A DNA stretch of 64,000 nt from Nakamurella sp. PAMC28650. Lineage in GTDB: Bacteria > Actinomycetota > Actinomycetes > Mycobacteriales > Nakamurellaceae. Of the stretch, positions 1-64,000 are shown piece by piece; position 1 is the stretch's first letter; every line of letters begins with the position of its first letter. Location of the stretch: assembly GCF_014303395.1 (NCBI RefSeq), contig NZ_CP060298.1, positions 1,674,001 through 1,738,000 on the forward strand, given 5' to 3'. The position numbers were made by a program, and so were the translations under genes. Below the pieces are notes generated by a model that worked only from the letters and a program-made list of their open reading frames with translations, searched no databases and was not told where the DNA came from.

Positions 1-687
1 GCGCAACTGGCGCTGGAGTTCCCCGACGCGGTCTGCGAGCTGGACTTCACCACGCCGCTGGACCTGGCGGTGGCCACCATCCTCGCCGCGCAGTGCACCG
101 ACGTGCGGGTCAACATGGTCACCCCGGCGTTGTTCGCCCGTTACCGGAGCCCGGCCGACTACGCGGGCGCCGATCGGGCCGAGCTCGAGGAGATGATCAG
201 GACGACGGGCTTCTTCCGGAACAAGGCGAACTCGATCATCGGTCTCGGTCGGGGCGTGCTGGAGCGGTTCGACGGCGAGCTTCCCGGCAATCTGGATGAC
301 CTCGTGACGTTGCCGGGAATCGGACGGAAGACGGCGAACGTGGTGCTGGGTAACGCTTTCGGCGTCCCTGGCATCACGGTCGACACGCATCTGGGCCGGC
401 TGGTGCGACGCTGGGGTCTGACCAGCCAGACCGACCCGGTGAAGGTGGAGCTGGAACTGAACGCGATGCTCCCGCCGGCCGACTGGACGATGTTCTCCCA
501 CCGGGCGATCTATCACGGCCGCCGCGTCTGCCACGCCAAGAAGCCGGCCTGCGCTGCGTGCTTCCTTGCCGACCTGTGTCCCTCGGTGGGGTCGGGGCCG
601 ATGGAGCCGACCCTCGCGGCCAAGCTGGTGGCCGGTCAGGAACGGCCCCATCTGCTGGCCATGGTGGGACTGGCGGAGGCCGAGTGA
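1..687 (+). CDS. nth: Endonuclease III, 5' end missing
   Basis: Bifunctional DNA glycosylase/AP lyase of base-excision repair, acting on oxidised pyrimidines. The frame is open from base 1, so the start lies outside the window. The helix-hairpin-helix [12 protein letters not shown] carries the catalytic Lys, and ITVDTH carries the conserved Asp. The C-terminus has the 4Fe-4S ligand pattern C-x6-C-x2-C-x5-C (CHAKKPAC..C.....C). The stop overlaps the GTG of the next gene, so the two are probably translationally coupled. A GTG at 70 is too far into the fold to be the start. Confidence 0.95.
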
Positions 688-1502
688 CCGCGGGCGCCGA
701 CGAGGGATTCCGCCGGACCGGGCGGAGATTGGCGCCGGACGAGGCCATGCCGGCCTGGATGGCCCGGATGGTCGGCCGGATCGACGAGGCCACCATCGAG
801 GATCTGCTGCCCCGTCCCGCGCTCAGCGCCCCGCAGGTGGCCCGGCGGAGCGCCGTGCTGATGCTGTTCGGCGATGGTGCCTCGGGCCCGGATCTGCTCT
901 TGACGGCCAGGGCTTCGACCCTGCGGTCGCACGCCGGCCAGCCGGCCTTCCCCGGTGGCAAGCAGGACGGTGACGAGGATCCGGTGGCGACGGCACTGCG
1001 GGAGGGCAACGAGGAGACCGGTCTCGATCCCTCCTCGGTCACCCCGGCGGCATTGTTCCCGGATCTGTTCCTGGGGGTCACCGGGTTTCTCGTGTCTCCG
1101 GTGCTGGCCTACTGGCGAGTGCCAGGGCCGGTCGGTCCGGTCGACCTGGCCGAGACGGCTTCGGTGGCGCGGGTTCCGGTGGCGGAGCTGGCCGATCCGG
1201 CCCGGCGGGGCCGGGTGCGTCATCCCAGTGGCTACGTCGGCCCCGCCTTCGAGGTGGCCGACATGGTGGTCTGGGGGTTCACGGCCGGGCTCGTCGAGGT
1301 GCTGTTGGATCTGGGTGACTGGTCCGTGCCGTGGGACCCGCACCGCTACATCGACCTACCGGACCTCTCCGAATCGCTTCCCGATCCGGAAGCCGGCCAT
1401 CTGGGCGACGACGACGACCGGCCGCCCCCGGTCGGAAGCGGGCCGCCCCAGGCGCCGGAAACCGCCGTGCAGGGAACGAAACGGCCGATGGGGAGTCCTT
1501 GA
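684..1502 (+). CDS. NUDIX hydrolase, CoA pyrophosphatase (NudL-like)
   Basis: Predicted to hydrolyse CoA or a related nucleoside diphosphate derivative. The Nudix box G-x5-E-x7-REUxEExGU is intact, beginning GGKQDGDED and ending [10 protein letters not shown]. The preceding [13 protein letters not shown] is typical of the CoA-pyrophosphatase subgroup. The GTG at 684 overlaps the nth stop and is preferred over upstream in-frame starts inside nth. The last ~35 residues are Pro/Asp-rich and probably disordered. The substrate is inferred from the family. Confidence 0.9.
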
Positions 1503-1506
1503 GAAC

Positions 1507-2691
1507 GTGAACTTCGTCGACGCCCTCGTGATCGTCCTCCTGCTGGGAGCGGCGTGGTCGGGGTTCCGTCGTGGGTTGGTCAACTCGACGTTCGCCCTGA
1601 TCGGCGCAGTCGGTGGTGCCGTCATCGGTATCAAGATCGCGCCCCTGCTGATGAGTCACGTCAGCGACAGCACCGCAAAGGTGGCGATCGGTATCGCCTG
1701 CGTGATCCTCGGGGTCGGGATCGGCGAGATCGCCGGCGCCACGGTCGGTCGGGCCCTCTCGGACCGGGTCACCTGGCGGCCCGCGAAGGCCGTCGACCGG
1801 GGGCTCGGCCTGGTCGGCCACACCCTGGCCGTCCTGGTGGTGACCTGGATGATAGCGCTGCCGCTCGGCTCGGTTCCGTTTCCCTGGCTCGCCTCGGCCG
1901 TGCGTTCGTCGACGGTCCTGGCCCGCGTCGACAAGGTGATGCCCAGCGGCGTGCGGGACGTCTCCACCCGCATGCGCCAACTGTTCGACGACTCCGGGTT
2001 CCCGGCCATCCTCGATCCTCTGACACCCACCCCAGACGTCCAGGTCGGAGTACCGGATACGACGCTCTCGGCCTCCCCGGCGCTGCGGGCCGCCGGGCAG
2101 TCCGTGCTGAAGATCCGGGGGATCGCGACCTCCTGCTCCCGGCGGATCGAGGGCTCCGGCTTCGTCATCGCACCCGGCAAGTTGCTGACCAACGCGCATG
2201 TCGTCGCCGGTACCGACCAGGTCTCGGTCGAGCAGGGCAACGCCACTCTCGCAGCGACCGTCGTGGTGTTCGACCCGAACCGTGATCTGGCCGTGCTCGA
2301 CGTCCCCGGTCTGACCCGGGCGCCACTGAAGTTCTCCCGGACCCCGGGACAGGCACCGGATTCCGCAGCTCCGGCCGGGTATCCGCTGGACGGCCCGTTC
2401 ACCATCACACCCGGACGCATCCGTAGCGAGATCACCTTGAACGGACCCAACATCTACTCATCGGCCACGGTGAGCCGTGACGTCTACACGCTCCGCGCCA
2501 ACGTCAGGGCTGGCAACTCCGGGGGTCCGTTGCTGGCCGCAGACGGTTCGGTGCTCGGTGTGGTGTTCGGCGCCGCCATCGACAAGCCGGACATCGGATT
2601 CGCCCTGACGGCGGCCGAAGCCGCACCGGTCATCGCGGCCGGACTGGTCGACGGCACGGCAGTGGCGACCGGAGGGTGCACGGCCGATTGA
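1507..2691 (+). CDS. MarP-like membrane serine protease (CvpA domain + trypsin domain)
   Basis: The N-terminal ~170 residues hold about four hydrophobic helices of the CvpA/colicin V production type. A periplasmic trypsin-like domain follows with an intact triad: His in LLTNAHVVAG, Asp in FDPNRDLAVLDV, Ser in RAGNSGGPLL. This is the architecture of mycobacterial MarP, which is needed for acid and oxidative stress resistance. The nth-nudL-marP order with tight spacing suggests one operon. The GTG at 1507 is the likely start; an in-frame TTG at 1498 is an alternative. Confidence 0.9.
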   Translation: MNFVDALVIVLLLGAAWSGFRRGLVNSTFALIGAVGGAVIGIKIAPLLMSHVSDSTAKVAIGIACVILGVGIGEIAGATVGRALSDRVTWRPAKAVDRGLGLVGHTLAVLVVTWMIALPLGSVPFPWLASAVRSSTVLARVDKVMPSGVRDVSTRMRQLFDDSGFPAILDPLTPTPDVQVGVPDTTLSASPALRAAGQSVLKIRGIATSCSRRIEGSGFVIAPGKLLTNAHVVAGTDQVSVEQGNATLAATVVVFDPNRDLAVLDVPGLTRAPLKFSRTPGQAPDSAAPAGYPLDGPFTITPGRIRSEITLNGPNIYSSATVSRDVYTLRANVRAGNSGGPLLAADGSVLGVVFGAAIDKPDIGFALTAAEAAPVIAAGLVDGTAVATGGCTAD

Positions 2692-2744
2692 CGTGCACGG
2701 CCGATTGACGTGCACGGCCGAGTGATGTGTACGGCTGATCGAAC
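2677..2744. repeat. 17-bp tandem repeat spanning the marP stop codon
   Basis: Four head-to-tail 17-bp units (2677, 2694, 2711, 2728) of the form TGCACGGCCGATTGACG. The first two are identical and the last two are degenerate. The stop codon of the protease gene lies in unit 1 and is copied in unit 2. Similar repeats occur at the ends of acs and tadC. Confidence 0.9.
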
Positions 2745-2792
2745 GGCTCTCCGGATGAGGAGGTTCGGCCGTCGGCCCGGGACGAGGAGCGG

Positions 2793-3857
2793 TCAGCCGA
2801 GGAAATCGAGAACGGCGGCGCGTACCAGATCCGGAGCTTCCTCGGCGGCGTAGTGGCCGACGCCCGGAATGATCCGGAAGGTGTACTCACCGGCGCACAG
2901 CTCACCGGTACCGCGGAGAGCGCCGGCCGGTGTGAAGCGGTCGCCTTCGCCGACCAGATGCAGGACCGGTGCCGTCAGCCGATGTTGCAGCGCCTCGCGG
3001 TGACGGTATCCGTCCGACCGGTAGGGCGATCTGACCACCCAGCGCAACGGCTCGAGGGCTCCATGGGCGGCACCGGGGGTGACGATCGATCGCCGCATGC
3101 CGGCGATCGTGTCCGCGAAGTCTGCGGACGCCGCCCAGGCCGGCCCGGCGTGGGATCTCACGATCCGCTCGAGCATCGCCCCGCCGGCCGCCGCCAGCCG
3201 GCGATCCGGACTGATCGGCAGGGCTGCGAAGGTGAGAAGTCGACCGTAGGGGTCGGTTCGGATCGGCCTGCGGAGCCTGGCCATCCGGATCGGGTGCGGC
3301 GCCGAGATCGCCACCACGGAACGGATCTGCTCCGGGTACATGATCGCCGTGTTGAAGGCCAGCACCCCACCGTATCCCTGACCGAGCAGCGTGGCCTGGC
3401 GTTCGCCCAGCGCTCTGACCATTCCCGCGACGTCGGCCGCGAGGGTGAACGCGTCATAGCCGCGTGGTGGTTTGTCGGACCCCCCGGCCCCGCGCAGGTC
3501 CGCTGCGACGGCATGGAAACCAGCCGCTGCGAGGTCCGGCAGTTGGTTGCGCCAATTGGTCCAGATCCCACCGAAACCGTGCAGCATCAAGACCAATGGG
3601 CCCGTACCGGCCTCGGCCAGATGGAATCTGATGCCGTTGGCACTGACCGACCGGTGAGAAACGCCGGCGATCGCAGTGTCCGTGGTGAGGCTGCTGGTGC
3701 TGAGGCCGCTGATGGTCACGCCGCCGGTGGTGAGGCCGCCGGCCGCGGGCACACCGGTGGCGAGGCTGCCCACCGCAGGGCCGGTCGCGGCAGGCGTTGT
3801 GAGGTCGTGCTCACGCCGTGTCTCGTGGGCCGGCTCGTCCGGCTCGTCACTGCTCAC
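2793..3857 (-). CDS. Alpha/beta hydrolase fold protein with atypical nucleophile elbow
   Basis: After ~65 residues of Thr/Gly/Ser-rich low complexity, an alpha/beta hydrolase core begins (oxyanion HGFGG, DLRGAGGSDKP, C-terminal GVGHYAAEE with the catalytic His). The elbow normally reads G-x-S/D-x-G but here is GQGYGG, with Gly where the Ser or Asp nucleophile should be. It resembles epoxide hydrolase-like proteins otherwise. The protein may be non-catalytic, or may use another residue. It ends convergently with marP. Confidence 0.8.
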   Translation of the reverse strand: MSSDEPDEPAHETRREHDLTTPAATGPAVGSLATGVPAAGGLTTGGVTISGLSTSSLTTDTAIAGVSHRSVSANGIRFHLAEAGTGPLVLMLHGFGGIWTNWRNQLPDLAAAGFHAVAADLRGAGGSDKPPRGYDAFTLAADVAGMVRALGERQATLLGQGYGGVLAFNTAIMYPEQIRSVVAISAPHPIRMARLRRPIRTDPYGRLLTFAALPISPDRRLAAAGGAMLERIVRSHAGPAWAASADFADTIAGMRRSIVTPGAAHGALEPLRWVVRSPYRSDGYRHREALQHRLTAPVLHLVGEGDRFTPAGALRGTGELCAGEYTFRIIPGVGHYAAEEAPDLVRAAVLDFLG

Positions 3858-3870
3858 GACGGGGGGAGGG

Positions 3871-4356
3871 TCAACGGACGGCGGGCGGCTCGGCGTGCGT
3901 GGCCGCAGACTTCAACGTCGAGGCGGTTTCCGTCAGGCTCGAGATGGTGCGCTCCGGCTTCTTGATCTTCTTGACCTTCCTGATGCCCAGGAATGCCAGG
4001 CCACCGGCCATCAGCAGCATTGCGAAGAAGACGATCGTGAACGCCGCCCAGCGCTGCAGCCAGATGGCCAGGATCTCGCCGATCATGAACCAGAAGAAGA
4101 AGGCGCTGAAGAGGGCGATCACGCCGGCCAGGATGAAGAAGATGGCCCCGGTCAGTGCGGTCTTGACCGACGCGGTCAATTCCAGTTTCGCCAGCTCGAT
4201 CTCTGCTCTGACCAGCGTGGACACCTGTGCGGTTGCGTCCTTGACCAAGGCGCCGATCGATGCGGACGGATCGACATCCTGCTCCGCCACCAGAGGGATC
4301 GACGGGCGGCGGGTGGTTCCGCCGTAGGTGATCGGCGGCTGCGGGGTGCCTGACAT
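3871..4356 (-). CDS. Small membrane protein of the 'phage holin family' (PF07332-like)
   Basis: Chromosomal membrane protein of 161 residues. It has an amphipathic segment with VRAEIELAKLEL, then two long hydrophobic helices (~68-98 and ~105-125) and a basic stretch KVKKIKKPE. Actinobacteria commonly carry such a protein beside an alpha/beta hydrolase. The family name does not imply phage origin; its function is not established. It lies 13 bp upstream of the hydrolase gene on the same strand. Confidence 0.75.
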   Translation of the reverse strand: MSGTPQPPITYGGTTRRPSIPLVAEQDVDPSASIGALVKDATAQVSTLVRAEIELAKLELTASVKTALTGAIFFILAGVIALFSAFFFWFMIGEILAIWLQRWAAFTIVFFAMLLMAGGLAFLGIRKVKKIKKPERTISSLTETASTLKSAATHAEPPAVR

Positions 4357-4572
4357 GGGTCACGTCCCTCTCTCGAAGTCTCGTCTGCTGGAATTACCGG
4401 TGCTGCTGTACCCGGATTGCCGCTCTGCCACCCGAGGTCGCGTTCATCGTGCCACGTCGGTGGTCGTGGATCGTCCGCAGACCCCGCGGCCTACGGTCGG
4501 CGGGACTGCCGGGTCTGTCGACCGGGTCCGGTGATGCGTTCCGGTGACGCCGCCTCTACCGCCACTGCAGAG

Positions 4573-5388
4573 TCAGCCGATGTTGACTGCGATCCGCGGA
4601 TGTCCGGCGGGCGTGAGCCACTGCATGATCGAGACCAGGGCGCCGGCGTCCATGGAGACGCACCCGGCCGTCGCGGTTCCGTCGGTGACGTGCAGGAAGT
4701 AGGCGCTGCCGCCGCCCGGAGTGGCCGGCCACCGATTGACGTCCATCACGAGCGCGTAGTTGTAGACGGACCCGGCGTCGTAGAGGTTCTCGCCGGCCGC
4801 GGTGTCGAACGGGCAGTTCTGCAAGGCGCAGACCTGGAGGGTGTTGTAGGCCGGGGAGTTGACGTCGGAGACCCACCGGTCGTCGCCGTTGACCTGGGTG
4901 TGCGGCAACGACGTACCCGGATCGGACTGCCGACCGAACGCCTGGCTGATCGTGAAGGTGCCCCGCGGGGTGTGCGAGTTGTACTCGCTGGGCGTACCGA
5001 CGCCGTCGCTGCCCAGGTGTGCGGTGACGGGCCCGAACCTCTTGGTCCACGTGCCGTTCGACTGCTTCTGCCATGCGATCAGGGTGCCGGTGGTCGAGTA
5101 CTGCGACGACGCCCGGACGGTGATGATCTGCGTCGCGTTACCGACGCTCACCGCGATACCGAAGTTGTTGGCCGGGGCAGGGGCAGGCATCGGTTTCGGT
5201 GCCGGCTCGGGCACCGGTTTCGGTGCCGGCCGGGGAATCGTCCTGGTCGCAGAGGAGGGCCTCGGAGCCGGCGCCGCGGTACTGGCGTTCGTGGTCTTGG
5301 TGTACGTGGTCTTGCTGTTCGTGGGGTTGGAGTTCGGGGCGCTGCTCGGCGGTGCGGCGGTGGTATCCGGGGCGGCGGGCTTCGGCAC
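4573..5388 (-). CDS. L,D-transpeptidase catalytic part (YkuD-like)
   Basis: Expected to form 3-3 peptidoglycan crosslinks or attach proteins to the wall. The catalytic motif is present near the C-terminus: His in FLHVTDG and the nucleophile Cys in ATAGCVSMD. The first ~75 residues are a Pro/Thr/Ser/Lys-rich linker typical of exported wall proteins. The reading frame stays open well upstream of the GTG at 5388 as more Pro/Ser/Thr-rich linker, but no signal peptide occurs in this frame. The signal peptide lies further upstream in another frame. Confidence 0.8.
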   Translation of the reverse strand: MPKPAAPDTTAAPPSSAPNSNPTNSKTTYTKTTNASTAAPAPRPSSATRTIPRPAPKPVPEPAPKPMPAPAPANNFGIAVSVGNATQIITVRASSQYSTTGTLIAWQKQSNGTWTKRFGPVTAHLGSDGVGTPSEYNSHTPRGTFTISQAFGRQSDPGTSLPHTQVNGDDRWVSDVNSPAYNTLQVCALQNCPFDTAAGENLYDAGSVYNYALVMDVNRWPATPGGGSAYFLHVTDGTATAGCVSMDAGALVSIMQWLTPAGHPRIAVNIG

Positions 5389-5571
5389 TGTAGTGCTGTT
5401 CGGGGCGGTGTCGGAGGGAACGGTTGCGCTGTTGCGTCCGGGTGCCGTCGTCCTGGGGGATGACGCCGTGGTCCAGGGCTGCTCCGGGCTGGTCGAGGTC
5501 CTGGTGGAGCCCGGGGTGGCGCCCAGGCGGGCGGCCGGCTGCGGGCTCGGTGCGAGCGCCGACGAGTCGGG

Positions 5572-5872
5572 CGGGGTGGCGAGCGGCCGCTGCAGTCCTG
5601 GTGGCCGTGACGACCGTCGGGCCGGCGGGGGTCGCGCTCGAGGGGTGCCCGGAGGACGCGCCCAGACCGGGCACCATCACCGGGTCGGAACTGCTCAGGC
5701 TGCTCGGGAACGCTGCGGGACTCTGAATTCGTGTGGTGACACCGTGTCGCTGGTTCACCTGACCCTGCTGGGTCGGGTCCCGGGCTCCCGCCGAAGGCAG
5801 CACGTAGACGGCACCGATGACCGCCACCACGGCAGCAGCCGACAGGGCCAGCTTCTTGATCACGGACGTCAC
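5572..5872 (-). pseudogene. 5' part of the L,D-transpeptidase gene, out of frame with the catalytic part
   Basis: Starts with a clear signal peptide (MTSVIKKLALSAAAVVAVIG, then ...VYVLPSAGA), followed by a Ser/Pro-rich stretch. Around 5570-5640 the composition changes from linker-like to Arg/His-rich out-of-frame sequence, while the catalytic frame becomes linker-like. A single indel there would restore one exported L,D-transpeptidase of about 430 residues. Either a real mutation or a sequence error in this GC-rich stretch fits. The exact end of this fragment is approximate. Confidence 0.6.
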
Positions 5873-5992
5873 ATTAGTCCCTCTGTTACCACCAGCGACA
5901 GCCCCTGGCCGGCAGGTCCGACCGGTATGACCGCGTGTCCACCCGTATGACGCTCAAGCGTCGTACCAGCGGTGTCGACGTCATACGAGCGG

Positions 5993-6049
5993 GGCCGACG
6001 TCGTACCGAGCGGGGCCGAGTCAGACCCGCCGAGCCAGACGGGGCCGAG

Positions 6050-6055
<6 letters not shown>
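5993..6055. repeat. Imperfect tandem repeats spanning the acs stop codon
   Basis: An exact 16-bp unit, CGGGGCCGAGTCAGAC, occurs at 6011-6026 and 6040-6055, with related degenerate copies just before. The second copy contains the acs stop codon (TCA on this strand), so the stop has been duplicated outward. It parallels the repeats at 2677 and 61010. Confidence 0.75.
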
Positions 6056-8071
<2,016 letters not shown>

Positions 8072-8280
8072 CGGGGCGTCTCCTCGTTCGACAGCGCTGT
8101 CGGCTGGTGATGGCGGTCGTCGGGCTGGTGGTCGAGCGCGATCCGGGCGCGTGGGTCAGCCCAGACCTACCGACTCGAAAGTATCCGCAGCCATGGCCCG
8201 CTGCCATGGCGGGGTGGGGATGGGTTCCCGCGGTCGGCACTCCGGGTGGCCCCGTCAGGGCGGCTGGCTACGGTGGTCGG

Positions 8281-9009
8281 GTGACATCCACGCAATGGCG
8301 GGACCTGACGCATCTCCCCGGCGTGAGCGATGCGGTCGCCGCGGCCAGATCGGCCATCGAGCAGGTGCATCGGCATCCTGCGAACCGTCGGGGCTGGCCA
8401 CGTACCTCTGCGGCCGCCTCGGTGCGCGCCGCCCGCGCCTCGGCGATCCTGGACGGCGGTTCCGGCGAGATCGACTCGAACGCGGATTCGATCACGGATC
8501 CGGTGCTGGCCGGCGCCCTGCGGGTGGCGGCTGCGATCGGTGCGCTGGTCCCCGTCTGGGAACGGGCGCCCCTGCAGGCCCTGGCCCGCCTGCACACCCT
8601 GGCGGCTGCCGATCTGGAAGATCCGGCTGCACTGGGCCGCCCGACACCCGGACGTCCTGAGCTGTCGTCGCGATTGGACGGCCTCGGCCAGATGGTGCTG
8701 ACCGCACCGTGGCCGGCGCCGGTGCTGGTGGCGGTGGTCCACGGCGAGCTGCTGAACCTGCAACCCTTCGGCTCCGCCGACGGCGTGGTGGCCAGGGCCG
8801 CCGCCCGGCTCACCATGATCAGTACCGGGCTCGATCCACATGGACTCACCACGCCCGAAGTCGGTCATCTGCGTGTGGGATCTGCTTACCTCCGGTCGGT
8901 GGCGGCCTTCGGTGACGGCTCCGATGTGGCCGGATGGATCATCGATGTCTGCACCGCTCTGATCGGCGGTGCCCGGGAGGGTGCCTCCATCGCGGATGCG
9001 GCGGGCTGA
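8281..9009 (+). CDS. Fic-like protein with degenerate active site
   Basis: 242-residue Ala-rich protein from a GTG at 8281. The segment beginning HGELLNLQPFGSADG and ending ARAAARL aligns with the Fic motif H-x-F-x-D/E-G-N-G-R. Only the leading His and the PF.S.DG backbone survive; the Asn and Arg of the canonical motif are not in register. Actinobacteria often encode such a protein divergently from acs and near the tad locus. AMP-transfer activity should not be assumed. Confidence 0.65.
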   Translation: MTSTQWRDLTHLPGVSDAVAAARSAIEQVHRHPANRRGWPRTSAAASVRAARASAILDGGSGEIDSNADSITDPVLAGALRVAAAIGALVPVWERAPLQALARLHTLAAADLEDPAALGRPTPGRPELSSRLDGLGQMVLTAPWPAPVLVAVVHGELLNLQPFGSADGVVARAAARLTMISTGLDPHGLTTPEVGHLRVGSAYLRSVAAFGDGSDVAGWIIDVCTALIGGAREGASIADAAG

Positions 9010-9655
9010 CGGTCGCTCGCGGCGAACAGCATGCTCTGCAACCTGTCTGGCCGAGGCGCCGCCCTCGGCGCCACCGCTCGCGCACCATGGGCCCCTCGAA
9101 CCGCCCCGGACGGAAGCCGTCCGGGGGCCGGCTGCACCACAGGTACATGTATGCGTCTGCATGAAGTCGGCCGACCGACGCGCTGAAGCGGTTCAGTTGC
9201 GCCGAGCGTGCGCCGCTTCGACGCAGGCCTGAACGGCTGAATTTCGAACGACCCGATCCTGCTCGTCGTCGCTCCGTCGACAACGCAAAGACGGCATCCC
9301 ATCCGAAGATGAGATGCCGTCTACTCGGGCTGGCCGACTACCAGGCTTCACCACACTCGTCGGTGACGGACTTCGCGAGTTTCGCGTAAAGCCCTGACGA
9401 CGTACCCTTCGCGGTTCATAGCGGTGAGTGGGTACCGGGGTCCGAGTACGAAGCTCCGCAGCGGGTGGGCTGTAGTTTCTCCTCCACCGCAGTCCTTGGC
9501 CGATCGGGGGTCCGTACACCAGTTGTACCGCGCCCAGCGGCTTTCGGCAACAGCTGGACCGGAGTTCTCCGACCCTGACCGATTCAGTCGTTCGCCCGAA
9601 TGGGTCATTTTCCTTTGGTTTTGATGTGAATGCCCAAAATGAAAGCTGAGCGGAC
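9010..9655. other. Intergenic region without a supported gene
   Basis: About 640 bp between the Fic-like gene and the 6C RNA promoter. The leftward frame here has no family signal and is rich in Arg/Pro/Ser, as expected of an accidental frame. The only clear structure is the hairpin at 9289-9322. Confidence 0.6.
9289..9322. terminator. 10-bp perfect hairpin, possible terminator
   Basis: AGACGGCATC (9289-9298) pairs perfectly with GATGCCGTCT (9313-9322) around a 14-nt loop. There is no T-tract, which is common for actinobacterial terminators. It may end the transcript from the Fic-like gene. Confidence 0.5.
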
Positions 9656-9684
9656 GTGACGACCTGCACGCCGCGGTCTACAGT
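9656..9684 (+). promoter_or_regulatory. Promoter of the 6C RNA
   Basis: GTGACG (9656-9661), a 17-bp spacer and TACAGT (9679-9684) form a sigma-A-like promoter. It would start transcription near 9691, exactly where the first C-loop hairpin begins. Confidence 0.6.
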
Positions 9685-9690
9685 GAGGAG

Positions 9691-9842
9691 GTCGGTTTCC
9701 ACCCCCCCGGAAACCGGCCACCGGGTTCAGCTCAACCCCCCGGAGCTGAACCCCCGCGGCCCCCGCCCTCCCCCCTGGCGGGGGCCGCCCCTCACTCCAG
9801 CAGGACCAAGATGCCGGGCCGCAGCGACTGCGGTCCGGCATG
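9691..9842 (+). ncRNA. 6C small RNA
   Basis: Consecutive strong hairpins with poly-C loops. Hairpin 1 is CGGTTTCC/GGAAACCG with a loop of seven C. Hairpin 2 is GGGTTCAGCTC/GAGCTGAACCC (9723-9753) with six C. Hairpin 3 is a 12-bp GC stem (9756-9788) with six C. A fourth hairpin (9811-9841, 14 bp with one G.T) probably terminates the RNA. The 6C family is defined by hairpins carrying at least six C in their loops and is confined to Actinobacteria. In mycobacteria its homologue (B11) lies beside the Ssd gene, and here the next gene is Ssd-like. It probably acts by pairing its C loops with G-rich mRNA. Confidence 0.88.
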
Positions 9843-10131
9843 TTGCTGTCCGCCGGTCCGGTCGGCAGCGCCCGGCGCAGGCCCTTGGATCTGACGGGCC
9901 GACGGCGACCGATCGGGCGGGTGGAACCGGGGGCACCGGTGGACCTGTCCACCAGCAAGTTGTCCCCATACTGCTCGCTGTCCACAATCCTGATCCGGCG
10001 CTGGCGCAGGCCGCCGCCGACGCGTGGACTGAGGCCGCACGGTGCAGGCGTCCGATCATCCGATCGGGCCCGGCCGGGCGTCGAGGTCCGACCGTCTGGA
10101 GTGCCAGGGGTCACGGGGAGGGGAACGGCGG

Positions 10132-11199
10132 ATGGATGCACGACCGTTGATCGTGACCGGCGACGAGCTGATGCTCGACGATCTGCTGAGAGTGGCGGCG
10201 GCGGCCGGCGTCGAGGTGGCGCACAGCGTCGACCCGGGGGCAAGGACGGCCTGGCGGGCCGCCGCGATGGTGTTGATCGATCGGGCACTCGTTCCAGAGG
10301 CCGTCGGTGCCCGGTTGATGCCGCGCCGCCATGTGATCGCCGTGGGACGGGGAGAGCCCGACGCCGGCAACCTGAAGAGCTGCCTGAGTCTGGGGGTCGA
10401 GCAGAGCCTGCGGGTGGGCGACGACGACGAGAGCCTGATCGAGTTGCTGGCCGGGACGATGTCGAGGGGGCCGGGGGACGGACATCTGGTGGCCGTGATC
10501 GGTGCCTGCGGGGGAGCCGGGGCCTCCGTGTTCGCCTCGGCGCTCGCGGCCACTGCGGAGCGGGCCGGCCGCGGGGTGCTGCTGGCCGACTGCGACCCCT
10601 GGGGTTCCGGACTCGACGTGCTGCTCGGGGTCGAGGACCGGGGTGGCGTCCGGTGGGACGAACTGGCGGCGCCGTCCGGCCGGCTCCCGCCGGACGCACT
10701 GCACCGCGCTCTGCCGGCCGCCCCATTCGGTCACGGTCGGATCGCCGTGCTGTGCCACGCTCGATCGGGCGGCCGGGAGATCCCCGGCGGTGTGGTGGAC
10801 GTGGTGATCGAGGCCGGACGCAGGGCCGGTGATCTGACGGTCGTCGACCTCCCGCGGCACCCGACCCAGGCGGGCGACCGGGTCATCGAGAAGGCCGACA
10901 TGGTGCTGCTGGTCACCACGGCCGACGTCCGGGGGTGCTACGCGGCAGCGCGGATCTCGGATCGGCTCCAGCAGCTCGGGGCCTCGCCCGAGCTGGTGGT
11001 CCGCGGGCCGTCGCCCGGTGGCATCGGGGCCGACGACATCGGTGCGGTGCTCAGGCTTCCCGTGCTGGCCCGGATGCGTCCGCAGCCGTCCCTGTCCCGT
11101 GACCTGGAGAACGGACGGGCGCCGGGCACCGATACGCATGGCCCTCTGGTCAAAGCGGCCAGGACCGTGCTCGCCCGATTGCATCAGGAGGTCTCGTGA
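10132..11199 (+). CDS. Ssd/TadZ (CpaE-like) MinD-family ATPase
   Basis: 355 residues with an N-terminal receiver-like domain lacking obvious phosphorylation residues, then a MinD/ParA-type fold. The P-loop GACGGAGASVFAS is deviant, without the usual GKT lysine cluster, as in Ssd/CpaE proteins. Later motifs are LLADCDPWGSGLD and LTVVDLPRHP. In pilus loci this family positions the Tad machinery, and mycobacterial Ssd affects septation. ATG 10132 has a GGGAGGGG ribosome-binding site. The stop overlaps the tadA GTG. Confidence 0.85.
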   Translation: MDARPLIVTGDELMLDDLLRVAAAAGVEVAHSVDPGARTAWRAAAMVLIDRALVPEAVGARLMPRRHVIAVGRGEPDAGNLKSCLSLGVEQSLRVGDDDESLIELLAGTMSRGPGDGHLVAVIGACGGAGASVFASALAATAERAGRGVLLADCDPWGSGLDVLLGVEDRGGVRWDELAAPSGRLPPDALHRALPAAPFGHGRIAVLCHARSGGREIPGGVVDVVIEAGRRAGDLTVVDLPRHPTQAGDRVIEKADMVLLVTTADVRGCYAAARISDRLQQLGASPELVVRGPSPGGIGADDIGAVLRLPVLARMRPQPSLSRDLENGRAPGTDTHGPLVKAARTVLARLHQEVS

Positions 11200-12056
11200 C
11201 CGTCCCGGCCGGCGTGGCCCCGGCGCTGCTCACCGAGCAACTGATCGAGAGCATCCAACGTCGCCTTGCCCGCGAGCGCAGCGAACCGACCGGAGTCGCG
11301 CTGGCCCGCGCGTTGCGGGCCGAGACGTCCGTGCTGGTCACCGACGCAGAGATGCTGAAGCTGATCCGGCAGTTGGAACGCGAGCTGGTCGGTACCGGGC
11401 CGCTGGCCGAACTGCTCGCCGATCCGCAGACCACGGACGTGGTGGTCAACTCGCCCGACGACGTCAGGGTCGATCGCGGGGCGGGCTGGGAGCGCACTCC
11501 GGTCACCTTCGCCGACGAGGCGGCGGTGCAGCGCCTGGCCCGTCGGCTCGCCTCACTGGCCGGGCAACGGCTGGACGAGGCGCAGCCCTTCGTCGACGCC
11601 CGGCTCGCCGACGGGACCCGTCTGCATGCCGTCATTCCGCCGCTCGCGGCCTCGGGGAGCTGCCTGTCACTGCGTGTCCTGCGACCCACCACACATGACC
11701 TGCAGGCGTTGTCGGACGCCGGAACGCTCCCTGGAGTGGCGCCGGCCGTGGTCCGCGCGGTGCTGACGGCGAGGTTGGCGTTTCTGGTGTCGGGTGGGAC
11801 GGGGTCCGGCAAGACCACCTTGCTCGGGGCCATGCTGGCGGCCGTCGATCCGGCCGAGCGACTGGTCACCGTCGAGGATGCCGAGGAGCTCCGGCCGCCA
11901 CATCCGCATCTGATCCGGTTGGTGGCCAGGGCGGCGAACGTCGAGGGCGCCGGGAACGTGCAGCTCCGTCAGTTGGTACGGCAGGCGTTGCGGATGCGAC
12001 CCGACCGGATCGTGGTCACGCTGTCAACCCAACGGGTCGCATCGATCACCGTGTGA
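11196..12056 (+). pseudogene. tadA: TadA/CpaF secretion ATPase, 5' part interrupted by the prophage
   Basis: Type II/IV secretion ATPase that would power the Tad (Flp-type) pilus or secretion machine with TadB/TadC. The 274 host codons include the Walker A motif GGTGSGKTTLL and run into the Walker B region at RMRPDRIVV, where the prophage begins. The frame then continues 12 unrelated residues into phage DNA to a TGA at 12056. Without GEVRG and the C-terminal domain the product should be inactive. The rest of the gene is at 59091-59456 and joins in frame. Confidence 0.93.
11999..12030. other. attL, left prophage junction
   Basis: Host tadA sequence GACCGGATCGT is followed by GGTC (12014-12017), then by phage sequence ACGCTGTCAA. 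The only sequence shared with attR is GGTC. The junction is placed by reconstruction of tadA: base 12017 joined to base 59091 gives PDRIVV-GEVRG in frame. Confidence 0.85.
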
Positions 12057-12141
12057 GGATGCTGTGAGAATCAGACCGAGCTCACAGGAACTGTCACTCC
12101 GCGTGTACCGTATGCCTCGCACTCACTTGAGCCGAGAGGCA

Positions 12142-12169
12142 ACGGTCAGTCGCACTTAGACCTGACCGT
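12142..12169. repeat. Inverted repeat near attL
   Basis: ACGGTCAG (12142-12149) and CTGACCGT (12162-12169) are perfect complements around 12 nt. They are followed by several GAGTGAG direct repeats up to 12213. A regulatory or recombination accessory site is possible; the region between attL and the first gene has no ORF. Confidence 0.5.
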
Positions 12170-12274
12170 ACTTAATAGAGTGAGTAGCCACAGAGTGAGT
12201 GAGTGGGTGCACCCCCCGCTCGATGACGGCAGTCTGTCTTCATGAGTCCCTCAAGCTCCGTAAGGAGAGCAGTT

Positions 12275-12715
12275 ATGGAGCCGAATCCGCGAGATGAACA
12301 GCTGGCCGAGTCGATGCAGGAACTCGGTGAGTTCTACCAGGCTGGTGGGAAGACACCCAGCAACGAGTTGGTGCCGCTCCCTAAGCGTGCTGATGATGTG
12401 GAGCACTACTACGGAGGGCGCAAGCAGCTTCCGTTGTTGGCACCAGAAGTACCGGAATCGTTGAACCGTCTTGACCGGTACACCTTGCAGAAGCGCGCTG
12501 ATGAAGAGGTCTACAGCAAGCAGCTCGGCGAGATCCTCAAGCAGGTCGACTTTCATTTTCTCAACGGCAGGACCATCCAGCGCATGCAAGCGCTGGAATC
12601 CTTGAAAGACATGATCGAGGCGAAAATGGCATCCGGGCGTTGTACGAGCATCGATGTTGCCATGTACACCGATGTGTATCGGCGATACCTGGACTCAACC
12701 GGTTTTATGGCTTAG
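12275..12715 (+). CDS. Hypothetical protein at the left end of the prophage
   Basis: 146 residues, acidic, mostly helical, not recognised. ATG 12275 has TAAGGAG nine bases upstream and is preferred over the in-frame ATG at 12242. It lies directly before a membrane protein and the DNA-translocating ATPase, with 2-bp spacing, so it probably belongs to the same operon. Confidence 0.75.
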   Translation: MEPNPRDEQLAESMQELGEFYQAGGKTPSNELVPLPKRADDVEHYYGGRKQLPLLAPEVPESLNRLDRYTLQKRADEEVYSKQLGEILKQVDFHFLNGRTIQRMQALESLKDMIEAKMASGRCTSIDVAMYTDVYRRYLDSTGFMA

Positions 12716-12717
12716 TG

Positions 12718-12972
12718 ATGAGCTTCGGGGTAGCAGTGCTGATAGCTCTAGGTATTGGTATGGCCGGTGGGGGTTACATCCGTTGGCGGATAAGTGTTGG
12801 ACGCCAGTACACCGTTCCAGGCGCGAAGAGCGCCCACAAGTGGCGTAAGCGTCAGATTGATGTGCAACACGCTAAGCAACGACAAGACATCGAAGAGCGT
12901 CACCGTCAGGCGGAAGAAGAGTTGACCCGCCTGTTAGAAGAGGCAAAAAAGCGAATTCAGCATAATATGTAG
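12718..12972 (+). CDS. Small membrane-anchored coiled-coil protein
   Basis: 84 residues: an N-terminal transmembrane segment (FGVAVLIALGIGMAGGGYI) followed by a highly charged helix with many Glu/Arg/Gln, likely coiled coil. It starts 2 bp after the previous stop and ends 5 bp before the ATPase gene. It could be a membrane partner of the ATPase; that is inferred from position only. Confidence 0.75.
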   Translation: MSFGVAVLIALGIGMAGGGYIRWRISVGRQYTVPGAKSAHKWRKRQIDVQHAKQRQDIEERHRQAEEELTRLLEEAKKRIQHNM

Positions 12973-12977
12973 TTACC

Positions 12978-15950
12978 ATGCTGTGGTTACTCACTTTTAC
13001 CTTTGGTTCAGCGCTAACTCTCTGTGGGTTGGCGTTGAACCGGCGTTGGGAGCAATTCAAGATGGACATCAAGCTTGTCACGTACGAGTTGACGTTCCCG
13101 CATGACCTTTCACGGCAACAAGCCACTCGATTGTTCTCGGCCTTGGCTGGATTATACCCTCACCTGCGAAAGTACAGCATCAGAGCTCGGCCCTCTCTGG
13201 TGTTTGAGATCCTTGGCAACGAGCGAGGCCTTCATCACTTCGTCAGCTTCCCGAGCGAGCTCGCTGATGTTGTAGCTGGCCACTTGCAAGCCGTCATACC
13301 GTCCATCGGGTTCAAGAAGTACGAGGACTTCTCTATTGGGCTGAATCGCCAGTGGACTCATGGCGCTCAACTCGGCGTCCGGCAGACGTTGATAAGCCCG
13401 GATGGCAAGCCTGCGGAGTTGGACGACAAGATGATAAGCGTCTTGCTGGGGAGTATGAGACAGCTGCAACAGGGAGACTATGTCATCGTTCAGTGGGTGG
13501 TTACGCCAACGGGTTCTGACGATGAGTACCGAGCCGTTGGACGACTCGGAGTCTCCGCACCGAATGCTATCCGCGGTCTCGAATTGATGAAGCGTGTTAT
13601 CGCGGCTTACCGCAGCCTCCAGGTGTTTGTCTTTCGGTCGTTCCGTTCTGAGGGCAGCCTGGCGAAGATCACCAACCGATCCGCGCCCATCGAGTACTGG
13701 CCGAGTTATATCTCTGCCGTTGATCTTCCTGTCGTCGCCGGATTGCCTATCGATGGGCCCCAGGTTCCAGGTATGGAGTTGGGTAAAGGTCGACGTCTCG
13801 TCGCTTCTGCACGAATCCCACAGGATGGCTTTCGGATCGGCACTTCCAGTTACCCAGGGCACGGCCGGCCGTTGGCTATCGCTCCTGAGAGTCTTCTCCG
13901 TCACCTTTGGGTGCTCGGTCCGACCGGCTGTCTTCATCCAGACACGGTAATCATCGACCCAATCGACCACTCACGTCTTACCGTACGTCAACGTCATGAA
14001 GCTGCCGTTCCGTTCCACGTTTTATCACTTGACGGTGAAGAAGTGGTTGTAGCCGTTGCTTGTGCACCAGTGAAATATCAAAAAGTTCCCATGTACCGAG
14101 TCAGCGATGGCACTAACAGCATCACGGTTACTGGTCACCATCGAGTATGGGATGGTAGCCAGTACGTTCAGTGTGACGAGCTTTATGCGCAGCAAGAAGC
14201 TTCGCACGTCCTTCTTCCGACCATTGCGGGCGACGACCTTTCAAAGTTGTTGCAAGGTGCGCAGCGTTGGTCGGGAAAACTCGAAGGTTTTCAAGGCGAT
14301 TATCGCCCTTCACCCCGTTTATATGGTCAACAACTTCGCCCGGCGAGAGATAGCGGCCTAGCTCCTGTTCCATCACGACCCGATGTTCTCGAACATACCC
14401 AGCAGCGCTGCGATAAGGATGATCGTCATCCTTCAAAAGGATGTACCCAGACTTATCGACTGTACGGCCACCGTTCCAGAAGTGATTACTGGAATCTTTC
14501 GAACCTCGACCGCGAGAAGGTAGACCAGCAGCACCGAGATATTTTCTCGTCGACTTCCTTGTCACGCCCATTTGTTTCTGAATCTGAAGTTCGCTCATTC
14601 CCTGATGGTACAAAGAGATACACTGAGCAATCTGAGTTACGGTCCACGCTTTTCCCACACGTTGGTTCCTTGTTTAACTATTCCCATCTTAGCTCATATC
14701 GGGTCGAACGGGTAGAGGATGAGTACTATTATGATTTTCATGTACCCGAGTTAGAGAACTACTACGCTGAAGGTCTGTTCCATCACAACAGCGGCAAATC
14801 AACACTCCTTCACAATCTCGCCGCACAGGTCATGGAGCAGGAGTATGGACTCATTCTCATAGAGCCGAAAGGCGACCTTTCGAGGCAAGTACTCGACAGC
14901 ATCCCGAAAAAGCGGGTTGATGATGTCGTCTGGTTCAACCCACTTGATAAGGACTGGCCTATCGCCCTCAACATTCTGGATGGTCCTGACCCAGAACAGA
15001 CGGCCGGCCAAGTCGTGGGACTCTTTAGAACGCTTTACGGAAGTTCCTGGGGACCGCGCTTGGAGATGATCCTGAAGTATGCGGTACTGACTGCCGCGTT
15101 GAATAAGCTCACCCTCTACGACGTCAAACACATGCTGTTCGATTCAAAATACCGGAACGCACTCGCCGCGAAGTCAGGCAGCGTGGACGTCAAACTGTTC
15201 TGGTCCACGTACAAGGACGACAAGACCTCCGACTTCGACTCCGTCATGAACAAGCTCGATGCCTTCGTGGGACTCAGCGTCATTCGTAACATCACCGGCC
15301 AGCCGAGCGGTGACGCTAGGGGGCTGAATCTACGTGAAGTCGTGAACGAAAATAAGATTCTGATCGTGCCGTTAACCAGAGAAATCGGCGAGACGACCGC
15401 AAGTATGCTTGGTTCGATCATCATGACTCAGTTGTGGCAAGAGGTACAGAGTCGTAAAACCCGCAAACCGGTGTACTTCATGATCGACGAGGCGCAACGC
15501 TTCATGGGCACGGCTACTTCAGTAGAGGACATACTCAGTCAAGCACGCAGCTACGGTATGGGCGTGATCCTCGCTAACCAGAATGTGGATCAGATCAAGC
15601 CTGCATCACTACTGAGTGCGTTCAAGGCAAATACTGCATCGAAGATCGTGTTCAAGCTTGGTTATGACGATGCTTTAGTGATGGCCCGTGATTTCAAGCC
15701 CCTTGATGCGAGCAACCTTCAAGGACTTGATGAGCACGAGGTTGCTGCTCTGCTGCTGACGCCTACTGGTACTGCTGGCGTAGCAACTGTGGCCACGTCT
15801 AGGCCCCCAGGACGAACTGCGCACGGCACAGCTGCTTGGCAAGCCTCACGTGACAAGTACGGCCGAGCTGTGGCTGACGTTGAAGTTGAGTTCGAGGCGA
15901 AGTTCGGGGTCAAGGAGAAGGTCAAGCAGTCGATCGGTCACATGCCATGA
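12978..15950 (+). CDS. VirD4/TraD-like DNA-translocating ATPase with an intein in its P-loop
   Basis: 990-residue precursor. An N-terminal hydrophobic segment (~1-20) and a ~300-residue domain precede the Walker A motif. That motif is split: ...LWVLGPTG (ends at residue 317), intein (318-604), then SGKSTLLHNLA. After splicing the protein would be 703 residues. Downstream are LILIEPKGDL, Walker B in PVYFMIDEAQRF, and ANQNVDQIKP near the sensor region, all typical of T4SS coupling or HerA-type ATPases. Such proteins pump DNA across membranes in conjugation. With the replication-relaxation protein downstream it suggests a DNA transfer or processing role. ATPase activity should require intein splicing. 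Confidence 0.85.
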   Translation: MLWLLTFTFGSALTLCGLALNRRWEQFKMDIKLVTYELTFPHDLSRQQATRLFSALAGLYPHLRKYSIRARPSLVFEILGNERGLHHFVSFPSELADVVAGHLQAVIPSIGFKKYEDFSIGLNRQWTHGAQLGVRQTLISPDGKPAELDDKMISVLLGSMRQLQQGDYVIVQWVVTPTGSDDEYRAVGRLGVSAPNAIRGLELMKRVIAAYRSLQVFVFRSFRSEGSLAKITNRSAPIEYWPSYISAVDLPVVAGLPIDGPQVPGMELGKGRRLVASARIPQDGFRIGTSSYPGHGRPLAIAPESLLRHLWVLGPTGCLHPDTVIIDPIDHSRLTVRQRHEAAVPFHVLSLDGEEVVVAVACAPVKYQKVPMYRVSDGTNSITVTGHHRVWDGSQYVQCDELYAQQEASHVLLPTIAGDDLSKLLQGAQRWSGKLEGFQGDYRPSPRLYGQQLRPARDSGLAPVPSRPDVLEHTQQRCDKDDRHPSKGCTQTYRLYGHRSRSDYWNLSNLDREKVDQQHRDIFSSTSLSRPFVSESEVRSFPDGTKRYTEQSELRSTLFPHVGSLFNYSHLSSYRVERVEDEYYYDFHVPELENYYAEGLFHHNSGKSTLLHNLAAQVMEQEYGLILIEPKGDLSRQVLDSIPKKRVDDVVWFNPLDKDWPIALNILDGPDPEQTAGQVVGLFRTLYGSSWGPRLEMILKYAVLTAALNKLTLYDVKHMLFDSKYRNALAAKSGSVDVKLFWSTYKDDKTSDFDSVMNKLDAFVGLSVIRNITGQPSGDARGLNLREVVNENKILIVPLTREIGETTASMLGSIIMTQLWQEVQSRKTRKPVYFMIDEAQRFMGTATSVEDILSQARSYGMGVILANQNVDQIKPASLLSAFKANTASKIVFKLGYDDALVMARDFKPLDASNLQGLDEHEVAALLLTPTGTAGVATVATSRPPGRTAHGTAAWQASRDKYGRAVADVEVEFEAKFGVKEKVKQSIGHMP
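13929..14789 (+). other. Intein (287 codons) in the Walker A motif
   Basis: Begins with Cys (residue 318; block A CLHPDTVIID). Block B is NSITVTGHHRVW with the conserved T..H. It ends with block F, DEYYYDFHVPELENYYAEG, and LFHHN with the terminal His-Asn, followed by Ser+1 of the extein. All residues needed for class 1 protein splicing are present. The middle (about residues 420-560) has no LAGLIDADG or HNH motif in this frame and reads as unnatural Arg/Ser/Gln-rich sequence, because it is the complement of the HNH gene on the other strand. Confidence 0.9.
14128..14658 (-). CDS. HTH-HNH homing endonuclease encoded antisense inside the intein
   Basis: 176 residues from GTG 14658, with an AAGGA Shine-Dalgarno 8 nt upstream (14667-14671 on this strand). 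Residues ~5-45 form a helix-turn-helix (ELQIQKQMGVTRKSTRKYL). The HNH_3-type nuclease core has GYVREHRVVMEQELGR, the catalytic region VVDHINGVKGDNR and LENLRVF. Its 3' end runs antisense through intein block B. The gene lies wholly within the intein and should target intein-less alleles of the ATPase gene. Homing endonucleases in inteins are normally in frame with the splicing domain, so this orientation is exceptional. Motif recognition is strong; activity is inferred. Confidence 0.88.
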   Translation of the reverse strand: MGKAWTVTQIAQCISLYHQGMSELQIQKQMGVTRKSTRKYLGAAGLPSRGRGSKDSSNHFWNGGRTVDKSGYILLKDDDHPYRSAAGYVREHRVVMEQELGRYLSPGEVVDHINGVKGDNRLENLRVFPTNAAHLATTLKGRRPQWSEEGRAKLLAAHKARHTERTGYHPILDGDQ

Positions 15951-16053
15951 GGCTGATCTGGTATTGCGGCTGTTGTTGCGACACGTGTTGCGGTGGCGCA
16001 AGGCGCTCAAGCCCGGTGACCTGCGATAACAGGGCGATTGAACAGCTGGCGAG

Positions 16054-16719
16054 TTGCTCCATATGAGTACATATCTCTCATCTCGCGACCATGCTGTCAT
16101 CGACTCCATCAACCGCCTCCGTCACATCTCGTCCCAGCAACTCCAGCGACTCCACTTCGTGGAGTCGCTGGAAGGAAAAAATTCGAAAGACGTAACAACA
16201 AGAAGGGTACTAGCAAGGCTAGTAGGGGAGGGGTACGTCTCGCGGATTGAGCGCTCTTCTGGCTCTGGTTTCGTGTATCAACCGGCTGGAGCCAAGACAC
16301 GTAATATCGACCTTCATCAACTGGATGTTTCCGAACTCTACGTTCTCCTATCGGAGGCGGAAGCCCGTGGCGAGTGCTCACTACTGGAGTTCACACCGGA
16401 AGAGCCGAGGGGTGGAGTGAAAGCCGATGCCTATATTCGGCTGGATTTGAAGAACGGGAAGTACAGCTGTTTCGCTGAGATAGACCGAGCTACGGAATAC
16501 AAGCCCCAGCTAATGAAAAAGCTACGGGCATACTCCCAAGCCTACGACAGGGCGACTTCTCCATTTCCAAAGGTTTTATGGATTGTCTCCTTCGCTCCGA
16601 GAGACCGCTATAGCGAGCGGGTTAACATAATCAAGCAGTTGGTCAGCCGTGAGCCTGAACCGGAGTTGTTCGACGTTCTAACGCTTCAGGATGCCGTTAC
16701 TCAGCTGCTCAACTCATAG
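16054..16719 (+). CDS. Replication-relaxation family protein (PF13814-like)
   Basis: 221 residues. An N-terminal winged helix (STYLSSRDHAVIDSINRLRH, then ISSQQLQRL) is followed by a nuclease-like core with FAEIDRATEYKP and KVLWIVSF. This pattern is typical of the family named for plasmid replication/relaxation proteins, which are often found beside VirD4/FtsK-like ATPases. ATG 16063 is an alternative start. It lies ~100 bp after the ATPase and would act with it in DNA processing. Confidence 0.75.
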   Translation: MLHMSTYLSSRDHAVIDSINRLRHISSQQLQRLHFVESLEGKNSKDVTTRRVLARLVGEGYVSRIERSSGSGFVYQPAGAKTRNIDLHQLDVSELYVLLSEAEARGECSLLEFTPEEPRGGVKADAYIRLDLKNGKYSCFAEIDRATEYKPQLMKKLRAYSQAYDRATSPFPKVLWIVSFAPRDRYSERVNIIKQLVSREPEPELFDVLTLQDAVTQLLNS

Positions 16720-16749
16720 AGCTTATGCCTTGGTAAAGCCATAAAAGTG

Positions 16750-16778
16750 TTGACACCGGTGCTTATCTTTGAGATAAT
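16750..16778 (+). promoter_or_regulatory. Strong early promoter
   Basis: TTGACA (16750-16755), exactly 17 bp, GATAAT (16773-16778). The leader AATGGAGATACGACAC precedes ATG 16805 and closely resembles the leader after the promoter at 18101, so both likely share regulation. Confidence 0.8.
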
Positions 16779-16804
16779 GTAAGCACGTAATGGAGATACG
16801 ACAC

Positions 16805-16999
16805 ATGGCTTACATCAACACAATCACCGGCGAGATTATCGACGCCAAGCCCTTCAAGAAACGACAAGCTCGGATCGCCTACGCGCCAGTCCGCCGTAAG
16901 CGCAAGTCCTATGTTCTGACCAACGCTCTGACAAAGTTAGTTCCCGTCGCTATTGCGGCCGTGGTGTTACTGACCTTGGTCTTGAAGATCGGTCGATGA
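16805..16999 (+). CDS. Small single-pass membrane protein
   Basis: 64 residues from ATG 16805 with GGAGATA upstream. Basic N-terminal half, then one transmembrane helix (LVPVAIAAVVLLTLVLKIG). Directly behind a strong promoter, so probably an early lysogenic or lytic product. Function unknown. Confidence 0.75.
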   Translation: MAYINTITGEIIDAKPFKKRQARIAYAPVRRKRKSYVLTNALTKLVPVAIAAVVLLTLVLKIGR

Positions 17000-17004
17000 A
17001 AACA

Positions 17005-17038
17005 GACGGTGATGGGTTCGAAGTTATTTATCACCGTC
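17005..17038 (+). terminator. Hairpin after the small membrane protein gene
   Basis: GACGGTGAT (17005-17013) pairs perfectly with ATCACCGTC (17030-17038) around a 16-nt loop, six bases after the stop codon. There is no T-tract. No gene was found between here and 17282. Confidence 0.45.
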
Positions 17039-17281
17039 CAAGGGGGAAGTTAAACGGAAAAACACTTAGTTTTCAAATTCTGGAAATTTTTTCTCGATTT
17101 TTTGCGTCGCTCAGATTTTGGTGATTCACGGGCTGTCCAGAGCTAGAGGCGAGCACCTTTTGAGCTAAGGCATCCGCGATCCTGCGTTAGACGAGACGTT
17201 CGACCACCAGGGGTTGATAGTCATCAAAATCCATCTCCGTCTCAGCAGGCGCGGCGTCCCGGTTGCCAGTATGATCCGCCC

Positions 17282-17683
17282 ATGGACCGGATCACTGGCG
17301 AGGCAAAGCTGATCAGGAATCGAGCGCGGCGTTCTAACGCTAATGCGCTAAAGGCCGATCTGGTGCGGCTGAGTAAGCTTTCCGACGCTGCTAAGGCTAA
17401 AGGCAATCCTACGCCCGTTATGCAGGAACTGGCAGCGGCGAGAAGAGCAGTAGTGACGTATCAGAAGGCAGAGAAGTCTAGGGGAACCTACAAGTACTCT
17501 AAAGCACGCAAGGTAGCTGACCGCACGATCAAACCGTATTCGTCAGGATGCGCGTCCACCTCTGCGGTCGGCCTAGTAGCTTTGGTTCTGAGCTTGAGGG
17601 TAGTTAGTCGAAAGGCCAAAGCGGTACGACTACAAATCTCATTAGGTATTGACACCATGAGCACTATGGGGGAGGATAGCTAG
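17282..17683 (+). CDS. Hypothetical basic protein, possibly leaderless
   Basis: 133 residues, strongly basic and helical, not recognised. No Shine-Dalgarno precedes ATG 17282, but a TATGAT hexamer ends six bases before it, the spacing of leaderless actinobacterial transcripts. The C-terminal third is less convincing, so the true end or frame is uncertain. Confidence 0.5.
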   Translation: MDRITGEAKLIRNRARRSNANALKADLVRLSKLSDAAKAKGNPTPVMQELAAARRAVVTYQKAEKSRGTYKYSKARKVADRTIKPYSSGCASTSAVGLVALVLSLRVVSRKAKAVRLQISLGIDTMSTMGEDS

Positions 17684-18005
17684 TAGCTGTTCCGTTACAA
17701 GAAACAGCTAGAGGGAAGCAAAACCTATTGCAATTCTGGCTGGCTTTGCTATGCTTGAATGGTAACGGGACACCCCCTCAAATCTTCGGATGCGAGGGGT
17801 TAACTCTTTTCCACGGATTTAGTAACACCACAGCTAAAGAACTCACTTCTAACTTGATACGACGCTTCGCACGACCTGTACGTTTTACAGGCGGGACTTA
17901 GAACATTGGAAACACCGACAACCTACCCCTTACTAGGCTTGCCCTACGTACCAGGAATATAACGAGGCTACAAGGGCGAAGCCCTTATTATAGTCAGGAG
18001 ATCGT
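17684..18005. other. Intergenic region with two hairpins
   Basis: About 320 bp without a supported gene. CCCCTC (17774-17779) pairs with GAGGGG (17794-17799), followed by TTAACTCTTTT, a possible terminator. AAGGGC-GAA-GCCCTT at 17972-17986 is a short perfect hairpin just before the 24-residue ORF. Confidence 0.5.
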
Positions 18006-18080
18006 ATGGAACTAGAGTTCAACACTATACAAGCCACCGAGATTGCCGCGTTTCAGCAGTTGTCGAAACAAAGCTTTTAA
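18006..18080 (+). CDS. 24-residue peptide
   Basis: ATG 18006 follows a good ribosome-binding site (TCAGGAGATCGT). The peptide MELEFNTIQATEIAAFQQLS... is amphipathic. Supported only by its start signals and position between a hairpin and the promoter at 18101. Confidence 0.4.
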   Translation: MELEFNTIQATEIAAFQQLSKQSF

Positions 18081-18100
18081 GCGGATAAGCGAAAAAGGTA

Positions 18101-18129
18101 TTGACTCCGTCTCCGATATAAGCGATACT
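18101..18129 (+). promoter_or_regulatory. Early-operon promoter
   Basis: TTGACT (18101-18106), 17-bp spacer, GATACT (18124-18129). The leader AACGGAGATACTAC matches that of the 16750 promoter. It drives the run of short, overlapping genes 18153-20910. Confidence 0.75.
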
Positions 18130-18152
18130 GGTATCAGTAACGGAGATACTAC

Positions 18153-18365
18153 ATGACCACTAATAATTCATATCAAGTAAAGCCCGCAAGGACGTCCGAA
18201 CGTCGACGCCTTGACGAGCAGGCAGAGCAGGCCCGACGCGACAAGCGAGTGTCTCAGATGCTGATCTGGCAACAGGTTGCGGCTCTCAGCGCTGCTGCCG
18301 GCCTCGTAGCGTTGATCTTTGGCATCGTTTGGATCTACCTGGTCCTGACGGGAGGAGCAAACTAA
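18153..18365 (+). CDS. Small membrane protein
   Basis: 70 residues: charged N-terminus rich in Arg/Gln/Glu, then one transmembrane helix (ALSAAAGLVALIFGIVWIYL). First gene behind the 18101 promoter with GGAGATA as ribosome-binding site. Its stop overlaps the next start. Confidence 0.75.
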   Translation: MTTNNSYQVKPARTSERRRLDEQAEQARRDKRVSQMLIWQQVAALSAAAGLVALIFGIVWIYLVLTGGAN

Positions 18366-18538
18366 TGCTGCAACCTCTTCCACCAACTTTTAGCGACAAG
18401 CGCTACATCCCAATCGATGGAATCACGCGCCGATCAAAGTCGATGCTCAGCGGCGATCCGATGGCTAGGCTCTTGACCGTGTTCGATAAATTCAAGAAGA
18501 CCACAGAACGTCTGAGATCAGAGCGAGGTCAATCATGA
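18365..18538 (+). CDS. Small hypothetical protein
   Basis: 57 residues, basic, unrecognised. ATG 18365 overlaps the previous TAA (TAATG), and its own stop overlaps the next ATG, showing a translationally coupled operon. Confidence 0.65.
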   Translation: MLQPLPPTFSDKRYIPIDGITRRSKSMLSGDPMARLLTVFDKFKKTTERLRSERGQS

Positions 18539-18759
18539 TGGGCGAATCGCTCGTACCGTGCCCGAACTGCTCTGGACTTCTCGGTAAATGTCAGTGGTGT
18601 AACGACACCGGCTTGGTCTACGAGGCCGATTTAGAAGCTCGCGCTTTGAACCTCGCTAGAATCGACGCCAAGGTCCTAGAAATCAAGGCTATGTTCCCTC
18701 ATATGACCGGCGTTATCCACGTAGACCCACAGAACGAACCAAATAACTCAACAAGGTAA
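18535..18759 (+). CDS. Small zinc-ribbon protein
   Basis: 74 residues. The N-terminus has a DnaJ-like zinc knuckle, CPNCSGLLGKCQWCNDTG (two CxxC pairs), then a helical region. Such mini zinc proteins are common in actinophage early operons. Coupled (ATGA) to the preceding gene. Confidence 0.7.
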   Translation: MMGESLVPCPNCSGLLGKCQWCNDTGLVYEADLEARALNLARIDAKVLEIKAMFPHMTGVIHVDPQNEPNNSTR

Positions 18760-18767
18760 TCAAATCC

Positions 18768-19358
18768 ATGTCAGACAATATTTACAAAGACTACGAAGCG
18801 CCCAGTACTGGTGGAGTCTTCTTAGCTCTCGAAGACAACAAGCCCACGAAGCTACGTATCGCCTCGGCCCCTTACATCTTTCAAGACCTGTACAAGAACA
18901 AGGAAACCGGCGAGGAACGTCTATCGGTTCGATACGCCTGGGTCGTAATCAACCTGACCGTTCCAATTGAACCAGTTGCTCAGATTTTGCGTTTGCCCGT
19001 CACCGGATTCAAGAACCTCCAGGCGTTCGCCGCCGACGACGAGTACGGCGATCCACAAGGTTACGGCATCACCATCACTCGGAAGGGGACTGGCAAGCAG
19101 ACCGAGTATGCGATCGTGCCTTCTCCTAAGGCTATCCCGCTGACCGACGAGCAGAAGGTCCTAGCCGGTTCTGTTGACCTCGTGGGGGCGATCAAGAACG
19201 CTATCCCTTTAGTCGACGCTCACAACGGAAAGCCACTACCAAAGCCAGGCGCAGACGACGAATCTACAGCCGCTGTCGCACCTGACCAGCAACGTGACCG
19301 GATCTCGACGGAAGCGGACATGATGCGTGAGATCGACTTGTCGGATATACCGTTTTAA
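18768..19358 (+). CDS. Putative single-stranded DNA-binding protein
   Basis: 196 residues with a beta-rich, OB-like N-terminal ~120 residues and a disordered linker. The C-terminal tail EIDLSDIPF matches the acidic D-x-D-I-P-F tip by which SSB proteins recruit repair and replication partners. No close family was recognised, so the call rests on the tail, size and place in the early operon. Confidence 0.6.
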   Translation: MSDNIYKDYEAPSTGGVFLALEDNKPTKLRIASAPYIFQDLYKNKETGEERLSVRYAWVVINLTVPIEPVAQILRLPVTGFKNLQAFAADDEYGDPQGYGITITRKGTGKQTEYAIVPSPKAIPLTDEQKVLAGSVDLVGAIKNAIPLVDAHNGKPLPKPGADDESTAAVAPDQQRDRISTEADMMREIDLSDIPF

Positions 19359-19600
19359 TGGGAGCACCAACGCTTCCCGGCGTCCGTGTAGGCACTCCCT
19401 ACACTTGGACGCCGGCCAAACAGCACGTTCATCAGTACAAGCCCTACGACAAGCGCATCTGTGGCGTCCTGCTGCGCTCTCACGTATGCCGGGTGTCTGA
19501 GTGCCCTCTTCCCGTCGATGTCTACGACATGGTCATCGAGAACCGCCTCGCCTTCAAGGGCGAGGACGAGTACGAGCGCGGGCGATGGGCAACCACATGA
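19358..19600 (+). CDS. Small hypothetical protein
   Basis: 80 residues with scattered His and Cys (H.H, C..L..HVC...C) that could bind one metal. Starts at the stop of the SSB-like gene and overlaps the next start, so it is coupled on both sides. Confidence 0.65.
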   Translation: MGAPTLPGVRVGTPYTWTPAKQHVHQYKPYDKRICGVLLRSHVCRVSECPLPVDVYDMVIENRLAFKGEDEYERGRWATT

Positions 19601-19803
19601 GCTTCACCATCAACCCGCAGTTCATCGCCACGGTGGTCAACGCGCACAAGCTCCATCTGGCCAAGTACGTCCATCCTGACAGTCCGATCAAGTTTGGCCT
19701 GACAATCTACGTATCAGGCATCGGAAAAACCTCTGTTCAGGCCGAGAATCTGCTTCTCGACCAGCTGCGTGACCTCGGCGGCGAGTTGGAGGTACGACGA
19801 TGA
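19597..19803 (+). CDS. Small hypothetical protein
   Basis: 68 residues from ATG 19597, which overlaps the preceding TGA (ATGA). An upstream in-frame ATG at 19585 is less likely. Contains YVSGIGKTSVQAE, which resembles but does not complete a P-loop. Overlaps the next gene. Confidence 0.6.
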   Translation: MSFTINPQFIATVVNAHKLHLAKYVHPDSPIKFGLTIYVSGIGKTSVQAENLLLDQLRDLGGELEVRR

Positions 19804-19919
19804 TCCGTCCCTTCCCCATCATCATCACCGTGATGTTGTCGGCCATCGCCTACCTCATCGTGCACTACCAGCTCTACTGGTTCATCTCGGCCGTGACGCG
19901 GTCAGGCGGTGCCCAATGA
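19800..19919 (+). CDS. 39-residue membrane peptide
   Basis: Short ORF overlapping both neighbours (ATGA at each side). It consists almost entirely of one transmembrane helix (IIITVMLSAIAYLIVHYQLYW). Confidence 0.6.
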   Translation: MIRPFPIIITVMLSAIAYLIVHYQLYWFISAVTRSGGAQ

Positions 19920-20272
19920 GCGGCTTGTTTCAGGCCGAAGGGATCGTGCAGTCGGTCAAGACCCTCGTAGACGGCACGATCAAGCTCGACGTAGCCGTCC
20001 AGGAGGTCAGTCCGCCAGAGATGGCTTTGCTCTTTGGTCTCGCTCGTAAGCCAGGTTGGATCTTGGTGAAGCCGAACGAAATCACCGCTGAGGACATCCC
20101 GATAGTTGAAGCTGACTTTGACATGGGGGAGACCAAAAGCCCAGGCCAGCGTTTGAGGGGTGTGCTGTTTGTAGTCTGGCAGACCAAGACAAGCCAGAAG
20201 CAGCCGTTCGAGGTGTACTACCGAGCACAGCTGGATAGAATTATCGATAGATTTAAGCAGGAGTTGGACTGA
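19916..20272 (+). CDS. Hypothetical early protein
   Basis: 118 residues, mixed alpha/beta, not recognised. Coupled to the previous gene (ATGA) and to the next (TGATG). Confidence 0.65.
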   Translation: MSGLFQAEGIVQSVKTLVDGTIKLDVAVQEVSPPEMALLFGLARKPGWILVKPNEITAEDIPIVEADFDMGETKSPGQRLRGVLFVVWQTKTSQKQPFEVYYRAQLDRIIDRFKQELD

Positions 20273-20376
20273 TGGAAAACAATGAAGATGAAACCACCGC
20301 TTGGGAATGGTTAGGCTACGCGCTCCTGGTTGGCGGACTCGTATTGATCCTAGCTGGCATCGTAGGCCGACTCTGA
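20272..20376 (+). CDS. 34-residue membrane peptide
   Basis: Acidic N-terminus (MENNEDETTAWEW) and one transmembrane helix ending in the last residues. Overlaps the previous stop by one base. Confidence 0.55.
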   Translation: MENNEDETTAWEWLGYALLVGGLVLILAGIVGRL

Positions 20377-20425
20377 TCAAGGACATAAACGGACACAGAT
20401 TAAAGCATAAACAAGGATTAGCGAA

Positions 20426-20620
20426 ATGGCAGGGACAAAAGACGGTGGCAAAAAAGCCTCAATCACAAACAAGATCAGATATGGCGAAGATTACTACCGA
20501 ACAATCGGGAAATCCGGTGGTGCAAAGTCACGCGGCGGTGGCTTCGTCCTCTACCCCGAGCTGGCCAGAGTAGCTGGAGCCAAGGGTGGTAGAGCATCAA
20601 GGCGTGGCCCATCGCAGTGA
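20426..20620 (+). CDS. KGG/YciG-like small protein
   Basis: 64 residues, Gly/Lys/Arg-rich, with the repeated motif GKSGGAKSRGGGF and AGAKGGRASRRG. This resembles KGG-motif stress proteins, which are often seen in phages and may bind nucleic acid. Its end overlaps the HNH gene start. Confidence 0.6.
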   Translation: MAGTKDGGKKASITNKIRYGEDYYRTIGKSGGAKSRGGGFVLYPELARVAGAKGGRASRRGPSQ

Positions 20621-20910
20621 GCGACTTGTTCGATCGGTTTCAGAAGCCGAAACGAAGCAGGAAGTCGTCGCGAACACCTATCGACAGGCTATGGCTGAAG
20701 ACAAGGGAGGAATGGTTTCAGTTCCACCCTCCCGACTTCGATGGGGACTACTACCAGTGCGCTCTGTGCCCGTTCCCGGTCCACATCAGCGATGTGAGTC
20801 TTGATCACATCATCCCCAGGTCGCGAGCCCCCCATCTGCGCTACGACTTCAGCAACCTTCAGCCGAGTCACTACTTGTGCAACGTGGCAAAGGGCAGCAA
20901 GACCAACTAG
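20617..20910 (+). CDS. HNH endonuclease, short form
   Basis: 97 residues from GTG 20617. The HNH core has a CALC zinc pair, LDHIIPRS with the catalytic His, and LRYDFSNLQPSHYLCN with the second half-site. Phage HNH proteins may nick DNA during packaging or act as homing enzymes. This one closes the rightward early operon just before a strong terminator. Confidence 0.85.
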   Translation: MSDLFDRFQKPKRSRKSSRTPIDRLWLKTREEWFQFHPPDFDGDYYQCALCPFPVHISDVSLDHIIPRSRAPHLRYDFSNLQPSHYLCNVAKGSKTN

Positions 20911-20925
20911 ATCCGTCACCGTGAC

Positions 20926-20975
20926 AAAACCAGTCAGACCCCGGAGCAACCAAGCTCCGGGGTCTGACTGGTTTT
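20926..20975. terminator. Very strong bidirectional terminator
   Basis: A perfect 22-bp inverted repeat, 20926-20947 with 20954-20975, around the loop AACCAA. It has four A before and TTTTTT after on the plus strand. It separates the rightward HNH gene from the leftward Lsr2-like gene and should work for both. Confidence 0.95.
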
Positions 20976-20983
20976 TTGATCGG

Positions 20984-21352
20984 TTATGAGGCGTGTGCTT
21001 CCTCGTACTGTGCCAACACTTCGGCCTTGATTCGACCCTTCGGAGCCACGGTGATGCCCTCCTGTGCCGCCCACGCTCTGACGGCTTGCAACTCCTCTTT
21101 GCTGAAGCCGGAGCCACTCGGCTTTCGTTCGGATGTAGTCGCTGGGAAAGCCCGTAGACGTCGGGCAGGCGGTCCGCTGAGCTCACGGGCCTTCGGCAAG
21201 TAGAGGTCCATCGTGTCCAGCAGCTTCTTGGCTGACTTCGGCCCCAGGTCGATCTCGTAGTCCTTACCGAGGAACGAGATCGAGTAGCGCTCGATGCCTT
21301 CCGTTGAGTCGTCCATGTCGTCGTACCGGGTAGTTACTGTCTTATCTGCCAT
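20984..21352 (-). CDS. Lsr2-like nucleoid protein 1
   Basis: 122 residues from ATG 21352. N-terminal dimerisation half with YSISFLGKDYEIDLGPKSAKKLLD. C-terminal DNA-binding half with VRAWAAQEGITVAPKGRIK, where PKGRIK replaces the RGR AT-hook-like loop of Lsr2. Lsr2 proteins coat AT-rich foreign DNA and silence it; phage copies are thought to govern lysogeny or host genes. TATAGT ends seven bases before ATG 21352, consistent with a leaderless transcript. Second of two tandem paralogues. Confidence 0.88.
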   Translation of the reverse strand: MADKTVTTRYDDMDDSTEGIERYSISFLGKDYEIDLGPKSAKKLLDTMDLYLPKARELSGPPARRLRAFPATTSERKPSGSGFSKEELQAVRAWAAQEGITVAPKGRIKAEVLAQYEEAHAS

Positions 21353-21374
21353 GCAGGCCACTATACAAGAGAGA

Positions 21375-21405
21375 ACCCCCGAAAGTCTCTACGACTTGCG
21401 GGGGT
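21375..21405 (-). terminator. Terminator between the two Lsr2-like genes
   Basis: ACCCCCG-A-AAGTC pairs with GACTT-G-CGGGGGT, followed on the minus strand by TTCTCTCTT. It lies after the upstream paralogue, so the two Lsr2-like genes may be separately transcribed. Confidence 0.7.
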
Positions 21406-21414
21406 CTTTGGGTC

Positions 21415-21795
21415 TCAAACCGCGTGTAGCTCGGACGGACCATCATCAGGTGTCTCTACTGCGTCAGTGTCGACTGTGTCTGCTTCAAGCGCACGCTTGT
21501 ACGCGTAGACCAGGTCGAGCGGTACTCGTCCCTTCTCGTTGACCTCCAGATCCTGCGACTTGGCCCACTCACGGACTACGCCCTGGTCGATGCCGTCGTA
21601 CGGGTCGTGGTTGGGCCGGCGGGATACCGGTGTGATGTCCCGAGCAGCTTTCACAAAGCGGAGGACGGCCTTCTCTAGCTTCTCGAAGTTTGCGTCGGTG
21701 AGGTCGATCTGGTACACCCGAATACCGATGCTGAAGGTGCGCGTGGTCGCGTCTACGGACTGATCAAGATCGTCCAGGATGGTCACTTGCTTCAT
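21415..21795 (-). CDS. Lsr2-like nucleoid protein 2
   Basis: 126 residues. Same plan as its neighbour: FSIGIRVYQIDLTDANFEKLEKAV, then VREWAKSQDLEVNEKGRVP, with an additional acidic tail (DTVDTDAVETPDDGP). It is clearly divergent from the neighbouring copy, so this is not a recent duplication. AGAAAGGG precedes the ATG. It may form heteromers with the other copy. Confidence 0.85.
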   Translation of the reverse strand: MKQVTILDDLDQSVDATTRTFSIGIRVYQIDLTDANFEKLEKAVLRFVKAARDITPVSRRPNHDPYDGIDQGVVREWAKSQDLEVNEKGRVPLDLVYAYKRALEADTVDTDAVETPDDGPSELHAV

Positions 21796-21858
21796 GGCAT
21801 GCCCTTTCTGGGCGTCGAGGAATGGTCCCTTTCACATTCGTCTATTTCCTTCAGCGAG

Positions 21859-22179
21859 TCAATGCGGAAATATGAACCAAAGCTCCAGGGTGACCAAGCT
21901 CAATACTTGTTGCTCAGTAACAATGAATGCATGCAGCACATCCAGTTCCTCCTCGCCGTCTTCTTTCATGATGCGAGCGCCCATGACCTTATCGCACGAG
22001 AGCCAGTAACCGTGGCCGATTAAGCGGACGAACGGGGACATCACCTCGTAGTCCGTTGCCCGATTGGCGTGCTTGCGGCAGTAGAGCCAGTAATTACTCC
22101 CGCGGCTCAAGCCGATGAACTCTGGGTTGGCGTGACATTGAACGGTCCAGTTCTCGTCTATGTATTCGTCACAGTCCAT
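21859..22179 (-). CDS. Hypothetical protein upstream of the Lsr2-like genes
   Basis: 106 residues, several Cys/His (CHANPEF, LYCRKHANR), acidic centre EDGEEELD. Unrecognised. First gene of the leftward lysogeny-side cluster. Confidence 0.6.
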   Translation of the reverse strand: MDCDEYIDENWTVQCHANPEFIGLSRGSNYWLYCRKHANRATDYEVMSPFVRLIGHGYWLSCDKVMGARIMKEDGEEELDVLHAFIVTEQQVLSLVTLELWFIFPH

Positions 22180-22233
22180 TGGACTCCAATTTGTAAAGGG
22201 GCAGTGAATACAATCTGCGCCTGGACGGGGAGC

Positions 22234-22289
22234 ACGTCAATTATGTTCGGTCGGTAGTGATTGACGTTTGCCTAGCAACGTTATATAAC
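22234..22289. promoter_or_regulatory. Divergent promoter region with inverted repeat
   Basis: On the plus strand TTGACG (22261-22266), 17 bp, TATAAC (22284-22289) form a near-consensus promoter. ACGTCAAT (22234-22241) and ATTGACGT (22260-22267) are a perfect 8-bp inverted repeat, so a second TTGACG faces the leftward Lsr2-side genes; no good -10 was found for it. The rest of 22180-22472 holds no supported gene. Confidence 0.65.
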
Positions 22290-22472
22290 AAGGATTTGCC
22301 GAGCTGGATACGGAATGTTGCAAAGCTATGTTTTTCGTGACTTGCAGCAGCCGAAGCCGGCTCAGGGCCAACACCCGAACAAACAGCTATCGTCAAATGA
22401 TTGTTGTGAGTACCGAACACAGAAAAGGCGAACGCTCGCAAAGTTTGGAGTTGTCAAGTAACATTATGATGA

Positions 22473-22622
22473 ATGAAGAGACTACCCCCGACTAAGAGCA
22501 TTATCTTCTGCCCGTACTGCAGGGACGTCACGGAGCTCGTGACCGATCGGCAGGGTCAGTACTGCCTTGGTTGTGTCCGACCGCTTCTGATGCTCCAGGA
22601 ACGGGCCAAGCTACTTCCTTAG
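22473..22622 (+). CDS. 49-residue zinc-ribbon protein
   Basis: MKRLPPTKSIIFCPYCRDV... has paired CPYC and CLGC motifs, a complete zinc ribbon. It lies downstream of the 22261 promoter. Function unknown. Confidence 0.6.
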   Translation: MKRLPPTKSIIFCPYCRDVTELVTDRQGQYCLGCVRPLLMLQERAKLLP

Positions 22623-22649
22623 CAGAGGCTGTTGTTGTACGCTCGCGTG

Positions 22650-23048
22650 ATGACAGACATGTTCAGCACGCCAGGTACGTTGTTTTGGTTTTCGGCGACG
22701 ATCGTCGCCGCCTTATTCTGGGTATTCTTGATAGTCGCCCGTCATCGCCTGGTTACCCGTCATCGCCGAGTTAGTGGGCGTCTTCCGACTGTCCAGCAAG
22801 ACCATCGCCGATATATAAAGTCGGGCATCCTGTTGATCGGTCTTGCTTTGCTCTTCAGTCTTATTGACTACTTGGCTCTAAGAATAGTCGGGCCTCACCT
22901 GACTCGGTTACAGGCTGGCGTCTGGTTCAGTTACCCTGGCTACTTCTGCGTGCTTTTGGCTGGCATCGGCCTCGGTCGCTTGAGTCATATAAGAACTATC
23001 GAACCAGGTGTATCCAGGTTCGCTGATAGCATCAACGTATTCATGTAG
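22650..23048 (+). CDS. Membrane protein, about three transmembrane helices
   Basis: 132 residues from ATG 22650. Hydrophobic helices near residues 10-30, 58-78 and 90-112, with a basic cytoplasmic loop (RHRLVTRHRRVSGR) between the first two. Unrecognised. Confidence 0.65.
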   Translation: MTDMFSTPGTLFWFSATIVAALFWVFLIVARHRLVTRHRRVSGRLPTVQQDHRRYIKSGILLIGLALLFSLIDYLALRIVGPHLTRLQAGVWFSYPGYFCVLLAGIGLGRLSHIRTIEPGVSRFADSINVFM

Positions 23049-23069
23049 CAAGCTGTGTATAACTTAAGT

Positions 23070-23100
23070 ATTGACATTCAACTAATAATACTATAGTATT
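23070..23100 (+). promoter_or_regulatory. Promoter overlapping a 16-bp palindrome
   Basis: TTGACA (23070-23075) lies upstream of TATAGT (23091-23096). The perfect palindrome TAATACTATAGTATTA (23085-23100) covers the -10 region and is a candidate operator for a dimeric repressor. Confidence 0.65.
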
Positions 23101-23140
23101 AAATCAAGCTCAAGAAAGCGAGCAAGTAAACAAATATAAC

Positions 23141-23241
23141 GTTTCGAGTCTCACACCTGGTACCGAGGTCGCCCCGCCGAAGAGCGGAGCTAGACAACAT
23201 CAGAACCTATCTCAATGAGCACCAGGCGCGAGACCCGAAAC
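23141..23241 (+). ncRNA. Structured leader RNA upstream of the lysozyme-like gene
   Basis: Nested pairings. GTTTCGAGTCTC (23141-23152) pairs with GAGACCCGAAAC (23230-23241) except for one A-C. Inside, CCTGGT (23156-23161) pairs with ACCAGG (23221-23226). An inner CCGC/GCGG hairpin (23174-23187) also forms. It sits between the promoter and the Shine-Dalgarno (AAGGAAA at 23242-23248), so it could control translation. Not a family I recognise. Confidence 0.55.
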
Positions 23242-23254
23242 AAGGAAACACAAA

Positions 23255-23434
23255 ATGAACCACTTCAAGAAGATCGCAGTCACGTCCTTGATCGTATTCA
23301 ACATCCTTTTGGCCGGCGCAGCAGTAGGTAGTTACCTCATGCACAAGTACGACGCGCAAGTCGCAGTAAGTGCCCAGCACGTCGCGCAAGAGCTGCTCAA
23401 GTCCGTCCCGGCCGCGTCAACGTCAAAAAACTAA
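23255..23434 (+). CDS. Signal-anchor peptide, zero-frame part of the lysozyme-like protein
   Basis: 59 residues: basic start MNHFKKIA, one hydrophobic segment (VTSLIVFNILLAGAAVGSYL), then an Ala/Gln-rich stalk. It ends at TAA 23432, directly behind the heptamer A-AAA-AAC. Alone it would be a small membrane-anchored peptide; with a -1 shift it becomes the anchor of the muralytic domain. Confidence 0.7.
   Translation: MNHFKKIAVTSLIVFNILLAGAAVGSYLMHKYDAQVAVSAQHVAQELLKSVPAASTSKN
23425..23431 (+). promoter_or_regulatory. -1 frameshift heptamer A-AAA-AAC
   Basis: In the zero frame the codons read TCA AAA AAC TAA, a correct X-XXY-YYZ arrangement immediately before the stop. A small hairpin (GTCG-TCA-CGAC) follows about 18 nt downstream. 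A missing A in the homopolymer is the alternative explanation. Confidence 0.55.
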
Positions 23435-23769
23435 GCCAGCTTGCTCCTGTCGTCACGACGGTAGCCACCGGAAACGAAAGCGTTCAGTCCCTGATCCGCC
23501 AGTACTTCCCGGTTTCTCAATGGAGCAATGCGCTGGCCATCGCCAAGTGCGAATCGAACCTGAACTTATCAGCTCACAACTGGAACCCTGCCACCGGCGA
23601 CGACAGCTGGGGAGTATTCCAGGTCAATCGGTACGGCGCTCTCGCAGCCACCAGGCCGTCCGCTGAGCTGCTGGCCAACGCAGAATTCAACGTCCGCTGG
23701 GCTGCCAGTGTTTGGCGTACCCAGGGCTATAAGCCGTGGGGTTGTGCGCGCAAGTTACGCATTAATTAG
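23431..23769 (+). CDS. Lysozyme/transglycosylase-like domain in the -1 frame
   Basis: 112 codons with no ATG, GTG or TTG near the beginning, reached by a -1 shift from the 59-residue ORF. The domain has the catalytic-region motif AIAKCESNLNL with a Glu, followed by DDSWGVFQVN and a closing WRTQGYKPWG, as in SLT/phage transglycosylases. The joined product is ~170 residues with an N-terminal anchor. It may open the cell wall for DNA entry or exit. Confidence 0.7.
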   Translation, partial: LSQLAPVVTTVATGNESVQSLIRQYFPVSQWSNALAIAKCESNLNLSAHNWNPATGDDSWGVFQVNRYGALAATRPSAELLANAEFNVRWAASVWRTQGYKPWGCARKLRIN

Positions 23770-23777
23770 AGGTACCT

Positions 23778-24113
23778 ATGAAGCTCAATCTGTTCAAACG
23801 TTCTACGCCCACAGAATCAACCGCTGAGGCTATCGACCGCGCAGCTGCTCACGCCAGCGCCATCTGGATGCACGAAGCCACCAAGATCGTCATCAAGCTG
23901 GGTCAGGGCTCTACGAGCTTCACCACGGACCAGGTCCATGCCGAGCTGTCCAAGATGGATGTAGCGACCCCAGAACCCCGCGCGCTGGGTGCCGTGATAC
24001 GTCAGGCCATTCGTGACGGCTTCATCGTTCTCACGGGGGAGTACCGCAAGAGCGCGCGCCGTGTCTGCCACAAGCGACCGATGGCGGTGTACCGGCCGGC
24101 GGTGCAAGTATGA
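23778..24113 (+). CDS. Hypothetical protein, possible winged helix
   Basis: 111 residues; helices followed by FTTDQVHAELSKMDVATPEPRALG and a basic end (RKSARRVCHKRP), resembling phage winged-helix proteins. AGAGGTACCT precedes the ATG. Overlaps the next gene by ATGA. Confidence 0.65.
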   Translation: MKLNLFKRSTPTESTAEAIDRAAAHASAIWMHEATKIVIKLGQGSTSFTTDQVHAELSKMDVATPEPRALGAVIRQAIRDGFIVLTGEYRKSARRVCHKRPMAVYRPAVQV

Positions 24114-24760
24114 CCAACCAAGACGATAAGACGTGCGCCAGCCACTGCGACTATGGTTGGAACTATAACCCCGAATGGCGCGAACACACTCCTTGTCCAA
24201 ACGCATTTCACGTTACCGGCCAAGTAGAGAGTGAGACACCACAAAGTTGTATTTGTGGACATCTTCTTTCTTACCATCGAGTAGACAATTTCGACGATGA
24301 TTGCGGAGCTTTAGGTTGCACCTGTCCTTACTTTCAAAAGTTTACTTCATCCCAGCAACCGAAAAGTGAAACACCCGAAGCATGCGTTTGTTGTGACCAT
24401 GATCTAAGTTCTCATAGATACGTACACCACTATAAGTGCGATGAGTGCAATTGTGACTACTTCACTGACTCACCCCAGCATCCCGTAGAGATCGTAGTAC
24501 CATTGGTTTGCCCAACGTGCCACCGCGAAACAAGCTGGACAGTCGAAGTAAACCCGCACTGTCAGTTATGCCAAGCGCCGTTGTATGCCACATTACCTCA
24601 GCAACCCGTAGGCAAAGACGACAAGGAAACACCCTGGCAACATTTTCTTAGAGTTTATGCGATTGACGGCCACGACTTAAACATTAATCAGGTACGTTAT
24701 GCCGCTGTAGAGTTTGTCAACAATCCACTTTATGGAGCAAAGAAGGCCAACCATGAATAA
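24110..24760 (+). CDS. Cysteine/histidine-rich zinc protein with internal repeat
   Basis: 216 residues. Two related zinc modules: CICGHLLSYHR with CGALGCTCPYF, and CVCCDHDLSSHR with CDECNCDYF. A third CxxC pair module (CPTCHRETS, CQLCQAPL) follows. Several metal sites are likely. Its end (PVGKDDKETP) repeats in the next protein. Function unknown. Confidence 0.65.
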   Translation: MTNQDDKTCASHCDYGWNYNPEWREHTPCPNAFHVTGQVESETPQSCICGHLLSYHRVDNFDDDCGALGCTCPYFQKFTSSQQPKSETPEACVCCDHDLSSHRYVHHYKCDECNCDYFTDSPQHPVEIVVPLVCPTCHRETSWTVEVNPHCQLCQAPLYATLPQQPVGKDDKETPWQHFLRVYAIDGHDLNINQVRYAAVEFVNNPLYGAKKANHE

Positions 24761-25244
24761 CCACAGCACAATTGATATGCGTCAGTTTGGTTGTGAGACA
24801 TGCGGCGGAACGCACTCGCCCGATATTGATTGCCAACCCGTAGGCAAGGATGACGCAGTGCTAGGCACCGACATAGATGGGGATACGAAGACAGAGGTTA
24901 TTGGTCATTTTGAGGGAAACGTTATGCATATTAGCGATATTCGGCAGACTAAGGATGACACCAAAAACCCCGCTCCAAAGAACGAGGTTTCAGGTACCCA
25001 CCAGAATACAACCGAAGTTGTTACCCCTAGTATACCAGAGGACGACAGCTTTGAGGCAACGGTAAAGAGTACGCTTGGTGCGTTTTATACCAGTGCAGTT
25101 ATAGATGGATTTAAAAGGGTAGATGAACGTACAGGACAGGATTACGTTGTAGCGGCTTATATGCCCACTATCCTCGCCGCTTCTGACCAACGTGTAATAG
25201 AAGTACTGACCCGACTCTTAGAACAGCCAGACCAAAGCTTATAG
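24753..25244 (+). CDS. Hypothetical protein sharing a motif with its neighbour
   Basis: 163 residues from ATG 24753, overlapping the previous gene. Starts with CETCGGTHSPDIDC (zinc-like) and then QPVGKDDA, which repeats QPVGKDDK of the preceding protein, suggesting duplication. Acidic middle, helical C-terminus. Confidence 0.6.
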   Translation: MNNHSTIDMRQFGCETCGGTHSPDIDCQPVGKDDAVLGTDIDGDTKTEVIGHFEGNVMHISDIRQTKDDTKNPAPKNEVSGTHQNTTEVVTPSIPEDDSFEATVKSTLGAFYTSAVIDGFKRVDERTGQDYVVAAYMPTILAASDQRVIEVLTRLLEQPDQSL

Positions 25245-25309
25245 ATACAGCCACGGCGAATTAGAGGAGCTGATTGACCAAGTTATTGCCTCTATAAAAG
25301 GAGATACTC

Positions 25310-25501
25310 ATGGAAAATAACATCTGCACCGAATGTGGCGCTTTAACCAGTCCCGTTGATGAGTTTCACCCTTACGTTTACTGCCAGCTCAAACTCAAAG
25401 GGTTTAAACTCCCACCCCCTCAGAGAATCTCGAATCTGAGCCAAGGGGCAATAGATAACTTAATTGCTGATGCTGAAGCTAGATTAGGAGCCACCAAATG
25501 A
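25310..25501 (+). CDS. Small hypothetical protein
   Basis: 63 residues with an N-terminal CTECG motif and a helical C-terminus (LSQGAIDNLIADAEARLGA). AAAAGGAGATACTC gives a good ribosome-binding site. Overlaps the next ATG. Confidence 0.6.
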   Translation: MENNICTECGALTSPVDEFHPYVYCQLKLKGFKLPPPQRISNLSQGAIDNLIADAEARLGATK

Positions 25502-25866
25502 CACAACCCGACCATTCTCGATGTACCGTAAAAAATGGTATAGGGACTTGCTATATAGGAACTCACTTTTGTCCAGCACAACCCGACACGACACCAACGT
25601 TTAAAGATATCGACCGCAACGGCAACCCCGACGTTACTACTATACTGCGGATAATCGACGATAAGCGGAGCCGCTATGAGGTCGCTGTTGCCGTAGCAGA
25701 GTGGCACCAAGCCGAGCTACGAGAGGCGAAGGTAGCGGCTCGGATAGATGAACTTAACCTATTATTTCCGGATGAAATGAGTTGCGGAGTAGGTCTCGTC
25801 CATAAGATCGTCAATTTAACGTTAAGAGAACGCATCGAGGAACTCACCAAAGGAACCGAATCATGA
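25498..25866 (+). CDS. Hypothetical protein
   Basis: 122 residues. N-terminus with Cys/His (HSRCTVKNGIGTCYIGTHFC) that may bind metal, then a long helical region. Coupled at both ends by ATGA overlaps. Confidence 0.6.
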   Translation: MTQPDHSRCTVKNGIGTCYIGTHFCPAQPDTTPTFKDIDRNGNPDVTTILRIIDDKRSRYEVAVAVAEWHQAELREAKVAARIDELNLLFPDEMSCGVGLVHKIVNLTLRERIEELTKGTES

Positions 25867-26096
25867 ATGATACGACACCAACGTTTGAAGAGAAGGTACA
25901 AATAGTCATGGCAGCCTTCGTCCTCAATTTCAATCCAACACTAGGGACAATAAGAGAAACGACAGTCTCAGTTGTTAAAGCCTACCAATCCGCACTACGT
26001 GAAGCGGAGGCAGCGGTGTTGCAAATGGTACACGGCCGTCATTCGTTGGAATGTGCTAAATGCTATGACGAATTACAACTTAAGGAGAAGCAATGA
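25863..26096 (+). CDS. Hypothetical helical protein
   Basis: 77 residues, mostly helical, ending with a CAKCYDELQ motif. Shares DTTPTF with the preceding protein (PDTTPTFKD). Coupled to both neighbours. Confidence 0.55.
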   Translation: MNDTTPTFEEKVQIVMAAFVLNFNPTLGTIRETTVSVVKAYQSALREAEAAVLQMVHGRHSLECAKCYDELQLKEKQ

Positions 26097-26266
26097 GCTC
26101 TCTCAATCGTCTCCCTACAGCGGACAAGGTCAAGCCCAGGGCCGTCTACTGGACGAACCATCAGCTCACCTGGCTCAGCCACCAAGCCATTAACGAAGCC
26201 ACAACGCTGAACGGATTGATTCGCCAGGCAACCTACGAGAAGTATCCAGATATGCCTAGACGCTAA
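26093..26266 (+). CDS. 57-residue ribbon-helix-helix-like protein
   Basis: The sequence KPRAVYWTNHQLTWLSHQAI followed by LNGLIRQATYEKYP fits the beta-helix-helix pattern of CopG/Arc regulators. ATGA overlap with the previous gene. A DNA-binding role is inferred from pattern only. Confidence 0.5.
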   Translation: MSSLNRLPTADKVKPRAVYWTNHQLTWLSHQAINEATTLNGLIRQATYEKYPDMPRR

Positions 26267-26269
26267 TAC

Positions 26270-26653
26270 TTACCAATTGCTTTTTCGCTGCTGTGCACTC
26301 AAGGCGAGGTTCGCGAGCAGTTTGCCGAGCTGTAGCAATGAAGTAACAGATACCATTGTCTGATCAAGCGTAACATTCAGCCGATCTACATAGTTCGTTG
26401 CTTCGAATAGCAAATCCTCGATCGGTAAGGCCCAAAATATTTTACAATCTACTTGGTCGTTTTCACCTAGACTGTAGGTAACAACAACGTTTTTCGGCGT
26501 CACAGTCTCGCCAGATAGCCCCATTGCTGTCATCCATGCGGCCATGCGCTGCTCCATGAGCTCGTTCGCAAACCCAAGCGCCTCAATCGCTTCTACGCTT
26601 TCACCACGCATTGTGCTGTCGTAAGCCTGCAATGCTCGGTCTTTGAGCGTCAT
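26270..26653 (-). CDS. Hypothetical leftward gene
   Basis: 127 residues, alpha/beta, unrecognised. It is transcribed against the surrounding genes and ends 3 bp from the preceding rightward stop, as moron genes often do. Confidence 0.6.
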   Translation of the reverse strand: MTLKDRALQAYDSTMRGESVEAIEALGFANELMEQRMAAWMTAMGLSGETVTPKNVVVTYSLGENDQVDCKIFWALPIEDLLFEATNYVDRLNVTLDQTMVSVTSLLQLGKLLANLALSAQQRKSNW

Positions 26654-26797
26654 GTCGAAGTCTCCTCTTGGTCAGTGGGACACGAAGGTAACACTTACGA
26701 ACCGAGCGCGCTGAGTGAGAGTCTGATCGAACGCTTGATCGACGAGGATGGACAGCGCCAACTGCTTACCGCATAGTGTCTGTATGAAGGTGAAGCA

Positions 26798-27052
26798 GTG
26801 AAGTTCTACGGGAAGTGTCGCGGTGAAGGCAGCTGCATCTGTGGTCGTTGTGCCGGCTACCCGTTCAACCAGATCTCTGCTATCACCATCAGCCGCCCAG
26901 GGATGATGAGCTACACCATTACCGTCCCAGAGGCAGAAGGCCCGCTCTTTCGTGAGTGGGCCTTTGGTAATGCCCACCAGCGACGCCGGCTCGTGCCGTG
27001 TACGAAGTGCGGCGTTAATTTGTCATCCCGTCATGTGTGTCGGATGGCGTAA
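26798..27052 (+). CDS. Small cysteine-rich protein
   Basis: 84 residues with CRGEGSCICGRC at the N-terminus and CTKCGVNLSSRHVC at the C-terminus, together one or two zinc sites. The overlapping leftward frame is rejected because this strand carries the ordered Cys pattern. Its 3' end overlaps the end of the next leftward gene by 38 bp. Confidence 0.55.
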   Translation: MKFYGKCRGEGSCICGRCAGYPFNQISAITISRPGMMSYTITVPEAEGPLFREWAFGNAHQRRRLVPCTKCGVNLSSRHVCRMA

Positions 27053-27740
27053 TATTGTCGCCGACATCCAACAAATGCATAGCTCGTAGAGCGTCAAGAT
27101 AAGCCTTATGCATGTATGCACTTAACTCTCGGTGGATATGTGTAGTTCGTATCATGGCTACCTTCGAACCACCTAGCTGTATAACGATGCGGCCTCTTAT
27201 AGGCGCACGCCTCTTGAGGTTTCGAAATAGAATGCCGAAGGCTATTGAAGACATAGTCCAAAGCTTTCGCTGGTTGAATAACAAAGAGCCTCGATTGAAC
27301 TTCGGATCGAACTGGCTAAGTGTACTGGCCTCGAATTCAGCGTGTTCGATGACGGCTGTGTAAAGGTCGATGGTCCAGCTTAGGTCCTGGTTGGACTTGA
27401 TACGGGATGTCGCTCCGCCAGTCGAAGGATCAACCTCGTCCGGCTTCACCTCAAACAGCCGACCCGCGTTCCAAAGGCCAAAGGAGTTTACATCTACTTC
27501 GGCTAGGCCACGATTTGAAACCACAATTTTAAGTAGCATGTGACATGTCTCAGAACCGTCGTTCACGAGGTCGACCTTAGCCCGGATGATGGCGTTAGCG
27601 CGTCTGAAGGTGCGCCGAGAGTAGAGCGCGGTAAGACCAGAGACGACGAGTGCTGCGCCACTTATCTCTATTGGTGTCAATTGAAACACGACTCGCGCCT
27701 CCTTGGGTTGTTGCGCAGTATAGCCGGTGGTCCTCGACAT
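27015..27740 (-). CDS. Membrane-anchored moron-like protein
   Basis: 241 residues with one hydrophobic helix near the N-terminus (ISGAALVVSGLTALYS), then a soluble domain with a beta-sandwich-like pattern (LLKIVVSNRGLAEVDVNSFG). The leftward orientation beside the tail-fibre genes suggests an independently expressed lysogenic gene, perhaps in superinfection exclusion or host fitness. No family recognised. Confidence 0.65.
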   Translation of the reverse strand: MSRTTGYTAQQPKEARVVFQLTPIEISGAALVVSGLTALYSRRTFRRANAIIRAKVDLVNDGSETCHMLLKIVVSNRGLAEVDVNSFGLWNAGRLFEVKPDEVDPSTGGATSRIKSNQDLSWTIDLYTAVIEHAEFEASTLSQFDPKFNRGSLLFNQRKLWTMSSIAFGILFRNLKRRAPIRGRIVIQLGGSKVAMIRTTHIHRELSAYMHKAYLDALRAMHLLDVGDNITPSDTHDGMTN

Positions 27741-27784
27741 GTGTTGCCGAACGAACCATAATTAAAGTTATAACCGGTGAATCT

Positions 27785-28150
27785 ATGGCAGCCGTCCCAA
27801 CAACCCAGAACCTGGACATCTACCGCGGCGACGATGAGACGATCACGCTGACGTTCAAAGACAAAGTGACGGGTCTACCGAAGAACCTAACTGGGTCGTC
27901 ATTTTTCTTCACGGCCAAGATCAACTCGTCGGATCTGGACAGCGCGGCCATCATCGCTAAGAAGGTACTCAGCTACAGCGACCCAATGGGTAGCGGTATC
28001 GCCATGGTCCCCCTGACTCACACAGACACGGCTGTGGGGCTCGGCACGTACGTCTACGACCTCCAGTGGGTAGACGCGGCCGGCAACGTCAAGACAGTGC
28101 TCAAGGGCAAGCTGACGGTCCATGACGACGTAACCAAGGCGACGAGCTGA
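27785..28150 (+). CDS. Baseplate/fibre-associated protein (BppU N-terminal-like)
   Basis: 121 residues from ATG 27785. LDIYRGDDETITLTFKDK, FFFTAKI and TYVYDLQWVDAAGNVKTVLKGKLTV fit the small beta-sandwich found at the start of baseplate upper proteins. It overlaps the fibre gene by one base and probably connects fibre to baseplate. Confidence 0.7.
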   Translation: MAAVPTTQNLDIYRGDDETITLTFKDKVTGLPKNLTGSSFFFTAKINSSDLDSAAIIAKKVLSYSDPMGSGIAMVPLTHTDTAVGLGTYVYDLQWVDAAGNVKTVLKGKLTVHDDVTKATS

Positions 28151-31100
28151 TGTTCGACAGTGCTGATCTGGTTGATGTAGCGGTGGAGCTCGACGGCGTG
28201 AATGTCACCGTTGAGGTTGGTGCAGCAGGACCGGAGGGGCCAGTCGGGCCTGGAGGTGTCACCAGCGTCAACGGTCATACCGGGTCGTCCGTCACCGTGA
28301 CGAAAGTCGATGTTGGCCTGGGAAGCGTCGACAACACGTCGGACAGTGCCAAGCCGGTGAGTCCAGCGCAGGCGGCCGCCATCGCGTCAGAAGGCGCCAG
28401 TCGTTCCTCGGCTGACAGCACGCTTCAATCCAACATCACCGCTGAGGCCACGACGCGGGCGAACGCTGATACGACAAACGCCACAGCGATCACAAACGAG
28501 ACAACCAGGGCTACAACAGCTGAGGCCACCAAGTACGTGAAACCTGGTAGCGGTATCCCACGCACAGACCTCGACGCTTCATCTCAGACGAGCCTTGGCA
28601 AAGCTGACACAGCGTTGCAGAGCGCACCGGTTACGACGGTTGCAGGGAGGACTGGTGCCGTTGTGCTCACAGAGGCTGATATAGCCAATTTAACGAGCGA
28701 CCTGGCCGTGAAAGCTTCGAGTGCTTCGGTTACGGCGGAGACAGCACGCGCCACAGGCGTTGAGGCCACGAAGGCCAACGATTCGTTGGTCATCCACCAG
28801 GCCGGCGCGGAGACCATCACCGGGGCAAAGACATTCAACTCTGGCACTCTGTTGGACAAGGGTAACCAGGTGTTCAACGTTAAGGCCTATGGAGCAGTTG
28901 GTGACGGCATTACCAACGATACAGCCGCAATCCAGAGTGCCATCAACGCCGCAAAAACGATCGGCGGGATAATACGCTTTCCAGGGGCTGGACCTTATCT
29001 AGTTAGTCCAGAAAGCCTAACCACCTTCAGTAATATATCTTGGGAAGGTGACAGCCGTGAAGGAACCGTAATCAAGGTTATTGACAACAGCACCTATTCC
29101 CGAGTGGTTCAAGTTACCGGGACGTCAGGCCTGTACGTCAAGAACGTGAGATTTAGTAATCTCTTCTTTAGTGGTGTGCTGGCTGCGCCGCTGGGAACAG
29201 CAGTCCGCAGTAACACATATGCAATCGCTTGCGCATACGTCGATGGGGTAACAGTCGAAAAATGCCGGTTTGAGCAGTTTGATGTATCCAACACATTCAC
29301 CAACTCTAGCAATATCTGGGTTGACCAATGCGTTGACTATTCGGGGTCTCTCACCTATGGCAGCAAGGACCTCGTCCAATGTCAGGGTGTTAGTGGCATC
29401 AAGGTGTCTCGGTGTGTATCTCACGGGAATGACACCTCAATTAGACTAGAAGGAGTCAAACACGCCTCTGTTTACGCAAACGAGATCTACTCATCGTCTA
29501 TTGAGATTGGGAACCAAATATCCTACGGTTATTGTGAAGACATCCAAATTTTTGGCAACTATTTCTATGACTCTCACGTTGTCATGATTAATTTCTCTGA
29601 CACCGACACAAAGACTGTCAACGGCAACTTAGTAGCGATTGATGGCGTTAGCATCACCGGAAATTCTTTTAATTTGGCAACGGTAGCCAACTCTCAGGCA
29701 ATCTTGGCAGAGGCGTGGTCGTCATCACTCACTTCTGGCATCAGTAATGTAGCTATTACCGGCAACCATTTCAGTTCGACTCTGGCGATTGGGAGCATCA
29801 ATACCGGAATCGTGGGTATGGCGACCAACGGTCAAGCATTCAACTGGACTATTACGGGCAATAATTTCACCGATATGAATGGATCGGCAATTGACATTAC
29901 ATCTGGGGTCAACTGGATTGTGACAGGTAACACATTCTCAGACTTTAACCGTGGTGCAGGGTTGGGCAATGCGTGGAACAGATCGGCCGTAGCAGTCCGA
30001 GCCACATCGACATTCAATTCCAACCATATTGATATTAACCATAACCAAATGGATGCCAACGGTAAGAATTATGCGTTGCCAATATATGTGGGGGATGCGT
30101 CCTATATCGACAACCTGAATATCAAGGATAATGACATTTACGGAGTAACAGGAAGCGGAGCGTCTCCTATCTATTTCCAGACAACCCAACCATCAGGTGT
30201 GATCAGTGGTAACTTTGGCTATAACAGTGGCGCTGTCCTCTCACCGATACAAGATAAAGGCGGCCAAGTCTTCAACCCTGTTGCCTACGGTGCTAAGGGC
30301 GACGGTACAACTGATAGTACTACCTTTGTACAGGCCGCTATTAACGTTGCTTCTCTTGCGGGCGGGGGCATTGTCCAGTTCCCGGCAGGTATCTTTGTTC
30401 TTGGCGCTCTCACGCACTACACCAACGTCATCGTTCAAGGTGTCGGCCTCGGCACTCAGCTATTCCTCAAAGCCGGTACTAATGCCTACATGTTTACGAC
30501 GAGCAACACGGCAGCAAACCCAACTGGCTATGCTCACGATCACCAGTTACGCGATTTCTACTTCAATGGTAATACAGCCAACAACACGACTTTGGCTGCA
30601 CTCCTAAGTTGTTCTTACAGTCGTAACCCAGTTGTGTCGGGTGTCAAGTTTGAGTTCTACAATAACAACTGTATATATATGGGTGGTGGCGGTAACAACG
30701 TTACTCAGCCACGTTTTATTAATATTCAAGGTGATAACGGCTCCATAACCAACGGTGTCGGCATCAAGCTCGACTTCAACTGCTACGACTCGCTGTGGTC
30801 GAACGTCGACATTGGTCGCGCATACCGGGGGGTCGTAACATCGTCCGGCGGCGTGGGAAATCACTCTTTCAATCAAGTACTAACCTGGGGGCACGCTGAT
30901 ACCGGGTTTTACAACTATCAGTCGCATAACAACGTCTGGACTAACTGTACCTTTGACCAGAACTTTGGGTCAGGTATTGTGTTTGACGGTACTGTGGGTG
31001 CCACCCTGACAAACAGTAAGGCCAGCAACAACAGTTTCACCGACCCATCTGGAATTCTCTATGCCACGGGTGCTCCAACGAAAGCTGGCAACACTTACTC

Positions 31101-32835
31101 GGGTATCAACGTCATAAATAACTCCTCTGACATTAAGATCAACAACCCGGTCTATTACAACGATCCGCTAAGTCAGCCCAACTACGGCTCTCAAGCTTAC
31201 GGTCTTAGTATCGGTTCTGGATCAACGGTGATCCAGAACAACGCCACGTACCGTTACATGATGACCGGCAACGTGAACACTGCTGGCACCTTGAACCACT
31301 ACATGATTGCTTTAGGACAGCCGGCCAAGCCGACACTCACGCCGTCGACAACGGGTGGCACGCTGCCAGCTGGGCAGAAGTTCTACGTGGTAACAGCGCT
31401 GAACGCGACCGGCGAGACCATGGCCAGCGGTGAATCGGTGGTGACAACCACAGGAACAACATCGTCCGTGGCTTTGGCCTGGACAGCTGTGACAGGTGCA
31501 AGCTCGTACAAGGTGTACCGAGGCACTACCGGCGGTTCTGAGAGCGTTTACTACACGACAGCAACGAACTCATACACCGATATAAACGGGATCGGAACTA
31601 CGGCCAGTCAGCCAGCAACGAACACGGCGTTTGTCACGCACATAGCTGGCGCCGGCCCATCATATATCGGTGGATCGCTAACAGCTCTTTCGTTCACGGG
31701 TTCTGGTTCTGGATTGACTGCGATACCGGAAACTGCCATCACGAATTTGACCACTGACCTAGCAGCAAAGGCTCCGCTTGTCTCAGCTGCATTGACCGGG
31801 GTACCTACAGCACCAACAGCAGCTCCAGGAACAGCTTCTACTCAACTCGCGACGACCGCCTACTCAGACGCCGGTAGCACTGTCGCGAAGGCTCGGGCAA
31901 ACCACACGGGCACCCAGCTGTCTACTACGATTTCTGACTTCATGAGTGCTGCATCTCTTGCTGCGCCCGTTCAGACCGTAGCCGGCCGCACAGGTGCTGT
32001 GACCCTCACGAGTACCGACGTAGGCCTAGGAAGCGTCTCAAACGCTCTCCAGCTGGTTGCAGCCAACAACCTGTCGGACCTCGCTTCAGCTGCTACTGCT
32101 CGAAGTAACCTGGGCCTGGGCTCACTAGGCACGTTAAGCACTGTCACGCTGACGACGAATGTGACGGGTGTATTGCCGGTAGCGAACGGTGGGACGGGAA
32201 CTACGACTTCGACGGGTTCGGGTAGCATTGTTCTCTCAACCTCGCCGAATTTCGTTACGCCTTTACTTGGCACGCCTGCATCGGGTGTCGCTACGAACCT
32301 TACTGGTCTACCTCTTACTACTGGTGTAACTGGAATATTGTCAATTCTAAATGGCGGTACAGGTTCATCGACGCAAAACTTTGTTGATTTAACGACTACT
32401 CAAAGTGTTGGTGGGGCAAAAAATTATACCAATTACACAGTTTTCAGTGGTGGCTTTACTGGTATGGGTAATAACTATAGTAACCGCGGCTATTCAGGCG
32501 GCGGACTTGAGTTAGGGTATGACTCGACTAACTCTACAACGAACATTCAAGCAATTAGTGAGGGCGTGGCTTGGCTCAAGCTTAACTATGGCGCGATAAG
32601 CCACAATTGGTATATCGGAGGTGGTAGTAGTCCCGTATTTACGATTTCCTCTGGTTCACAGAAGTTAGCAAACGGTAATAAACTTATACTAGGAGCTTCC
32701 AGTACAACTACCTCCTCGTTGAATATCCCGGCTGGTGTAGCCCCCACAACCCCTAACGACGGAGACATCTGGTATGACGGTACGAACTTGAAGATGCGAA
32801 TCGCAGGCGTGACCAAGACGTTCACAATCACTTAG
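28150..32835 (+). CDS. Large tail fibre with two pectate-lyase-like beta-helix modules
   Basis: 1561 residues. A collagen-like GPEGPVGPGG and an alpha-helical stalk of A/T repeats come first. Two depolymerase-type modules follow, each opening with the hallmark: NQVFNVKAYGAVGDGITNDT (~residue 240) and GQVFNPVAYGAKGDGTTDST (~705). An Fn3-like domain (~1060-1160) follows. The stalk motif TVAGRTGAV occurs twice (~160 and ~1275). The end PNDGDIWYDGTNLKMR is the usual fibre C-terminus. It should bind and perhaps degrade a surface polysaccharide. Confidence 0.9.
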   Translation: MFDSADLVDVAVELDGVNVTVEVGAAGPEGPVGPGGVTSVNGHTGSSVTVTKVDVGLGSVDNTSDSAKPVSPAQAAAIASEGASRSSADSTLQSNITAEATTRANADTTNATAITNETTRATTAEATKYVKPGSGIPRTDLDASSQTSLGKADTALQSAPVTTVAGRTGAVVLTEADIANLTSDLAVKASSASVTAETARATGVEATKANDSLVIHQAGAETITGAKTFNSGTLLDKGNQVFNVKAYGAVGDGITNDTAAIQSAINAAKTIGGIIRFPGAGPYLVSPESLTTFSNISWEGDSREGTVIKVIDNSTYSRVVQVTGTSGLYVKNVRFSNLFFSGVLAAPLGTAVRSNTYAIACAYVDGVTVEKCRFEQFDVSNTFTNSSNIWVDQCVDYSGSLTYGSKDLVQCQGVSGIKVSRCVSHGNDTSIRLEGVKHASVYANEIYSSSIEIGNQISYGYCEDIQIFGNYFYDSHVVMINFSDTDTKTVNGNLVAIDGVSITGNSFNLATVANSQAILAEAWSSSLTSGISNVAITGNHFSSTLAIGSINTGIVGMATNGQAFNWTITGNNFTDMNGSAIDITSGVNWIVTGNTFSDFNRGAGLGNAWNRSAVAVRATSTFNSNHIDINHNQMDANGKNYALPIYVGDASYIDNLNIKDNDIYGVTGSGASPIYFQTTQPSGVISGNFGYNSGAVLSPIQDKGGQVFNPVAYGAKGDGTTDSTTFVQAAINVASLAGGGIVQFPAGIFVLGALTHYTNVIVQGVGLGTQLFLKAGTNAYMFTTSNTAANPTGYAHDHQLRDFYFNGNTANNTTLAALLSCSYSRNPVVSGVKFEFYNNNCIYMGGGGNNVTQPRFINIQGDNGSITNGVGIKLDFNCYDSLWSNVDIGRAYRGVVTSSGGVGNHSFNQVLTWGHADTGFYNYQSHNNVWTNCTFDQNFGSGIVFDGTVGATLTNSKASNNSFTDPSGILYATGAPTKAGNTYSGINVINNSSDIKINNPVYYNDPLSQPNYGSQAYGLSIGSGSTVIQNNATYRYMMTGNVNTAGTLNHYMIALGQPAKPTLTPSTTGGTLPAGQKFYVVTALNATGETMASGESVVTTTGTTSSVALAWTAVTGASSYKVYRGTTGGSESVYYTTATNSYTDINGIGTTASQPATNTAFVTHIAGAGPSYIGGSLTALSFTGSGSGLTAIPETAITNLTTDLAAKAPLVSAALTGVPTAPTAAPGTASTQLATTAYSDAGSTVAKARANHTGTQLSTTISDFMSAASLAAPVQTVAGRTGAVTLTSTDVGLGSVSNALQLVAANNLSDLASAATARSNLGLGSLGTLSTVTLTTNVTGVLPVANGGTGTTTSTGSGSIVLSTSPNFVTPLLGTPASGVATNLTGLPLTTGVTGILSILNGGTGSSTQNFVDLTTTQSVGGAKNYTNYTVFSGGFTGMGNNYSNRGYSGGGLELGYDSTNSTTNIQAISEGVAWLKLNYGAISHNWYIGGGSSPVFTISSGSQKLANGNKLILGASSTTTSSLNIPAGVAPTTPNDGDIWYDGTNLKMRIAGVTKTFTIT

Positions 32836-32845
32836 CAAACTGATG

Positions 32846-33442
32846 CTACGGGCTGGGAAGCGGGAGTTCCCGGTGTACCCACTCGACAACAGCAACTCCT
32901 TCCACAATCTGAAACTTGAGACTGATGATCTCGTTCGTATCAGTGATCAAGGTAACCGTCGCTTTATCGCGCTCGCTAATGGAGCGTTCTAAGCTTTTTA
33001 GGTTAAGAGTTCGGTTCAAGTGATTGTAGCGTCGGACGATAAGCATCTTGGCTCGTCCTACTAGCTCGTCGTCAGTATAGTCGGGAACCGCTTGCTGTTT
33101 ACGATCTGAGGCGTACTTACGAATAATCGAAACAATGCCCTCTAGCGTTTTCGTAATACCGATGCCAGCTGCTATATCGATAAGCCCGGTTACGGTTGAA
33201 GCGTCAGCGCCCCACGAATGATGCCCGCGACTCAGTTCCGATTTGAAACTATGCCACCGCCGCTGGCCGTCCTCTTCGTATGAAGCAATAGCTTCAAGGT
33301 CTTTCAATAGTTCGTTTAGATCACCGCGGCCGGACGGCAGTTGAGCAAAGAACTCCGAGTAGAAGCGTTCCTTCCCGCCATGTAGGCTCGAAATCAAACC
33401 GACTTGGATGAAAAAACCGTCGAAGTATGTTTCTTCGGCCAT
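32846..33442 (-). CDS. Leftward moron-like gene
   Basis: 198 residues, helical, with a hydrophobic stretch TGLIDIAAGIGITKTLEGIV in the centre and a beta-rich end. Unrecognised. It is opposite to the fibre and terminase genes and ends 11 bp from the fibre stop, a typical accessory cargo site. Confidence 0.6.
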   Translation of the reverse strand: MAEETYFDGFFIQVGLISSLHGGKERFYSEFFAQLPSGRGDLNELLKDLEAIASYEEDGQRRWHSFKSELSRGHHSWGADASTVTGLIDIAAGIGITKTLEGIVSIIRKYASDRKQQAVPDYTDDELVGRAKMLIVRRYNHLNRTLNLKSLERSISERDKATVTLITDTNEIISLKFQIVEGVAVVEWVHRELPLPSP

Positions 33443-33554
33443 CAGACGCGTCGCTGTTCGGCGTCGTTGATTTTCATGCGCGAAGCCTACCAGATGGAGG
33501 TAGTTACAGCAGTTCCAAACTGCTTTATAATGAGCCCATTAACGAGGTTCTGCA

Positions 33555-33890
33555 ATGAAGATCAAGCTCAAGACTACTGTCAGCGATTACGAAGGTAAGC
33601 CAATCACTCAGCTTGATGATCAGGGCAAGACTGAAAACGTCACGTTTCGCCAGGTCATCAACGCTGCACTGAACAACGAAGTACCAGGCGCTGTGATGAC
33701 ACCTGAGGACAAGCAGCAGATCTATCAGATCAGCAAGAAGATATGGGACTCATGGACGCCAGACCTTTCGAACGTGGAGTGCGCCTATATCCAGACACGC
33801 GGCCTGGCGGTGCTCAACCCACTCCTCAGCGGCCGGCTTGACGACTTCCTCAACCAGCGTGACGAAGAGGTAGCGCAGACCGAGAAGTAG
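33555..33890 (+). CDS. Hypothetical protein
   Basis: 111 residues, charged alpha/beta: MKIKLKTTVSDYEGKPI... then helices ending LNPLLSGRLDDFLNQRDEE. ATG preceded by a weak GAGG. Unrecognised; resembles tail chaperone-like or small regulatory phage proteins in composition only. Confidence 0.6.
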   Translation: MKIKLKTTVSDYEGKPITQLDDQGKTENVTFRQVINAALNNEVPGAVMTPEDKQQIYQISKKIWDSWTPDLSNVECAYIQTRGLAVLNPLLSGRLDDFLNQRDEEVAQTEK

Positions 33891-33988
33891 TAGGCAGGTT
33901 AAATTTCTATCCATCGTCGTGCAGCCTTGCTCCCATGCGCTACGCTCCACTTCCACGTTCCGTGCACTACCGTTAATGGGGAGACAAA

Positions 33989-34579
33989 TTGAGACGCTAC
34001 AAGGTTCTGGGTCTAGTCATGACAGCCGTCCTCCTGGCTGCATGCTCAGGAACCGCAGCAACCGGCGCAACGGTCACCGTCACAGCAGCTGGTGTCGCAT
34101 CTACCGTCACCGTGACGCAATCGGTTGGTGCAGCACATGCAGCATCATCGCTGGCACTCGCGGCTTCGTCAGCACCGTCAGCATCACCAGCAGCGTCTGG
34201 ACAGACGACCAATAAGCTCGGTGGTCCGGCAGTGACTTACGAGAGCGGGTTGGCGATTAAGGTCGGTCAGCCGGCGCCGTACACTCCAAGCCAGTACGCA
34301 ACGACGAGTACCTTCAAGAGCTACGTCATGCTGGAGGTTACGATCACCAACGGCACCAGGGCCAACTTCAACCCGATTCTGCTGACGGAAACCATTCAGA
34401 GCGGCAACCTGGCAGCCACGCAGATATTCGATACCGGCCTCTCGGCACCCAATCAGACGATGCTTTTGCCGGGGCGTTCTTTAGCGTACAAAGTGGGATT
34501 CGGTGTCAAAGACCCCAAAGACGTGGTTTTACAGGTGAGTCCGGGGTTTACGTATACCCCGACAATTTTCACCAGCTAG
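33989..34579 (+). CDS. Phage-encoded lipoprotein (DUF4352-like)
   Basis: 196 residues from TTG 33989. Type II signal peptide with lipobox LLAAC, an Ala/Ser/Thr linker of ~50 residues, and a beta-sandwich domain (YVMLEVTITNGTRANFNP, YKVGFGV) as in DUF4352 proteins. It should be anchored to the outer face of the membrane. Phage lipoproteins of this kind often block superinfecting DNA; that role is inferred. Confidence 0.75.
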   Translation: MRRYKVLGLVMTAVLLAACSGTAATGATVTVTAAGVASTVTVTQSVGAAHAASSLALAASSAPSASPAASGQTTNKLGGPAVTYESGLAIKVGQPAPYTPSQYATTSTFKSYVMLEVTITNGTRANFNPILLTETIQSGNLAATQIFDTGLSAPNQTMLLPGRSLAYKVGFGVKDPKDVVLQVSPGFTYTPTIFTS

Positions 34580-34582
34580 TGC

Positions 34583-35701
34583 TCACTCCTTCGGCTTGGC
34601 ATTTGAGGCTACATCGATGAACTTTTCGATGATCTGCTGGCTATTTGCGAACTCACTTTCTGTGCCAACACCAAGCATTGCCGGCCCGGTTAGGACCGAG
34701 CGACCTACCTCAGCTCTAATCGCCAGGCGCTCATCGTCCGATAGAAACTCCGAGTACGCACCAACGGTCTGGAGACGAACTTGAAACTCGCGTGCCCTAC
34801 GCGCAACGGTTCGGTGGCCGTTTGCTTCGTGGGCTAGGTACAGCGCTAAAGCTAGAAGCGGGATAGTTACCGTCAGTCGAGTCAGGTCAGTAGCAACGCT
34901 GTCATTGCCCTTTCCGAGTGCTGAATACACGATCCAACATGCGCCGGCAACAGAAAGAACGAACAGGGCTATAGCAGCGATCCTGAAATACTTTGCTGAT
35001 TTCAGTTCGTCGTCGGCTATCTCCCTGTAGTTGCGGAAGATAGTGTCAAGTCCAGCCTCGTTAGCAGCGATCTTGGCAGTTATGGCAGCAGCTGATGCCT
35101 CATTAGCGCCCTCGCGAGCAATCTCGGCTGACTTTGCTATTTCATCAACGGTATTTGCAAGATTAAATGTCCTGAGCACAATGTTCCACGAGCCAAGACG
35201 GCCTTCGACTGTTGTTTTCGCTCGGCGTAGAGTTTGCAGGAGTTCGTTTATTTCTGCATTCAGCTGCAGGTCTGGTGTTTCCGTCTGACCCAGCACTAAA
35301 CCAACGGCTGTCGCTACATCGATGATTGACTCGGCTATCGTCTTTCTGGTGATGTCAGGCGGCTTGATTCTTGCCAAGTTCAGCTCGTTTTCGCACCCGT
35401 ATTCAAGTTTCCGCAGCATTGTGACTAGCGACTCGAAAGCCTCAATCTCGCTCGTCGGGTATGCTCCGTGACGCTTGATGCTTGCTATCGCCAGAGGCAC
35501 CGTATTCTGCGCAAGTCCCACGACGAAGACTAGATCTGCGATGAACTCATTGCGATAGCCGTCGAGTTCGTGCACCGCACCGTTTTCGTTGGGAGTTAGG
35601 TAGACCCTTTTCATCGCCACAGTCGTCGCGATGAGATCCTGAAATAGCTTAGTTACGTACGTATTCTGCCGGTCAAGCTCTTCTTCATCGTAAATCGTCA
35701 A
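34583..35701 (-). CDS. Leftward membrane protein with long helical N-terminal domain
   Basis: 372 residues. Residues 1-230 are helical and include a coiled-coil-like Ala-rich stretch (SAEIAREGANEASAAAITAK). Two transmembrane helices follow (~240-262, ~275-293), then a helical tail. Unrecognised. Leftward in a rightward structural region, so likely a moron; membrane sensors of some anti-phage genes have similar size, but no evidence links it to defence. Confidence 0.65.
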   Translation of the reverse strand: MTIYDEEELDRQNTYVTKLFQDLIATTVAMKRVYLTPNENGAVHELDGYRNEFIADLVFVVGLAQNTVPLAIASIKRHGAYPTSEIEAFESLVTMLRKLEYGCENELNLARIKPPDITRKTIAESIIDVATAVGLVLGQTETPDLQLNAEINELLQTLRRAKTTVEGRLGSWNIVLRTFNLANTVDEIAKSAEIAREGANEASAAAITAKIAANEAGLDTIFRNYREIADDELKSAKYFRIAAIALFVLSVAGACWIVYSALGKGNDSVATDLTRLTVTIPLLALALYLAHEANGHRTVARRAREFQVRLQTVGAYSEFLSDDERLAIRAEVGRSVLTGPAMLGVGTESEFANSQQIIEKFIDVASNAKPKE

Positions 35702-35881
35702 CGGCTACCTCCTGTTTCGCCTTCGGTAGTGCGGAGTATAGCCTAGGATTGCGAGACCGTCCGTTTCGCTCCAAGCTGGAAGTCATCGAAAAGCCGCTAG
35801 ACGAAGCAAATTCTTCCTAAACGATACAAGGGGAACAAATCTGCGGTCAGTGTTATAGTGAAGAAGTAACAAGGCATTTTC

Positions 35882-35968
35882 ATGGGTGGCATCACGATCT
35901 CCGACGTACCAGTTCTCACGCGTCAGTCACAACCTAAGCCTCAGCCAACTCCACCGGTACAAGACTGA
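35882..35968 (+). CDS. 28-residue peptide before the terminase genes
   Basis: MGGITISDVPVLTRQSQPKP..., Pro-rich end. Its TGA overlaps the ATG of the small terminase gene, so it may serve mainly for translational coupling. Confidence 0.4.
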   Translation: MGGITISDVPVLTRQSQPKPQPTPPVQD

Positions 35969-36399
35969 TGGCTGACAAGCATCCTGGCGGACGGCCAACC
36001 AAATACACCCCTGAGCTACTCAAGAAGGCGCAAGGGTATCTGAAGCAGTGCGTGGACACCAAGGAAGTAGTCCGCACGGGCAATAGCGGTCAAGTGATTT
36101 GGACGGTAAAGCTTCCAAGTGTAGCTGGACTGGCGATCTATCTGAAGGTCGCACGGCAGACGGTCTACGATTGGGCGGAGACTTATCCACAGTTTTCGGA
36201 CATATTAGACGAAATCCTGGCTGAGCAAGAGCAGAGACTAATTGACAATGGTCTTGCTGGTAACTACAACTCGGCCATTGCCAAGCTGGTCTTGGGCAAG
36301 CACGGCTACCAGGACAAATTAGCTCAAGAGCACACCGGTAGGGATGGCGCTCCGATAGCGTTCATCGACATGGCGAAGAGTGGCGACACCGACTCTTAG
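35968..36399 (+). CDS. Small terminase subunit
   Basis: 143 residues. HPGGRPTKYTPELLKKAQGYL is typical of gp3/small terminase proteins. A helix-turn-helix (VAGLAIYLKVARQTVYDWA) would recognise the packaging site. The C-terminus overlaps the large subunit start. Part of the DNA-packaging motor. Confidence 0.85.
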   Translation: MADKHPGGRPTKYTPELLKKAQGYLKQCVDTKEVVRTGNSGQVIWTVKLPSVAGLAIYLKVARQTVYDWAETYPQFSDILDEILAEQEQRLIDNGLAGNYNSAIAKLVLGKHGYQDKLAQEHTGRDGAPIAFIDMAKSGDTDS

Positions 36400-37765
36400 A
36401 ATCCAGCCCACAGCGAAACAGCTTGAGGCGATCCGTGCCATCAAGGCCGGCATGCGGTACATCCTCACTGGTGGAGCTATCTCGACCGCCAAGAGCTACG
36501 GCCTGGCGCAGATCTTCATCTCGATGGCCATGCAGTTCCCACGGACTCGCTACGGCATCTTCCGCAAGAACCTGACGGTACTTAAGCGGACGACGTACCA
36601 GACGTTCCGCAAGGTGGCGTTTGAGTATGGCCTGACCGAGGGTGTGCACTACAGGGTCAACCGGTCTGAGATGTACTGGGAATTCACCAACGGCACGACG
36701 ATCTACTTCATCGAGCTGGACGAGACCAAGGACCCTGACTTCAATAAGGTCAAGGGCCTGGAGCTGACGGCTGCCGGGATCGACGAGGTGAACGAGGTCG
36801 CCCAAGACGGTGTCGACATCGTGGGATCTCGCGTCGGAAGGGAGAACCGCAACGGCGAGCCCCAGTTCGTGCTGATGACGTGTAACCCGTCGGACAACTG
36901 GGTCAAGGATCGGTTCTACAACCCCTGGATCAAGGGCACTCTGCCAACCGACCACCTGTTCATCCCATCGCTCCCCAAGGACAACCCGCACAACTCCCAG
37001 GAGTACCTCGAAGCCCTGGACCGTATGCCGATGCAGTTCAAGAAGCGCTACGTCGAAGGCAACTGGGACTACGTGGATGATTCCAACGCGCTGTTCCCCA
37101 ACCACGTCATCGACCGCATGATGGTGGCGACCGTACCGAAGGCCGGCGAACGCACCATCGGCGTTGACGTGAGCCGTGAAGGCAGCGACAAGACCGTCTT
37201 CTCGCTGTTCATAGGGGATACCCTGACCGACCTGCTGGAGCCAGAGGTCGATCGAAGCGACGTAGCACCAATCTCCGATCTGATCGCTGACGAGCTGATT
37301 CTGTACATGCAGAAGAATCTCGTTGGTTATCAACAGGTGTGGATAGATGCTGTGGGCAATGGTGGTGGCGTTGTCGACTCGATGCGACGGCGTGGCTACT
37401 ACGTGAACAGCTTTAAGAGCGGTGAGAAGTCCACAGACCTGCACGAGGACGAGACGCCGAAGTACGACATGCTGCGCTCCGAGCGCTACTACAAGATGGC
37501 TCAGGCCGGTACACAGGGCAAGCTGAAGATCTGGAAGCACTGCCCATGGGTAGAAGAACTGAGACGCGACCTCCTGGCCCACACGTACGAAGTTACCGAT
37601 AAGCAGTTCATCGTGGAGTCCAAGACCAAGATGAAGAAACGGCTTGGCCGGTCACCTGACTTTGCTGATGCTGTTGTCATGGGATGGCGTGAAGCTTTGG
37701 AGGCTGGAGCCCTTGACATTGAGACTTCAGGTAGTTGGGACGACTTAGATAGTGACGACGAGTAG
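36380..37765 (+). CDS. Large terminase subunit
   Basis: 461 residues from GTG 36380. ATPase domain with Walker A-like LTGGAISTAKSYG, adenine/arginine motif GIFRKNL, Walker B-like AAGIDEVNEV. RNase H-like nuclease domain with TIGVDVSREGSDKTVF, IDAVGNGGG and SPDFADAVVMG carrying the acidic residues. Cuts and pumps phage DNA into heads. Confidence 0.93.
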   Translation: MATPTLRIQPTAKQLEAIRAIKAGMRYILTGGAISTAKSYGLAQIFISMAMQFPRTRYGIFRKNLTVLKRTTYQTFRKVAFEYGLTEGVHYRVNRSEMYWEFTNGTTIYFIELDETKDPDFNKVKGLELTAAGIDEVNEVAQDGVDIVGSRVGRENRNGEPQFVLMTCNPSDNWVKDRFYNPWIKGTLPTDHLFIPSLPKDNPHNSQEYLEALDRMPMQFKKRYVEGNWDYVDDSNALFPNHVIDRMMVATVPKAGERTIGVDVSREGSDKTVFSLFIGDTLTDLLEPEVDRSDVAPISDLIADELILYMQKNLVGYQQVWIDAVGNGGGVVDSMRRRGYYVNSFKSGEKSTDLHEDETPKYDMLRSERYYKMAQAGTQGKLKIWKHCPWVEELRRDLLAHTYEVTDKQFIVESKTKMKKRLGRSPDFADAVVMGWREALEAGALDIETSGSWDDLDSDDE

Positions 37766-37803
37766 CGTGTCGTATAGACTAAAATAAACAGGAACTACCT
37801 CAA

Positions 37804-39324
37804 TTGGGATTGCTTGACCGCTTTAGAAATCTAGTAAGCCTCGCGGACGGCAACTCTAACGACCGTATTCCTATGGGTGGCTCTACCGAACTTGGTGTCT
37901 CGGGAGAGTCCATACTGGGTGGATTTGGTGACACAGAAGCCAACAGCGATAACCTCACGCCGGCCGATTACATCAAGATGCGGCAGAACGATGGAACCAT
38001 CGCCTCGATGTACAGCATCTTGACTATGCCGATTCTGGCCAGTCAGTACACCATAGCAGCCGATGAAGAGGATGCCAACGGGGAGCAGGCTGATTTCATT
38101 CGCCGCGTGCTTTTGAACCCACCTCACAAGGGCGGCATGGAGATCCCGATGCCGATCATCCTTGGGCAGATGCTTCAAGCTGTCCTCGAAGGCTTTGCGC
38201 TGTTCGAGAAGGTCTACATGATCTCTAGCGAAGGCAAGATCGTCTACAAGAAGCTTGCGAATCGCGATTCTCGTACAGTCTTTTTGATTCGTGCTCAAGA
38301 TGGAGGTTACGGTGGCGCTCACCAGCGCACGACATTCAAGAGCGTCTATTACGACGTTGAGATGCCGGCCTGGAAGACGATGCTCTACACCTACGGCAAA
38401 GACAAGAACTTTTTATACGGCGAGTCAGCGTTCAAGGCTGCGCACTACCACTACGTCCTCAAGCACAAGCTCTACTACCTTGCGAACTTATCGGTTCAGA
38501 CGAGTGCTGTACCTCCAAAGGTCCTCAGTGGCCCGAGCAACTATGGCAAGCCTGAAAAAGACCGAGCGATGCGCAACGTCGAGAAGCTTGGTGGGGTACG
38601 TACGACTGCCTACATCCCTGACGTCTTGACACTGACGCCATACGACTCTGCCAAGGGCCGCATGGACGCGCTACCGCTCATCGAGCATCACAACGCTGAG
38701 ATGGCGCGTTCCGTTCTAGCGCAGTTCCTCATGCTTGGTACGGGATCCAAGAGTGGCTCATGGGCACTGTCGAAGGATCACTCCGACATCCTGCTGACCG
38801 CGCTGAAGGGTGTTATGAGTTCGATCGAGGACCACATCAACCACTACCTGATCCCAGACCTGATCGATCTCAACTTCGTGAATCCGGCCTATCCAGAGTG
38901 GCACTTCCAGGACATCACCTCTGACGCCAAGGATCTCGTGCTGCAAGCCTTCACGCAGATGGTCACCTCTGGCGTCGTCAGTGACGAAATCAAGCAGGGG
39001 ATCGAGGACCGGATCGCCGAGACGCTCGACTTCGACATGGAGCAGCTGCACCAGGACGTGCTCGATGCGGCCAAGGAGAAGATCGCAGCGGCCAAGGCCA
39101 TGGGCATCGATGTTGATCCCCAAGGCAACCCGCTGCCGATTCGTCAGACAGTCGCAGCACCGGCAGGTGGTGGAGCAGATGCCAAACCGGGAGCCAAGCC
39201 AGTGAGCAAACCCATCAACCAGTCGGACGAGGCGGCCGGCGTCATCCCAAAAGTCCCAGAGCGCTTACCGGCGCTGAGAAGCGGGTCAACTTCCGACAGA
39301 TTCAAACCCGACTGGATGCCCTAG
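37804..39324 (+). CDS. Portal protein (Mu gp29/DUF935-like)
   Basis: 506 residues from TTG 37804, 38 bp after the terminase. Contains PADYIKMRQNDGTIASMYSI, YTIAADEEDAN and WALSKDHSDILLTALKG, typical of DUF935 portals. The C-terminal ~60 residues are Pro/Ala-rich. A CCCAAAA slippery site lies 24 codons before the stop and would join the frame to the MuF-like gene. Forms the DNA entry ring of the capsid. Confidence 0.88.
   Translation: MGLLDRFRNLVSLADGNSNDRIPMGGSTELGVSGESILGGFGDTEANSDNLTPADYIKMRQNDGTIASMYSILTMPILASQYTIAADEEDANGEQADFIRRVLLNPPHKGGMEIPMPIILGQMLQAVLEGFALFEKVYMISSEGKIVYKKLANRDSRTVFLIRAQDGGYGGAHQRTTFKSVYYDVEMPAWKTMLYTYGKDKNFLYGESAFKAAHYHYVLKHKLYYLANLSVQTSAVPPKVLSGPSNYGKPEKDRAMRNVEKLGGVRTTAYIPDVLTLTPYDSAKGRMDALPLIEHHNAEMARSVLAQFLMLGTGSKSGSWALSKDHSDILLTALKGVMSSIEDHINHYLIPDLIDLNFVNPAYPEWHFQDITSDAKDLVLQAFTQMVTSGVVSDEIKQGIEDRIAETLDFDMEQLHQDVLDAAKEKIAAAKAMGIDVDPQGNPLPIRQTVAAPAGGGADAKPGAKPVSKPINQSDEAAGVIPKVPERLPALRSGSTSDRFKPDWMP
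39246..39252 (+). promoter_or_regulatory. Candidate -1 frameshift heptamer C-CCA-AAA
   Basis: Zero-frame codons in the portal gene read ATC CCA AAA GTC, a correct X-XXY-YYZ arrangement. A -1 shift continues as SPRALTGAEKRVNFRQIQTR, which is MuF-like, and runs without a stop to 40073. Between here and GTG 39354 the -1 frame has no usual start codon. Confidence 0.5.
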
Positions 39325-39353
39325 AAGCCCAGTTCACCGCTGATGTCCACGTT

Positions 39354-40073
39354 GTGTACGACAAGATCACCACGGACGCGCTGAAGCGTCTTGAGCCACT
39401 CCTGGAGGCTCGTGACTTCCGTGCCCTGTCATCGTTCAGCTTCGGCTACACGGGGGAGTACCGCGACCTGATCGCTCGCCAGATGCGTGACGCGTACGAG
39501 TTCGGTAAGAAGGGAGCAGCGGATGAGCTCAAGGCGTCAGCTTCAGCGACCAAGCGTGACAGCACGACGCTGATCAACCAGCTGGCCAGCACGATTACCG
39601 ACAAGCAGATGAGCGATCTGCTGTTCATCGTCCGGGCTGAGGTGCTCAAGGACCTGCGCAAGAACCAACTGAGCGACGACCAGGGCGACGAGCCGACTGA
39701 TGAAACCAACTTCATCCAGCGTGCGTTAGATAGCCTCTCCGAAGCGTTCGCCACCTTCTTCGACAGCAAGGTCTCATTGACCGGTGCTGTGTCCGTCATG
39801 CAGGCCATGACGCGCGGCCGTACCGACTCGTTCGTGGCCAACGCCGATCGCATCTACGCCTACCAGTGGTCGGCTGTGCTCGACACCAGGACCTGCAATA
39901 TTTGCTTTGATCTCGACGGATCAGTGTTCACGGGAGATGACAACACCTGGGAACCACCAATCCACATCTATTGTCGGTGTATCAAAGTCGCCATTATGCG
40001 AGATGAAGTCAGCCCCCCAGACATCACTGGCTTCCCGGACAACCCTGGCGGCGTTGACGATCCCTCTTTATAA
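39354..40073 (+). CDS. MuF-like head morphogenesis protein
   Basis: 239 residues from GTG 39354, but protein-like sequence in the same frame extends back to 39252 inside the portal gene. The MuF domain is visible as DTRTCNICFDLDGSVF and PPIHIYCRCI, with the conserved Cys cluster. Minor capsid protein, possibly packaged with the DNA. It may be made partly as a portal-MuF fusion by frameshifting. Confidence 0.83.
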   Translation: MYDKITTDALKRLEPLLEARDFRALSSFSFGYTGEYRDLIARQMRDAYEFGKKGAADELKASASATKRDSTTLINQLASTITDKQMSDLLFIVRAEVLKDLRKNQLSDDQGDEPTDETNFIQRALDSLSEAFATFFDSKVSLTGAVSVMQAMTRGRTDSFVANADRIYAYQWSAVLDTRTCNICFDLDGSVFTGDDNTWEPPIHIYCRCIKVAIMRDEVSPPDITGFPDNPGGVDDPSL

Positions 40074-40088
40074 CGCCACAATTAAGTT

Positions 40089-40253
40089 ATGGACGAATCA
40101 TTTGTTAAATCAGTTCGTGACGAGAAGGACGCTATCGAAGTAACCAAGATGGCAGAAGCCTACCGTCGTGAATCCTATGTCCGGAAGTTTGACGGCAACA
40201 AAAATGCAGCCGACAAGTTCTTGCGAGATAAAGATGGACTTAGACGTGCCTGA
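40089..40253 (+). CDS. 54-residue hypothetical protein
   Basis: Charged, helical peptide (MDESFVKSVRDEKDAIEVTK...) whose 3' end overlaps the protease/scaffold start. Unrecognised. Confidence 0.5.
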   Translation: MDESFVKSVRDEKDAIEVTKMAEAYRRESYVRKFDGNKNAADKFLRDKDGLRRA

Positions 40254-41484
40254 TAAGAACATCTACCAATTGCCGGTCAGTGATGCTCACAGCTCAATTG
40301 TTGAGATGGGCGATGGCACTCGTCGCTACCGCAAACAGCTCGTCAAGTTCGGTACCTTCGTCAACCCGAACAAGACCGGTAACAAAATGACATTGGACCG
40401 TACCTGGGCCGAGACAATCGTCGAAAACTTCAAGAACAAAGTGCTCAACCGTGTGCCAGTCGCTGAAGGTCATCCAAAAGACAGTGGCGAGCTTCTGACC
40501 AAGACTCGTGGTGATCTCTCAGCATTGTCGATCGAGGACGACGGTCTCTACGGCGAGCTGGAGATCAAATCACCAGAGACTGTCAAAGGGATCGAAGATG
40601 ACTTGATCTATGACGTGTCAGTGTCGTTCGACCCGGACTACACCGACAAGGCCTCGGGAGCTCAAGTGGGGCCGGCTCTGCTCCACGTGGGACTCGTGAA
40701 TGACCCCTACCTGAAGGGCATGCAGCCATTCCAGTCATTGTCAGACCGAGCAAATGTAATTATGTTAAGTGAAAGCAAGGAGCCCATAGTGTCAAAGATT
40801 AAGAACGACCGCGAGTTCATGGTTCAGATCGAATTTAGCGATGGCGATACGACGAAGAGCGTTGCAGTCGCTCCTGGTGAAGAGGTAGAGGTACCCGACA
40901 CCGCCGCCGAAGCCGTAAATACCCAGATCCAAGAAGCGACGGCTCCTACCGTTACTGAGCCTACAGCTGAAGAGAAGGCCGCGGCTGAAAAAGCCGTCAC
41001 CGATAAAGCTGAAGCAGATGCTGCTACAGCCAAGGCCGAAGCCGACAAAGAAGTGGTTGATAATGGTAAAAGCGAAACTGAAAAAGAACTAGAGACCACA
41101 AAAGCAGCATTGGCAGACGCCAACAAGAAGATCGCGCTCAATGAGGCAGAAGGTCGCTACACGGCTCTGCTCAGTGATGGCAAGATCGTACCGGCGCAAC
41201 GGGACGCTTTCATCTCCCTATCGACCGCGGCCACTTCAGGAACCATCAGTTTGGCCGACAACTCGACTACGTCATTGAACGATTTGCTGACAGACTTATT
41301 CAAAGCAGCTCCTAAACGGATCAACTTTGGCGAAGAAGGCGCAGCGGGCGATGAACCAAAGAAAGACCCATGGGATGAACAGACGGAAGAGGAAAAGGCA
41401 GCCAGTTTGGCCCTTGGAGTCACGCCTGAAGAGTTCAACGAGGTAAATGCAACAGAATTAACTAAGAAAGAGGAGGCCAAATAA
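40234..41484 (+). CDS. Capsid protease/scaffold (Mu I-like)
   Basis: 416 residues from ATG 40234. The N-terminal ~180 residues fit Mu-like prophage I protein protease (PVAEGHPKDSGELLTKTRGD, YDVSVSFDPDYTDK). The rest is a Glu/Ala/Lys-rich coiled-coil scaffold (~245-330) and an acidic end. One gene thus supplies protease and scaffold. AGGAGGCCAAAT near the 3' end is the ribosome-binding site of the next gene. Confidence 0.82.
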   Translation: MDLDVPDKNIYQLPVSDAHSSIVEMGDGTRRYRKQLVKFGTFVNPNKTGNKMTLDRTWAETIVENFKNKVLNRVPVAEGHPKDSGELLTKTRGDLSALSIEDDGLYGELEIKSPETVKGIEDDLIYDVSVSFDPDYTDKASGAQVGPALLHVGLVNDPYLKGMQPFQSLSDRANVIMLSESKEPIVSKIKNDREFMVQIEFSDGDTTKSVAVAPGEEVEVPDTAAEAVNTQIQEATAPTVTEPTAEEKAAAEKAVTDKAEADAATAKAEADKEVVDNGKSETEKELETTKAALADANKKIALNEAEGRYTALLSDGKIVPAQRDAFISLSTAATSGTISLADNSTTSLNDLLTDLFKAAPKRINFGEEGAAGDEPKKDPWDEQTEEEKAASLALGVTPEEFNEVNATELTKKEEAK

Positions 41485-41888
41485 TGGCTAACTTAACAGC
41501 TGCTCGTGAAGACTTGCGCAAGGATGATGATCTAATCGCGTTCCAAGTCAAAGCGGCTACTACGATCTTCAAAGGAGCAATCGTGGGCGTTGACGCTACC
41601 GGATATGCCAAGCCAGCTGCTCCTGCCGACAAGCGCATCGTGGGAATTGCCTACGAAGGTAGCAACAACACCATCGGCGCCAACGGTGCGACGCTCGTTC
41701 GCGTCATTCGTAAGGGGTCAGTAGTCCTAAATGCTGCTGGTATTACCCAAGCCAACATCGGCGACAAAGTCTACGTCACAGACGACAACACCGTCACTAC
41801 GGTTTCGACTGGTTCAATCCAAGTCGGCGTCATCGATGAAGTTCTATCAGCAACAACCGTTCGCGTCGCTCTGACAGCGAACATTTAA
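41484..41888 (+). CDS. Head decoration protein (DUF2190-like)
   Basis: 134 residues, beta-rich, with DDLIAFQVKAATTIFKGAIV and a barrel-like pattern (GDKVYVTDDNTVT). Typical of capsid cement proteins encoded between scaffold and major capsid genes. The start overlaps the previous stop. Confidence 0.8.
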   Translation: MANLTAAREDLRKDDDLIAFQVKAATTIFKGAIVGVDATGYAKPAAPADKRIVGIAYEGSNNTIGANGATLVRVIRKGSVVLNAAGITQANIGDKVYVTDDNTVTTVSTGSIQVGVIDEVLSATTVRVALTANI

Positions 41889-41902
41889 TCGGAGACATCT
41901 AG

Positions 41903-42808
41903 ATGGGACAAATAGTCACTTCAGATATAGTCAAGAACCTCTTGCCCGGTCTGAAGACCACGTTCATGGCAGGATGGAAAGGTGCAGATCTTGGATGGAA
42001 GCAAGTCGCTACTGAAGTAGCCTCAACGCTCCCGAGCGAGAACTACGCTTGGTTAGGCCAGACTCCTATCGTTCGTCAGTGGACTGATGAGCGCATTCCT
42101 AAGGGTCTGTCAGAATACAGCTACAACATTAAGAACCTAAAATGGGAGACGAGTATTCGCGTCGACGCTGAAGTTCTTGAGGATGAGCAATACGGTCAAG
42201 TTAAGATGCGTGTCGGCCAAATGCCAGCTGCAGTAGCTCGCCACCAGAACCACCTGGTCTACAACATGTTGACCAATGGCTCTACGGGTCTATGCTACGA
42301 CGGTTCTAACTTCTTCGATACGACTCATAACGAAGGCCTCTCAGGTACGCAGATCAACAAGTTCACTTCTACTCCATTGACCTACACGAACTACGCCGCT
42401 CTTCGCGCTGCTTCGATGCTGTTCAAAGATGACACGGGTGAATTAGTTGGATCAAAAGCAACTGCCCTCGTCGTGCCTGCTGCTCTCGAAGGTGTAGCTC
42501 GTCAGATTTTGAACTCTGACTTCGTAGTCAGTGACACCGTTGCTGCTCCACAAAGCAACATTTGGAAGGGTTCAGCTGAGCTCATTGTCGTTCCTTGGTT
42601 AACCAGCGCGACTCAGTGGTTCCTCCTGGACCTCAACGCTTACATCAAGCCCATCGTGTTCCAGAACCGTGTCCCTGTGACCTTCAAGGCTCTTGACGGT
42701 ACTTCAGACTCAGACAACGTGTTCATGCGAGACGCCTATCTTTACGGCGTGCGAGCTCGGTACAACGTTGGTTACGGCGACTGGCGTACTGCTATCGCTA
42801 GCGTCTAG
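41903..42808 (+). CDS. Major capsid protein (Mu gpT-like)
   Basis: 301 residues. KNLLPGLKTTFMAGW, WLGQTPIVRQWTDERI and LCYDGSNFFDTTHNEG match the Mu T family of HK97-fold major head subunits. GGAGACATCTAG precedes the ATG. The most abundant virion protein expected here. Confidence 0.9.
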   Translation: MGQIVTSDIVKNLLPGLKTTFMAGWKGADLGWKQVATEVASTLPSENYAWLGQTPIVRQWTDERIPKGLSEYSYNIKNLKWETSIRVDAEVLEDEQYGQVKMRVGQMPAAVARHQNHLVYNMLTNGSTGLCYDGSNFFDTTHNEGLSGTQINKFTSTPLTYTNYAALRAASMLFKDDTGELVGSKATALVVPAALEGVARQILNSDFVVSDTVAAPQSNIWKGSAELIVVPWLTSATQWFLLDLNAYIKPIVFQNRVPVTFKALDGTSDSDNVFMRDAYLYGVRARYNVGYGDWRTAIASV

Positions 42809-42873
42809 TTCCTAGGCACAGAGCGGCTTCGGCCGCTTCTGCCTGCGCACTAGCGGGATAATAGGAGATCCAA

Positions 42874-43269
42874 ATGGGTAAATTTATCGTTCGGCTAACA
42901 AATGAGTTCTCAGCTATCTCGGGCGCTGCTCGTCGCTTTCGCGCCGGCTTGGAGATCCCGGTCGGTGGTGAGGTAGAAGCTGACTTAGACAAGGAACAGC
43001 TTGCTGAATTACACGAAGATCAGTACGTAACGGTTCATGATGCTAAAACCGGCAAAGTAGTGACGCCAAAAGACACGACAGTACAACCACTTGCTATCTC
43101 TACAGAAGCAGAGAATGCCCAAGCTGCTGTTATAAAGCCAGCTGAGACTATCGTAGAAGACGTCAAGGCAGCCAACGATGCTGCTGCACCATCAAGCGAA
43201 GTACTCGCTAACCAAGAGGCTCAGGCCAAGTTGGACGCTAAGGCTGCCAAAGCTGACAAGAAAGCTTAG
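42874..43269 (+). CDS. Hypothetical head-region protein
   Basis: 131 residues: a small beta-rich N-terminal domain and an Ala/Glu/Lys-rich C-terminal half, likely disordered or coiled coil. GGAGATCCAA ribosome-binding site. Located where short head-completion proteins normally occur. Confidence 0.7.
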   Translation: MGKFIVRLTNEFSAISGAARRFRAGLEIPVGGEVEADLDKEQLAELHEDQYVTVHDAKTGKVVTPKDTTVQPLAISTEAENAQAAVIKPAETIVEDVKAANDAAAPSSEVLANQEAQAKLDAKAAKADKKA

Positions 43270-43275
43270 TACTAG

Positions 43276-43908
43276 GTGGATTTGATTTGCACAACATGTG
43301 GCAAGTCGTTTTATGTATCGCCCTGTTACAAGAATCGCAAAAACTGCTCTCGCGCGTGTAGCGTGATTTGGAGAGGAAGCGACGTAACCGGCAAGAAAGC
43401 GCTCAGTAGGTTATGTGAGTGCGGTTGTGGGGCAACAATCAGTGGGTTTCACCATCAGTCTCTGCGGCCAGTTAAGTATCTACCAAATCATTCGCCGCGA
43501 TATTTGAGTACGGCTAGTGCAGAGATTCGAAGTGCTGCTGGCCGACATGCGCGAAGTTTCGCTTCATCGGTGAAGCTGAAGCCTACAGCATACCGTGGAC
43601 AATTGCACTGGAATTGGAAGGGAGGTATCACACTAAGCGTTAGGCTTGAACGCGCCAAGTTTAGGCAGACAGTCGCTCACCACGTATTAGTACGCGATAA
43701 CTTCACTTGCCAATTTTGCGGCCAGGTAGGAGGTTACTTGCAAGTTGATCACATCAAGAGCTGGTCAGCATATCCTGAATTAAGGTTCGATTCTGAGAAT
43801 TGTAGAACGCTTTGCATGGCGTGCCATTACGAAGTAACTTATCACCGTCCAATGCCGAAGGGAACGCTCTGGGCTGCTGGTCACCGAAAGGACAAGGTTA
43901 ATTCGTGA
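43276..43908 (+). CDS. Free-standing HNH homing endonuclease
   Basis: 210 residues from GTG 43276. Two N-terminal zinc-ribbon-like regions (CTTCGKSF...C, CECGCG), a HWNWKGG motif, and the HNH core NFTCQFCGQ, LQVDHIKSWSAYPEL, NCRTLCMACH. It lies between two structural genes that are normally adjacent, and overlaps the next by ATGA-type spacing. The lack of a clear Shine-Dalgarno fits a mobile insertion. Confidence 0.88.
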   Translation: MDLICTTCGKSFYVSPCYKNRKNCSRACSVIWRGSDVTGKKALSRLCECGCGATISGFHHQSLRPVKYLPNHSPRYLSTASAEIRSAAGRHARSFASSVKLKPTAYRGQLHWNWKGGITLSVRLERAKFRQTVAHHVLVRDNFTCQFCGQVGGYLQVDHIKSWSAYPELRFDSENCRTLCMACHYEVTYHRPMPKGTLWAAGHRKDKVNS

Positions 43909-44678
43909 ATCCAAATTATGAAACGAAACAGGCCATTTTAGAAGAAGCCGGACTATCTCAGATCGTCAACGGTGAGGTCCTTGCTGGTGTCATAGATGGA
44001 ACGAATCTGGTCTTCAACACGATCTACAAGCCGATTACAGATTCCAACGACGATGATCAGATCGACACGACCGACATCACGGTGTACGTCAACGGTGTGC
44101 CAGTGTTCGTCCAGCTCCTCAACGAGCTGACTGGCACCATCACGCTGAAGACTGCGCCGGCCGCCGGAACGGTGGCGACATGCGACTACCGGTACAGCCC
44201 GGTGACTGACGCCTACATGAACAAGATCCGTGAGGAAGCTGAAGACTGGATCAACTCAGCGATGGACTCCATCGACCCGGTGCCGTACGGGAGCGGCGTT
44301 CCATCGACCAACACCGTGGTTCCCCCAACGGTCCGCAAGCTGACCAGATGGTACGCGGCCGCCCAGCTACTGATGAAGGACTACGGCTTCAACCACGACA
44401 CCAACATGACCTCCAAGGATGGCGCGAGCAAGATGGCGCTCCTGGAGGGATCTGGGGAGCCTGGCAAGCCTGGCTACAAGCCTGGGCTGCTGAACAAGTA
44501 CATCGCCATCGGAGGGATGTCGGGGATCTCAGACGTGTCTGCCGCAGAGCTGGACACCTACGCCGAACCGGATCTGTTCTCGACGGTGGATGCGACGTCA
44601 GGGCTCACGGTCAGCGTGGACGACAACTTCATGCGCGACATCTACCAGGAACAGCTTGAAGACGGTCTGATCCCATGA
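43905..44678 (+). CDS. Head-tail connector-like protein
   Basis: 257 residues from GTG 43905. Beta-rich first half with DTTDITVYVNGVPVFV, then a helical part with YAAAQLLMKDYGF, like DUF1320/head-completion proteins. Placed between the capsid and gpG-like genes, consistent with a connector role. Confidence 0.65.
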   Translation: MNPNYETKQAILEEAGLSQIVNGEVLAGVIDGTNLVFNTIYKPITDSNDDDQIDTTDITVYVNGVPVFVQLLNELTGTITLKTAPAAGTVATCDYRYSPVTDAYMNKIREEAEDWINSAMDSIDPVPYGSGVPSTNTVVPPTVRKLTRWYAAAQLLMKDYGFNHDTNMTSKDGASKMALLEGSGEPGKPGYKPGLLNKYIAIGGMSGISDVSAAELDTYAEPDLFSTVDATSGLTVSVDDNFMRDIYQEQLEDGLIP

Positions 44679-45094
44679 TCGAGTTGAAAATTACTCTCGA
44701 CGGCCAGACTCAAATGTCTCGTCAGCTGATGGTCAGCTCTGCGGCGCTGGCTGACTTCACTATCCCTCTACGTGCTGCCGCTGAGCTCATGCAAAAGACA
44801 TTTCAGCTGAACTTCGATTCACGTGGCGACATGTTCGGCGGGTGGTCTCCAAGAACGAGATCATACCCGTGGCCGTTACTGGAAAAGACTGGCGCAATGC
44901 GCAAGGCCTTCTTCACGCGCATTGAGGGCAATACCGCAGTTCTCGGCAATAGTACGAGCTACTTCAAGTATCACCAGCTTGGTACCCGCAACATGCCACA
45001 GAGGCTCATGATGAAGCTCGACAACGAGCGCAAGGCACTCGTAGTGAAGATCTTTCAACAACACCTTCTTGATTCCATGAAGGCCTTTAAGTAA
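44675..45094 (+). CDS. Virion morphogenesis protein (Mu gpG-like)
   Basis: 139 residues. Pattern RAAAELMQKTFQLNFDSRG, then FGGWSPRT, LEKTGAMRKAF and YHQLGTRNMPQR is diagnostic of the phage virion morphogenesis family. Acts in head-tail joining. Overlaps both neighbours by a few bases. Confidence 0.85.
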   Translation: MIELKITLDGQTQMSRQLMVSSAALADFTIPLRAAAELMQKTFQLNFDSRGDMFGGWSPRTRSYPWPLLEKTGAMRKAFFTRIEGNTAVLGNSTSYFKYHQLGTRNMPQRLMMKLDNERKALVVKIFQQHLLDSMKAFK

Positions 45095-45594
45095 TGGCAC
45101 AGGGATATCGTGATCCAGTAGTAGCTCTGATTGTAAGCTTACTCAACGCCTCTGGACCTACAATCCTAAGAAATAAGTACTATCACGGCGATCCGGTTGT
45201 CGTGAATAAGTCGCTGTTGCCGGCCTGCTTTGTATCCAAGGACACAACAACCTTCGGTAACGAAAGTACCTCCGAGGATCTAATTCGCATGCCCATGGTC
45301 ATCAATGTCGTTTACGACCTCACGAGGGACTTCAACCAAGCTTTCGACAACGTGAACTCTGCCTCAGCGGTGTATGAGATGCTGGAGGCCCGCAACGGTG
45401 ACTACACGCTCCGTAAGGACGCGATCACAGCCGTCCTGCGGCACAACCAGCAGATCGCTGCTCACCTCTACATCAACCTCGACAAAGACGTCACCTGCGA
45501 ATACGGGGTAAGCGTGAATAAGCGTGGGGATGGCATATATACCGTTGAAGGCGTATGCAAGTTCGAGGTCTACCAGATCCAACTCACGCCATAG
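45094..45594 (+). CDS. Tail terminator-like protein
   Basis: 166 residues, alpha/beta with a central dimerisation-like strand pattern. Size and place between gpG-like and major tail protein fit a tail-completion/terminator protein. No strong motif. Confidence 0.6.
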   Translation: MAQGYRDPVVALIVSLLNASGPTILRNKYYHGDPVVVNKSLLPACFVSKDTTTFGNESTSEDLIRMPMVINVVYDLTRDFNQAFDNVNSASAVYEMLEARNGDYTLRKDAITAVLRHNQQIAAHLYINLDKDVTCEYGVSVNKRGDGIYTVEGVCKFEVYQIQLTP

Positions 45595-45645
45595 GTATTG
45601 CATGGCCTGAGTGGAAATGTAACGATTAATACAAGAGGACATTCC

Positions 45646-45804
45646 ATGGCAGAAGTAGAAGCACCCATAATCGACTCGGCAGAACAGGTAGTTAAGCCAG
45701 AAACGATGCTGTTCTACTTTCCGCAGTATGAACTTTCAGTCGAAGCGGTTGACTACGACGATGCGCTCAAGCAAGTAAAGAAACTAGCACAGAAGGACAA
45801 CTAG
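45646..45804 (+). CDS. 52-residue hypothetical tail-region protein
   Basis: Acidic small protein from ATG 45646 with AAGAGGAC upstream (MAEVEAPIIDSAEQVV...). Ends one base before the major tail gene. Confidence 0.6.
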   Translation: MAEVEAPIIDSAEQVVKPETMLFYFPQYELSVEAVDYDDALKQVKKLAQKDN

Positions 45805-45805
45805 C

Positions 45806-46783
45806 ATGGCTGACGTCAGCGGCAGAAAAGTAAGTTACGGTATAGCCAAAGAGGGACCTCGCGGTATTGCCACGACTCCGACCAACTGGATTCCGCTATT
45901 GACCTTCGACTTTCAAAATAAGAGTGATCAAATCTGGAATGAATCAGTGTTTGGAGTTTTAAACAAGAACTCCGGCTCAGAGCTGGTCAAGGACTACGCC
46001 GAGGGGAAGCTTGAAGGTAAGGTAACCGATCAAACCTTCGGACTACTTCTATACGCTGCGCTTGGCAACTACTCAGGAGCCCTTCATGCGGCTGAGACCC
46101 TGGTTAAGGATCACACGTTCACACAGAGTCAAGCCAACAACCCCCAGTCACTTACCATCACTCGTGTAGATGGGAACACTGACAAGAACTACCCACTGGC
46201 TATGCTTAAGTCATTGGAGATCACTGTCGTCGTCGGCGAGTTCGTGAAATACGTGGCTGAGTTCGTTTCGAAGAAGGGCGTCGCCGGTACCGATACTGTC
46301 GCGTACGTCCTAGAGAACGAGTTCAAGGCTAAGTTCGCTACCGCCAAGACGGCTGCTACTACAGCTGGCCTTGGCGCTGCCTCTGCGATTCCTATGAAGT
46401 CATTCAAGATCAAGATTGCCCGCAAGGTGAACCCGTACTACGTCTTTGGCTCCAACGATCCAAACGAGATCTTTGTCGAGGACTTCGAAACATCTGGCGA
46501 GTTCGTTCTTCGCTACACCGATCAAACTTACGAGAATTACATGTTCAACAACACGGTCCAGGCGCTCCAGGTCGCTGTCGTCAACACGTCCGTAACGATC
46601 GGTACTTCCGCTAACCCTGCTCTCACCATCACTCTGCCTAAGGCCGACGCCAGCTCGTGGAAGATCGACATGAAGGCCGACGGTATCGTCGAGCAAACGG
46701 TCGGGTTTATGGGACTGTTCGACTTCGCCAGCTCAACGGAAATCAGTGCTGTTTTGACGAACAGCAAAATCACGTCATACTAG
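45806..46783 (+). CDS. Major tail tube protein
   Basis: 325 residues, beta-rich with TNWIPLLTFDFQNKSD, SLEITVVVGEFVKYVAEF and AIPMKSFKIKIARKV, as in long-tailed phage tube proteins. It directly precedes the frameshifted tail chaperones and tape measure, the conserved siphophage order. No contractile sheath gene was seen, so a siphovirus-like tail is likely. Confidence 0.8.
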   Translation: MADVSGRKVSYGIAKEGPRGIATTPTNWIPLLTFDFQNKSDQIWNESVFGVLNKNSGSELVKDYAEGKLEGKVTDQTFGLLLYAALGNYSGALHAAETLVKDHTFTQSQANNPQSLTITRVDGNTDKNYPLAMLKSLEITVVVGEFVKYVAEFVSKKGVAGTDTVAYVLENEFKAKFATAKTAATTAGLGAASAIPMKSFKIKIARKVNPYYVFGSNDPNEIFVEDFETSGEFVLRYTDQTYENYMFNNTVQALQVAVVNTSVTIGTSANPALTITLPKADASSWKIDMKADGIVEQTVGFMGLFDFASSTEISAVLTNSKITSY

Positions 46784-46804
46784 AGTCACTAATGGAGCAT
46801 CCTA

Positions 46805-47119
46805 GTGTCTCAGAAATTTATTGTTCGTAAGCATGTGTCTCTTGATTTCCTCGGGGAGGACTGGAAGGAAGCGTTCATCGACTACAACGCCTTCGACTCG
46901 AACGACCTTCTGCAAATAAGCGAAATCAGCACTGACGAGAGTGATAAGACCTCTTCATTCCGTAGGATGCTGGAACTATTGAAGGCCAACTTCTTGGATG
47001 GGAAAGGTGTCGGTGTCGATGGACTCGTGGATCTGACACAAGACGACCTGAGCCAATTGCCTATCGAGATCGTTAATAGGTCGATAGAAGCACTGAACGG
47101 ATCCGTAAGCCCAAACTAG
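46805..47119 (+). CDS. Tail assembly chaperone G
   Basis: 104 residues from GTG 46805, acidic, helical. It ends at TAG 47117, immediately after the heptamer C-CCA-AAC. Its location between tube and tape-measure genes is the invariant site of the G/GT chaperone pair. Confidence 0.82.
   Translation: MSQKFIVRKHVSLDFLGEDWKEAFIDYNAFDSNDLLQISEISTDESDKTSSFRRMLELLKANFLDGKGVGVDGLVDLTQDDLSQLPIEIVNRSIEALNGSVSPN
47110..47116 (+). promoter_or_regulatory. -1 frameshift heptamer C-CCA-AAC in the tail chaperone pair
   Basis: Zero-frame codons read AGC CCA AAC TAG. Slippage by -1 on CCCAAAC continues as CTA GCC GAC into a long open frame. Frameshifting between these two chaperones is conserved in long-tailed phages. 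Confidence 0.85.
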
Positions 47120-47361
47120 CCGACGCTCTGAGCGCACTCATCGTTCAGGGCGTACTACCCGCCATTGGTTATGGCTCGTCTTATTGGTATTCTAGATATA
47201 GGTATCGCAAAGCTCTCGGAGGGTTATCGGCTGACGAGATGGATGCTGAGATCGAGCGACACATGGAAGAGTACCAAATAAATCTCCGCATTATGGGCTT
47301 TGAAGCCGAGCGCGAAGAGCTAGAACAAAGGCGTCAACAGCAACAGCATGGCAGATCTTAA
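47116..47361 (+). CDS. Tail assembly chaperone T part (-1 frame)
   Basis: 81 codons reached only by the -1 shift, beginning LADALSALIVQGVLPAIGYG and ending in a Gln-rich helix. It has the charged C-terminal helix typical of the GT extension that contacts the tape measure. Its end overlaps the start of the tape measure gene by 14 bp. Confidence 0.8.
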   Translation, partial: LADALSALIVQGVLPAIGYGSSYWYSRYRYRKALGGLSADEMDAEIERHMEEYQINLRIMGFEAEREELEQRRQQQQHGRS

Positions 47362-49330
47362 CTCCAGCATATTAGAGCTAGTCATATCGGCAAGAGATCT
47401 GGCTACTGAGACTATAGCGAAGGTCAACGCCGAGCTTGCTGCGACTGGCGATAAGGCGGTTGCCTCGTCAGAGAAGGCCAGTGCCGGGATGGCCGGGTTG
47501 GCTGTCCCCGTGGCGGCTGTTGGCTTAGCTGTAACCGCAGCTCTCGGGGCCACTGCGAAGATGGCCTCAGACTTCAACCAGCAGATGGAGCTTGTCCATA
47601 CGCAAGCCGGGGCCTCACAGGCGGAAGTTGAAGCCCTCAAGAACCAGGTACTCGCCCTGGCGCCGGCCGTCGGGTTTGGACCAACAGCTCTTGCTCTAGC
47701 ACTCTTTCACGTTGAGTCCGTTGGCTATCGTGGCGCTGATGCAATGGCGGTTCTGAAGATTGCTGCTGAAGGCGCAGCAATCGGTCAAGCCAGTCTCGAT
47801 GACACGACCTACGCTTTGACGTCCACAATGAAATCATTCAACCTTGAGGGCATTGGCGCCGCTACGAAGACCATGGGCGAACTGAACGCCATCGTGGGTT
47901 CCGGAGACATGAAGATGCAGGACCTGAACGCCGCGATCCAGACCGGCATCCTCTCGACGGCTCAGACCTTCGGCATCGACATCCAGTCCATGGGCGCGGC
48001 GCTCTCGTATCTGACTGACCGAGGGGAGAAGGCTGACGTTGCCTCCACCCGACTCTCCATGGGAATCACGCTCATGGCAGCCCCTACTCAAAAGGCAGCC
48101 AAGCTGCTGGGCGACATCGGTATGGCCGGACCGGCTGTTGTGGCTTCAACGGATGCCATGACCCAAGCCCTGCGGAAGGCAGGCCTGACGACAGTGACCC
48201 TCGCAGATGACCTGCGCAAGCCTGACGGTATCCAAGTGGCTCTACAGGACCTCCAGACGCACCTGACAGCGTCGGGCATCAGCGCGGATGACGCCGCGGC
48301 CTTGATGTCTCGCGCCTTCGGTGGTGGACGAACGGACAAGGCTCTCATGGCGCTGATTGAGAATCTAACCGGAATTAAGCAAAAGTACGATGCGATTGGG
48401 GTATCAGCCAATAACTTCGGCGAAGACTGGGCAGCACAGCAAGCCCAAGCAAATCAGAAGCTCAAAGAATTCCAGGCTGGCCTGCAATCCTTGGCCATTC
48501 AACTGGGGGAGCACGTTCTAGTAGCGATCTTCGCAACAATCGGCGCCGTCCAAAAGATGTGGACAGCATTTACCGCTGACAAAGGCGTCCAGGATGCATT
48601 TAAGCTCATTGCTGCCGCTGCCGGTCAGCTGTGGCAAGCAATCGCCACTCAGCTTGCTCCAGCTCTAGAGCAGCTATGGCCGAAGGTACAACCGCTGGTC
48701 ATGCTCCTGGCGAAGGCTCTGGGTGTCGATCTTGTGTTCAGCCTGCTCGCCGTCATCAAAGTTACGACCTGGAGTGTCGAGCTATTCGCCGAGATGATCA
48801 AACTTGTTTCTACCCTGATCAGCTGGGTCGAGAGCGCAGTCGGTGCATCAGCCAAATTCGCATCTGAATGGGTGAGATCCATCGGTGGTATGAAGAACGC
48901 CATCGGCGATTTCGTCGGGTGGCTACTTGGGTTTGGATGGTCCAGCATCGGTGGAACGATCGGTAGGAGCATAGTTAACGGGGTGACCGGAGTGCTGAAG
49001 GGGCTGAGCTCAAGCATTCCCGGTGCTAATACAGCGTTGCATGACCTGCATATTCCGGGCTTTGCCACTGGTGGGGTAGTTCCTGGATCAATGGGCCAAC
49101 CGGTCCTAGCTCTTGTGCATGGTGGCGAAACCATTACTCCACCCGGAGAGAAATTTGGCGGGAACGCTAACAGTGTTGGTGGCTCGGTAAATCTGACTGT
49201 CAACGTCGGTACGTTCACGGGCTCTTCAGCAGAATTCGATAATCTAGCGGCCAAGATCTACCAGTCACTCATGCGAACCGCACGAGCTAACGGTACGCAG
49301 CTGCCGTCAATAGGAGTACGACCGGCATGA
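47348..49330 (+). CDS. Tape measure protein
   Basis: 660 residues, short for a tape measure. TP901-type core motifs include GFGPTALALALFHVESVGYRG and LSYLTDRGEKADVASTRLSM. Hydrophobic segments occur near 50-75 and 455-490, and the C-terminus has FATGGVVPGSMGQPVLALVHGGE. It sets tail length and may help DNA cross the envelope. The modest size predicts a short tail. Confidence 0.9.
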   Translation: MADLNSSILELVISARDLATETIAKVNAELAATGDKAVASSEKASAGMAGLAVPVAAVGLAVTAALGATAKMASDFNQQMELVHTQAGASQAEVEALKNQVLALAPAVGFGPTALALALFHVESVGYRGADAMAVLKIAAEGAAIGQASLDDTTYALTSTMKSFNLEGIGAATKTMGELNAIVGSGDMKMQDLNAAIQTGILSTAQTFGIDIQSMGAALSYLTDRGEKADVASTRLSMGITLMAAPTQKAAKLLGDIGMAGPAVVASTDAMTQALRKAGLTTVTLADDLRKPDGIQVALQDLQTHLTASGISADDAAALMSRAFGGGRTDKALMALIENLTGIKQKYDAIGVSANNFGEDWAAQQAQANQKLKEFQAGLQSLAIQLGEHVLVAIFATIGAVQKMWTAFTADKGVQDAFKLIAAAAGQLWQAIATQLAPALEQLWPKVQPLVMLLAKALGVDLVFSLLAVIKVTTWSVELFAEMIKLVSTLISWVESAVGASAKFASEWVRSIGGMKNAIGDFVGWLLGFGWSSIGGTIGRSIVNGVTGVLKGLSSSIPGANTALHDLHIPGFATGGVVPGSMGQPVLALVHGGETITPPGEKFGGNANSVGGSVNLTVNVGTFTGSSAEFDNLAAKIYQSLMRTARANGTQLPSIGVRPA

Positions 49331-49674
49331 TCACACTCAACTCAATCACGATTGCACAGCCCAAGTCGGACGGGGTGAAAGAGGAGCTCTTACAGATCTA
49401 CCACGATCGCATGAGGGTCAACGGCTCGCTTCAGCGCAACTTCTTTGGCGTAAAGAAGCAGGTCACTCTGTCCTGGCCGCCACTGGCGCCGGCTGACTTC
49501 CAAGTGCTCATCGCAATGTTCACCTCTGGCGCTACAGTCTCCTACAGTAACTCCAACTCGGCCTATGCCGGTGGGTCGATGAACTTCGTCGGCCTTCCAT
49601 TGCACGCTGAAGATGCGTACCTTCCTGGTAGCTCAATTCTCAGGACGTTGACCGTAACCTTGCGTCAAGTCTGA
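49327..49674 (+). CDS. Distal tail-type protein
   Basis: 115 residues, beta-rich, overlapping the tape measure gene. Order (tape measure, small protein, large tail protein) suggests a distal tail or baseplate hub component. Confidence 0.65.
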   Translation: MITLNSITIAQPKSDGVKEELLQIYHDRMRVNGSLQRNFFGVKKQVTLSWPPLAPADFQVLIAMFTSGATVSYSNSNSAYAGGSMNFVGLPLHAEDAYLPGSSILRTLTVTLRQV

Positions 49675-51254
49675 TGCAGTCGGTCTCCGGCTCCTGGGCC
49701 ACAAACATTGCGGCACCGGTACGCAATGTCTCGTATGGCGTACAGATGAGCTGGCCTCAGACAGTCGTAACCTCTGGCTTCTTCACCATCGGCACTTCGT
49801 CAATCGGTGGTCCCGACATCATCAAGTCAGGAGGCGCGGCGGTTGCGTTCTTCGACAAGTACCAGTACTGGGACTACTCGCCGCGGCTGATCAACGTCAG
49901 CGTCTCCCAGAAGATCGGACAGTACCCATACGGAACGATCATGGCGCAGCTCAGCGCCCAGCTCGATAACGGGGACTACCTGTTCACTCCCGGATTCGAC
50001 GCCACGATCGGTGCTTACACAGAGCTCCCCGGACGGCCGGTGAAGTTCAGCCTTGGGTTTGAGGGGGAGACGCTACAACAGTTCGTTGGCTTCACAGACA
50101 AGCCGACCCACGACCGGAACGACCTGACTATCAGCCTGACGGCGTTCGACGCGTTTGCCTACATTGCGACCTACAAGTCCGTCACGAACACGGTCCTGAC
50201 AGGACAGCGGGCAGATCAGATCATCGCAACCGCCCTTGCGGAGATGGGTTTCAGCGCTTCTCAGTACAGCCTTGACCTTTCGCTCATGAACCCAATCGGT
50301 GCGTTGGCTCCATACGGTCTCAGGTGGGGAGACATCTTCCACCAGCTCTGCGAAGCTGAGCAAGCGCTAATGTTCGTCGATGAGAACGGGATCATCCAGT
50401 TCTGGAACCGCCAGCACTTCATCAACAACCAGACGACGGTGTGGAACCTGGACTACACCAATATGGAGAACCTCCAGACCGAAGTGACGCCCATCTTCAA
50501 CGACGTCCTGGTCGTAGCCAACCCGCGGGCTGTAGGGCCGAAGCAAAAGGTCTGGGAGCAATCCACACCAGTCGTGCTCTCGCCTGGGCTTACGACGGTG
50601 CCTGTCGATTTCACAGACGCCAATGGCTCGCTACCGGTGACCACACTTGACACGCCGATCGGATCCTTCAGCTCCACCACGTCGACCTACACGGCCAACG
50701 CCGCTGCGGATGGATCGGGTACTGACCGAACTGGGAGCGTGACTGTTTCTTCGGTGACGTTGAACGGTACGAGTGCGGTCGTGGTCTTCAACAACGCCAC
50801 GAGCTCATCCGTCTACCTGACGACGCTGTTGCTCTTCGGTACTTCGGCTCCGGTGACCGCGCACATCAGCGTTGAGTACAAAGACGCCGCCAGCATCTCG
50901 CTGTACGGGGTCAACCCTGGCAACAACGGGGACGTGCTGGAGATCGACAACAACTACATCCAGGATCAAGGGACAGCCACCAGCTTGGCCTTCGGGATCG
51001 TCAACGAGTTCAAAGATGCGCGCGGTCGCTACCTAGCCTACCCACTGGCCAACCCGGCGATCCAGATCGGTGACTACCTGCAGGTCACGAACTCTGATTC
51101 TGGCGTCGTGAAGAACATGTGGGTAACCGGTAGAACGATCAGCCTTGGCGTTGGCGATCTTTCGCAAGTGTTGGAGCTTGAGGAGCGGGCTTTGATCTCT
51201 TACTTCAAGATCGGGACGTCCAGTATTGGCGGTACGGCACAACTTGCACCATAA
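49674..51254 (+). CDS. Minor tail/tail-tip protein
   Basis: 526 residues. The N-terminal half has tail-hub features (KVSYG-like start, LTISLTAFDAFAYIATYKS, EQALMFVDENGIIQFWNRQ), the C-terminal half beta-sandwich repeats. The motif FTIGTSSIGG appears near residue 40 and as FKIGTSSIGG at the very end. Likely the tail-tip hub. Confidence 0.75.
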   Translation: MQSVSGSWATNIAAPVRNVSYGVQMSWPQTVVTSGFFTIGTSSIGGPDIIKSGGAAVAFFDKYQYWDYSPRLINVSVSQKIGQYPYGTIMAQLSAQLDNGDYLFTPGFDATIGAYTELPGRPVKFSLGFEGETLQQFVGFTDKPTHDRNDLTISLTAFDAFAYIATYKSVTNTVLTGQRADQIIATALAEMGFSASQYSLDLSLMNPIGALAPYGLRWGDIFHQLCEAEQALMFVDENGIIQFWNRQHFINNQTTVWNLDYTNMENLQTEVTPIFNDVLVVANPRAVGPKQKVWEQSTPVVLSPGLTTVPVDFTDANGSLPVTTLDTPIGSFSSTTSTYTANAAADGSGTDRTGSVTVSSVTLNGTSAVVVFNNATSSSVYLTTLLLFGTSAPVTAHISVEYKDAASISLYGVNPGNNGDVLEIDNNYIQDQGTATSLAFGIVNEFKDARGRYLAYPLANPAIQIGDYLQVTNSDSGVVKNMWVTGRTISLGVGDLSQVLELEERALISYFKIGTSSIGGTAQLAP

Positions 51255-51278
51255 TAGAATAAACAGGACTCACGACTC

Positions 51279-51815
51279 ATGGCTTATGTACCGACAACCT
51301 TCACAGCAGGCGAGACTCCGCCAACATCTAAGTGGAATCAATTGGGCGGAAACGACTCTAGCTTTAACGACGGCACGGGCATAGGGCAAGTCATCGGCCC
51401 ATCGCACCTGACCGCTACCGCAATCACGGCGGGGTATGTTCAAGCTATAGCCAACCAAACATCAATCACGTCAACGACGGTTGTCCAGGTCACGAGTCTA
51501 TCTGCCGCTGTGACCGTTCCCGGCGGGGGCCGACGGCTTGAAATCGAGGCCCATCTGCCGAATGTCGCCTTGGCGGCAGCAGGCAATATCTTCGTGTCAA
51601 TCTGGGATGGCGCAGTCGGTAGCGGCACGCAACTACAAGAGGACGAGATTACCGTGGCCGGAGCGACGTTTGTCGTCTCTCCAACAGTCAAAGCTTACCC
51701 AGCTCCAGCAGCTGGTGGTAAGACCTACAATGTCGGGATTCGCGTCGGCAGCAGCACAGCAGCGATAACAAGTAGCGCAACTGCCCCGTCAAGTCTGATC
51801 GTCAAGGTGATCTAG
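51279..51815 (+). CDS. Tail-associated structural protein
   Basis: 178 residues, beta-sandwich-like, rich in Ala/Thr/Val. N-terminal YVPTTFTAGETPPTSKWNQLGGND is common in phage minor tail proteins. Its stop and the next start overlap. Confidence 0.65.
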   Translation: MAYVPTTFTAGETPPTSKWNQLGGNDSSFNDGTGIGQVIGPSHLTATAITAGYVQAIANQTSITSTTVVQVTSLSAAVTVPGGGRRLEIEAHLPNVALAAAGNIFVSIWDGAVGSGTQLQEDEITVAGATFVVSPTVKAYPAPAAGGKTYNVGIRVGSSTAAITSSATAPSSLIVKVI

Positions 51816-52369
51816 TGGGCGTTCAGACGTCGAGCATCTCGGGAACGACGGACGGTAAGACGACGTTTGACCCAGCCCGCGGCTATCTAGTCAACGATGG
51901 AACAAACAACCGGGTTCTCATCGGTAAACGCAATGACGGTAGCTATGGTATCGACGTGTCAAAGACTGGCCAAGAAGTGGTGGGAGCCTCTGGCAGTCAG
52001 CTCGTGATGAGCAGCCAGTTCAACTCGTTCAAGATTGTTGCTACTGGTACGGCTTCATTCGTAGTAGCAGCAGGAGGTGCAGCAAACTCGTCCTACTACG
52101 TCGACATCCTTCACAACCTAGGGTTTGTGCCCGGCATGATTGCCTACATCAACAGCGCCGGTACACGGTTGCCGGCTGGTGTTAACTACGCGCTACCGAT
52201 GATCTTCTATGGCTTCGCCAGCGGCGGGGCGATACCGATCAATGCCCTATTAAGTGGCGCAATCAACTCAACAACTTTGGAGTTTCTGCTATATACGGGT
52301 GACGTTAATACTCAATACGCTGGGACCTGGTCTGTCAGATATTACCTAACGCAGGAGACTGCCAACTAA
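51815..52369 (+). CDS. Tail-associated structural protein
   Basis: 184 residues from GTG 51815. Begins with the fibre-tip-like FDPARGYLVNDGTNNRVLIG, then a beta-rich domain. Probably a short tail appendage acting with the preceding protein. Confidence 0.6.
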   Translation: MGVQTSSISGTTDGKTTFDPARGYLVNDGTNNRVLIGKRNDGSYGIDVSKTGQEVVGASGSQLVMSSQFNSFKIVATGTASFVVAAGGAANSSYYVDILHNLGFVPGMIAYINSAGTRLPAGVNYALPMIFYGFASGGAIPINALLSGAINSTTLEFLLYTGDVNTQYAGTWSVRYYLTQETAN

Positions 52370-52605
52370 TGAAGCTCTTCTACGATACTTTTGGCAATGT
52401 GATCGGATCATTCGAAGGTGCGACGGATGCGATCGAATCGAGCGTTGGTCTCCCTAGCAACGCCATAGGCTTCCTGGTGGCACCCAAAGCCCTAGTAGAT
52501 CGTCTGAATGATCCCCTTGATCCGCTGCATCCCCACGACCTGACAGTTGCCGGCGACGAGATAGAGTCTCGCAATCAATCCGCTAAACCTAATCCCACTG
52601 GATAG
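52369..52605 (+). CDS. Small tail-region protein
   Basis: 78 residues (MKLFYDTFGNVIGSFEGATD...). Coupled by TAATGA overlap to the preceding tail gene. Possibly a tail-fibre chaperone; unproven. Confidence 0.55.
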   Translation: MKLFYDTFGNVIGSFEGATDAIESSVGLPSNAIGFLVAPKALVDRLNDPLDPLHPHDLTVAGDEIESRNQSAKPNPTG

Positions 52606-52610
52606 CCAAT

Positions 52611-52931
52611 ATGTCTCCACGAACGCTTAACGAAGAACGAGAACATAACGAAGATCAGCAAGCAGAGATGCGTGTTGACATGCGGTACATGCGTAACGAC
52701 ATCAAAGAAATAAAAGAAACACTCAAGTTTCAGGCGCAGTCATTCATCACCCGCGATCAGATGACGGCAGCGTTTACACAACGTGATGACCGGCTGACTG
52801 ACCTAGAGGACGGCCGTAAAGCCGATCGAGAACGTTCAACTTTCTACGTTCGTGCTGTAGTGGGTGCGCTATTAACAGCTATCTTAACGTTCGCTGTAGT
52901 GCTATACCAAGCATACGGAGTTCATAAATGA
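52611..52931 (+). CDS. Coiled-coil protein with C-terminal membrane helix (XhlA/holin-like)
   Basis: 106 residues: a long charged coiled coil (residues ~8-75) then one transmembrane helix (VRAVVGALLTAILTFAVVLY). The plan resembles XhlA-type lysis proteins and other phage membrane coiled coils. It is the first gene of the lysis region. Confidence 0.6.
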   Translation: MSPRTLNEEREHNEDQQAEMRVDMRYMRNDIKEIKETLKFQAQSFITRDQMTAAFTQRDDRLTDLEDGRKADRERSTFYVRAVVGALLTAILTFAVVLYQAYGVHK

Positions 52932-53551
52932 AATTTTTCCGCACGTGGCGAACAGTCATCAATGTGGTCCTACTGATAGACGGTGCAACGATCCTGGTTG
53001 GACTGTACTTGGCATTTTGGCCAATGACGGCACTCACGGTAAAAGTACCTGACAAGGTCTTGAACCCGAACCATGAAGTATACGCCGGTGACACCCTGAT
53101 CTATCAGGTGGATTATCGTAAGTATACGAGCGCTCAAGCGTCTGTCACACGCACTCTCATTGGGTTGGTCACGTATCCGCTGCCTGGGGCGATCAATAAC
53201 GTACCGCCTGGCCAGGGTGTAACGATCTCACGAAACACGATAATCCCTGAGGGCGTCGCACCGGGCGTCTATAAGCTAGAGCTATGTCCTACGTACCGGC
53301 TGAACTTGCTACGTTTTGTCACCGTTTGCCATGACACTGAGTCTTTCACTGTCGTCCTACGGCCCCTAGGATCAATTACTACGACGACCACGACGACTTC
53401 GTCTACAGCGACCTCTATGCCAGCCGTAACAGCTCCTACGCCGTCCACAGTGCCATTTCACACTGACCCTCTTACCCAAGAACCAACGCAACCTACGCCA
53501 AGTCCAACACCGGGTATTATTCAAAAGCTCCTAAAGGCTGTAGGATTGTAA
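52928..53551 (+). CDS. Membrane-anchored protein with beta domain and Thr/Pro linker
   Basis: 207 residues. N-terminal transmembrane helix (VVLLIDGATILVGLYLAFW), an Ig-like domain (~40-145), a Thr/Ser/Pro linker with a run of Thr, and a short helical end (IIQKLLKAVGL). Likely outside the cell; could aid lysis. ATGA overlap with the preceding gene. Confidence 0.6.
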   Translation: MKFFRTWRTVINVVLLIDGATILVGLYLAFWPMTALTVKVPDKVLNPNHEVYAGDTLIYQVDYRKYTSAQASVTRTLIGLVTYPLPGAINNVPPGQGVTISRNTIIPEGVAPGVYKLELCPTYRLNLLRFVTVCHDTESFTVVLRPLGSITTTTTTTSSTATSMPAVTAPTPSTVPFHTDPLTQEPTQPTPSPTPGIIQKLLKAVGL

Positions 53552-53570
53552 GCAATAACGAGGAAGCAAC

Positions 53571-54224
53571 ATGAATCTCCAGAGTTTCGAAGACCAAGTA
53601 GTAGGTCGCTTAGTGAAATCAGCCCGCGGTATCACAGGTCAGTGCGTAAGCGTTAGTGCTCTGTGGGCAGAGGAGAACGGTTGGAAGGCTGTGTTTGGCC
53701 CAACCGCATACAGCATTTGGCTTAACTTCAGAGACCCTGCGTACCAGGTCATCGCAAACCAGGCTGGTCCAAACGGTAACCATCCCAATCCAGGGGACAT
53801 CGTGTTCTTCGACAGTCGCTTTGGTGGGGGAGCCGGCCACACGGGAGTATGCAAGAGCGCCGACCTAAACCAAGTGACTTTGATCGAGCAAAACGACCCG
53901 TACGGAACGGGTGTCCACGAGAAGACCTATAGCTACTTCGCTTTGGCTGGGTGGTTCCATCCCGTTGCTTTGGGCGCGCAACCGGGCGGTCTTACGGGCA
54001 GCAGTCGAAACGTCACGGTGACGGCCAACCCCTTGAACGTCAGGACGGCTCCGACAACCTCAGCTGTTCTCGCGGTCAACAGCACGATCCCGACTGGCCA
54101 GGTCGCCAAGGGAACCGTCCTATCGATTACGGGCTACGAGCATGCGCAGAGCGTGGGCGGTAACGATGTCTGGCTGCGCACGAGCCACAACAACTGGATT
54201 TGGTCAGGCGGGACGAATTGGTAG
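53571..54224 (+). CDS. Endolysin: CHAP domain plus SH3-like wall-binding domain
   Basis: 217 residues. CHAP amidase/endopeptidase with catalytic Cys in GITGQCVSVSA, His in GGAGHTGVCKS and a later polar residue in LIEQNDPYG. Residues ~145-217 form a bacterial SH3 domain (LNVRTAPTTSA, NWIWSGG). It has no signal peptide, so it needs a holin. Confidence 0.88.
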   Translation: MNLQSFEDQVVGRLVKSARGITGQCVSVSALWAEENGWKAVFGPTAYSIWLNFRDPAYQVIANQAGPNGNHPNPGDIVFFDSRFGGGAGHTGVCKSADLNQVTLIEQNDPYGTGVHEKTYSYFALAGWFHPVALGAQPGGLTGSSRNVTVTANPLNVRTAPTTSAVLAVNSTIPTGQVAKGTVLSITGYEHAQSVGGNDVWLRTSHNNWIWSGGTNW

Positions 54225-54251
54225 ATAATAAGTACATAACGTAGGTTTCCA

Positions 54252-54341
54252 ATGAGTCTTATCGTCACTCTGTTCATTGCCCTGTTAGCCGCCGCGATCG
54301 TATGGTTGGTTTTTAGCTTCGTACAACTGGGGGTTGTATGA
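54252..54341 (+). CDS. 29-residue hydrophobic peptide
   Basis: Almost a single transmembrane helix (LIVTLFIALLAAAIVWLVFS). Located between endolysin and the PLD-like gene with an ATGA overlap. Could be a small holin-like or pinholin-like peptide. Confidence 0.5.
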   Translation: MSLIVTLFIALLAAAIVWLVFSFVQLGVV

Positions 54342-54934
54342 CTGACGATCCACGACTAGCTGAGCTAGGCCGGTTTACGCCGGAGGGAAAGCTAACGCCT
54401 GGGTATGGGGACCACTACTTGTTTTTGATCGGTCGCGATGATTGCCACGCGATCCTGCACTACTTGATCCCTAAAGAGACCTTAACATTTAAGCTAAGTA
54501 TGTTCGGATACGATGATGACGAGCTCAACCAGGACATTCTAAGCCTTATGAAGGACCCGAACGTGCGCGTGCAAGGCAACTTGGACAAGTCTCAGGGAAG
54601 CGGCGTACATGAACGAAAGATACTTTCTTCGAACGTAGCTAATGATCCGAACTTTTATAACTCCTTCGTAGTCATGGAGTCGGCTACTCACCAAATTAAC
54701 CATGATAAAGCTGGGGTGTTTGTCGGCCAGGGCATGGCCTTCGAAGGTTCGATGAACTGGTCAAATAGCGGTGAAGGGACAGGAATCAGTCTCAAGCCTG
54801 ATGTTAAGCCACAGCCAGGCTATAAGTCTCAAAACAACACTTTGCTTATAACAACTAATCCTACCTTCATTAGTCGGCTCAGTGCGCGGTTAGATACTGA
54901 CCATGTTGTCGGGCTTTCTCAACGTCGAAAATAA
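54338..54934 (+). CDS. Phospholipase D-like HKD protein
   Basis: 198 residues. A single HKD motif, HDKAGVFVGQGMAFEGSMNW, carries H-x-K and the following Gly/Ser-rich loop of PLD nucleases. A one-HKD protein would dimerise to form the active site, like Nuc/BfiI-type nucleases. An odd cargo inside a lysis region; possible roles are degradation of host or competitor DNA. Confidence 0.65.
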   Translation: MTDDPRLAELGRFTPEGKLTPGYGDHYLFLIGRDDCHAILHYLIPKETLTFKLSMFGYDDDELNQDILSLMKDPNVRVQGNLDKSQGSGVHERKILSSNVANDPNFYNSFVVMESATHQINHDKAGVFVGQGMAFEGSMNWSNSGEGTGISLKPDVKPQPGYKSQNNTLLITTNPTFISRLSARLDTDHVVGLSQRRK

Positions 54935-55022
54935 TTTGAGGTCATCTGCCGTACTGATATTGCGACCCTAGGTGGATTCAAATGGCAGTTTAGAGTATCA
55001 TCAGCAAAATAGGAGATTTAAT

Positions 55023-55226
55023 GTGAATAGCTTTTCAATGTCATCAATTTCTAAAGCCATCGCCGCCGGACTGATCGGTTTAGTAATCGCTGAAGCGAGT
55101 CGCTACGGGTTCCACGTTGCCCCGGTGTATACGGACGCTGGTGGCGTGATCGTCACTGGCCTTGTTGGCTATGTCGTCGCTCACTTGGCTGTGTATTTCG
55201 CTCCAGCCAATACACCTAAGGCTTGA
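55023..55226 (+). CDS. Putative holin
   Basis: 67 residues from GTG 55023 with AGGAGATTTAAT upstream. Two transmembrane helices (IAAGLIGLVIAEASRYG and GVIVTGLVGYVVAHLAVYF) with a short charged tail. Size, topology and position near the endolysin fit a class II holin. Confidence 0.65.
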   Translation: MNSFSMSSISKAIAAGLIGLVIAEASRYGFHVAPVYTDAGGVIVTGLVGYVVAHLAVYFAPANTPKA

Positions 55227-55283
55227 CCTTATGGCCTGTTAGCGTTACAACAAAGAGGCAATACACGCTTACGGCGTGACTTG

Positions 55284-55357
55284 ATTGCAATGTGGTGCAG
55301 GTTCAAAAATCTCCGTACTTCGGGGATTTTTGGTGTCTATTGCAATATCGTGCCTGT
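55284..55357. repeat. Direct repeats flanking the terminator
   Basis: ATTGCAATGTGGTGCAGGT (55284-55302) and ATTGCAATATCGTGCCTGT (55339-55357) match at 15 of 19 positions and flank the hairpin at 55305. ATTGCAAT is itself palindromic, so these may be protein-binding sites. Confidence 0.55.
55305..55331. terminator. Bidirectional terminator
   Basis: AAAAATCTCCG (55305-55315) pairs with CGGGGATTTTT (55321-55331) with one G.T pair and a 5-nt loop. The T-run works rightward for the lysis genes and the A-run works leftward. Confidence 0.8.
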
Positions 55358-55366
55358 AAGCGCATA

Positions 55367-55411
55367 AATCTAATCACTTCGTCCCTTCACAAATAAGGAA
55401 GTGATTAGATT
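55367..55411 (+). promoter_or_regulatory. Hairpin hiding the ribosome-binding site of the antirestriction operon
   Basis: AATCTAATCACTTC (55367-55380) is perfectly complementary to GAAGTGATTAGATT (55398-55411), with 17 nt between. The right arm contains part of the Shine-Dalgarno AAGGAAG and the GTG start at 55401. The RNA form would block translation until opened; the DNA form could be an operator. Confidence 0.7.
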
Positions 55412-55667
55412 GTTCTGTAACGTGGGCGCGCTCGACGCTGAAGGCCATCGGGTGATGACCAAGCGAGCGCTGCGAGAGATGCTGGCCATCGATCCGGCTC
55501 AAGTGAAGTTCGACTGCACGGGTCTTCGCGATGAAGGCCGCATCATCAAAGGTGACAGCATCCCTCCTGGAATGACTCTCGTCGTGGTAGGGCCGGATCC
55601 GTTCACCAAGCGCTCCTGGTACGCCAATGCCTACAACAGGGCCGATGGCACGCTGGTGGTGCGGTAA
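55401..55667 (+). CDS. Hypothetical protein, first gene of the ArdC operon
   Basis: 88 residues from GTG 55401 (start inside the hairpin arm); ATG 55455 is an alternative. Winged-helix-like pattern RALREMLAIDPAQVKFDCTGLRDEG. Stop overlaps the next ATG (TAATG). Confidence 0.6.
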   Translation: MIRLFCNVGALDAEGHRVMTKRALREMLAIDPAQVKFDCTGLRDEGRIIKGDSIPPGMTLVVVGPDPFTKRSWYANAYNRADGTLVVR

Positions 55668-55861
55668 TGAACCCCAATGCCGCACTTGATGCTCTTGAAG
55701 ACCACGTGCTCGAATTACTTAATGGTGAGCCGGAGCGCGACGACGCCATCGTCTGCCTGGAGCGCATCGCTACTGAAGCCACCGCAATCGCTTCGTGGCT
55801 GAAATTCGGTGGCTTCATGCCACGTGAGTGGACGTCTACGGCTCAGCGGGCCGACCTGTGA
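55667..55861 (+). CDS. Small hypothetical protein
   Basis: 64 residues, acidic helical (MNPNAALDALEDHVLELL...). Coupled to the previous gene by TAATG and to ArdC by GTGA. Confidence 0.6.
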   Translation: MNPNAALDALEDHVLELLNGEPERDDAIVCLERIATEATAIASWLKFGGFMPREWTSTAQRADL

Positions 55862-56691
55862 TCGCCGCAGAGCTGCTTCAGGGCATCCATCAACAGCTGA
55901 GCCAGATGGTGACGGGTGATGACTGGTTGAACGTCCTCAAGCAAGCTAGCCGGTTTCATGACTACTCTTTTGCCAATCAGCTCTTGATCATGTCGCAACG
56001 GCCCGATGCCACCCGAGTGATGGGCTACAAGCAGTGGCCCCGTGTCAACCGGTATGTGCGCAAAGGCGAGAAGGGCATCGCAATCCTCGCCCCGCTGGTT
56101 CGAACTGAGAAGACCGAGGATGAACACGGCAAAGAGTCCAAGACCCGCACCGTCATTGGCTTCAGGGTCGTGTACGTCTTCGATGTCTCCCAGACCGATG
56201 GAGAGCCACTTGCGAGTGACCTGCCGTCACCGGAGTTACTGGAAGGTGAGGCACCAGAGCACCTGCGGGAGTTCCTCATCCGGCAGATCCAGGGTCAAGG
56301 CTTCACCCTTCGGTTCCCCGGTACAGCTAACTGGCCAGAGCCAGAGGTCCGAGGTTGGACCAATTTCCGGGAGAAGGTGGTTGCCATTGCGCCTGGTCTG
56401 TCGGACGCACAGCAGGCCAAGACGCTAGCTCACGAGTTCGGCCACATTACTCTCAACCACCAGGAAGCCGGCCATCGCGGCATGGCGGAGATAGAAGCGG
56501 AGAGCTATGCGGCCGTAATGATGATGGCCACTGGTCTGAACTCACTGACCTACAGCCTGCCGTACTTGGCTGGTTGGTCCGGTGGCGATATGAAATTGGT
56601 CATGGCAACAGCTACGAAGGTTGTCGCGTTCGCTAACATGACCATTATCGACTGGGCAGACTACAGCACTCAGCTCATGCTCCAATTCTGA
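55858..56691 (+). CDS. ArdC-type antirestriction protein
   Basis: 277 residues from GTG 55858, chosen because it overlaps the previous TGA; an upstream in-frame ATG at 55828 lies inside that gene. N-terminal ArdC ssDNA-binding domain (FHDYSFANQLLIMSQRPDA, YKQWPRVNRYVRKGEKGI). C-terminal ImmA/IrrE-like metallopeptidase with LAHEFGHITLNH and a downstream EAESYAA glutamate. ArdC protects incoming DNA from restriction in conjugative plasmids, matching the conjugation-like genes at the left end. Confidence 0.87.
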   Translation: MIAAELLQGIHQQLSQMVTGDDWLNVLKQASRFHDYSFANQLLIMSQRPDATRVMGYKQWPRVNRYVRKGEKGIAILAPLVRTEKTEDEHGKESKTRTVIGFRVVYVFDVSQTDGEPLASDLPSPELLEGEAPEHLREFLIRQIQGQGFTLRFPGTANWPEPEVRGWTNFREKVVAIAPGLSDAQQAKTLAHEFGHITLNHQEAGHRGMAEIEAESYAAVMMMATGLNSLTYSLPYLAGWSGGDMKLVMATATKVVAFANMTIIDWADYSTQLMLQF

Positions 56692-56742
56692 GACGGGGCT
56701 ACGCCAGTCGGTATGCCGCCTTCTGACCTAGCCCTGCACGAA

Positions 56743-56782
56743 GCGCCCGCTACTTGACCCGACGGGGTTCAGTAGCGGGCGC
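56743..56782. terminator. Bidirectional terminator
   Basis: GCGCCCGCTACT (56743-56754) pairs perfectly with AGTAGCGGGCGC (56771-56782), with inner CCC/GGG pairing and CTTTATATTTT following. It separates the convergent ArdC and transglycosylase genes. Confidence 0.88.
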
Positions 56783-56798
56783 CTTTATATTTTGGCGT

Positions 56799-57287
56799 TC
56801 AATAATATCTATGGGATTGCCAGAAGCTATAAGCCCCAGCCCAGCCGCCGTATCGGGAGACGTAGCCATTAGCCCAAGTCAACTGACAGATTGGATCACC
56901 CCAAGCACATCCAGTTTTAGAATAGGGCAGGGCTTGCGGTAGACCTCCTGCGCCCGAAGATGGGTTAGAAGCATTGGGGTTCCAACCTGATTCATGACTG
57001 ATGATGTAGTCGACATACGAGTAGTCGCTAGGAGCAATACCGGCAGATGCCATCCAGTCTTGGTGAGAGCTATAAGCTAGGACGGGCTGAGGAGCCCTAT
57101 GAGCGACTGTTTGGGCCTCTAGTGTCAGTTCTGCGGCTTGGGCCTGTGCGGCCACCTGCGCGGCTTCTGCTGCCACTACAGCGGCATGTGATTGAGCAGC
57201 TCTAAGTGGGATCAGGATGCGATCGTAAGATAATGCGGGAATCGGGCTCGGTAAGCTAAAGGCCGTCCGAACGTCAATAAACGCCAT
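56799..57287 (-). CDS. Secreted transglycosylase-like protein with unclear start
   Basis: 162 residues from ATG 57287: Ala/Gln-rich helical region, then a transglycosylase-like domain (VDYIISHESGWNPNASNP with Glu, GAGGLPQALPYSKTG, WANGYVSRYGGWAGAYSFW). Upstream in frame is a perfect signal peptide tail, RRLHGLVVIPLLLASLPVPV then QAAP, yet no ATG, GTG or TTG occurs before an in-frame TAG at about 57430. Either a rare start (ATC/ATT/CTG), a frameshift or a sequence error is involved. Confidence 0.75.
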   Translation of the reverse strand: MAFIDVRTAFSLPSPIPALSYDRILIPLRAAQSHAAVVAAEAAQVAAQAQAAELTLEAQTVAHRAPQPVLAYSSHQDWMASAGIAPSDYSYVDYIISHESGWNPNASNPSSGAGGLPQALPYSKTGCAWGDPICQLTWANGYVSRYGGWAGAYSFWQSHRYY

Positions 57288-57397
57288 GGACGGCTGGTGG
57301 GTCGGAGCTGCTTGTACTGGGACCGGTAGCGATGCGAGGAGTAACGGAATTACTACCAGTCCATGTAGGCGTCTACTGATATGGTTGATTTCTTTAA

Positions 57398-57462
57398 GTG
57401 TCCAGCCGGGCGAGCAGTTGAATTGGAGATACGACTAGCTCAAACCCCTACTGGCTGGACAC
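57398..57462. repeat. 10-bp inverted repeat between divergent genes
   Basis: GTGTCCAGCC (57398-57407) and GGCTGGACAC (57453-57462) are perfect complements separated by 45 bp. They lie between the leftward transglycosylase and the small rightward ORF. Likely binding sites for a regulator. Confidence 0.6.
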
Positions 57463-57498
57463 AATGCTATAGTAGACGGAAGTAATTGGGGAAGCAAC

Positions 57499-57657
57499 AT
57501 GAAAGAAATAGTGAAGCAAAGCGTTGAGATGGCGGGTGTTCCTGAAAAAGTGACCGATCCGGTGGTCCTGGCGTTTGTCGCTTCCGCTATATCGTCCAAA
57601 CGATTTCAACAGCGCCGGGATCAAATCGCCCAAAATCCTTATAAACGGGCCGTTTGA
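57499..57657 (+). CDS. 52-residue protein convergent with the integrase
   Basis: MKEIVKQSVEMAGVPEKVTD... from ATG 57499 with GGGGAAGCAAC upstream. TATAGT at 57468 could be its -10 box. Basic C-terminus (SSKRFQQRRDQIAQ). It overlaps the integrase 3' end by 71 bp on the opposite strand. Position and size make it a candidate recombination directionality factor; no motif proves this. Confidence 0.5.
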   Translation: MKEIVKQSVEMAGVPEKVTDPVVLAFVASAISSKRFQQRRDQIAQNPYKRAV

Positions 57658-59026
57658 GCTGCGGGTTCACGATGACCCGATCAATCATCATCATGAGCAG
57701 CGATCTACGCCATTCCAGGTCCGCGGTCTCCCACGTCTCACGAAGCGTCTGAGCGAGCGGAATGTTGACAATGGTCCGAGACTGCATTTCTTTATTCAGA
57801 AGAGCCTGTACGGCTTCTAGAGCGTCCGTAGCGATACCCTTGGCCCTGGCATACTGAGCGCGATCAAGTAAACCGATGGCATAGTCGTCGGTGAGGTCGT
57901 TCAGCTTCTTGGCTCTTCTTTCAATATCCGCCATCAGTTCACCAAGGTGGCTCTTGTCCTCGCTCATGACGGATAGGGTTTGTGCGAGGCCTTCGGAGTC
58001 GAGACGGTAAAGCATGCACTCAACGACAAAGTCATCTAGGGCTAGCCCATTGCGGCTGATGCCGTCACAACCAACGCGAATCTCGTGGTTGTCTTTTCCT
58101 CTGCATGTGTAGGTTGCCTTGAGTGGCTGACTTGAATCACGCCTGCTCTGCGAACAATGAAGCTTGTTGCCGCATCTGCCACAGACGTAGAAGCCGGTTC
58201 CAAGGTATCGTCGTGGACCACCGCGGCGCTCACGATTGGCTACTCGCGAACGTAACTCTAGCTTGACCAGATCCTGCATATCTTTATCTAGAATAACCGG
58301 CCACTGCGCCGGGTACTGTTCGTCCCGGTGTACGCGGATACCGATGTATCGCGGATTGATAATCATGGAAGTGAGGCGGTTGCGGACCCAGGCGTTACCG
58401 CGAGTCGTCTTGATGCCGCGTTCGTTCAGATCAGCAGTAAGGCAGGAGATCGACTCACCGTTTAATATGCGAGCGGCCATTTCTCTTACAACCGTGGCTT
58501 CTTCTTCGTTAACGGTCATGTGACCCCAGTTGTAACCGAAAGAGCGGTCGCCACCGCCAGGCAAACCGAGCTTGGCCTGGGCGCGCTTCTTGCGTTTACC
58601 TCGGTCGCTGATCTTTCGAGACTCCAGCTGGGCGTTGTTGATGGAAGCGATGGCAGCATGAATCCCTTCACCGGTGTGAAGCAGGAAGACCTGCCCCTCG
58701 GTGGTCTCAATACGTTTCAGATTCGTCGTTTCAGCCAGCTTGATCAGCTCCAACAGCTGGGGGAGTTGGCGGTACAGGCGTGTCATCTCAGTGGCAAGGA
58801 TGATCTCTACCTCGCCTCGTCGTATCGCCTCGATGAGGCGATTGAATCCTGGACGCGGTTTGGTCGAGTATTTGCTGGCACTGATGTCGTTGTCGGCCAG
58901 TTGAGCCACGACTTCGTAATTTTGGGCTTGGGCATACTCTCGGGCCTCTTCGGTCTGTATCTGGCAGTTCGGACTGAGGCCGGTTCGGTCACGGCTGAGT
59001 CTCGAATAGATTGCAGCGCTTGGCAT
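57587..59026 (-). CDS. int: Large serine integrase
   Basis: 479 residues, the usual size. Resolvase domain with the nucleophile Ser in AAIYSRLSRDRTG and ATEMTRLYR. Recombinase domain with GYNWGHMTVNEEEATVV and RYIGIRVHRDEQYP. Zinc ribbon CGRCGNKLHC...C, then a coiled-coil region (~380-430). It starts 61 bp from attR and is transcribed inward. It catalyses integration into tadA at a GGTC core; excision would need a directionality factor. Confidence 0.95.
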   Translation of the reverse strand: MPSAAIYSRLSRDRTGLSPNCQIQTEEAREYAQAQNYEVVAQLADNDISASKYSTKPRPGFNRLIEAIRRGEVEIILATEMTRLYRQLPQLLELIKLAETTNLKRIETTEGQVFLLHTGEGIHAAIASINNAQLESRKISDRGKRKKRAQAKLGLPGGGDRSFGYNWGHMTVNEEEATVVREMAARILNGESISCLTADLNERGIKTTRGNAWVRNRLTSMIINPRYIGIRVHRDEQYPAQWPVILDKDMQDLVKLELRSRVANRERRGGPRRYLGTGFYVCGRCGNKLHCSQSRRDSSQPLKATYTCRGKDNHEIRVGCDGISRNGLALDDFVVECMLYRLDSEGLAQTLSVMSEDKSHLGELMADIERRAKKLNDLTDDYAIGLLDRAQYARAKGIATDALEAVQALLNKEMQSRTIVNIPLAQTLRETWETADLEWRRSLLMMMIDRVIVNPQLKRPVYKDFGRFDPGAVEIVWTI

Positions 59027-59071
59027 TTCGGAGCTCCGTTAGGTCTGGTCATCGTCGCACGATGCGCCCTA

Positions 59072-59103
59072 TTTGACAACATCGCCGGTCGGAGAAGTCA
59101 GGG
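59072..59103. other. attR, right prophage junction
   Basis: Phage TTGACAACATCGCC, then GGTC (59087-59090), then host GGAGAAGTCAGG. Joining with attL reconstructs attP as TTGACA-N8-GGTC-N4-TGTCAA, an imperfect dyad suited to a serine integrase dimer pair. Confidence 0.85.
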
Positions 59104-59456
59104 GCGCGGAGGTCGTCGACCTGCTGGCGGCTCTGAACACCGGGCACGACGGCGGGGCCGGGACCCTGCATGCGAACACGGCCTCGGAGGTGCCGGCCCG
59201 GCTGGAGGCGCTCGCGGCTCCGGCCGGGTTGAACAGGCACGCACTGCATTCCCAGCTGGCCGGCGCGGTATCGGTGGTGCTCCACATGAAACGCCGCGGG
59301 CCGCTGCGCTCGCTGATCGAGATCGCGGTCCTGACCAGGGATGTCAACGGCTTCGTGGCGGCTGCCCCAGCGGTCGTCGAGGGTGTGCCGGCCGCCGCCG
59401 GCGCCGAGTTGTTGTCCGATCTGCTGGCTGAACGCGGAGTGGCTCGACCATGGTGA
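59091..59456 (+). pseudogene. tadA: TadA/CpaF secretion ATPase, 3' part
   Basis: 121 codons starting GEVRGAEVVDLLAALNTGHDGG, the continuation of the TadA Walker B region, through the conserved TLHANTA to the end. No start of its own. Joined to 11196-12017 it gives a 395-residue TadA. Overlaps tadB. Confidence 0.93.
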
Positions 59457-60268
59457 CGGCGCTGGCCGGCGGACTGGCGCTGCTGTGCTGGCCGAGCGAT
59501 GCCGGCAGGCTGGCGGTGGAGGGTGCCCGACCCGCCGGCGGCCGCGTGGGTCGATGGCGCACCTGGCGCAGGGTCGTGCCGCCGGCGGTCGTGGCCGGCC
59601 GGTGGGTGGTCGGCCTGATCGGCCTGGCCGGGTCGGTGATCTGGGCGGCGGGTGGCCCGGCAGTGGCGGCTTCGGCGGTCCTGTGGCTCAGCACCTCGGC
59701 CGGCTTGACCCGCGGGGAGCTCCGCCGACGCCGTGTGCAGGCGGATCTGGTGGGGCTGCTCGCCGCCGTGCGCACCCTGGCCAGGGAGGTGCGCTCGGGG
59801 GCCCAACCACTCGCGGCCGTGTCGGCGGTCGCGGCCGCGCACCGGGGCTCGTGCGGGCTGGTGCTGGAGCACCTCGCCACGGTCGTGGGCACCGATCGGG
59901 GCGGTGGAACCCCGCCGCCGACCGATGGCTCCGACCCGGCGTCCGAGATCAGCGGGCGGTTGGCGGCCGGGTGGGCCCTGTCGGCCAGGTACGGCGTGCC
60001 CTGGGTGGGGCTCCTCGATGCGCTGGCCACCGACCTCGCCGACCGGGTTCGAGCGGCTTCCGCACGGGCGGCCCAGGTCTCGGGCCCCAGGGTGTCCGGC
60101 TACGTGCTGGCGTCCATGCCGTTGCTCGGTCTGGTGCTCGGTGTCGGGATGGGCGCCGACCCGGTCGGCATCCTGCTCGGCACCGGTGCGGGTCATCTGA
60201 TGCTGCTCGCCGGATCCACGCTGACCTGTGCCGGTCTGTGGTGGACGGCAACGATCGTGCACGGATGA
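59450..60268 (+). CDS. tadB: TadB-like inner-membrane protein
   Basis: 272 residues. Hydrophobic helices at both ends and a central T2SSF-like helical domain (VGLLAAVRTLAREVRSGAQP, LAAGWALSARYGVPWVGLLD). Forms the membrane platform of the Tad machine with TadC. Starts inside the tadA 3' end and overlaps tadC by ATGA, so it may be expressed from a promoter in the prophage while integrated. Confidence 0.83.
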   Translation: MVTALAGGLALLCWPSDAGRLAVEGARPAGGRVGRWRTWRRVVPPAVVAGRWVVGLIGLAGSVIWAAGGPAVAASAVLWLSTSAGLTRGELRRRRVQADLVGLLAAVRTLAREVRSGAQPLAAVSAVAAAHRGSCGLVLEHLATVVGTDRGGGTPPPTDGSDPASEISGRLAAGWALSARYGVPWVGLLDALATDLADRVRAASARAAQVSGPRVSGYVLASMPLLGLVLGVGMGADPVGILLGTGAGHLMLLAGSTLTCAGLWWTATIVHG

Positions 60269-61011
60269 CGACGTCGATGCTCGTGGCTTCGGCCGTGGCG
60301 GGGTTGGGTCTGCTGTGTCTCCCGGCGCCGGCGGTGATGAGGGCGCGGGCGCCGTCGGACCGGTGGCGCGGAGGGACGCTGACCGCGGAGCAGCGTCGTG
60401 CGTTGGTGGTGGGCGCCGGAGCGGCCGCCGTCGTCGTGCTGTTCGGTCGCTGGCCGTGGTGGTCGATTCTCCTGTTCGGGGGCCTGGGCGGCGCGCTGAC
60501 CCTCCGGCTACCTCTGCGCCGGACCGCCGCGGAGCGTGCCGTGGCACGGCACCGACTCGCAGTGCACGCAGATCTGCTCGCCGCCTGCCTCGACGCCGGC
60601 ATGTCCGTCGGCGCCGCACTGACCGCCGTCGCCTCGCCAGGAATATCGCTGCAGCGCAACGGCTTCGACGATCCGGACGATCCGTTGGCCCTGCTCGATG
60701 CCGTCTCGGCCCTGCTCCTGCTCGGGTCCGATCCCGCGCGTGCCTGGCAGGGCGCCCGGCAACATCCGGACCTGGCCTCGCTGGCTGCGGCGGCCGGCCG
60801 GTCCGCTAGCGGAGGCGCGAGGTTCGCCGACGCCGTGCGGGAACACGCCGTGGTCCTGCGGGCGGCGTCGGCCGATGCGGCGGAGCGCTCGGCCGGCCGG
60901 GCCGGTGTGGCGATCACCGCACCCCTGGGACTGTGCTTCCTGCCGGCCTTCCTCTGCCTGGGTCTGGCTCCCGTGGTGGTCGGTCTGCTCTCCTCGCTGG
61001 ACCTGTTCTGA
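60265..61011 (+). CDS. tadC: TadC-like inner-membrane protein
   Basis: 248 residues from ATG 60265, coupled to tadB. Membrane helices near 1-25, 48-75 and the C-terminus (APLGLCFLPAFLCLGLAPVV). T2SSF-like core with ADLLAACLDAGMSVGAALTA. Partner of TadB. No pilin gene follows in this window. Confidence 0.83.
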   Translation: MTTSMLVASAVAGLGLLCLPAPAVMRARAPSDRWRGGTLTAEQRRALVVGAGAAAVVVLFGRWPWWSILLFGGLGGALTLRLPLRRTAAERAVARHRLAVHADLLAACLDAGMSVGAALTAVASPGISLQRNGFDDPDDPLALLDAVSALLLLGSDPARAWQGARQHPDLASLAAAAGRSASGGARFADAVREHAVVLRAASADAAERSAGRAGVAITAPLGLCFLPAFLCLGLAPVVVGLLSSLDLF

Positions 61012-61069
61012 ATCGGACGTGGTTCGAATCGGACGTGGGTCGAATCGGACGTGGGTCGAATCGGATCGC
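61010..61069. repeat. 16-bp tandem repeat spanning the tadC stop codon
   Basis: Units of GAATCGGACGTGGGTC begin at 61010, 61026, 61042 and 61058 (last partial). The first differs at one position. The tadC TGA lies across the start of unit 1. Same arrangement as at marP and acs. Confidence 0.9.
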
Positions 61070-61094
61070 AGACCCACCCCCGCTCGCTCAGGGG

Positions 61095-61137
61095 GCGAGG
61101 GCAAAGGATCGGCGAAGACTTGCCCCTGAGTTTTTAC
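61095..61137 (+). terminator. Possible terminator of the tad operon
   Basis: GGGCAA and TTGCCC form a stem near 61098-61125, followed by CTGAGTTTTTA. The rest of 61138-61262 has no clear gene. Confidence 0.5.
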
Positions 61138-61262
61138 TTGATTATTACCACACCGGCTGATCAGGAGTTTTCTTATCTGTAACGATTCCGTAGCAGGTTC
61201 CACAGGTCGGCCACAGGCGGCGCTCCTAGCGTCGCAGTGGTCGTCATCCCGAGAGGAACCTC

Positions 61263-61457
61263 ATGCCTGAATCGAAGTGGGAACAGAACCGTCACCGCAA
61301 CGAGGAAGTGGCAAATTTCCTGGACTGCGGTGACGCGCGGGGGGCCGGTTGGCTGGCTGTCCACCCCGCCGATCGCGACCGGGCCGTCTGGGCCCTGCAG
61401 AACCGGTCGCCGCTCCGTCCCGGAACTCCCGCGGAGGACTCTCCCCGGAACCTGTGA
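61263..61457 (+). CDS. Small hypothetical host protein
   Basis: 64 residues from ATG 61263 with GAGAGGAACCTC upstream. Charged N-terminus, FLDCGDARGAGWLAVHPADR. Unrecognised; no Flp pilin features. Confidence 0.5.
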   Translation: MPESKWEQNRHRNEEVANFLDCGDARGAGWLAVHPADRDRAVWALQNRSPLRPGTPAEDSPRNL

Positions 61458-61484
61458 TCGCTGGTCCTCCCGCACCGGGAGGAC

Positions 61485-62930
61485 TCAGGAGCGCGACAGG
61501 CCGGTGGCAGCCGAGGCGGTCCGGATGGCGGGAAGACTGGCCCTGACCGCAGTCCCACCATCGTTCCCCTTCACGAACTCGAGGCTGCCTCCCTGTTCGA
61601 TGAGCCGGTCCCTGAGCAGGCGCAGGCCGAGATGCCCCTCCGAGCGACGGTCCAGCCGGCCCACGTCCAGTCCGATCCCGTTGTCGATGATGTCCAGTCG
61701 AACGAGTTGCTCACCCGCTTTCCCGATGTCCAGCCACAGCAGGATCTGCACATGGGTGGCCTGCGCATGCTCGACGACGTTGGCCAACGCTTCCCGGCCG
61801 ACTTTGAACAGCGTCGTGACGATCTCACCGGCCAGATCGTCCGGCATGTCCTCGGCCTCGACATCGACGTCGATCCCGCGGGCGCGCAGTTGGACCGCCA
61901 GATCGGTGATGGTCTGCGGCAGCTGACCGGCCCGTAGATCAGGTGGGTAGAGGTCGACCATCATCCGCCGCAGCGACTGGGTGGCCTCGTGGATGGTGAC
62001 CTGGACCGTGTCCATCAGGTCGTGATGCCGCTCCGGGACCGTCGGCGCGATGGCGCCGAGGGCGTACCCGATTCCGGCCAGATCCTGGATGGGACCGTCG
62101 TGCAGGTCCGCTGCGATCCTGATCCGTTGCTTCTCCGACACGGTCAGGTTCCGCTGGAGAAGCAGACTGCGTTCCACCTCCTGGCGGCGCACCCGCCTGG
62201 CCAGCGAGGCTGCGATGGGCACCTGGATGATCTGCAGCAGCAGCAGGGGACCGAGCACCAGCGGCAACATCTGTCGGGTGAGCAGGTCGGCCGTGGCATT
62301 GACCCGGGCGTAGTCGAAGTAGGCCTCGAAGGCGAGACCGGGTTGCTCGCCGTCGGGGAAGGGCACGTAGACCTCCACGAAGCCGTCGTTGGTCGGGCTC
62401 AGTTCCGGGTGGTCCACCTCCGGGGCTTCGGTGAAGTCCGAACTGATCACCCCGTGGTCGATGGCAGCGGTCACCTCGTCGGGGACGGTGAAGACCCGCC
62501 CCGCATCGCGCGTGTCGCTGGCCCACACCACCCGCCCGGTCCGGTCCCAGGCCATCACCTCGACCAGGTAGCCGTCGCGCCCGCGGTAGGCGATCGCCAG
62601 GTCGAGGTCGTGTCGCTGGGAAGAGCGCGGATCGAAGGCCAGGGGGAGCAGCGGTGCCACCACGTAGTCGGCCAACCGGGACGTCATGGCCTCGGCCTCC
62701 TTGAAGGCCTGGTTGCGGGCGACGTATTTGCTGGCCAGAAAGGCTCCGCCGGCCAGGCCGCACATGGTGACGGCTGCGACGGAGTAGAAGATCAGCAACT
62801 GGCGGCGGACGGTCATCCGCCGGATCGACGGCCGCTTCCGCCGTCCGGCCCCGTACCGCGGGCTACTGCGCGGCATCGGTTTTCGCGTTCGGTCCGGACC
62901 GGTGCCCCGACCGCGCCCCGCCGGCCCCAC
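61485..62930 (-). CDS. NarL-type sensor histidine kinase
   Basis: 481 residues (ATG 62876 is an alternative start). Two transmembrane helices (~40-62 and ~232-252) bracket an extracellular sensor. HisKA_3 domain with the phospho-acceptor His in RIAADLHDGPIQDLAG. ATPase domain with N box EALANVVEHAQATHV and G box DNGIGLDV. Partner of the adjacent LuxR-type regulator, 20 bp upstream. Confidence 0.88.
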   Translation of the reverse strand: MGPAGRGRGTGPDRTRKPMPRSSPRYGAGRRKRPSIRRMTVRRQLLIFYSVAAVTMCGLAGGAFLASKYVARNQAFKEAEAMTSRLADYVVAPLLPLAFDPRSSQRHDLDLAIAYRGRDGYLVEVMAWDRTGRVVWASDTRDAGRVFTVPDEVTAAIDHGVISSDFTEAPEVDHPELSPTNDGFVEVYVPFPDGEQPGLAFEAYFDYARVNATADLLTRQMLPLVLGPLLLLQIIQVPIAASLARRVRRQEVERSLLLQRNLTVSEKQRIRIAADLHDGPIQDLAGIGYALGAIAPTVPERHHDLMDTVQVTIHEATQSLRRMMVDLYPPDLRAGQLPQTITDLAVQLRARGIDVDVEAEDMPDDLAGEIVTTLFKVGREALANVVEHAQATHVQILLWLDIGKAGEQLVRLDIIDNGIGLDVGRLDRRSEGHLGLRLLRDRLIEQGGSLEFVKGNDGGTAVRASLPAIRTASAATGLSRS

Positions 62931-62950
62931 CCCTGCAGGACATCATGACG

Positions 62951-63697
62951 TCAATGACCGCCGGGAACTCCGATGATCCCCAGGCTCTGGGCCCTGATCA
63001 CCGCTTCGAGTTGAGTGCCGACACCAAGTTTGGTGTGCAGCGATTTCATGTAGCCGCGGCAGGTATGAACGCTGACTCCGAGCACCTTGGCGATTCCCTC
63101 GGTCTGCACACCCTGGCCCAGGTAGGTGATCACTTCGAGTTCGCGCGGTGTCAGCGGGACATGACCGGTATCGGGTGCAGTGCGGGAAAGACGCGGCGAC
63201 GCATTGAATGTCGAAGGTGCCACCAGCATCTGACCGGCCCTGACCCTGGTGAGGACGTCGATCAGCTCGGTGAGCGACCCGCCCTTGGGAATGAAGGCCG
63301 AGGCGCCGGCCTGCGCCGCACGGGAAATCCATTCCGGTTCGGTGTAGGCGGTGACGACGGCGATCACCGAACCCGGGGACACCTCGCGGATGCGCCGGGT
63401 GGCGAAAAGGCCGTCGTGCTCTGGCATGTGGATGTCGATGACCACCACCTCCGGCTGAAGCTCGGCGGCACGTGAAATGCCGCTGGCCGCGCTCGTGGCC
63501 ACCCCCACGCACAGCATCCCGGGGATGGTGTTCAGGGCCGCTGACAGCAGTTCGGCGAATGAACGATGGTCGTCGATGATCAAAATGCTGATCGCGGGGC
63601 GACCCGGGGAATGGGTGGCGGGGCGTTCGACTGCACTGACGGACACCCGATGTCCTCGATTCCTTTGCACTAGACCAAATGGGAACACGGAGTCCAT
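62951..63697 (-). CDS. LuxR/NarL-family response regulator
   Basis: 248 residues; GTG near 63642 would give a shorter, more usual start. Receiver domain with ILIIDDHRSF and phospho-acceptor Asp in VVVIDIHMPEHDG, Lys in AFIPKGG. LuxR helix-turn-helix LTPRELEVITYLGQG with EGIAKVLGVSVHTCRGYM. In most relatives the last motif reads V..H; the Cys-Arg change is minor. Same operon as the sensor kinase. Confidence 0.9.
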   Translation of the reverse strand: MDSVFPFGLVQRNRGHRVSVSAVERPATHSPGRPAISILIIDDHRSFAELLSAALNTIPGMLCVGVATSAASGISRAAELQPEVVVIDIHMPEHDGLFATRRIREVSPGSVIAVVTAYTEPEWISRAAQAGASAFIPKGGSLTELIDVLTRVRAGQMLVAPSTFNASPRLSRTAPDTGHVPLTPRELEVITYLGQGVQTEGIAKVLGVSVHTCRGYMKSLHTKLGVGTQLEAVIRAQSLGIIGVPGGH

Positions 63698-63748
63698 TTC
63701 GTCCTCGAAATCCTTCTTGGGCTTCTGAATCGTAGACTATTGGTGACA

Positions 63749-63762
63749 ATACTGTCCAGTAT
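63749..63762. promoter_or_regulatory. Inverted repeat between divergent regulator genes
   Basis: ATACTG-TC-CAGTAT is a perfect dyad in the 230-bp space between the leftward and rightward response regulators. A candidate autoregulatory site. Confidence 0.5.
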
Positions 63763-63928
63763 GTAACTTTGTGTAGCCACCTTTCACCCCAGCGTTGGGG
63801 GTGGCGCAGCAATGCATCATCCCTCATCCTGAACGGAGATGATGCGCATCTTGGAAAGCCGCAGTACTGGCCGCAGTACCGGCAGCAGTGCCGGCGCCGG
63901 AAGTCACGGAAGGGAAGGGAAGAGCTGG

Positions 63929-64000
63929 GTGATCAAGGTTCTCCTGGTCGACGACCACGCCTTCGTGCGCGAGTCGGTGTCCCTCCTGTTGCGTCACGCC
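63929..64000 (+). CDS. Response regulator, 3' part outside the window
   Basis: From GTG 63929 with AAGGGAAGGGAAGAG upstream. VIKVLLVDDHAFVRESVSLL is the start of a receiver domain with the acidic pair DD. Divergent from the preceding two-component genes. Confidence 0.85.
   Translation, partial: MIKVLLVDDHAFVRESVSLLLRHA

Follow-up and report, generated by a model that had tools for sequence, protein, structure and literature searches.

A gene for a predicted HTH-HNH endonuclease is nested antisense in an intein at Walker A of a VirD4/TrwB-like ATPase

Introduction

Descriptions of inteins usually recognize two states, one with an in-frame endonuclease and one from which the endonuclease has been lost. 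In the bifunctional (large) inteins, such as those of the PI-MtuI type, the homing endonuclease domain is in frame, and in the split inteins of fractured genes, a free-standing endonuclease gene lies between the two halves. A 64,000-nucleotide stretch of the Nakamurella sp. PAMC28650 genome (hereinafter, the window) encompasses an intein whose complementary strand encodes an HTH-HNH protein, which raises the question of whether one segment of DNA can encode protein splicing on one strand and homing on the other. A preliminary description of the locus suggested that an HNH gene had entered a mini-intein in inverted orientation. Here we analyze the two overlapping genes, their relatives, and the selection that acts on each frame.

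Results

An intein in the Walker A motif of a coupling-protein ATPase

The locus consists of the following features (window coordinates):

12978..15950, plus strand: ATPase open reading frame, intein included, 990 aa; VirD4/TrwB-like coupling-protein ATPase, the host protein of the intein
13917..13928, plus strand: N-side half of Walker A (GPTG), from the sequence and homologue alignment
13929..14789, plus strand: intein, 287 residues, C1...HHN, in frame with the ATPase and open throughout
13929..14273, plus strand: N-terminal splicing part, residues 1-115, with block B at 14130-14141 (AlphaFold2 and sequence)
14274..14675, plus strand: sense-strand intein middle, residues 116-249, predicted to be disordered; complement of the HNH gene
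14676..14789, plus strand: C-terminal splicing part, residues 250-287 (YYDFHVP...GLFHHN)
14790..14804, plus strand: C-side half of Walker A (SGKST), its Ser being the intein +1 residue (sequence and alignment)
14128..14658, minus strand: gene for an HTH-HNH endonuclease of 176 aa, initiated at GTG and lying wholly within the intein in antisense orientation (216.6 bits)
14667..14671, minus strand: AAGGA, a Shine-Dalgarno-like site 8 nt ahead of the HNH GTG

In family searches, the ATPase matches TrwB_AAD_bind (E=5.3e-07) and TraG-D_C (E=2.6e-05). The ATPase belongs to a mobile element. The intein splits Walker A exactly, GPTG|SGKST, and the comparison of ATPases with and without the insert, as envisaged in the preliminary description, yields a precise junction: in 7 of the 7 aligned homologues, GxxG is joined to xGKST and the intein columns are empty. 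Homologues without the insert are 695-748 aa long. Relatives of the extein were found in 100 of 397 genomes of the same order, and among the matches listed, none except that of the window itself extends over the intein; a scan of viral sequences with the whole ATPase gave no match.

The intein boundaries given in the preliminary description are correct, and the splicing residues are all present, namely, Cys1, T68-x-x-H71 in block B, the C-terminal HHN, and Ser at +1, so that judging by these residues we take the intein to be of class 1. The N and C blocks score 122 and 59 bits, respectively, in the family search. In the intein's own frame, Pfam detects Intein_splicing alone (E=4.2e-05; 23.8 bits, under the gathering score of 35.8) and NCBIfam gives only weak intein N and C matches; neither these two collections nor PHROGs, which returned no match at all, contain an endonuclease family that matches this frame, as the preliminary description had maintained. 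Profile searches connect the intein to chains of DnaB mini-inteins (best E=1.1e-09), and the PDB matches include bifunctional inteins of the PI-MtuI type. In the AlphaFold2 model, most block means through residue 110 exceed 80, with confident beta structure at both ends, which together with the DnaB match predicts a Hint-like fold for the ends; across nearly the whole middle, pLDDT is below 50. An endonuclease domain in the sense frame is ruled out by the lack of a family match and the disordered model. The intein is thus not bifunctional, the HNH being antisense, and not split either, given that 12978-15950 is a single open frame.

The complementary strand encodes a conserved HNH protein

The 176-residue protein matches HNH_3 (E=1.6e-12; 47.2 bits against a cut-off of 24.8) and phrog_10730, annotated as HNH endonuclease (E=2.4e-26), and is accordingly an HNH endonuclease by family membership; the HTH portion gives weak matches (HTH_23, E=0.022). 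It is predicted to fold into HTH and HNH portions with pLDDT of 84.9, and in an alignment of 19 nested HNHs, E91, H92, R93, H112, N120, N124, and H134 are invariant. The two frames are both intact across the overlap, in agreement with the preliminary description, which had also placed the AAGGA site correctly. The HNH gene had been said to run at its 3' end antisense through block B; the overlap is there, and it extends over the codons at 14130-14141 with only the last few HNH codons and the stop. Assembly error is ruled out, since the genome is a single 5.63 Mb contig, both frames are intact, and many independent contigs carry the same design.

Stop depletion and selection separate the two frames

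We compared 95 distinct cores, the window included, with a null of within-gene synonymous shuffles. The sense frame opposite the HNH gene is open in 92 of these cores, against 1.2 expected, and contains 19 stops, all in 3 loci, compared to a shuffle mean of 455. The remaining two opposite frames are not depleted of stops (517, a number fixed by the shuffle, and 692 against 629).

Because the window has no close relative, selection was measured on relatives. In 15 disjoint pairs (2460 codons), with every difference counted as one change on one sequence, omega of the HNH frame is 0.273 (binomial P=6e-40), indicating purifying selection, whereas that of the sense frame opposite is 1.146 (P=0.33), with no detectable constraint on residues. 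Outside the overlap, the same pairs give omega of 0.192 for the intein N part (10 pairs), 0.182 for the last 34 intein codons (14 pairs), and 0.107 for the C-extein (13 pairs), so that the intein ends and the extein, too, are under purifying selection. Selection on the two overlapping frames is separable, as the preliminary description had anticipated. With stops nearly absent and no constraint detectable on the sense residues opposite the HNH, the sense frame would only have to remain open, in frame, and spliceable, and the HNH frame would bear the protein constraint.

These results bear on the possibility that the sense frame alone is of consequence, with the HNH opposite it being a relic or an open frame that arose by chance. 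Long antisense open frames are common in GC-rich DNA, which lends this reading some appeal; nevertheless, the HNH family matches, the difference in omega within the overlap, and the folded model all oppose it, so that we regard it as extremely unlikely, and for the HNH family it is already contradicted. A chance antisense open frame is ruled out by the family match, selection, and stop depletion. The three outcomes named in the preliminary description as telling against it, that is, an endonuclease domain in the sense middle, an HNH frame broken in all close relatives, or the absence of an HNH match, did not occur.

The antisense architecture is widespread

The design was sampled from both sides. 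In an intein-led, orientation-blind sample of 30 loci, several of which are duplicates, 25 have an HNH match, all 25 antisense and none in frame, and 5 are short inteins without HNH. In an HNH-led sample consisting of the best 80 of 572 relatives, 78 are antisense to an open frame in the same phase. Altogether, in 112 of 115 HNH loci, the strand opposite the HNH keeps a frame open across it, each time in the same phase, and intein N and C blocks, at any score, are present in 111 of these 112 open sense frames. The junction is of the Walker A type in 98 of the 108 relatives that could be placed, and the +1 residue is S, T, or C in 107 of the 108. Nested HNHs occur in viral contigs and in at least nine named phage records; the antisense-HNH intein is a widespread architecture and not a single case. 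Annotation at such loci goes wrong: the record of Pseudoalteromonas phage PHS3 lists a truncated terminase gene with an HNH gene next to it, and those of seven Pectobacterium phages label the terminase-intein open frame a hypothetical protein and omit the HNH. The strict HNH pattern is missed by 16 of 92 cores (2 truncated remnants and 14 that deviate at some positions).

The window intein on its own had no tblastn match in viral sequences or among phages and plasmids, and an intein-led search of genome contigs yielded one locus, a mini-intein on a MAG contig.

In a second class, an intein of the terminase, the HNH gene and the intein share one strand and are offset to the +1 frame. A +1 open frame spans the HNH in 76 of 85 loci, and 70 of 77 distinct cores are open, against 12 expected.

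Origin, decay, and split-like forms

Distances between HNH proteins and between splicing domains are correlated (Mantel r=0.78, n=88, comparisons involving L096 and L097 being based on HNH remnants). This correlation and the shared phase in 112 of 115 loci fit an old shared event. The reading of the preliminary description, an HNH gene that entered a mini-intein in inverted orientation, is supported, except that the inversion was probably made outside this lineage; the presumed recipient was a mini-intein.

The family also includes mini-inteins (P0082, P0083, P0088, P0089; L085/L101, L090, L092, L093) with the shared splicing blocks, several of them at Walker A, in which neither the HNH on the other strand nor the middle is present; in the first four, and in L092 and L093 compared to L077 and L086, the splicing parts are retained and the middle is missing.

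Two loci depart from the continuous design: L084, where the sense middle is broken by stops and an in-frame ATG has newly appeared ahead of the C part, and L139, with stops after the N part. Both look like a transition to the split state, and they speak for an alternative without read-through of the sense strand, in which the host protein would be made in two pieces, with an internal start after the HNH gene and trans-splicing as in a split intein, the open frame being incidental. That 92 of 95 distinct cores are free of sense stops is hard to reconcile with this scenario, as is the open sense frame of L096 and L097 in spite of their shortened insert, and we consider it very unlikely.

A likely homing endonuclease

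From its position, conservation, and co-inheritance with the splicing domain, we infer a homing role for the HNH, and with good confidence we regard its product as the likely homing endonuclease of the Walker A intein. It could instead be a passenger, a free-standing nuclease in a protected site that homes by itself or serves as a general phage nuclease and is unmatched to the insertion site. Members of the wider family indeed occur outside inteins, free-standing in MW202481.1 and inside a methylase open frame in OM373202.1 (according to the annotations), and also at L122; moreover, the HNH alignment matches 25 of 396 genomes of the phylum at E<=1e-15, and among the 27 loci fetched, intein blocks were found at the window's own only, the 26 others having none. 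In the window's HNH subfamily, by contrast, 79 of the best 80 of 572 relatives, L139 counted, sit in an intein, and both the correlated distances and the near-constant Walker A insertion point oppose the passenger role, which we judge improbable.

In this model, the ATPase mRNA would be translated straight through the HNH region, and the 287-residue intein would splice itself out with its long middle as a tolerated loop. The HNH would be made from a separate antisense transcript, cut intein-less alleles, and be copied together with the intein upon repair. Deletions that preserve the sense frame could then eliminate the HNH and leave the host gene functional. As for the transcript, antisense promoter-like sites (at most 3 mismatches, no farther than 200 nt from where the HNH starts) are present in 55 of 90 loci, compared to a mean of 23 and a maximum of 31 in shuffles and 27 on the opposite strand; the best site in the window has 5 mismatches. 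Shine-Dalgarno-like sites of at least 5 nt are found in 33 of 92 cores versus 10 of 92 in the control. In many loci, Shine-Dalgarno and promoter support is missing. The start in the window is GTG, and a usable ATG is missing from 4 of 92 cores.

Discussion

The window intein resembles bifunctional inteins in its Hint splicing domain, its insertion in a conserved motif, and an endonuclease encoded inside the intein, but its endonuclease is outside the intein polypeptide and on the other strand, and therefore the homing and splicing proteins are separate products. With split inteins, it shares a separate endonuclease gene between the N and C splicing parts, but here the intein is one continuous frame that the endonuclease gene overlaps antisense. 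Outside inteins, nuclear group I introns have antisense homing endonuclease genes that are reported to be expressed from the antisense strand (PMC9548176); there too the homing gene lies opposite a self-splicing element, but this element is RNA, whereas in the window the sense strand must also code for protein. The yeast WHO elements beside FBA1 (PMC7282813) likewise have an independently transcribed homing gene, in some cases in opposite orientation, but are located beside and not inside the host coding sequence and require no splicing. No description of an antisense endonuclease gene within an intein was found in the open-access literature, a corpus without bioRxiv and most subscription papers, and the available portions of PMC1508164, PMC9548176, PMC3203893, PMC7282813, and PMC5050341 contain none.

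We are moderately inclined to view overprinted inteins as a third architecture of homing elements, in which the homing gene overprints the splicing gene in another frame, neither fused to it nor next to it, with an antisense Walker A class in many unrelated P-loop NTPases (92 distinct open cores) and an independent same-strand +1 terminase class. If this is correct, overprinting would cost almost nothing, given that protein splicing removes the residues concerned, and inteins would therefore be a place where new overlapping genes arise and an intermediate on the way to split inteins. In the antisense class, a single DNA segment would provide for protein splicing with one strand and for the spread of the gene with the other. 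These loci form a large, overlooked set of phage genes, in which homing and splicing proteins would come from opposite strands of one sequence. They provide a natural system for testing how overlapping genes originate, how a homing gene decays without harm to the host gene, and how split inteins arise.

An endonuclease gene antisense to an intein

The ATPase gene of the window is interrupted by an intein that itself encompasses, on the opposite strand, a gene for a predicted HTH-HNH endonuclease (hereafter HNH).

12978-15950: ATPase ORF, 990 residues; its C-terminal half matches TrwB_AAD_bind and TraG-D_C (coupling-protein ATPases)
13929-14789: intein, 287 residues, interrupting the Walker A motif of the ATPase ORF
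14128-14658, strand opposite the ATPase, entirely within the intein: HNH ORF, 176 residues, GTG start

The intein boundary falls exactly between GPTG and SGKST, where none of the seven intein-less ATPase homologues aligned (P0003-P0009, 695-748 aa, from a protein search) has an inserted residue. The segment contains the intein-type residues Cys1, T68-x-x-H71, a terminal HHN and Ser at +1; its match to Pfam Intein_splicing (E=4.2e-05) is below the cut-off of that model, and the profile of the intein family (21 members) matched solved DnaB mini-inteins with a best E of 1.1e-09. The antisense ORF matches HNH_3 (E=1.6e-12) and phrog_10730 (2.4e-26), and AAGGA is present 8 nt upstream of its GTG. 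The preliminary description had claimed a complete, antisense HNH gene with this upstream signal, and both claims stand.

AlphaFold2 modeling of the intein (21-row alignment) yielded confident beta structure at residues 1 to ~115 and 250-287, with pLDDT under 50 nearly throughout residues 116-249. In the HNH model (AlphaFold2, 19 rows; mean pLDDT 84.9), three helices make up the N-terminal part (7-43), and the HNH region has beta-beta-alpha form. Given the low-pLDDT middle of the intein and the well-folded HNH model, one strand of this DNA is predicted to encode a loop, and its complement a folded protein.

The GC content falls from ~0.70 to 0.50-0.57 between ~12.1 and 58 kb of the window (12056-58000), and a CpaF/TadA-like ORF (11196-12056) ends abnormally after MRPDRIVV; the probable explanation is that a pilus ATPase gene has been split by an integrated element.

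The nested arrangement is widespread in viral contigs

When viral contigs were searched with the aligned nested HNHs, the pattern matched at least 600 times, and 572 relatives were identified. Among the best 80 of these 572, an opposite open frame of the same phase spans the entire HNH core in 78, and intein blocks are nearly always present in these frames. Overall, the opposite frame is open across the core, in one shared phase, in 112 of the 115 HNH loci, and 111 of these 112 sense frames contain intein N and C blocks, at any score; the Pfam intein model scored above its cut-off in L094, L099, L100, and L150. For the 108 loci with placed intein ends, extrapolated from profile positions and with an exact Cys start in only 83, the junction is of the Walker A type in 98 and the +1 residue is S, T or C in 107. 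The scanned host proteins include terminases, a clamp-loader-like AAA protein, strawberry-notch-like helicases, and an SMC-like protein. Of the remaining two of the best 80, L122 contains an HNH without any intein seen; in L139, the N part of the intein is followed by stops, the remainder lying beyond the contig.

A tblastn search of named phages with the HNH as query gave matches in 160 records. In nine of the 11 inspected (seven Pectobacterium phages, Dickeya phage Setonix, and Pseudoalteromonas phage PHS3), the HNH is nested antisense in the terminase ORF; in OM373202.1 and MW202481.1, judged by annotations only, it is not. The Ymer ORF carries Terminase_6N and Terminase_6C (Pfam). In PHS3 (KX912252.1, L183), the annotated terminase large subunit is truncated (1652-2827 of the locus; the actual open frame is 1655-3778), since the annotation places the antisense HNH as a gene next to it.

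Relatives were also collected through the intein, using a seven-intein alignment blind to the HNH, which gave 29 viral-contig loci and one genome locus (including the duplicates L074/L075, L077-L080, L088/L089, and L085/L101). When six-frame open segments were scanned with the HNH profile, an HNH was detected opposite the intein strand in 25 of these 30 loci (weak in L094, remnants only in L096 and L097), and no intein contained one in the sense frame; the one weak plus-strand match, in L082, falls outside the intein of that locus. Short inteins without HNH are present at five loci (L085, L090, L092, L093, and L101). The 305-codon antisense ORF in the terminase intein of L094 (500-1414, minus strand) matches HTH_38 and HTH_28 above the cut-off and HNH_3 below it (E=3.9e-04), and may represent a second antisense endonuclease that has diverged. 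At the protein level, the intein region of the ATPase retrieved 10 proteins with inteins of 283-306 (six) or 157-165 residues (four) in coupling-protein ATPases, DnaB-like and RecD-like hosts, according to the listed Pfam domains.

Selection on the two frames

Substitutions were compared across 15 pairs of close relatives (disjoint pairs; 2460 codons); the window has no close relative and is included only in the stop test below. Differences at HNH codon positions 1, 2, and 3 number 115, 97, and 345, HNH position 3 coinciding with sense-frame position 2. Relative to a stop-excluding mutation model, omega is 0.273 for the HNH, departing from neutrality (P=6e-40), vs 1.146 for the sense frame in the overlap, with no departure (P=0.33), so that dN/dS on both strands, the check suggested in the preliminary description, proved separable. 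In the same pairs, the sense frame shows constraint beyond the overlap, with omega of 0.192 in the intein N part (10 pairs), 0.182 in the last 34 intein codons (14 pairs), and 0.107 in the C-extein (13 pairs).

When synonymous HNH codons were shuffled within each of 95 distinct cores, the intein frame acquired a mean of 455 stops, compared with 19 observed, all in L084, L122, and L139; 92 of the 95 cores are open vs 1.2 expected. The other two opposite frames show no such depletion across these cores (517 stops, shuffle-invariant, and 692 vs a mean of 629). The depletion of sense stops, combined with a sense omega that does not depart from neutrality in the overlap, indicates that selection maintains an open sense frame while the identity of the residues opposite the HNH core is under no detectable selection.

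Possible signals for separate expression

Of 90 loci, 55 have a sigma-70-like site with three or fewer mismatches in the 200 nt preceding the HNH start, compared with a mean of 23 (maximum 31) in dinucleotide shuffles and 27 on the opposite strand; a limit of two mismatches leaves 19 loci (shuffles, mean 3.4, maximum 8). In L180, the antisense strand of this region carries TTGACA and TATAAT without mismatch, spaced by 18 nt; the best promoter-like site of the window has five mismatches. Shine-Dalgarno-like sites of at least 5 nt occur at 33 of 92 starts vs 10 of 92 control positions.

A second, same-strand architecture

The terminase of locus L001 carries a pair of inteins: an antisense HNH lies in the first, and the second overlaps an HNH gene on its own strand.

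L001, 1656-2591, minus strand: second intein, overlapping the HNH_3 ORF in another frame
L001, 1726-2337, minus strand: HNH_3 ORF, same strand as the second intein

Among 85 related terminase-intein loci (L220-L304), a same-strand +1 open frame spans the HNH in 76. This frame contains 42 stops vs 181 in shuffles and is open in 70 of 77 cores (12 expected). Pfam intein or Hint models scored above their cut-offs in all four overlapping ORFs scanned (L221-L224), and L224 has more than one intein.

Probable joint inheritance, decay and splitting

Distances between HNHs correlate with those between splicing domains (Mantel r=0.78, P=0.001, n=88; HNH-extein, 0.75; splicing-extein, 0.68), which fits inheritance of the two together. 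In L096 and L097, the HNH is reduced to its C-terminal third and the sense frame is intact, the two loci differing by an in-frame 33-nt length difference and a few flanking changes. The inteins of L092 and L093, which lack both the HNH and the middle, align with full relatives from similar host genes. In L084 (223-1293), within an AAA ATPase gene, stops terminate the N part of the intein, the antisense HNH follows, and the C part then restarts at a new ATG; L084 and L139 resemble split inteins with an antisense HNH between the parts. We read the remnant, short and split-like forms as probable products of gain, decay, and splitting, in an inferred order.

Antisense homing genes are published for group I introns (PMC9548176). 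Yeast WHO elements are independent homing genes adjoining the host gene (PMC7282813), whereas the window HNH lies within the intein. In the open-access literature searched, we found no report of an antisense homing gene in inteins; the components are known, and their arrangement appears to be new. Most likely, given the open frames, the stop depletion, and the Hint features, the ATPase precursor would be translated straight through the intein, which would excise itself together with the loop; the HNH, judging from its conservation and position, would be produced separately from the antisense strand and cleave alleles without the intein.
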